Source: Cochliopodium minus (Eukaryota > Discosea > Himatismenida > Cochliopodiidae). Taken from it: a DNA stretch of 38,599 nucleotides. Below, in pieces: positions 1 through 38,599 of the stretch (positions within the stretch are counted from its first letter, which is position 1; the number at the start of each line of letters is the position of its first letter). Location: positions 21,026 through 59,624 of the forward strand of contig JAMYWO010000132.1 in assembly GCA_024220525.1 (NCBI GenBank), written 5' to 3'. Made by a program: the position numbers and the translations under genes. Under the pieces are notes generated by a model that saw only the letters and a program-made list of their open reading frames with translations, ran no database searches and had not been told where the DNA came from.

Positions 1-66
1 AAATAAAAAATAAAAAATAAAAAATAAAAAATAAAAAATAAAAAATAAAAAATAAAAAATAAAAAA
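1..66. repeat. Heptanucleotide microsatellite (TAAAAAA)n
   Basis: About nine perfect copies of a 7-bp T+A6 unit open the window, directly beyond the stop codon of the F-box gene. The same unit on the other strand flanks the assembly gap at 27742-27853. Confidence 0.9.
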
Positions 67-80
67 TAATAAAAAAATTT

Positions 81-1144
81 TTACTTGAGAGTGTAATTAT
101 TATGACTGTTCAATGGGATAATGTCGCTAATGATTAAGAAACGGTTGATCTTTTGAGTCTTTTGGTTGTTTTTGATGTTGGCGAATTTTTCTGTGGAGAT
201 TAATAAAAAGTTAAAATTTAAAATAATCACAAAAAAATAAAAATGAAATAAAATTGATTTTAATCTTGATTGTTAAATAAAAAAACTGAAAAAAATATTA
301 AATAATAAAAAAATGTTAATTCATATTACATTCATTAAATACTTATTGTAATGATTCAATAAACAAAAAATTTTTGCCTTTATAAAAAAATTTCAAAAAA
401 AATAATTAAAAATAAAAACTCAATATAAAATTTAATATAAAAACTGTTGTAAGAAAATTTATTTAAATGTATAACTTATTAAAAACATTATTTTGAGATT
501 AAATTATTAATTTTTTAATCAAAAAAAGCTTGCTTTTGAAATAAAAAAAAAAATTTTTTTTATTTTTATTTTTTTTTTACCTGGACCATCTTCCAATGAT
601 GATGATGATGATGAAGAATCTATGTTGGAAAGAAGATACAATTTCCACGGATTATCGAAGAATTTCTCGCTGTATTCCAGAAATTCGATCACCTCTTTAT
701 CATCCAATGATCTCCTCAATTGAGACTTCCACAAATCTGTTGGTTTGCAAAGCTATAAATGAAAAAAATTGACATCATAAGAACACACAATAAATAAATA
801 TATTTTTTTAATTCAGCTGTATATAATCAAATACTATTTTCTACATGTTACATTAATTATATTATAGTAGTGTTATTTATTATTTTAAAATTGGGTGAAG
901 TAAAATAATAATATCAAAGAAAGAATATGACAGATATAAAAGGTATGAAGTCTATTGATTATAATTTTTTATCTTATTTTGGATGTTACTCGCATCTAAT
1001 TTAATTATTATGATGGGAAATATATTTTCTTACTGTATTGAAATTCCAATTGACACATGACATGGATCTCAGAGAATCACAATCAATGTATGAAATGATG
1101 ATCTTCCATATGTTATTTATAAGCTGTGGAACATTTGAAGACAT
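81..1144 (-). CDS. Small F-box protein (3 exons, 130 aa)
   Basis: Exons on the minus strand are 1144-1034, 752-581 and 190-81. Lengths 111+172+110 give 131 codons, and the phases match at both junctions (introns start GTAAGA and GTAAAA; acceptors end ATAG and CACAG). The N-terminal ~50 residues have the F-box pattern: VPQLINNIWKIIISYIDC, then LRSMSCVNWNFNT and, across the first intron, LCKPTDLWKSQL, which corresponds to the usual L..V..VN..W....LWK core. F-box proteins join Skp1/cullin ubiquitin ligases and bring substrates. Here only about 80 residues follow: a serine run (about residues 84-90) and a basic tail, with no recognisable substrate-binding repeats. The start is the only ATG, preceded by a poly-A stretch typical of starts here. 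The first intron (281 nt) and second intron (390 nt) are A/T-rich and hold nothing else I can see. F-box identity is from motif reading only; no homologue search was possible. Confidence 0.7.
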
Positions 1145-1248
1145 TTTTTTTTTTTATTTTTTATTTATTTTTAATTTAATTTATTTTAAATAGATTATTC
1201 AAAGCAAAATAATCAACTATTGTTTTTTTTTCTTTTTTTTTTTTTGAA

Positions 1249-2484
1249 TTATTTGTTTCTTTTGTAAGCTGGATGATCAGTAGATCTAACTTCAAGCTCC
1301 AAAGCCATCAACAAGTCTCCATTCCCATTAATCATTCTTTTAGTCCTAAACTGTTTTGCAGAAAATATACTTTGCCATCCACTGTTATCTTTGTCGTTGT
1401 GCTTTAAAAAAAAATTATTGTGAAAATTAAAAATAAATATTAATTTTTAAATCAAAAAAAATCAAAAAAATAAAAAAAATAAAAAAATAATTTAAAGTAC
1501 GTTGTGTTGAGTGTAAAGTTGATTTTTTTCTTCGAACATATGATAAGTTTTTTCAAATTGAAATGGTGAAAGGTAAATTGCCAAATGGGAGTCACGTTCA
1601 GGTGCTTTTTTGATATTTTCGTTGTCTCTTTTTTGAAAATTAAAATCATCCAAACAAAAAAAAAATTAAAAAATTTGAAAATACCTGAAATAAAAGAACT
1701 GAGATGGACCTGATTCAATTGTTGTTATCCCATTCTCTGTTATAGAATTTGCACCAAAAAACTTTGAAAACCATTCTCCTATTTTTTAAAAAATATTAAA
1801 AATAAAATATAAAAAATTAAAAATAATAAAAAATTAAATTAAAATAAATAAATAAAAAAAAAAAATAAAAAAAAAAATATGATAGAAAATAATTTTGCCA
1901 ATTTGTTTAGAATATCCAACACATGTTTCTTGTATTACAAAATAAATTCCACTTTCACGATTGATATCCTCTTTTGAGAAAACATGAAAGTTGGAAAGAG
2001 GAAGAGTGAAATCTAGATATCTTCCATTCACTATCGGATGTTTTTCGGAGATTTTGATTTTATTTTCCTCTATTCCGAGTTCTTCTTGAAGTTTTCTTGC
2101 AAAATTTTCTAATTTTTCGTTGATGATCAATCCTATTGTGCCATTGAATTGTTCAAGTTTTCCTCGAGGTGGAATATGAAATTGGCTTTCTTTTAATATT
2201 CAAATTTTAAATTTGAAATTTCTCTTTAATGAGTTTATGAATCAAAATATAATTTTTATTACCTCCAATATTGAACCAATAATTTCCGAATGGGGTTGTA
2301 TTTATATCTTCCATCGTCAAATTTAAAACTTAAAAATAAAATTTAGGAGGAGATTTAAAATATTTCATTTTTGGTTGTAAAATTTAATTTTACCATTAAT
2401 GAACAATTTGATGATATACTCTTTATCAGGTATATTCAAATTTATATGATCAAAAAACAAAATCCCTCTTTTCTCTTCCTCCAT
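1249..2484 (-). CDS. VOC (glyoxalase-fold) superfamily protein, copy A
   Basis: Six exons (2484-2394, 2328-2263, 2189-1899, 1778-1685, 1627-1501, 1401-1249) total 822 nt, 273 aa. The N-terminal half has FFDHINLNIPDK, then WFNIGESQFHIPPRG and a GTIGLII segment. The C-terminal half has GPSQFF, HLAIYLSPF and a terminal LEVRSTDHPAYKR. This is the layout of two-module VOC proteins with N.G.SQFHLP and HEVRS.THP.Y signatures (established family pattern, recognised by eye). VOC enzymes bind a metal ion in paired beta-alpha-beta-beta-beta modules; the substrate here cannot be read. Exon 3 ends at a GC rather than GT donor (1898-1897): the 120-nt intron contains no GT, and other donors give stops. A second, very similar gene lies immediately upstream. 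VOC fold is fairly sure; enzymatic role is unknown. Confidence 0.75.
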
Positions 2485-2635
2485 TTTTTTTTATTTTTTA
2501 TTTTTTATTTTTTATTTTTTTTTTTTTAATTTTTTAATTTTATATAATTATTTTTTGAAAAAATTAAAAACTCAACTCCATCTAAAAACCGATGTAACTA
2601 TGTGGATACTTTTCTTTTTTTTTTTTTCTTTTGAT

Positions 2636-3873
2636 TTATTTGTTTCTTTTGTAAGCTGGATGATCAGTCGATCTAACTTCAAGCTCCAAAGCCATCAACA
2701 AGTCTCCATTCTCGTTAATCATTCTTTTAGTCCTAAACTGTTTTGCAGAAAAAATACTTTGCCATCCACTGTTATTTTTGTCGTTGTGCTTTTTTTAATA
2801 AAATAATCAAAATTTTAATAACAAAAAATAAATAAATCAAAAAAACAATAATGAATAAATCAAAAAAAAAAAAATAAAAAAATAATTTAAAGTACATTGT
2901 GTTGAGTGTAAAGTTGATTTTTTTCTTCGAACATATGATAAGTTTTTTCGAATTGAAAAGGTGTAAGGTATATTGCCAAATGAAAATCGTGTTCAGGTGC
3001 TTTTTTGATATTTTCGTTGTCTCTTTTTTGAAAATTAAAATCATCCAAACAAAAAATTAAAAATTTTGAAAATACCTAAAATAAAAGAACTGAGATGGAC
3101 CTGATTCAATTGTTGTTATCCCATTCTCTGTTATAGAATTTGCACCAAAAAACTTTGAAAACCATTCTCCTATTTTTTAAAAAATATTAAAAATAAAATA
3201 TAAAAAATTAAAAATAATAAAAAATTAAATTAAAATAAATAAATAAAAAAAAAAAATAAAAAAAAAAATATGATAGAAAATAATTTTGCCAATTTGTTTA
3301 GAATATCCAACACATGTTTCTTGTATTACAAAATAAATTCCACTTTCACGATTGATATCCTCTTTTGAGAAAACATGAAAGTTGGAAAGAGGAAGAGTGA
3401 AATCTAGATATCTTCCATTCACTATCGGATGTTTTTCGGAGATTTTGATTTTATTTTCCTCTATTCCGAGTTCTTCTTGAAGTTTTCTTGCAAAATTTTC
3501 TAATTTTTCGTTGATGATCAATCCTATTGTGCCATTGAATTGTTGCAAAGTTCCTCTTGGTGGAATATGAAATTGGCTTTCTTTTAAATTTCGTTGAAAA
3601 TTTAAAAAAAAAAATTTAAAAAAAAATTTTATAAATTTTTATTACCTCCAATATTGAACCAATTATTATTGAGCGGTGTCAATTCATCCAATTCCAATTT
3701 AAAGACTATTCAAAAAAAAAAAAATATATATATATTTTGTTAAAAGATGTGAAAAGAAATAAATGAAAAGATGTGTTTTTACCATTCGTAAATAATTTGG
3801 TTATGAAATCTTTATCAGGTATATTCATATTGATATGATCAAAAAACAAGATTCCTCTTTTCTCTTCCTCCAT
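2636..3873 (-). CDS. VOC (glyoxalase-fold) superfamily protein, copy B
   Basis: Exons 3873-3783, 3705-3646, 3580-3290, 3169-3076, 3022-2896 and 2788-2636 total 816 nt, 271 aa, with the same intron positions and phases as copy A, including the GC donor (3289-3288). Exon 3 differs from copy A only at its very start, and exon 4 is essentially identical. Exon 1 and especially exon 2 differ (20 versus 22 codons for exon 2, largely different residues after the shared WFNIG). In exon 5 the residues RDS and LSP of copy A read HDF and LTP here. Both copies have intact frames, so both are probably functional. The differences cluster in the first 55 residues and near residue 190, which could alter substrate choice (inference). 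This gene starts 134 bp from the end of the collagen-like gene. Confidence 0.75.
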
Positions 3874-4007
3874 TTTTTTTTTATTTTTTTTATGATTGAT
3901 CACTTCAATAAATTTAAAAAATCAAATCTTGGAGATTAGAATTAAATAAAAAAGAAAATTAATTTTTAAATAGTTGTTTAATAGTTTCTCTTTCCCAAAA
4001 AAGGAAA

Positions 4008-7000
4008 TTAATTTGTTTTTAAACCATTCATAATCTTGTCATACAAAGTTCTCCCAAGAGACTTCTGTTGTTCTCTGAGCTCACTGATCTTTTTCTCTTC
4101 TTGCTTGATCCTCTCTTCTTGAGCCTTGATATATTGCTCTCTTTCTTTCTCTTGTTTGTCAAGACGTTCAATGAGTTCATCTTGTTGTTGATTGACATCT
4201 TCAACGGACTTTTCCTTGGATCTAAGACCATTAATAGCATTAAGATTTCTGTGAACAGTCTCTTCATCATTGTAAACATGAAGAACCGAACCAGGAGCTC
4301 CCATGTGACCAGAGCAACCAGCTTCACCCTTTTGTCCGTTATCTCCGCAAGCACCTTTAGTACCACCATGTCCCTTTTCACCACAAGCACCCTTGTCTCC
4401 ACAAGAACCTTTAGTACCAGCATGACCTTTATCACCTTTGGAACCTTGCTCTCCTTTGCATCCATTAGGACCTTGTTCTCCTTTGTTACCTTTATCACCA
4501 TCAGAACCAGGGCAACCATCAGCACCATTATCTCCCTTTTCTCCGTTAGCTCCCTTATCACCAGGAGCACCATCACAACCATTAGAACCATCATCTCCAT
4601 TAGCACCAGAAGAACCCTTATTTCCGTTGTAACCATTGTCACCCTTGTCTCCTTGAACTCCCTTCTCTCCATTATTACCAGAAGCTCCCTTGTTTCCATT
4701 AGCTCCGTTGTTACCGGTAGCTCCACAATCTCCCTTTTCACCATTAGCTCCTTTATTACCATTTTGACCAGGGGTACCAGCATAACCCTTATCTCCATCA
4801 GCACCAGTAGCTCCCTTTTGTCCGTTCTCTCCATCAGAACCAGCACAACCCTTTTCTCCTTGAGCTCCCTTCTCTCCGTTCTCTCCGTTCTCTCCATCAT
4901 AACCATCAGTACCGTTGTCTCCATTTACACCAGATGCACCTTTGTCTCCTTTAGATCCATCCTCTCCATCACATCCCATATCACCTTGATCTCCCTTGTT
5001 ACCAGCTGCACCTTTATTTCCGTTGGTTCCGTTCTCACCAGGAGCTCCATCACATCCGTCTTCTCCTGCACATCCCTTTTCTCCATTAGCTCCCTTGTTA
5101 CCATCACATCCCATATTTCCTTGTTCTCCACAGTCTCCCTTGGAACCAGCTGCTCCCTTTTCTCCATCACATCCGTTAGCACCAGATTCTCCTTTGTTAC
5201 CGTTTTCTCCATCTTCTCCATCACAACCCATATCACCTTGTTCTCCCTTATTACCAGCTGCTCCTTTGTTTCCATCTTTTCCATCACAACCCATATCACC
5301 TTGTTGTCCTTTGTGACCAGCTGCTCCCTTTTGTCCATCTTTTCCGTCACAACCCATATCACCTTGTTCTCCTTTGTTTCCGGGTGCTCCCTTTTCTCCG
5401 TTAGCTCCCTTGTTACCATCACAACCCATATCACCGTTAGCTCCCTTGTTACCAGATGCTCCTTTATTTCCGTTTTGTCCATTGGTTCCGTTATTTCCCT
5501 TCTCTCCAGCACATCCTTTTTCTCCATTAGTACCAGAAGCTCCCTTTTCTCCATTTTCTCCATTGCATCCTGCATATCCCTTTTCTCCAGAAGCTCCCTT
5601 GTTACCATTAGCTCCCTTGTTACCGTTATTTCCGTTTTGACCAGGGCAACCTTTGTCTCCATTTGCTCCGTTTGCTCCCTTGTTACCATTTTGCCCTTTG
5701 TTTCCGTTGTTACCGGATGCTCCCTTATAACCATCAGTACCACTATCTCCCTTTTCTCCATTGTTTCCGTTGGTACCAGATGCTCCTTTATTTCCAGATG
5801 CTCCCTTGTTACCATTAGCACCCTTGTTACCATTGTTTCCATTTTGACCAGGGCAACCTTTATCTCCGTTTGCTCCCTTTTCTCCGTCACAACCCATTGG
5901 ACCTTGATCACCTTTATCACCTTTATCTCCCTTAGGACCCTTGTTACCATTGTTTCCGTTTTGACCAGGGCAACCTTTATCTCCGTTTGCTCCGCTGTCT
6001 CCTTTTTCACCATCACATCCGTTTGCTCCATTTGCTCCTTTTTGTCCATCACAACCATTAGCACCATTTGCTCCTTTGTCTCCATTAGCACCCTTATTAC
6101 CGTTGCTTCCGTTTTGACCAGGGCAACCTTTATCTCCATTTTCTCCGTTTGCTCCCTTTTCTCCATCACACCCGTTCGCTCCATTTTGACCAGGTGTTCC
6201 AGCACAACCCTTATCTCCAGATGGTCCTTTATTTCCATCAGCACCATCACAACCCATATCACCTTGTTCTCCCTTGTTTCCGGATGCTCCCTTTTCTCCG
6301 TTAGCTCCCTTGTTTCCGTCACAACCCATATCACCATTAGCTCCCTTGTTACCAGAAGCTCCCTTTTGTCCATCACAACCATTAGCTCCGTTATCTCCCT
6401 TTTCTCCGTTGTTTCCGTTTTGACCAGGGCAACCTTTATCTCCATTTTCTCCATTAGCTCCCTTTTCTCCATCACATCCATTTGCTCCATTTGCTCCTTT
6501 TTGTCCGTCACAACCGTTTTCTCCTGATGCTCCTTTTTCTCCGTTAGCACCCTTGTTACCGTTGTTTCCGTTTTGACCAGGGCAACCTTTATCTCCATTA
6601 GCTCCGCTGTTTCCTTTTTCTCCATCACATCCATTACTTCCAGAAGCTCCCTTTTCACCATCACACCCATTATCTCCATTAGCTCCTTTGTTACCATTAG
6701 CACCCTTGTTACCATTATTTCCATTTTGACCATCACAACCATTAGCTCCATTTTCTCCTTTAGCTCCATTGCAACCCATTGGACCTTGATCACCTTTATC
6801 ACCTTTATCTCCCTTAGGACCCTTGTTACCGTTGTTTCCGTTTTGACCAGGGCAACCTTTATCTCCGTTTGCTCCGCTGTTTCCTTTTTCACCGTCACAA
6901 CCATTAGCACCGTTTGCTCCTTTTTGTCCATCACAACCATTAGCACCATTTGCTCCTTTGTTACCATTTGCTCCCTTGTTACCGTTGTTTCCGTTGTTAC

Positions 7001-8516
7001 CTGGTCTTCCTTTATCACCGCAATCTCCTTGTTCACCATTTGCTCCCTTGGATCCGTTTTGACCAGGAGTTCCGGCACATCCTTTGTTACCATTAGTTCC
7101 TTTTTGACCGTTAGCACCTTTGTTACCATTATCACCGCAATCTCCTTGTTCACCGTTTGCTCCTTTGTTACCGTTTGCTCCATTTGTTCCTTTTGATCCA
7201 GAAGCTCCTTTTTGACCATTAGTTCCTTTTTGGCCATTAGCACCTTTATTTCCGTTGGTTCCATTTTGACCTGGTACACCACAATCTCCTTCTACACCGT
7301 TGTCTCCTTTTTGTCCAGGAGTTCCGGCATTTCCTTTGTTACCACTTGCTCCTTTTTGACCATTAGTTCCACTTGCACCTTTTTGACCATTAGCTCCACA
7401 ATCCCCATTTGGTCCTTGTGCTCCTTTTTCTCCATCACATCCCTTTTGACCAGATGATCCTTTTTGGCCATTAGCTCCTTTGTTTCCATTAGATCCATTA
7501 GCTCCATTTGATCCTTTGTTTCCGTTTTCTCCAGTTTCTCCATCACATCCATTGGTTCCATTTGTTCCGTTATTTCCATTTGTTCCATTGTCTCCGATTG
7601 GTCCTTTGTTTCCTTTACATCCGTTAGCTCCATTAGCTCCTTTTGTTCCTTTATTTCCATTTGTTCCATTGGTTCCATTCTTTCCTTTGTATCCTTTATC
7701 TCCATTTTCTCCTTTATCTCCTTGTGGTCCTTTGTATCCGGAAGTACCGTTGGACCCATTTGTTCCGTTGGCACCTTTATCTCCGTTTGCTCCGTTAGCT
7801 CCTTTACATCCATTTGCCCCATTTTCTCCCTTTGTTCCTTTATTTCCATTTGTTCCATTGGTTCCATTTGCACCTTTACATCCATTATCTCCATTTTCTC
7901 CTTTATCTCCTTGTGGTCCTTTACATCCGTTTGCTCCGTTAGCACCTTTGTTACCATTTCCTCCTTTGTTTCCATTTGATCCTTTGTTTCCATTTGATCC
8001 GTCGCTACCTTTTCCTCCTTTGTTTCCATTAGCTCCTTTGTTTCCATTGTTTCCATTTTGACCAGCATTACCTTTTGGCCCAACACAACCTTTATCACCG
8101 GTGCATCCTTTTTCTCCTTTGGTTCCTACGTTTCCTTTTTCTCCTTTAGCACCATCGCAACCCATAGATCCTTCATATCCTTTGTTACCATTAGCACCTT
8201 TGTTTCCATTACTTCCATTGCTACCATATTGTCCTTTGTTACCATCAGCACCTTTATTTCCATTACTTCCATTTGTACCAGATGGACCCTTAATACCATT
8301 TGAACCTTTGATTCCTTTTTCTCCATCACATCCCATGGCCCCTTCTTGTCCTTTTTGACCATTGGGTCCTTTATTACCTTTGTCGCCATCACATCCCATG
8401 GCTCCTTCAGATCCCTTTAGACCCTTAGATCCTTTATCGCCTTTTTCACACGTTTGATTGGCTGATATCAGACCTATAAATATTGCAACTATTAGAACTA
8501 AAACAAGTGTTTTCAT
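4008..8516 (-). CDS. Secreted collagen-like protein, 1502 aa, Lys/Asn-rich and proline-poor
   Basis: Single uninterrupted exon. Residues 1-19 form a clear signal peptide ([19 protein letters not shown]), so the product is secreted or displayed at the surface. From about residue 26 to 1409 it consists of Gly-X-Y triplets (about 460). X is often Ala, Asp, Ser, Asn or Cys and Y is dominated by Lys and Asn; proline is scarce, with GCPGQNG the main recurring exception. Cys recurs through GCDG, GCPG and GCKG units, so disulfide cross-linking between chains is plausible. The last 93 residues are non-collagenous: a short [10 protein letters not shown] segment and then about 60 charged residues with heptad spacing, a likely trimerising coiled coil. 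Codon choice (GGT/GGA Gly, AAC/AAT Asn) and G+C content set it apart from flanking DNA. Long sub-repeats (e.g. the [13 protein letters not shown] type) show internal amplification. The ATG at 8516 is fixed by the signal peptide. Possible roles are extracellular matrix, cyst wall or adhesion; a viral or bacterial source cannot be excluded. Confidence 0.93.
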
Positions 8517-8743
8517 TTTTTTTTGTTTTTGTTTTGTCAGAAAAATTTATTTATTTAAAAGATAATTTATTATTTGACGAATTTATCTTTACTTAAGGCT
8601 TTTGGAATTTTTGACTAATTGCTCCTTTTATCGATGAAAGTATAGTATTTTGGACCTATATCCTTGTTTTAAAAGGAATAACTTTTTTTTTGAATACCGA
8701 CATATGATATTTTCANAATTTATGATCCGAAAAATAAAAGTAT
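8517..8743. other. Intergenic region with one ambiguous base
   Basis: Upstream region of the collagen gene and downstream region of the RCC1 gene. It contains one N at 8716. The T-rich tract just above the collagen ATG (8517-8535) reads as a poly-A leader on the coding strand. No gene seen. Confidence 0.6.
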
Positions 8744-10307
8744 TCAAGAAGAAGAAAAAAAAAGGTAGTTACGTAGTATTGCGAAAGATGTATCTCTACT
8801 AATAGAGATGTATTTCCACTGAAAGTTCTTTTTGATTTCTTTATATTTCTCGGACTTTTTGATGATGGAAGCCTCCATCTTCTGAGCAGGATGCGACTTG
8901 TTGACTTCGTAGATTTTAGCGGAGAAACTCTTCTTCTTCCTCCAGGTTCCATTCTTTTGTTTATCATCGCCATCAGATGATGGAAAAGTAAGGATTCTCA
9001 AAAGTTTGGCGTTTTCTTCGGATTGTAAACCTAATTGGCCAAATTTATTTCCGCCCCACGAATAGATGAATCCCGATTTGGTTAATATCAAGAGATGATT
9101 CTCCCCAATCTCCACCTGTTTGATTGGAGAGTTGAATGCGATCGCAAAGGGTGATTGTTTGGTCTCAATCTCCCCGAATAATGTTCCCCAATAGAACAGA
9201 TGACCACTATCTATTATTTATTTATAAAAGATTAATGAAAGAGAAAATAAATTTATAATCTATTAGGTGATTATACAAATCTTTTTAAATTATAAATTTT
9301 ATTGTATGAAATCAGGATTAACACATATACTAAAAAAAAATTTATATTTTTATTAATACGATATTAAACATAGTAACTCCCATATTCCGGAAAAGAAAAA
9401 TATCGCGTATCATAATGAATTCCATTTATATTTGAAAGATGAGTAAAATAAATATCATATTATTAATAATATTTTGATATAAAATATTATTAAATTATAT
9501 ATTGTTTATATTCCAATATTAATTAAACAAGATTTCTTTATAAATCTTTTTTTTATTGTAACAATAAATCATCATACCCCATGCAACACCAGAATATCTT
9601 CCAGCAGAAATTCCTTCGATTTTGGATAAGATAGGAAATTCGGCATCCCTCTCGAACCAACCACTCTCGACATTGGATCTACCTAAACAACCATTCTCAT
9701 TTCTACCCCAAGTCATCACATTATTAGATTCGGTGAGGATGATGGTATGTGAATCACCAAGCTTGAAATCCTTCACCTTTTGATTATCCTCTTTCACAAG
9801 ACTCTTGGGATGCAATGCAGGCTTTAATTGAGGAGAATCATAGCCATTATTACCCCAAAATAAGAGCATTTTCTTATCAGTGAGACATCCACTCTGATCT
9901 GCAGATGCTACCACCTTTATAACCTTTGAAGTTGCCAACATCTGAATCTGTTTGGGCTTTTCAAGCGAGATTTCGTCACCATGCCCCAGTGCTCCCCCAG
10001 TTCCCTTTCCCATCGAATATACCTTGTTATCTTTGGTTAAGATCAATATGTGGGAATTACCCGTAGAGATCTCAATTACAGCAGACCTATTATTATATTT
10101 CAAATTTGAAACATTATTTTTTAAAATTCAATTTGATATTATTGTATTGTATAAGGCTTTGTATATTTTCTGTTTGAAAAAAAAAAAAAATTTTTATTTT
10201 TGAACTCACATGAACGTCAATATATCAAACTTTATCGTTGTTGTTTCTTCGATTTGTTGTCTACATATATCTATGGATTCATTTTCAATATCTTCTGTGG
10301 CATTCAT
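8744..10307 (-). CDS. RCC1-repeat beta-propeller protein
   Basis: Exons 10307-10210, 10086-9578 and 9210-8744 join in phase (98+509+467 nt, 357 aa). At least four RCC1 units are visible: GNSHILILTKDNKVYSMGKG, GDSHTIILTESNNVMTWGRN..GCLG, AGRYSGVAWDSGHLFYWGTL and GENHLLILTKSGFIYSWGGN.FGQLG. The third is created only by joining exons 2 and 3, which supports that junction. RCC1 repeats form seven-bladed propellers; this chain is short (a full propeller needs about 370-400 residues) and has a charged insert (about residues 285-335) after the fourth unit. Nothing shows whether it is a Ran exchange factor. The 3' end is uncertain: the frame stops at 8746-8744 after a final half-repeat ending SFAIL, but a GTAACT just before the stop could be a donor to a further exon. 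An in-frame AG directly precedes the chosen ATG, so an upstream exon is also possible. The 367-nt second intron looks empty. Confidence 0.75.
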
Positions 10308-10859
10308 CTGAATCCCAATAAATTTTTATACACTATTTTTTTTTTTTATTTTTTCATATTGATTGATAAAATTTAAACAGTCCACTTGATTAACCCTAAA
10401 TCTAGCTCGTATTTCGTTCTTTTCAAACAGTTTAATTGAGATTATGTTTTTTTTAAAAATCTCAACGAACAATATTAATATTTTTTTTAACTCCAATTTA
10501 ATGCTAAATATTACAAGCAAAATAAAACAATTTAGATTTTTTCATTTCAATTAAAAATCCTAACAAAGTACTTTGTTGAACAAATAATAATAAAAGAAAC
10601 TAAATTCGAATTAAAATATAATATAATAATTTTTATAAAGCGGAGTTCTCCAATTGTTCGAAGGAAAATTATTTGAAACTGCATTGGATTCAGCAAATCA
10701 AAAATTTGATCAATTTAATTAATTCTTTCGTCGGATTTTCCGAAAATGATGGATATATTCAAAAAAAAAGTGAATTTAAGCAAGGATAAACTTCCAAAGA
10801 TCAAAAGTTCGATAAAGGAAAAATTTTAATTACATGTTTATCATTAAAAAAAAAACGAG
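10308..10859. other. Intergenic region, no confident gene
   Basis: Lies between the 5' end of the RCC1 gene and the 3' end of the VID27-like gene. The stretch 10630-10830 is less A/T-biased than ordinary spacers here and is open in two plus-strand frames: 10609-10791 has no ATG, and 10746-10829 would encode a basic 27-aa peptide starting MMDIFKKKV. Either could be a decayed exon, a regulatory region or a small gene. A minus-strand open stretch at 10326-10520 might include an upstream exon of the RCC1 gene. I call none of them. Confidence 0.4.
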
Positions 10860-12272
10860 TCAATTGAGGGAAAATCTCTCCAGATCATCGCTGAGGGCAG
10901 AAACCAACTTGTCACCACCATTCTTAGATCTGTACTCAAACTTTTGAACCAAGACCTCTTTCTTGTGTTCACGAATGAAAGCCTTACGAGCACAAGAAGG
11001 ATCGAAAGCGTATCTTTCCTTCTTGTAGTCCAAAGAGATGTGTCTCATCTTCCAATAAATGGTGTACTTGCCTGTGGAAGTAGCGATGATTTCTTCAGTG
11101 ATGAGATCGTTTTCGATGATGGTTCCGTTGTCGAAGCAGGCGGTGGTGAAGTTGATTTCTTTGATGTTGTACTTTTTCTTGTCTTCCTCGCTCAGTTGGA
11201 GGATGAGGGCTGGGTTTCTGTGCTTAACTGGCATAGACTTTTCGAAGCCTGAGAAGGGGATTCCCTCCTCGTCTTTCCATTCTGTTTGGACGATGGCGAT
11301 GTATTCTAAAAGGATAAGTAAGAAAAATGAATTGTATTTAAAATAATGAAAATAAGGAAATTAATTTCTGTGAAAATATATTAAATTCAAAATTCAAACA
11401 AACATTTATTTACCTTTGGTTGTCCAAATCACCCACTCCCCATTCGCACTCACATCAACGCCCAACACAGGATCGCTGAGCTGAGAGAATTTCGATTTTG
11501 CATTCTTCCAATTTCCCTCACTGGGATTGGTGAATAGGGATACGCTGCCATCTATATCTCCCACTGCCACATGTCCATCTCTGGTGGTGACTATCTTGGT
11601 GTATTGATGCTTCCTATTCGTTAATGTCTTTCTCTCTTCGGGGGTTATGAGCATCTCATTGTTATTCGCCTTCTGTCTTGTATCCCAATTGATATTTATC
11701 AATGATCTCTTTGATACTCCAACCAATTTATGTACAGGACTTGGTTTTATCTGATCATACAGCTTGACTGGAGTTATATCGTCGATTGGGATCGTATCTG
11801 ACGAGGATTGATCAAATTTCAGCTTCAATTCTCCTATATTCGTTCCTGTTTCAACATCATAATCCACCAACATGTTATTTTTGTTGGGTGTGAATAATAT
11901 TTTGGTTGCTTTGTCTTGGAATAGCAGCTAATGTTAAAATTCAAGGGAAAAAAAGAAAATTTTTAGTTGAAAAAAGTATGTGAATGGGATAAAATTTGAT
12001 TGAATATTATTAATTTTTCTAATTTATGTTGAGATCCTAAATATATATTAATTCCTCCAACCAAAAAAAAAATTTAATACTATTCAATTATTCTATAGTT
12101 AGTTAGTTACCTTGTTTGGGGTGAAGGATTTGCCATCTTGATATTTTGTCTCAAATCCTTTAACTATTCCCTCTGTCTTATAAAAATTCACTTTGTCTTC
12201 TTTGGATACAGCTGCTATATTATCACCTGTTAAATCTATTGCTGCATAAAAATTAGGTTTTGGTAATTCCAT
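10860..12272 (-). CDS. VID27/CYPRO4-like C-terminal domain protein (373 aa)
   Basis: Exons 12272-12111, 11927-11414 and 11305-10860 (162+514+446 nt) join in phases 0 and 1. The middle and C-terminal parts follow the VID27 family C-terminal propeller-like domain: DGHVAVGDIDGSVSLF, then SDPVLGVDVSANGEWVIWTTK (as in the family's LGDPIIG.DVS.DG..VL.TCK), followed by IPFSGFEKSMPVKHRNPALI. Yeast Vid27 is about 780 aa with an N-terminal PH-like region; plant CYPRO4 proteins are also longer. Here only the C-terminal domain remains, starting with an ATG preceded by T-rich/A-rich leader DNA, and no exon for the N-terminal half is visible in the 310 bp upstream. VID27 is linked to vacuolar degradation of gluconeogenic enzymes in yeast, but its molecular job is poorly known. 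Family assignment is by motif memory; the truncation is what the sequence shows. Confidence 0.72.
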
Positions 12273-12582
12273 TTTGAAATCAACTTTTTTTTTATTTTTT
12301 TATTTTATTTTGATTAATTTAATTTTTATTTTTGAGATTGATATCATTATGATAAATGTTGATTCAAAAGCTGAAAAAAGGAATCATCAAATGATAAATT
12401 GTAAGATAAATGATAAATTTAAAAAAAATGGTAAAGTTTGCTCTAAACCAACAAAAAATTACAAAATAACTTAACGGAAAAGAAAAAATACTTGTAAAAA
12501 TGTGAAATGGTTAATGTTTTTCCTTTTCAAATGATCAAAACGAAAAATTTCATTGAAATTAATAATTTAAATTTAATTGATT
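12273..12582. other. Intergenic region, no gene called
   Basis: Upstream of the VID27-like gene and downstream of the mL38-like gene. It is A/T-rich with a T-run beside the VID27-like ATG. A plus-strand open frame (12274-12474, Lys/Asn-rich end) has no recognisable features and is not called. Confidence 0.5.
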
Positions 12583-13840
12583 TTAAAAAAATTTTTGATG
12601 AGATTTTGTTCTAATGTTCATGGTGGGAGAAGCAGAGATGTTGAAGACAGGATGCTCAGCACCATCAACCAATTTCAAGCCAGAGTACAACTTTGGCAAC
12701 TTATCGTTCCATTCGCTTCTAAAAAAAGAGATGCCGCTCTTTTTCAAGCCAAATTTGGAAATAAAATTTTCAATGTGAAATTTGTTTCTACCAGCCAAAG
12801 TGCGAGAATCAATATTTTGAGCGTTGAAGTCGATTTTTCCCTTGGGTTGTTCCAAGAGGAGAAAGATGTAGCGATGACCTCCAGATTTTTCGAAGGGGAT
12901 AGGTGGGAGGAAATCTGCAACAACCTCTCCACTTTCTACTTTGTTGTCTGGAATGTTAGATCTAGAATGAATACGTAAGAAAGTTGTTAATGATTCATTA
13001 TTAAATTATTATTTCCTTATAAAGCATAAGAATAGAAACTACTTATCTTCCAAATATATATTTGTTCAATCCATTCAAATTTTGGATGATTAGAGAAACA
13101 TTTATATGATAAATATTTAAATTTTTTTTTTGGATCATGATGTTATGAGAAATGATTTCATATATGAAGTGATATCATTGAAATATATAAATAAATTGAG
13201 TATAAAATTAATATCTCCTCTGCAAAAAGGTAGGATAACTCTGATTTCAGATATTATTTGATGGCATAATAATTAATATTGAAAGAAAATAATTATAAAA
13301 AGGGGTATACATTCTCCAATGCAAAAAAGATTTTTCATCCTGCAACCAATTAGTGGGATAATCAGGAGTGAACATCAGAAAGGTCCACCATTTATTAGGT
13401 TCGCTCTCAAAGGCGACAGAAGGCTTGGTATAGGTATTCTCGACCTTGATCTCGTTGCCACGATAGACATAGCACCATTCCTTGCCAAAATCGACTTTCA
13501 AATTGATATTGGGGATCCATGGCTTCTCAAACACCTCAGGGGTGATTCTATAGATCTTCATCATCTCTCTGATCAAAGGAGGGTTCACATCATTGTTCAA
13601 AAATTCTTCTTGGGTCTCCAATTTGGAGTTAGAGTAACCCCATATCATTGGTCTTCCTAATTCCTTCTCTATCTCTTTTATTTTGATCATTTCTTTGTCA
13701 GTTATTTTCATATCTTTGAAATTCAAAACGATTTTGTGCAATCTCTTCTTTTCGTATTTGCTTTTTCTATGATTGGGAGATGTATCCAAATCTACATTGA
13801 AATCATTTATATGTGCTGTCATTTTAAATCTTAATGGCAT
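12583..13840 (-). CDS. PEBP-domain protein, probable mitochondrial ribosomal protein mL38
   Basis: Exons 13840-13311 and 12961-12583 (530+379 nt, 302 aa) join in phase 2 across a 349-nt intron. Exon 1 ends in a PEBP segment (WWTFLMFTPDYPTNW then FLHWR). Exon 2 continues with SNIPDNKVESGEVVADFLPP, SGGHRYIFLLLEQ and GISFFRSEWND. The pattern NIPGN.V..G.....YLPP.P..GSG.HR..FLLF.Q, plus a G(L/I)SFF...W.D tail and a preceding YRGNEIKV (compare YCGNEV), fits the mL38 (MRPL38) branch of PEBP proteins better than free PEBP/RKIP. About 110 N-terminal residues rich in Lys and Glu come before the PEBP part, as in mL38. It would sit in the large subunit of the mitochondrial ribosome. The N-terminus (MPLRFKMTAH) is not an obvious transit peptide, and a second ATG is six codons downstream. 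PEBP fold is near certain; mL38 is the best reading. Confidence 0.78.
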
Positions 13841-14113
13841 CACATTCTTTGATAATGAGAAAAATGTATTTCTTTGTTTTTTATTATTTTTTTTGAAGGA
13901 TTAATATTTATGTTTATATAATGAAATGGGGATACTTTTTGAATAAATTCTTATTATTTAGCTTCATCATGATATTTTTTGGAACAAATCAATTTTTTTT
14001 TATATTTTTTCACAAAATTTAATATTTAAGAGGGTGTTTCTTCAATAGAATGGAGTGATATCTTCATATGAGAAGATGGATTAAAAATAAACAATTTTTT
14101 TTAATATATTGGA

Positions 14114-19342
<5,229 letters not shown>

Positions 19343-19626
19343 GTATTAATTTTAGACAAACAATTATTACAAAGCTAAATTTTTTTTATTTTATTTTATT
19401 ATTTCTTCTTTGAATTCAAATAACATAAAATAATACAGCGAAATGAATGAATTTTCAAAGGAATATTGATTGATTTTTTAGTTCTTTCTTGCTATTTGAT
19501 TTGAAAATTAAAGATTACAATTGAATCTTTCCATTCACTCCAATAAAAAAATAAATTTTCCAATGAATAAGAAAATTCAGCTTATTTTTTATATAATTCA
19601 GATCAGTTTAATGAAAATCCTTCTGA

Positions 19627-22600
19627 TCAATGTAGAATGGACATCTGTTGCAAAATCAAGACCAAAAGATCTTTTTGGAGCAGGAGGAAAATGGATAAAG
19701 GACCTTTGAGAGATTTCAGAGTTTGAAAGCGCTTCTTGGACAAAAGAACGATCCGAACGATAGATACAAACTTTTCTGGGAAAAGATGATTTCTAGCAGT
19801 GGACCACATGACTTTACCCTCAAAATGAATGAACTCGTTGAAAATTTGGACGAGTTGTTTGTCAGGAGAAGATAGGATGGCATGGTGGATATGTTGGTTG
19901 TCCTGGGTCTTCTTGAAGAGGATATCTGGAAAAACCCCACAGCAAAGAAAGAACTTGATGATCAACCAGTGCTCATGGGCGAGAGCGGCATCAAAGGGTT
20001 TATAAATACAATTTTGAAAATCTCCACCATGGTCGAAAAGATACTTAACTACAGGAAACAATCCTTTTTGTGCAGAAAGATCTGGAGCTAAAAAAGTGAA
20101 ACAAAAGATGAAAAAGATTAAAGAAAAAAAATTAAAGAAGTAACAAAAAATTAATTACCTGTTCTCCCCGATTTTGATTTGTCTCCGATATTGGCACCCG
20201 CACTAATCAAATAAGCAATGACATTGAGATGTTTTTTGTTGATGGAGATAAGAAGAGGTGTTTCTAGAAAATTTTTTGTTAGAATAAATATCATCTTTTG
20301 TAAGCAAAAAAAAATTACCTCCTGTAGAGTTAGGAGTATGGATATAGCCACCATGTAAATAAAGGTATTTCAAGACGTTGATGTGTCCGTTTTGTGAAGC
20401 CAAGAAAACTGGAGTAGCTGTAAAAATAAGAAAAAGAATTTTAAAAAAATTTAAAATAAAAAAAAATAAAAAAATAAATAGTTTTACTTCCATCTTTTAG
20501 TGGAGTGTGGATGTTGGCTCCTTGTTCGCGTAAATACTTTACAACTTCTAAATGTCCCATTTCAGAAGCAATCAACAAGGGTGTTGCTAAACAAATAAAG
20601 ATTAGCAATAATTTTTTTTTTTTTGAAATAAATACCTCCAATGTTGGTGGGATTGTGGATGTTTGCTCCTTGTTCTCTCAAATATTTTACAATTTCCAAA
20701 AAGCCTTCTTGAGCAGCTACAAAGATTGGTGTCTAAAAAAATTAAAACATAAAAATAAATAATTCAAATAATTATCGTTATAGTAAATAAATTAATAATG
20801 AATAAGTGATTAAAATAAATAATTGAGTATAAATTAAAAAAATATTTTTTTTACTGCTCCATCAGGGAGTGTAGTATGTACATCTGCACCTTGTTCTATT
20901 AATATTTTACAAGCTTGTAAATGGCCTTTAGCAACAGAAACCATCAAGGGAGTTGCTAATAATAAAAAAAAAGTTTTGAACATCCATTAATCAATTTATT
21001 TCGGATTAATTACCTCCATTGTCAGCAGGACTATGGATGTTGACTCCTTTTTCCATCAAGTACTGCAACATCCTGATGTCTCCATTATCAGCAGCCATAA
21101 GAAATGGTGTCGCTGTAATAGAAAAAAAAATTTTAAAAATTAATTTGAAGAAAAAATAAAAGTGAAATGGATTTGAAGGAAATATGTTTAAAAAATAAGT
21201 ATACAATATTTCAAGTAAAAATTAAGAAAAATATTATATTAAAAAATTTTACCACCATCGTTAGCAGGAAGATGAATATTAACACCTTCTTCAGCCAACC
21301 ACTTTGCAACTTCGAAATGTCTTTTTTCAACAGAAATCAAAAAAGGAGTCGCGCCATTAGCCATGGGAGCATGGATATCTGATCCTTCTAGTGCCAAGAA
21401 CTTGAGGACTTCCAAGTGGCCATTTTGAGCAGCTAAAAAAAAAGGAGTTGCTCCATCATGAAGAGGACTGTTGATATCTGCTCCTTTTCCCCTCAAATAT
21501 TTTACTATTTCAATATGATTAAGCTCTGCTGCCACTATTTTTTTTTTTGAACAATTTAATTAAAAAATAGAAATAAAAGTTTCAAGATTTCAAAATATCC
21601 AGTTTTAAGATTTAATAAAAAAAAAAAAAGTACCTAACAAAGCGGTTGCTCCTTTGTTGGTTTGGACATTTATGTTAGCTCCATTTTCAAACAAATATTT
21701 TACAGTTTCGATGTGTCCTTCTTGTGAAGCAATGAATAAAGGAGCTAATAAAAAGAAAAGAATAAACAATGTGAAAAGATAAAAAGAATTAAGAATCAGA
21801 TGATATTATATGATTAAAACTTCTTTATCATTATAAATGATGATAAGATTAGATCATGTTGAAAAAAAAAAAACTTTTTACTTGAACCATCGTTAGCAGC
21901 CACATGAATGCTCGCACCAAGACCCACCAAAAACTTGACAACTTCCAAGCGACCTCTCATGGCAGCAGCAAAAAGAGGAGTGACATTAGTGTTGGTGGCT
22001 CTGTTGATATCAGCCCCACACTTGTAGAGGTACTGCAAAATGTCCATGTAACCAAACTCGGCACACAACCTGAAAGGAGTTGCTCCATCTTTGTTAGAAG
22101 TATGGATAGACGCTCCTCTCTTTCTGAGATACTTTACAAGTTCTAGGTCTCCCATTTTGCAGCAAAGAAAAAAGGGAGAGACCTCGTATGTTTTGGCATT
22201 TACATTTGTCCCTTTTTCTACGAGGTATTTTATGATTGGTTTGTTTTTCTTCTGGAGAGCAAGCCACAGTGGACTGATGTTTTCTTTTGAGGAAAGATTC
22301 ACATCTGCTTTGTTGTCGACGAGATATTTGATCACTTCGAAGTGGCAATGATAAACTGAAATGAGAAGTGGGCTGATTCCATTATTTCTTTTGAAAAATA
22401 TGATTAATGATAGGTTTTTCACCATAATAAATATAATTTATCATTTATTACAAATAATAAAATTAATAAGCTTAATAATAATCAATTAATCAACATTCCA
22501 AATCAATTGAACAAAAAACAAATGGAATTTCATTGTATTTACATAATATGGCAGGATTTAACCACACAAAATTCATATAATATTTTATTCTTACCTGCAT

Positions 22601-23376
22601 ATATTCACTTCTGCCCCATTCTCAACAAGATATTTAACACATTCATAATGACCATTTTGAGCTGCCATACTCAAAGCTGTTGTTCCATCATCTGCTTTCC
22701 TTGAGATAGGGACACCTTGAGATTTGAGCCATTTGATGATTTGGTAATGACCATGTGTTGCTGCATGAAACAACGTGGTCTCTCCATTGATTGTTTGATA
22801 GATATCTCCTCCCCTCTCATACAATTCTATGAGATCTTCAAGATTATTATTCCTCAACGCTTTCCACAGCTTCTTTTGCCTTTCATGCCTTGTTTCCGAT
22901 TTCAATTTCTTTTTAGGCTGCTTGTTATCCAATTCCTTTGATTCGGGATTTTCATTGTTTATATTCCCTGTATTCTTTTCGTTGAAATTGTCATTCGAAT
23001 GATCATCCAAAAACTTGTTATTTACACCATTATTGATATTATTGTTTTCCTCATTGTTATTGTTATTCTCCTTGAAAGGATTTTTATTTAATATTGTGAT
23101 ATTTCTGTTCAAATTGGGGGTGGCTTTGTTATTGTAAAACAATCTCTTTGTTTTATTGAGATTTTTATTGTCCATTCTCTTCAATTTAATCTCCCCATTC
23201 TCCCCCAATTCATCATCCAAATCTATTTTTTGATTATTCTCATCATCTTCATCGATTATTGGGTTTTTGGCGAGATTATTCCTCTTCCTCTTCTTCTCCT
23301 TGTTAAATTTTGATTTTTTATTAATATTGGAGAGATCATCATCAAGGCTATTATCATCATTATGATCAAATTCCAT
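19627..23376 (-). CDS. Ankyrin repeat protein, about 19-20 repeats (913 aa)
   Basis: Eleven exons: 23376-22595, 22387-21882, 21744-21634, 21534-21253, 21112-21014, 20955-20855, 20732-20636, 20586-20488, 20417-20319, 20263-20159, 20087-19627. The total is 2742 nt (914 codons). Residues 1-170 are acidic, Asn-rich and probably disordered, with basic patches (KKRKRNN, KQPKKKLKS) that could be nuclear signals. From about residue 170 come 19-20 ankyrin units (e.g. TPLLIASEMGHLEVVKYLRE). Six consecutive exons (5-10) are each 97-105 nt, one repeat per exon, and nearly all introns fall in phase 1 at the same place, just before the TP of the repeat. The last exon holds two degenerate repeats and a hydrophobic non-ankyrin tail of about 90 residues (HLFPEKF.., LLQKDLLVLIL..). 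That tail could be an F-box or SOCS-like adaptor, but I cannot assign it. Role: protein-protein interaction scaffold, partner unknown. Confidence 0.88.
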
Positions 23377-23579
23377 TTTTATTAATTTTATCAATTTTTT
23401 TTATATTTTTTTTTTTTATTAAAGGAGAAAGGAATTTTTGGTTTCATATCGAACTAAAGAAAAAGAATCCAAGATATTTACAAAATCTCGTATAAAGGAA
23501 TGGGATATCATAGATAAATTTTAATAATGAATAGAATAATATAACATGAAAAAAAAAAAAAAAATGAAAACAAAAATAC

Positions 23580-25788
23580 TCAAAAAATTTCTCTGATGGA
23601 GGATTTTGGGAATTGAACCTTGAAAGTGTACAAAGTGTTGGATTTGGTAAGAATATTTCCGCTCTCAGTAACTTTGTAAGGGACCTGGGACTCGTAAACG
23701 TCGCTAACAACATAAAAACCTCTGTCTGAGAGAATGTCCAAGACCATTTGAATGGAATATTGTTCGTGGAAGATAGGATCTTCAGATCTCACTAAATATA
23801 AAGTGATTAATTACATAATTCTCTTTTTATTTTTGTTTGGTTAATTACAGATACAAGTTCCTGAAATGATCCCCTGCAAAATGTGGGAAAGAAATTTCTG
23901 CTTGATCAAATCGCTAACTCTGCGAAAGAGGTCATAATGATGAGTAGCATAAAAATCGAGTCTCTCTACCAAATTGAATCTAGCATTCTTCATGACTAAC
24001 AATATTTTTTTGTAAAAATTAATGTGGAAGGAAATAAAGATGTTAAAAAAATTTTACCTTCAGTGACAGTAGGAATGGAAGAAACGATGTTGTATGATGT
24101 TTCAGAAAGTTCCAAACTACTTTGGTAACGAAACTCACGGGTCATTTTTTCTTTGACTTCCTGATGTTTATTTTGAAAAATTATGTACATAAGTTAATTA
24201 AATTGAAAAGTTTTACATCAATGGAACCTGACCCATCAATGACTGTAAAGTGGAAAAGTTGGTGCATAACAGTGATTGTATCAAAGTTGGTTTTAAAAGT
24301 GTTGTATCTGACAATAAAAAAAAAGGTTTGAATAAAAATTATTACTGGATCAAAGATAATTTTATAAAACTATCTTGTAAATAAAACTTATCAAAATTTT
24401 AAATATTAAATTTAACTTATTACCTTCTATTGGCTGCTTCAGGATCAAGATCTGTCTCAATGATAGGAAGATATTCCCCTCTTCCTGTTGTTCTAACAAT
24501 TTCGTTATGTTCGATGGCAGCTTCTGCTCTTTTGAGTTGTCTTTGAATACTGGTACTCTCACTGATGTAAAATATTGCTACGTGGAAAACAGGTCTAATT
24601 TTATTTAAAAAAAAAATAATTAAAAAAATTGATCAAAGAAAACATGTTTTCTTTTATTAACAGGAATTTAATGAAATAACCTTGGTAAGTTTCCATCCTT
24701 CAAGGTAGTGTCTCCAAGATATTTTGATCTTAAATAATCCATTTTATTTTTCAGTAATTCAATTTGCAAAGCTTGCAACTTTGCATAATAAATAATGTTT
24801 AAATTAATTAAGAATTTATTATGATAAAACTATTTTACTTTTGTTCTTGGGAAACCATCAACAATACAACCGGTGTGATATTTTTCTTTCAACAGCTCTT
24901 CTAACAAAGTTTGTAAAATCAATTCGTCTGAAAGTTGATTGTACGAGTTCTTCTTGCTCTTAAGTTCTGGAGTATTCAAAATTCTGGACATCATGATTGG
25001 TGGTGCAGTGATCTTTTTAATCTTTTGGATGCTTGCAATTTGAGTTGCTGAAAAAAAAAAAAATGTTAATTATTTAATTAAATTTAATAAAGAAATTTCT
25101 TTTACTCTTTCCACTTCCAGGTGCTTTATTTAAAATATTAATATTTAAATTGAACAATAAATTTAAATATTTATTTTCACCTCCATTCAACCATGTTATC
25201 TGATTATAAAATTATTAATAATTTAAGAAAAAAGAAATATATAAAAAGATTTTCTTACACTTCTTGGAAATCTGAGCTCTTTTTCACCATATTTCTTCAC
25301 CAAAGCTTCCCATACTGTATTTATTTTATTTATTCGTGTAAGGTAAATAAAAAAAATGGGTCCAAAATTATAATTAAATTTAAAAATTTTATTATATTTT
25401 TATTTTTACCTTGGCTAAAGATCACATTAGGATCTATTTCTGTCTCTACTTCTGATTCATCCAAATGCAATGTTGCATCTTCGCTGGTTGCATAATTTCT
25501 TGTGATCACATTATTAAATCTCCTTTTTCATTTATTTGAATGGAGTATTATAAATTTATATTGAAATCATTATCCATGATATTTAAAAATTTTTACATTG
25601 TCTGATTATAATTGTCTGATCAAAACAAATTGATAAAATAATATTATACTTGTAAATTAAGTACCCAAAAGATTGTGAAACTTCAATTTTGAAAACATGG
25701 TATAATATGCTTTGGATTTGGAAAAGATCTTGGTATCGGACTTTTTGTTGAACCTGGGAGCTTTCTTTATTTTATTGAGTAATTTCAT
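23580..25788 (-). CDS. Adenylate-kinase-family protein with C-terminal extension (459 aa, 13 exons)
   Basis: Exons: 25788-25665, 25615-25597, 25522-25410, 25314-25259, 25199-25181, 25123-25106, 25047-24839, 24778-24681, 24594-24424, 24307-24217, 24160-24058, 23995-23849, 23791-23580; total 1380 nt. The P-loop GAPGSGKTTQ (residues 110-119) is assembled from three exons. The AMP-site motif GCIVDGFPRTK (176-186) is followed by LQALQIELL. The region ISESTSIQRQLKR (about 229-241), then a GRGEYLPIIETDLDPEAANRR-like segment, matches adenylate kinases of the plastid/bacterial branch with an RQL.R..HN..V..TG.GE pattern. Residues 1-40 are strongly basic with few acids (MKLLNKIKKAPRFNKK...), suggesting an organelle transit peptide. 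The last ~120 residues (LDFYATHHYDLFRRVSDLI..., RSEDPIFHEQYSIQMVLDIL) are an extension I do not recognise. It likely moves phosphate between ATP and AMP or a related nucleotide. Three exons are only 18-19 nt long. It is head-to-head with the helicase gene. Confidence 0.85.
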
Positions 25789-25989
25789 TTTGATTTTTTT
25801 TAATTTTTTGTTTTTTTTTTGAAGAGGATTTATTTTATCAAAGAATCTAATTGATTCTTCACTTTGAAGATATATTGTCTAATTTTTTATTTTCCAACCA
25901 AAACATTAGAAAAATTAAGAAATTTGTGATGCAATATTTGAATTCAAATGAGAAATATTCAAAAAATAAAAAATTGGTTATAATTTGGA
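25789..25989. promoter_or_regulatory. Divergent promoter region (adenylate kinase / helicase)
   Basis: The 201 bp between two start codons pointing away from each other must hold both promoters. It is A/T-rich; I could not identify a TATA box or a repeated element with confidence. Confidence 0.45.
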
Positions 25990-27734
25990 ATGTTGGAGAA
26001 TATAACAAATAACATTGAATTGAATGAAAATCAAAAAACATCTGTATTGTATGATCCAAATAAGCCTCTGATTATCTTTGCAGGACCGTAAATAAATTTA
26101 TAATTTGACATTTAACTAATTATTATTATATCATTTTGATAGAGGAAGTGGAAAATCAACAACGATGTAACTTGGAGCCTTTTTTTAATTTATAAAGATA
26201 AATATTTCTTTATATACAGTAATATAAATTTCTTAGAATATAAGTTACAAATATAAATTTTATAATGTATATATTAACAATATAATCAAGAATTCAAAAA
26301 ATCATACACATGGTAAACTACCAAAACATAAATGCAAAGAATATACTCGGTAAACAACAAAATTATGAAATGAAATTAACATTTTAAAAAAATAAACTTA
26401 AGGATTGACATTCACCAACAAAGCAGCGAAAGAAATGAAGCAAAAAATGATATCATCGTTGGGAAATCAGAGGCCAGAATTCACAAAAGAGCTCTCCAAT
26501 GTATATTTTGCAACATTCCATTCATTCTGCTTCAAATTACTGAGAGATTTCAAAATTCTTCCCGCCAACGTGGTATGCTACAACGAATACGAACAAAGAA
26601 ACATCATAAAGAAGATCTTGGAAGAGATCAGAAAGAATGCAAAGGACGCCAAGATAAAGAAGGACAAAGAAAATGGAAAGTCTATCAACATAGATGACAA
26701 AGAGTATATTGACCAGGAAATGAAGGAAAAAGACATCTCAAAGGAAATAAACAACCAAGTGAAGGAAATCTTGACTCTAATAACAAAGTAAGAAAAAAAA
26801 TATTTATCAAATTTTTTTTCTTTAATTTTTTATTTCTTTAAAATATTTTTTTTAATTCTTTAAATTTTTTTTTTCTAATCAAAGATATAAAGCTAATCTG
26901 ACCAGACCAGAAGAGTTTCTCAGTCTCTCAAACGAGGAGATTTTGGCGGGAGAGTTACCCATTAGAAAGTTGTGGGTCGAGTACGAGATTGAGAAGAAAA
27001 AGAACAACGCCATTGATTTCGGAGATATGTTGTCCATCTTCTTGGAGTATTTTTCCGAAGAAAAAAATCTACATCTGCTTCAAAAGATACAAAACAGATA
27101 TAGACACGTTTTGGTGGATGAATTTCAAGGTATTTTCATTTTTCTTTATTACTTTTTTTAATTAAAACTATCTTTTTCACCTATAGATACATCTTCTTTA
27201 CAATTTGACATTTTGGTTCTTTTGAAGGGAAAAAACAACCCAAATTTCAAATTTTCAGAGTCGGTTTGTGTCGTGGGTGATCCAGATCAGTCTATTTATT
27301 CATGGTAGGATCTTCTTCTTTTATTAATTTTGTTTTATTGTTCAAATTTTAAAAAACTAAAAACACATTTTTTTAAAAGGAGAGGAGGTAAATTGAATTA
27401 TTTTTTATTATTTGTAATTATTGTTTTAAATTAATATAAAAATATTTATTAATCAAAAATTGACTTTTTTGTTGACAGCTTCTCAATCAGTTTTCTCTAA
27501 ATTCAAAGAATTATTCACAAGTAAATCGATACAACTCAACCAAAATTACAGAAGCACCAAGATGATCATCAACACTTGTAGCAAGTTACTTAAAGACGAC
27601 AAGTCGAGAGTGTTTGACAATGAGATGAAAACTTTTAATAGCGATGGGAGCAAAGTTTCTTTTTTAATATGTGATGACATTGTGAAAGAAGCCAAATTTG
27701 TTGCGACCAAAATTTTGGGTGAACAAAAACTAAA
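25990..27734 (+). CDS. UvrD/Rep-type superfamily 1 DNA helicase, 3' end lost in gap
   Basis: Exons 25990-26087, 26143-26166, 26291-26312, 26340-26349, 26403-26787, 26885-27129, 27187-27304, 27380-27387 and 27479 to about 27734 keep a single frame. Visible motifs: Q-motif (ELNENQ), motif I (IFAGPGSGKSTT), Ia (LGLTFTNKAAKEM), Ib-region TFHSFCFKLLR, AIDFGDML, motif II (HVLVDEFQD), III (VVGDPDQSIYSWRGA) and IV (IQLNQNYRST). This is the UvrD/PcrA/Srs2 order; such enzymes unwind DNA 3'-5' in repair and recombination. Motifs V and VI are not visible: coding sequence gives way to a T-rich tract with candidate donors at 27719 or 27735, and the N run begins at 27854. Four exons are tiny (24, 22, 10 and 8 nt). 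The 10-nt exon supplies NIL of motif Ia and the 8-nt exon supplies RG of motif III, which is strong support for both. The lysine-rich insert after Ib (about residues 130-165) is unusual. It could be a Srs2-like eukaryotic helicase or a transferred bacterial gene. Confidence 0.88.
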
Positions 27735-27741
27735 GTTCTTT

Positions 27742-27853
27742 TTTGTTTTTTATTTTTTATTTTATTTTATTTTTTTTTTTTTATTTTTTGTTTTTTATTT
27801 TTTATTTTTTATTTTTTATTTTTTATTTTTTATTTTTTATTTTTTATTTTTTA
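27742..27853. repeat. T-rich tract with (TTTTTAT)n microsatellite at gap edge
   Basis: Imperfect T-runs pass into at least eight clean copies of a 7-bp T6A unit that end exactly where the N run starts. It lies in a presumed helicase intron. The repeat probably caused the assembly break. Confidence 0.9.
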
Positions 27854-28395
27854 NNNNNNNNNNNNNNNNNNNNNNNNNNNNNNNNNNNNNNNNNNNNNNN
27901 NNNNNNNNNNNNNNNNNNNNNNNNNNNNNNNNNNNNNNNNNNNNNNNNNNNNNNNNNNNNNNNNNNNNNNNNNNNNNNNNNNNNNNNNNNNNNNNNNNNN
28001 NNNNNNNNNNNNNNNNNNNNNNNNNNNNNNNNNNNNNNNNNNNNNNNNNNNNNNNNNNNNNNNNNNNNNNNNNNNNNNNNNNNNNNNNNNNNNNNNNNNN
28101 NNNNNNNNNNNNNNNNNNNNNNNNNNNNNNNNNNNNNNNNNNNNNNNNNNNNNNNNNNNNNNNNNNNNNNNNNNNNNNNNNNNNNNNNNNNNNNNNNNNN
28201 NNNNNNNNNNNNNNNNNNNNNNNNNNNNNNNNNNNNNNNNNNNNNNNNNNNNNNNNNNNNNNNNNNNNNNNNNNNNNNNNNNNNNNNNNNNNNNNNNNNN
28301 NNNNNNNNNNNNNNNNNNNNNNNNNNNNNNNNNNNNNNNNNNNNNNNNNNNNNNNNNNNNNNNNNNNNNNNNNNNNNNNNNNNNNNNNNNNNNNN
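27854..28395. other. Assembly gap (542 N)
   Basis: Unknown sequence. It must contain the 3' half of the helicase gene and possibly the 5' exon of the NDR kinase gene, so its true size is probably different. Confidence 0.98.
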
Positions 28396-28412
28396 TTTTT
28401 TATCGTGTTAAA

Positions 28413-28442
28413 AATATGTGTCTGGAGGTCCAGACACATATT
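28413..28442. repeat. 30-bp near-perfect palindrome
   Basis: Arms 28413-28426 (AATATGTGTCTGGA) and 28429-28442 are perfect 14-bp inverted repeats around a GG centre. The GTCTGGA/TCCAGAC core stands out in A/T-only surroundings. It could form a hairpin or be a protein-binding palindrome or transposon-end remnant; no open frame uses it. Confidence 0.85.
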
Positions 28443-28794
28443 AAAAAAGAAAAAAAAATTTCCCCTTATGTTGTAACTAAAATTTATTTTTATGAATAAT
28501 ATTTAAAAACACCATCAAAATAGTTAAATGAAAATTTCTATGATAAATTAACCCTTATATCAGATTTATCCAAGATAAAAATGAAATAAATCATTCATAA
28601 ATAAAGGATAATGAAAATTTTTTTGTAACATAAAATTTTATATCTCCTATCTTTTGGAGAATAAGTATTGTTGATAAACAAATTATAAAAGTTGAATTAA
28701 TTAATTTGAAAAATTTAACAAGAATATTTAAAGGATGATTTTCAATATTTAAAATCTTTCAACTTTTTTTTTTCTTAAAAAAAAAAAAACAAAG
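28443..28794. other. Upstream region or first intron of NDR kinase gene
   Basis: A/T-rich sequence of 352 bp ending in a T-rich/A-rich tract and an AAAG acceptor. No convincing first coding exon could be found, so the kinase start lies here unrecognised or inside the gap. Confidence 0.5.
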
Positions 28795-31700
28795 CATTGA
28801 AAGACAAAGTAAAAGCGTACAAAAAGTATCTATACGAATACTACTGCGGCCTCTTCATCTACCTGCAAGACCGCAAAGAAAGGTTCAACAAAATCTCCTC
28901 CAAAATAAACATCCTCCCGCTTAACGAAGCAAAGAACACCATGTTAGCACATTACACCAAAGAAACGAATTTTCTCAGGCAGAAGAGGAGGAAGATGAGG
29001 ATGGGCGAGTTCGAAATTTTGGCGCTTCTTGGCAAGGGTTCTTTTGGGTGTGTTTATTTGTCTAGGAAGGTTGACACTGGCGAGATTTTGGCTCTCAAAA
29101 AGATGGAGAAGGCCAATTTTGATAAACAAAATAAGGTGATTATTTTTTTAAAATTTTTATTATGTATTAATTTAATTTTTAATTTTTAATTTTTTTAATT
29201 TAGATTTTTTTATTTTTTATTTTATTTTTGTTAAAATTTTTTGATTTTTATTTTTATTTGATTTATTTTTATATATTATTAAAAAAAATTTTATTTTTTT
29301 TGTTATTTTGTAGGTGAGAGTGATGAGAGAAAAGAAGATTTTGTCTAAAGTTGATTCAGATTGGCTCATCAAACTTTCTTACTCCTTTCAAGATCCTCAT
29401 TACTTGTATTTGGCAATGGTAAAATTAAAATTGATTAAAAATTTAAAAAATTGATTAATTAAAAACAAAAAAATAAAATAAAAAATAAAAAATAAATAAA
29501 ATAAAAATAAATAAAAAATAAATCAAAAATAAATCAAAATTAAAATTAAAAAAATTATTTTGGTAGGAATACATTCCGGGAGGGGATTTGAGATCTTTGC
29601 TTACTACTGTTGGAACTTTGGACGAAGACACCGCAAAGTGGTATTTGGTCGAAATGATATGTTCAGTTGTAGCTTTACATAGTTTGGGGTTTAAAACAAT
29701 TTTAATTAAAATTAATATTAAACAAAATTTAAAAATAAATAATTCGTTAAAATTAAATTTAAAAATAATTAAAATAATTTAAATTTTAAAAAAAAAATTA
29801 TAAAAAATTATTAAAACAAAAAATTATTAAATTAAATAATTCATTAAAATTAAATTTAAAAATAATTAAAATGATGAAAATAATAAAAATATTAAAATAA
29901 ATAATTCATTAAAAATATTAAATAATAAAGAATTATAAAATATTAACAAATAATTCATTAAAATAAAATTTAAAACCTTGATGAAAATAATTAATAAAAA
30001 ATTATTTGAAATAAAATATTTATTAAAAAAATAAAAAGTTTTTGACAGTTAATTAAAAATTATTAAAAAAACTGTTTGAGTATTCAAAAAATAATTAAAC
30101 ATTTTTTTTTTTTAGATACACTCATAGAGACTTAAAGCCAGAAAATTTCTTGATAGACAGCCAAGGGCATATTAAGTTAGGAGACTTTGGTTTGAGCAAA
30201 GAAGGTCTCAAAAATCATTACAAAGACACTTTGAGTTACAAGGGTCTCAATTTGAACACTTTGCAGAAACTCGATTACAAAACGAGATTGTTTTCTTACC
30301 AGAAGGGAAAAAGCAAGTATCACAGTGTTGTTGGTTCTCCTGATTATATGGCTGTTGAGATTTTGAGAGGAGAGGAAGGGTAAACCATAATTTTTTATCT
30401 TTTTATTTTTTTATTTTTTTATTTTTTTTGTATCTTTTTCAATAAATTTATTTTCTTTTTTCATTTTATTTTTTTTATTTTATTTTTTTATTTTTTTCAT
30501 TTCCTTATTTTTACTGTCAAAAAATCTATTCATTTATTTACATTTTTTTTATTTGTTTTTATTTTATTTTTATTTTAGTTTTATTTTAGTTTTATTTTAT
30601 TTTTATTTTTTTTTTATTTTTTTTTTATTTTTTTTTTATTTTTTTTTTTTTGTCATAGTTATGACGAAAAAGTGGATTTTTGGTGTATAGGAGTGATTTT
30701 TTACGAGATGTTGGCCAGCTTGCCTCCTTTCTACGCAGAGAACCCCATGATAGTGTACAACAACATTCTGGACTTTTCCAACACCCTCGAGTTTCCTGAG
30801 CTTGAAAACGAAGAAGGTGAAGTTCTTCCTTGTATGTCCAAAGAAGCTTGGGTAAAAAAAAATATTCAAAAAAAAATTTTAAATTTTAAAAAAAAATTTA
30901 TTTAAATAAAAAATAAAAAAAATAAAAGATAAAAATATTTTATTTTTAAAATTAAATTAAAAATTAAATAAAAATAATTATTTTTAAAAATTAATTTGTA
31001 AGAATGAAAAATAATAATAAAAATAAATTTGAAATTAAAATTGAAATAAGCAAAAAAAAATTGAAAAAAATGTTTAATTTAAAAAATATTTAATTTTAAA
31101 AATATTTGATTTTAAAAAATATTTGATTTTAAAAATATTTGATTTTAAAAAATTTTTGATCCCAAAAAATATTTTAAAAAAATTTAATTGTAAATTTTTT
31201 TTATGATAAAGGAATTCATCTTGATGTTGGTTTGTGAGCCAGAGAAAAGACTTTCTTCACTTAAAGAGTTTAAGAACCATGATTATTTGAAGGAAATAGA
31301 TTTCCATAAGATCAGATCTCAAGAGCCTCCCTTCGTTCCCAAACTCGAAGATGAAACTGATACTTCTTATTTCTCTCAATTCACCGACATTGATGTAAAG
31401 GTAAATAAAAAAAAATAAAAAATTGAAGATTATTTAATAAATCCAAAATAAAATAAAATTAAAAAATAAAAATTAAAAAAATTAAAAATGTAAAGTCAAA
31501 ATATAAATGTAAATATAAATAATTAAAAAAAAAATTGAAGATTATTTAATAAATCCAAAATAAAAAAAAAATTAATAAACAAAAAATACATTAAAATTTA
31601 AAATTTAAAATAAAAATAAATTAAAACCAAAATAAAAAAAAATCAAATGAAATAAATAATAAATAAAAGGAAATAAAAAAAAAAACAAAAATTCAAAAAA

Positions 31701-31975
31701 ACTGAATTAAAATTAAAAATATAAAATTAATTGAATATATTTTTATAAAAATATAAATAAAATTAAAAATGTGAAGTAAAATTAATTTAAAATTTTCTTT
31801 CTAGAATGAATTAGAGCGAGATGAGTCTCATCAACATTCAATGGACCATTTGATTTCTTCTTCTCCTTGTATGTTCGATCCCAACAGGATGGCGGGGTTC
31901 ACTTGGAAGAAGTTTGAGGAGAAGCAGCTATCTGTCACTCCCAACTCAAATTGTATATCAGATGATCACAACTGA
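28795..31975 (+). CDS. NDR/LATS-type AGC protein kinase (5' end missing)
   Basis: Exons 28795-29135, 29314-29418, 29567-29688, 30116-30379, 30659-30851, 31212-31400 and 31805-31975 give 460 visible residues. The N-terminal ~60 residues ([20 protein letters not shown]) resemble the NDR regulatory region that binds MOB co-activators, followed by [12 protein letters not shown]. Catalytic features: [10 protein letters not shown] loop, ALKK lysine, HRDLKPEN loop, DFG, then a long basic insert and [10 protein letters not shown], equivalent to the NDR activation site STVGTPDYIA. The APE motif reads AVE. DFWCIGV follows. The C-terminus has a hydrophobic motif GFTWKKFEE whose Thr matches the upstream-kinase phosphosite. 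Role: Hippo/NDR-pathway kinase controlling morphology, cytokinesis or growth (family knowledge). The first exon begins at an acceptor with no ATG, so the N-terminus is incomplete. Introns of 427, 360 and 404 nt are A/T low-complexity and otherwise empty. Confidence 0.9.
31083..31160. repeat. Intronic tandem repeat, about 16-bp unit
   Basis: About five imperfect copies of a TTTGATTTTAAAAATA unit lie inside the intron of the NDR kinase gene between 30852 and 31211. Confidence 0.7.
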
Positions 31976-32172
31976 GCATCTTAACTTATAAACATAAATC
32001 CTTCTACCTTATTTTTTTTGTCAAATAAACTAAAAACTTTTTAAATTATTTTTTTTCCATTAATTTTTTGAATTTAAATTAATAAAAATAAAAAAACATT
32101 TAATTCATAAAATATATTTCAAGAAAATTTAATTATCTTCAAGAATAAAATCAAATATTTTTCTAGGATGGG

Positions 32173-32721
32173 TTAAAATTTAAAATCTTCAATTTTCTTG
32201 ACAACTTCCTTCAACTTGTCGGTAGTTTCATAGGTATTTTCTTCCAACTTGTAATACCAAGTAAAAAACTTGAGGATATAACTCAAATCATTTTTTTTTG
32301 TTGAGGATTTCCTATTTAGATGGACAAATTCTTCCAAAAAAAAATCAATTTGTGGGATAAAAAGTTCACTAGCAACAAATTGTGAAACCGAATGAAAATC
32401 TTCCATGTAAGGAAAAAGTCTTCTAAGTCCTCTTTTATCGTTGTTGTTCATGGAGACTTCTAATGTTTGTTTCCTATTCTCCATATCCTTTCTATCGATA
32501 ACTTGTTGATCACAAAAAGCAAGTAGTTTTGGATCATTTCTGAAGCGATTTTTAAATTCTTTTCTCTCGTTTCTCCTTTGAATTCTTTGAATGTTTCTCC
32601 TCTGAATATCTTGTCTTTTCATTTTTTCTTGCATTTCTTTTTCTCCTTCTTCAATTTCGTTGAGTTCTTGCAAAATACTTTTTCTTTTTAGTGTGACATT
32701 TCTTTGAGGAAGGTTTTTCAT
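32173..32721 (-). CDS. Hypothetical basic coiled-coil protein (182 aa)
   Basis: Single exon. The ATG at 32721 sits directly after a long A-run on the coding strand. Residues 1-75 are highly charged and probably helical (KRKSILQELNEIEEGEKEMQ..., then Arg/Gln-rich RRNIQRIQRRNERKEFK). The C-terminal half is more globular, with aromatic residues (RLFPYMEDFHSVSQF, ILKFFTWYYKLEE). I do not recognise the family. It is tail-to-tail with the NDR kinase gene (197 bp apart) and head-to-head with the DP gene, sharing 365 bp of upstream DNA that contains E2F-like sites. If those act in both directions, it would be a cell-cycle gene (inference). Codon composition and lack of stops over 183 codons support a real gene. 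Confidence 0.65.
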   Translation of the reverse strand: MKNLPQRNVTLKRKSILQELNEIEEGEKEMQEKMKRQDIQRRNIQRIQRRNERKEFKNRFRNDPKLLAFCDQQVIDRKDMENRKQTLEVSMNNNDKRGLRRLFPYMEDFHSVSQFVASELFIPQIDFFLEEFVHLNRKSSTKKNDLSYILKFFTWYYKLEENTYETTDKLKEVVKKIEDFKF

Positions 32722-33086
32722 TTTTTTTTTTTTTTTTTTAGAATTCAAAGTATTTAATTTTTTTAATTTATTAATTTCAAAACATTTGAAAATTCAATTT
32801 TTAAATCACATTTATCAATTTATTATTCAGACTTAATTAGTTTTTTTCATTTTCCATGAATGCTTTTATACGAGAGTTTTGTAGAATCTAATAGCTTCAA
32901 TTTGGTTTGGATTAGAGATTAGACTCACAGAGAAAAATATTTTTTTCTTTTAAAAAGTTTGTCAAAATATTATTTATCAATTGATTCCCTTTTGTAAATG
33001 CGCCAAATATTTTATTTCAAAATGGCGCATTTAATAATTATTTTTATTCTTCAAATATAAATACAAAAAAAAAAAACTGTTGTGAT
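32722..33086. promoter_or_regulatory. Divergent promoter with inverted E2F-like sites
   Basis: TAAATGCGCCA at 32995-33005 and TGGCGCATTTA at 33023-33033 are perfect 11-bp inverted repeats, 17 bp apart. The first contains GCGCCAAA (reverse of TTTGGCGC), an E2F/DP-type core; these are nearly the only G+C clusters in the region. TATAAATA follows at 33056-33063, 24 bp before the DP start codon. Layout suggests E2F/DP binding upstream of a TATA box in a gene that itself encodes DP. Confidence 0.7.
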
Positions 33087-34611
33087 ATGGATAACAACAT
33101 CCAGAATTTCTTCTTCAATTCATTGAATAATGATTCCAATATCAGCGAGATAGCCAAAGAGTCAGGCTTCATAAACAATTTCATCCCTGTCAAAAATGAT
33201 CTTTTGGAGAAAGTGGATAACCTGAAAAGAAATCAATTGGAGAATGGAAGAAAGAGAAAGAAAAAGAGTGCTCCAAAGTAAAAAATAAATATATTTTTTT
33301 ATTGTGAGAAATAATTGAAATAAAAAAATGTTAAGAAACATATAAATGGATGTAGATATATGATCACATTTTTAATCATATAGATTCATTAAATTTATAA
33401 TTAAGGGAGGATATTTATATATTTTTGAAGAATATATAATATTAATCGGGATATTCTATATGCAATGACATAATCCAAATATACGTCTCATATCCAATAT
33501 ATCTCCATAATCATTCTCATCCAAATTTTGAATCAATATCGCTGAATATTTTACTCTCATAAATAAAATTTTTAAATTTTTTAAATTTTTTTTTTGATAG
33601 AACAGAACCACAGAAAAAAGTCCGACAAGAAAAATCATTGACAGGATTAAAACCATTGAGTTTGATGATATGCAAGAAAGTAGAACAACAAGGTAAAAAA
33701 AAATTTTTTTTAAATTTTTTTTCTCTGAAATAATAAAATAAAAAAAAATTTTTTTTAATAATCCAGGAGTTGTGGGCTATCACAATGTTGCAAATGAACT
33801 TATCAGCGAAGTAAAAGAATCTTTATCCAAACAAAAAACCCCAAGCGAAAAAAAAGATGACAGTAACAAATATATTTTTAATTTTTGTTTTGAATTATTT
33901 TCTGAATTTATTTTTTTAATTTTTTTTTTAATTTTTTTTAAATAAAAAATTTTTTTTTTGAAGTAAATTTTTTTTTTTTTAGAAGAAAAAGCACCTTTGA
34001 AGCCTGGTGAGAAGAAAAAAAAGGGTTCAGAGACAAAAGACAATGATAAAGAAGGAAAAAATATCAGAAGAAGAATCTATGGTTGCCAAAAATTTAATTA
34101 TTAATTTTTTTCCATTTTATTTTTTTATTTTTTATTTTTTTATTTTTATTTTTATTTTTTATTTTTTTATTTTTATTTTTTTATTTTTATCTTTTTTAAT
34201 TTTTTTGCTAAAAATAGATGCTGTAAATGTATTGCAAGCATTGGGGTATTTATATTTTTTTTAATCTTTTTTATTTTTTTTTTACTTTAATTTTTTTTTT
34301 TAGAATCATAAATAAAACTAAAAATGAAATAAAATGGGTAATTAAAAGTTTTAATTTCTAAATTTATATTATTTTTTCAATATTTTTTTATTTTTATTTT
34401 TATTTTTAAATATTTTTTTATTTCATTTTTTTTTATTTTTTTTTTAAAATTGATTTTTAAATAAAAGATCGGATTACCAGAGACCGAGCTCAATAAAAAG
34501 CTTGAAGATTTGACAGACGAAGTGAAGAGTAGGACAGAAAGAATTGAGAAGAAGAAAGCTTATCTTAGAGATTCTGAAATACAACTAAACTCGTATAAAA
34601 GTAAAAAATAA
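33087..34611 (+). CDS. DP-type E2F dimerisation partner transcription factor (227 aa)
   Basis: Exons 33087-33277, 33601-33692, 33767-33862, 33983-34081, 34218-34245, 34304-34337 and 34468-34611 total 684 nt. The DNA-binding winged helix is split over exons 2-6: TGLKPLSLMICKKVEQQGVV, GYHNVANELISEV, then KNIRRRIYDAVNVLQALG, IINKTKNEIKWIGLP. This is the DP rather than E2F form (compare KGLRHFSMKVCEKVQ...SYNEVADEL, KNIRRRVYDALNVLMA, IISKEKKEIKWIGLP). The RRRIYD recognition helix is intact. A Lys/Glu-rich insert of about 25 residues (KDDKEEKAPLKPGEKKKK region) enlarges the loop before that helix. After the wing comes a leucine/charged helix (ELNKKLEDLTDEVKSRTERI) for E2F dimerisation. The protein stops soon after, so the C-terminal part of animal DPs is absent. 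Residues 1-64 end in a basic GRKRKKKSAPK likely to be a nuclear signal. The apparent stop after exon 1 is skipped by a GTAAAA donor. Confidence 0.88.
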
Positions 34612-34641
34612 AAAAAAAAAAACAATAAAAATAAAAATAAA

Positions 34642-34792
34642 TAAAAAATTTCAAATAAAAAATTTCAAATAAAAAATTTGAAATAAAAAATTTGAAATAA
34701 AAAATTTGAAATAAAAAATAAAAAATAAAAAATAAAAAATTTGAAATAAAAAATTTGAAATAAAAAATAAAAATTTGAAATGAAAAATAAAA
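34642..34792. repeat. 14-bp minisatellite between convergent genes
   Basis: Copies of AAATAAAAAATTTG and near variants (ending TTTC) run between the 3' ends of the DP and RasGEF genes. The rest of 34612-34954 is A/T low complexity with no gene seen; both polyadenylation regions must lie here. Confidence 0.8.
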
Positions 34793-34954
34793 AATAATAA
34801 ATAAAAATAAAAATTTAAAAACTTTTTCAAAAAAATAAAAGATTACTGTCTTGCAAATTTTATTATTTTTTTAATAAAAAAATGTAAAATTTTAATCAAT
34901 AAAAATAAAAATAATAAAATAAAAATAAGAATAAATTCTAAATGGAAAATAAAA

Positions 34955-37900
34955 TTAAAATTTTTTATTTTTTTTTACTCTCATAGCTTTCAAACAACGC
35001 GTCTCCATTTTGCTAATGCTTTTGTTGAACATGGCCTCACTTTCTGGGATGAAGGTGGGAGGCTTCCATGTCTGCTTGATGTGGGAAATGTCCACCGACT
35101 CTCTGGAGTGAGAAGAGTTAGTTTCTTCCAAGAATTCGTCGCTGACATCTTCGTTTTCAAAACCTTTTAAAATGCAAATAAAAAATTAAAAAAATTAAAA
35201 AAAAAAAATAAAAATAAAAATAAAAAAATAAAAATAAAAAAATAAAAATAAAAAAAATAAAAATAAAAAAATTAAATAAATAAAAAAATAAAAATTTTTG
35301 AAAACTTTTGAACAATTATCAAAAAAATACCTTCTATTATTGAAAACTCATCTTCGTCGCTTATTACGTCGAAAGATGATGTGTTCTCGCCACTTTCTGA
35401 GAAAATGTTGACAGAGCTTTTCATCGACTTATATCTAATAAAAATATGTAAATAAAATGAAAAAAATAAATGAAAAAAAATTTAAAAAAAATTTAAAAAA
35501 AATTTAAAAAAAATAATGAAAATTTTATTAGATTTTTTTTTTACCTTCTAAATGATTTAGAAAGCGTTTGAACAGATTCGTCAAACTTGGAGATGGTGAC
35601 TTTGGTGTTTTGGTCGACCTTGTCGATGAGCTTGGAGAGCATGAGGATGTGGTTGGATTTGGAGATGATGTCGAGGATCACGGAGGTTTCTACGAACATG
35701 TTCTTGTTGAGGAGGTAGATCTTTGAGTTGACTTTGAGCTGCATGCTGTGAATCACAAACTATAAATGAAAAATAAAATGATTAAAAAAAATAAATTAGT
35801 TCCATTATAATTTAAGATTAAAAAAAACTAAAAATAAAAAATAAAATGATTGAAAAAAAAGATGAAAAAATTTTGGAAAAAAAGTTCAAAAATAAAATTT
35901 AAATAAAATTAAAATATTTAATTTAAAATTAAAAATAATTAATTTAAAATTAAAAATAATTAATTTAAAATAAAATTAAAATGATGAAATAGAAAATTGT
36001 GAAAAATTACTTTCAATTTGTTAGCGAGCCATTCTTTCAGGGAGCTCTTCTTGTATTCAGGACAAATCTTCTTGGAGAGATATTGCATGTTGGGTTTGAA
36101 AGAGTCATTCATGAAAGAATAGAGCTCCTTCAAGTCATGCGTGTCCTCATCGATGAAAGGCAAGATGTTCTGGATCTGCTGGTCAATAGGTTTGAAAGTG
36201 TCCTCATTAGAAGAAGCCTGATTAAGGTTGTTCAAGTAAGTGAGAAGCTGGTTCTTCTGCTCCTTGATGGTTTGAAGGCGGAAAGAAAGTTCCTTCAACT
36301 TTTTCTTGATCTCGGTCTCCTCCTCGGTGATCTTTTCGAGTTTGACTTGAACTTCTTTGCTTGAATTGGAGTTCTCCTGCTTCGACGTTTTCTTGACGTT
36401 CTCGAGCTCTTTGATCTCTTTGGTTTTGTTCTCCTTTGATTCGAAGATGATATTCTTGAGCGTGTTAAAAACACTTTCTACGATGGGGTTGGAGTTTTCG
36501 TTGGTGAGAAGAGAGAAGTTTTTGACGAGGGAGCTTCTTTCATCGGAGATGAGGTACTGCAAAGATGTGAACACCTTTGTCATCTCTTGTATGGTCTCCT
36601 CTACATTTTTCTCATCAATCACTTTTGGCTCGGTGAAGTTTTCTTGATCGTAAAGCTTGTGTTTGGCAGTGAAAGAAGTGAAGATGAGGGAAACTTTTTC
36701 TTTTTGTTCGGTGGTGAGACAGTTGATGTGTTTGCAGCAAATTTTAAGAAAGCTGATCATTGAGTTGAGTAACTTTTCGTCGTTGATAACACAAACCTCC
36801 TTCAAAAGGGATTTGAACACTTCCAACTCTTCTTCTTCAGGAAAATCTTGCAAAATCTTTTTGAAGAGGTAAGGCATAGCATTACTTTGGAAAAAAACTT
36901 CCGCGAATGAGAGAAAAGTGGTTTCGGTTGAAATGTCCTTCACATCAGACCGAAACTCCTCTATCCAACGTTTCCACACCTCTATTCTCTTCTTTCCAGT
37001 CATGAGAGATTGTTCCTCCAGTTTCATCAAAACCAACTTTTTACTTCTTGAAACCTTTGTGTGAGTAGAAATGTGGAAACTGTTCGAACTAAAGGTGTCT
37101 TCAATTTGTTCCATCGATGTCCCTTTCTTGATGGACTGAACGATGTTGTCAAGTTGAGATTCAGAGTAACCAGAAACGTAGTAAAGCTGTTGGAAGAGTT
37201 CCTCATTAACTGTGAAATTGTATTTGGTATCTTGGAACTTTTGGATCATTTTGACAGTGTTTACCCAAAACATTCTCTTTCTCATGTTGATCATCCCATT
37301 CGAAAATTTGTCTTTGTTTCCATCTCCAATGAAAGTCAAGTCTTGCAAATGTATTCCCAAAAAAGGAATACAAGGTGCATTCGTCTCTACACAAAGTCTC
37401 AAGCATGATCTGTACGGCGCTCCATTCTTTGTTGTAAAAAGGAGACTGAATTCATTAATTTTGTTCTCTTTTTTCTCTTTGACGACAAGCAAATTGGCGT
37501 TTTTAAGATTCATCAAAGGAACACTTTTGAGGGCAGCGAAAATACAACGTGAAGTGAAATAGTTGTTTTTAAGTTGGAGGTTTTCCAACAGCGAGACATA
37601 CTTTGAGTACCTCTTGTTTCTTTCTTTGGTGGTTTCGGAAGTGATGATGGAGTAGACAATCCAGGTGGAAAGAGCATTGAACCTCTGTGTCATTCTGTTG
37701 ACATTGGGCGCCAAATTTTCTCCCTCCACAATGGGTTTTGACCAATTCTGATTTTCAAACTCTGTAGGTGTGATGGAACCCAAAAGATAATGATCTATCA
37801 AGCATATTTGGTCTGCCAAAATCTCCACCTTTATTGTTGAAAACTGCTTCATGATGTCGGAACTGGTAGTAGAAACTGGTGGAGGTTTAGGATATGGTTG

Positions 37901-38470
37901 AATGTCTGCTGTAAGCAATTCTTTCAGCTCTTTGCTCTTTCTAAGCTTTATGATAAGAGAATTCATTTTTTCGAACAACTCAAAATTGTTAAACTCGTCG
38001 AAGACAGGTCTTCTCATCTTTAGCCAGAAGATCAGTACATTTGCCAGCTTCTCTGGGGTAACTCTATCATTACTTTTCGTTGCCCTTTCCAGTTTTAGGC
38101 TGAACTGTTCGAACAGTTCATTCGCTGTACAAAAAGATCTGTAACTCATTATAAAACAAGTAGAATATTCTCTATCATCGTGATACTCAACTAAATGATC
38201 CACCAAAGAAGCAAGTGTACCAGCTTTTACTGTTTTGGGAAATAACTTTTAGGAAAAATAGGTTAAAAAAAGAAATTATTTCATCACAAAGAAAAATTAC
38301 AGTATCAAACTTTAAGCTTGGGTTTTGTTCTAAATCCACGATGTGATAGAGCGAAAACCCACAAAAACAGAGTTGTGAAGACATTGGATCGGAAAGTAAT
38401 TTGATATGGTAAGGTGTCCTGAGTATTTCATCCTTTGAAATTTTTCCCCAAACGTGAACAAATCCGTTCT
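34955..38470 (-). CDS. RCC1-RasGEF protein (5' partial, 976 visible aa)
   Basis: Visible exons are 38470-38301, 38245-36011, 35759-35545, 35434-35331 and 35163-34955, all in phase. The first visible exon ends an RCC1-like repeat (NGFVHVWGKISKDEIL, then LCFCGFSLYHIVDL). The long exon begins with a RasGEF_N segment (VKAGTLASLVDHLVEYH; about residues 57-165) and continues with a RasGEF (Cdc25) catalytic domain (about 194-434). That domain includes WIVYSIITS, SRCIFAALKSVPLMNLKN, NGAPYRSCLR and APCIPFLGIHLQDLTFIGDG, so it should exchange GDP for GTP on a Ras-family protein. About 540 further residues have no domain I recognise, with a coiled coil near 680-740 (EEETEIKKKLKELSFRLQTI) and a Ser/acid-rich tail. 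The C-terminal end is uncertain: the frame stops at 34955 after a Lys-rich VKKNKKF, but GTAAAA at 34978 could be a donor. The start lies beyond the right edge. Confidence 0.88.
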
Positions 38471-38599
38471 CTAAAAAGGGAAGGTTTTAAAAAATAATTA
38501 AAATATAATTTCATCTTTTGATAATGAAAATTTTTTTGTGAGAATTTAATCTGCGCCATATAATCTGGATCAATTTTTATATTTTAACAAAAGATTCTA
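38471..38599 (-). other. Intron of the RCC1-RasGEF gene at window edge
   Basis: The acceptor at 38472-38471 needs an upstream exon in phase 1. A possible donor (GTTAAAAT, minus strand) lies at about 38587, so the upstream exon is essentially outside the window. Confidence 0.45.

Follow-up and report, generated by a model that had tools for sequence, protein, structure and literature searches.

Micro-exons of only a few nucleotides have been described as constitutive parts of genes, the published examples including exons of 6 nt and 1 nt (PMC4674806) and of 4 nt (PMC9929638), and an alternative exon of 3 nt likewise falls within the published range. In plants, micro-exons of 1–15 nt include a 1-nt exon in APC11 and an 8-nt exon in the helicase gene RECQ3, and 106 exons of this size class have been counted in Arabidopsis (PMC8831610, PMC4674806). 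For micro-exons of up to 27 nt that depend on PRP-40/PRPF40A, recognition by intron definition across short introns has been proposed, with a dependence that rises with the length of the flanking introns (PMC8378409), and a method for the detection of micro-exons of 3–15 nt has been reported in work on Creolimax (PMC4739763). Across our limited survey of the literature, no micro-exon-rich protist was named.

The stretch of DNA analysed here, hereafter the window, covers 38,599 nt of a contig (C132) of the single-celled eukaryote Cochliopodium minus, whose genome assembly comprises 44.65 Mb in 598 contigs; all positions are counted from the first letter of the window. On the forward strand, a gene for a superfamily 1A helicase of the UvrD/PcrA type is represented by its 5′ half, at positions 25990–27721 (Table 1). 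This is, with high probability, a nuclear gene with spliceosomal introns, in which micro-exons of 8 nt and 24 nt and an exon of 59 nt are joined through intron definition with stepwise intron removal. The anatomy of the gene, its reading frame, the completion of the family motifs and the excess of these matches over chance are established by the analyses set out below. A micro-exon is defined throughout as an internal coding exon of at most 30 nt that lies between GT–AG introns and is needed for the frame or for a motif, and, by their sequence, the 8-nt and 24-nt exons are both of this kind.

Table 1. Exons, selected introns and sequence gap of the C. minus helicase gene, with positions in the window; percentiles are ranks among 99 surveyed introns.
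Feature	Content	Position	Strand	Support or splice-site rank
First coding exon, 98 nt	MLENITNNIELNENQK...IIFAGP, start of Walker A	25990..26087	+	
Micro-exon, 24 nt	Completes Walker A (GSGKSTT), phase 2-2	26143..26166	+	Spliced aligner, shuffles, intron nulls
Intron, 124 nt		26167..26290	+	Donor 6th, acceptor 5th percentile
Exon, 59 nt		26291..26349	+	Pfam gain, aligner choice, gap-free structure alignments
Exon, 385 nt	Motif Ia (GLTFTNKAA), TFHS motif	26403..26787	+	
Exon, 245 nt	Motif II (VDEFQ)	26885..27129	+	
Exon, 118 nt	DTSS...GDPDQSIYS	27187..27304	+	
Intron before 8-nt exon, 75 nt		27305..27379	+	Donor GTAGGA 9th, acceptor 40th percentile
Micro-exon, 8 nt	GAGAGGAG, Arg-Gly of motif III (SIYSWRGA)	27380..27387	+	
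Intron after 8-nt exon, 91 nt		27388..27478	+	Donor GTAAAT 52nd, acceptor 20th percentile
Exon, 3′ end as modelled	ASQSVFSKFKELF...LNQNYRST (motif IV)	27479..27721	+	
Run of 542 N	Helicase breaks off here, at a gap or a withheld stretch	27854..28395		

The original prediction, a UvrD-type helicase gene containing micro-exons, was right in the family and in the presence of micro-exons. The corrected model, with exons of 98, 24, 59, 385, 245, 118, 8 and at least 243 nt encoding 393 residues, scores 230.5 bits against PF00580 and covers positions 1–270 of the 271 of that profile, with the N-terminal UvrD domain bearing Walker A, motif Ia, the DExQ box and motif III. At E 0.001 or better, 25 distinct solved-structure sequences match the protein, the best of them being bacterial UvrD/PcrA. 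From the sequence, the ATG at 25990 is likely to be the start codon.

The gene is incomplete in the window. Ahead of the N run, the C-terminal domain PF13361, which holds motifs V and VI, is matched only at positions 1–61 of its 350, and a search of 28396–29400 for UvrD C-terminal sequence returned nothing credible (best 16.0 bits). Cut by this run and without a C-terminal half after it, the helicase might be a broken copy, against which stand its intact motifs and a frame that is open over about 390 codons. Other matches to PF13361 in the genome lie on contigs C178, C53, C176 and C224, and those on C178 and C224 appear, by their sequence, to resemble the kind of C-terminal sequence that is missing here. 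On the former (L006, C178:53583-56942), UvrD C-terminal-like exons adjoin a copy of the window's collagen-like gene (4008-8546), the two being 93.5% identical over 780 nt; on the latter (L010, C224:40018-43401), a UvrD C-terminal-like stretch lies downstream of an ORF on the same strand that appears to resemble the C-terminal part of the XPB helicase. A search of genome contigs for relatives produced 42 pattern stretches, 0 of them confirmed. Within the window, an inverted repeat with perfect arms of 13 bases (28413-28425 and 28430-28442, with a loop of 4) is found shortly after the N run and is followed by an NDR/AGC-like kinase gene, and two ORFs on the reverse strand (1834-2199 and 3225-3638) are 98.4% identical over 364 nt and form a local duplication.

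The exons were sought with a GeneWise-like spliced aligner whose profile consisted of 12 UvrD-type sequences, taken from the 30 UvrD-like matches listed for a phage collection, with the window's own protein left out. At intron penalties of 6, 8, 10 and 12 bits, this blind alignment chose the 24-nt, 59-nt and 8-nt exons at the positions given in Table 1. It put the end of the 385-nt exon at 26679, omitting a stretch that is missing from its profile; the 3′ end adopted for this exon was placed by a GTAAGA donor and by the alignment of QVKEILTLITKYKANL to UvrD.

Two separate exons of 22 nt (26291-26312) and 10 nt (26340-26349) had been predicted, an arrangement that was not borne out, since the two are the ends of the single 59-nt exon. 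This exon reads IQKIIHMVNYQNINAKNIL with no stop, and the 27 nt between its ends (26313-26339) are a multiple of three, encode VNYQNINAK in frame, restore the spacing of the family and have an A+T content of 70%, as against 86% in the introns of the helicase gene. Once they are included, the PF00580 score rises from 207.2 bits to its final value, and the three printed UvrD/PcrA structure alignments run free of gaps from the P-loop to TFTNKAA. The model with micro-exons of 24, 22, 10 and 8 nt would need an intron of 27 nt between the second and the third, which does begin with GT, at a fair donor (48th percentile), and end with AG, and both readings are in frame; a 28-nt intron was also called at locus L036, though at an alignment gap, for which it was disregarded. 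That model nonetheless scores 23 bits lower in Pfam, deletes nine residues where UvrD and PcrA align gap-free, relies on an acceptor in the 2nd percentile and was left unchosen at all four penalties by the blind aligner, in which introns were allowed from 20 nt, while 98 of the 99 surveyed introns measure at least 48 nt, the remaining one being the doubtful 28-nt call. We consider it extremely unlikely, and the 59-nt exon is retained. The junctions of the 124-nt intron, which join the 24-nt and 59-nt exons through weak sites, are the least certain of the model.

The two other predicted micro-exons stood up well. The 24-nt exon is preceded by AG, followed by GT and in the right phase, completing Walker A (AGPGSGKSTT), and the 8-nt exon, GAGAGGAG between aaaag and gtaaat, is likewise in the right phase and completes motif III (GDPDQSIYSWRGA). 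Parses between the exons that neighbour the latter were enumerated under fixed rules (first donor GT or GC, second donor GT, acceptor AG, introns of at least 20 nt, a middle exon of 1-60 nt and an open frame joined to FSKFKELF). There were two parses with a single intron, both losing GDPDQ...RGA, and six with two introns that kept PDQ, among which SIYSWRGA arose only from the combination of 27305, 27380-27387 and 27479.

Neither exon is readily matched by chance. The real score was reached by 0 of 600 dinucleotide shuffles for the 8-nt exon and by 0 of 600 for the 24-nt exon; for the former, the best shuffle came to 83.4 bits against the real 85.0, and at least half of the gain was obtained in 70 of the 600, since shuffling retains the exon's G-rich bases. 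When the intron interior was replaced by other real introns of the genome, the real score was equalled in 0 of 100 replacements for either exon, the gain of the 8-nt exon being 25.6 bits against a null maximum of 15.1 (with some gain in 23 of the 100) and that of the 24-nt exon 14.7 bits against a maximum of 0.0. A scan for the splice-and-codon pattern AG-G-(Arg codon)-GGN-G-GT gave a single hit in the window, the 8-nt exon itself; there was none in the surveyed introns (11,671 nt), and none on either strand of 86 further genomic loci (567,150 nt) that do not overlap the helicase gene. An alternative is that the 8-nt segment is never spliced in, the gene being a pseudogene or its motif having been recovered by chance, a reading that draws on the breaking off of the gene at the 542-N run and the lack of a C-terminal half beyond it, on the weak donor before the exon and on a best shuffle that nears the real score. 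It is very unlikely, given that both splice sites are present, that the Arg-Gly of motif III is supplied in phase and is identical in all three printed UvrD/PcrA structure alignments, that neither null produced an equal and that all other helicase exons are open in frame.

Skipping of the 8-nt exon is predicted to shift the frame and to bring a stop at residue 317, and retention of its upstream or downstream intron to bring a stop at residue 311 or 328, respectively, so that inclusion of the exon would be required for a full-length product. Skipping of the 24-nt exon, by prediction, keeps the frame and loses the P-loop. These frame consequences, together with the weak sites around the 24-nt exon, would suit a regulated switch, in which inclusion of the 8-nt exon sets the amount of helicase and skipping of the 24-nt exon yields a helicase without Walker A. 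We hold such a switch to be improbable, as several micro-exons of the small GTPases described below also lie in catalytic motifs, which suits constitutive use.

Under the preferred reading of intron definition, each short helicase intron (53–124 nt) would be recognised as a unit, its donor being paired with its acceptor. The two introns beside the 8-nt exon would be removed in succession, because two spliceosomes could hardly fit on both sides of 8 nt simultaneously, and the 91-nt downstream intron may leave first, having the better donor of the two (GTAAAT, 52nd against 9th percentile). As the introns that flank the small exons are mostly short, intron definition with stepwise removal is likely. 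With weak sites on the 124-nt intron and a weak donor ahead of the 8-nt exon, inclusion may be less than efficient.

The 99 surveyed introns have a median length of 75 nt, with a donor consensus of AAG/GTAAAA and the acceptor TAG, and the three commonest donors, GTAAAA, GTAAAT and GTAAGA, account for 60 of them. Near their 3′ ends, the highest enrichment is that of the word CTAAA, a possible branch point, at only 1.8-fold, and the A+T content of the surveyed introns is 84.2%, that of the genome's loci being 72.5%. In composition these values set the genome apart from that of Anaeramoeba ignava (80.65% A+T, with 91.86% in its introns; PMC11550330), and in intron density it differs from Acrasis kona (44.02 Mbp), in which intron-bearing genes have 1–2 introns each (PMC11589745). 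Searches for components of the splicing machinery gave two matches to U6 snRNA in the genome and a U1 candidate at 36.7 bits, under the gathering score of 69.5, while a search for U12 snRNA gave no match, its control being likewise silent. Two adjacent FF domains, an arrangement found in PRP40-like factors, are present on contig C128 and suggest a putative PRP40-like protein.

Small exons elsewhere in the genome were surveyed at 20 small-GTPase loci (L071-L090), of which L085 is cut by a contig end, and at 17 kinase loci together with the window's kinase gene, using profiles compiled from those GTPases and kinases of the genome that lack introns. The GTPases were picked for a Pfam match that starts at residue 50-77, with introns upstream, and are a non-random sample. 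Among their internal exons, 15 of 42 are of 30 nt or less, distributed over 11 of the 20 genes (13, 13, 16, 22, 24 and 28 nt, with five of 18 nt and four of 20 nt), whereas the kinases have 0 of 21, the smallest being 40 nt. Small exons run across G motifs, as in L075 (GCCGGACAAGAAG, AGQE) and L079 (GATACCGCAGGTCAAG, DTAGQ), and several span the G1 and G3 motifs. The upstream introns of all 15 and the downstream introns of 10 measure 48–83 nt, the remaining five downstream introns being of 140–295 nt; the introns that flank micro-exons were not significantly shorter than the others surveyed (median 66 vs 81 nt, p = 0.08), and both observations speak against a simple rule.

When the real-intron null was applied to these GTPase exons, none of the 100 replacements equalled 11 of the 12 micro-exon units, which together hold 14 of the 15 exons; the exception was the first 13-nt exon of L075, which was equalled in 6 of 100. 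As a control, 156 synthetic genes were made by the insertion of real introns at distances of 60 nt or more; 5 of the 473 internal exons that the aligner called in them were false ones of at most 30 nt, and in 137 of the 156 genes all three internal exons were exactly recovered. As far as sequence evidence reaches, the excess of small exons in the GTPases is real for a sample that is neither random nor genome-wide.

The paralogues L074, L078 and L087 have a common layout of 54/18/20/295 nt. Their introns are 67–84% identical (proteins 60–63%), only somewhat above the 65% of random A/T-rich sequence, so no conservation of introns is claimed. Two further patterns, the absence of introns from the final third of the GTPase domain (0 of 62) and the length of the last GTPase intron (median 188.5 vs 64 nt), were dropped as selection effects, because the genes had been chosen by the start of the Pfam match. 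Six-frame matches in the genome number at least 164 for the Ras family and at least 158 for protein kinases (exon matches), which makes these large signalling families.

On balance, we lean towards regarding C. minus as rich in micro-exons: about one-third of the internal exons would be of 13–30 nt in genes such as the greatly expanded small GTPases, many of them across catalytic G motifs and mostly between introns of 48–83 nt, with as little as 8 nt tolerated in the helicase. Its spliceosome would then be routinely intron-defining and accept exons down to almost any size, and ordinary gene finders would mis-annotate many of the conserved genes. Given the 0 of 21 in the kinases, small exons may be confined to certain genes. 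Should the density seen in the GTPases hold genome-wide, it would offer a natural test of the minimum exon size that intron definition allows when neither special factors nor regulation are involved, and would warn that gene finders and homology searches can lose catalytic motifs.

Set beside known systems, the helicase has motifs I, Ia, II, III and IV in the same order as the UvrD/PcrA/Rep group of superfamily 1A and shares 26–33% identity with the 30 UvrD-like sequences listed from the phage collection. Unlike the UvrD/PcrA/Rep helicases, the C. minus gene is split by seven introns, and motifs V and VI are absent from the window. The original description of a constitutive 8-nt exon as extreme was overstated, as the constitutive exons of 6 nt and 1 nt (PMC4674806) and of 4 nt (PMC9929638) are smaller; the 8-nt exon is one more case of a known class, and what deserves further attention is the apparent density of such exons among the GTPases. 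As in constitutive plant micro-exons, according to the accounts consulted, the tiny exons are coding, often lie in conserved motifs and are often missed by annotation (PMC8831610, PMC4674806), although the lineage and the genes are different. Whereas 106 micro-exons were counted in Arabidopsis, the small, non-random GTPase sample already yields two 13-nt exons, of which one did not exceed the null, and the helicase adds an 8-nt exon. The published proposal of intron definition for the recognition of tiny exons (PMC8378409) would, by analogy, fit the helicase; set against a dependence on PRP-40 that rises with flanking-intron length, the introns here measure 75 and 91 nt around the 8-nt exon and 55 and 124 nt around the 24-nt exon.
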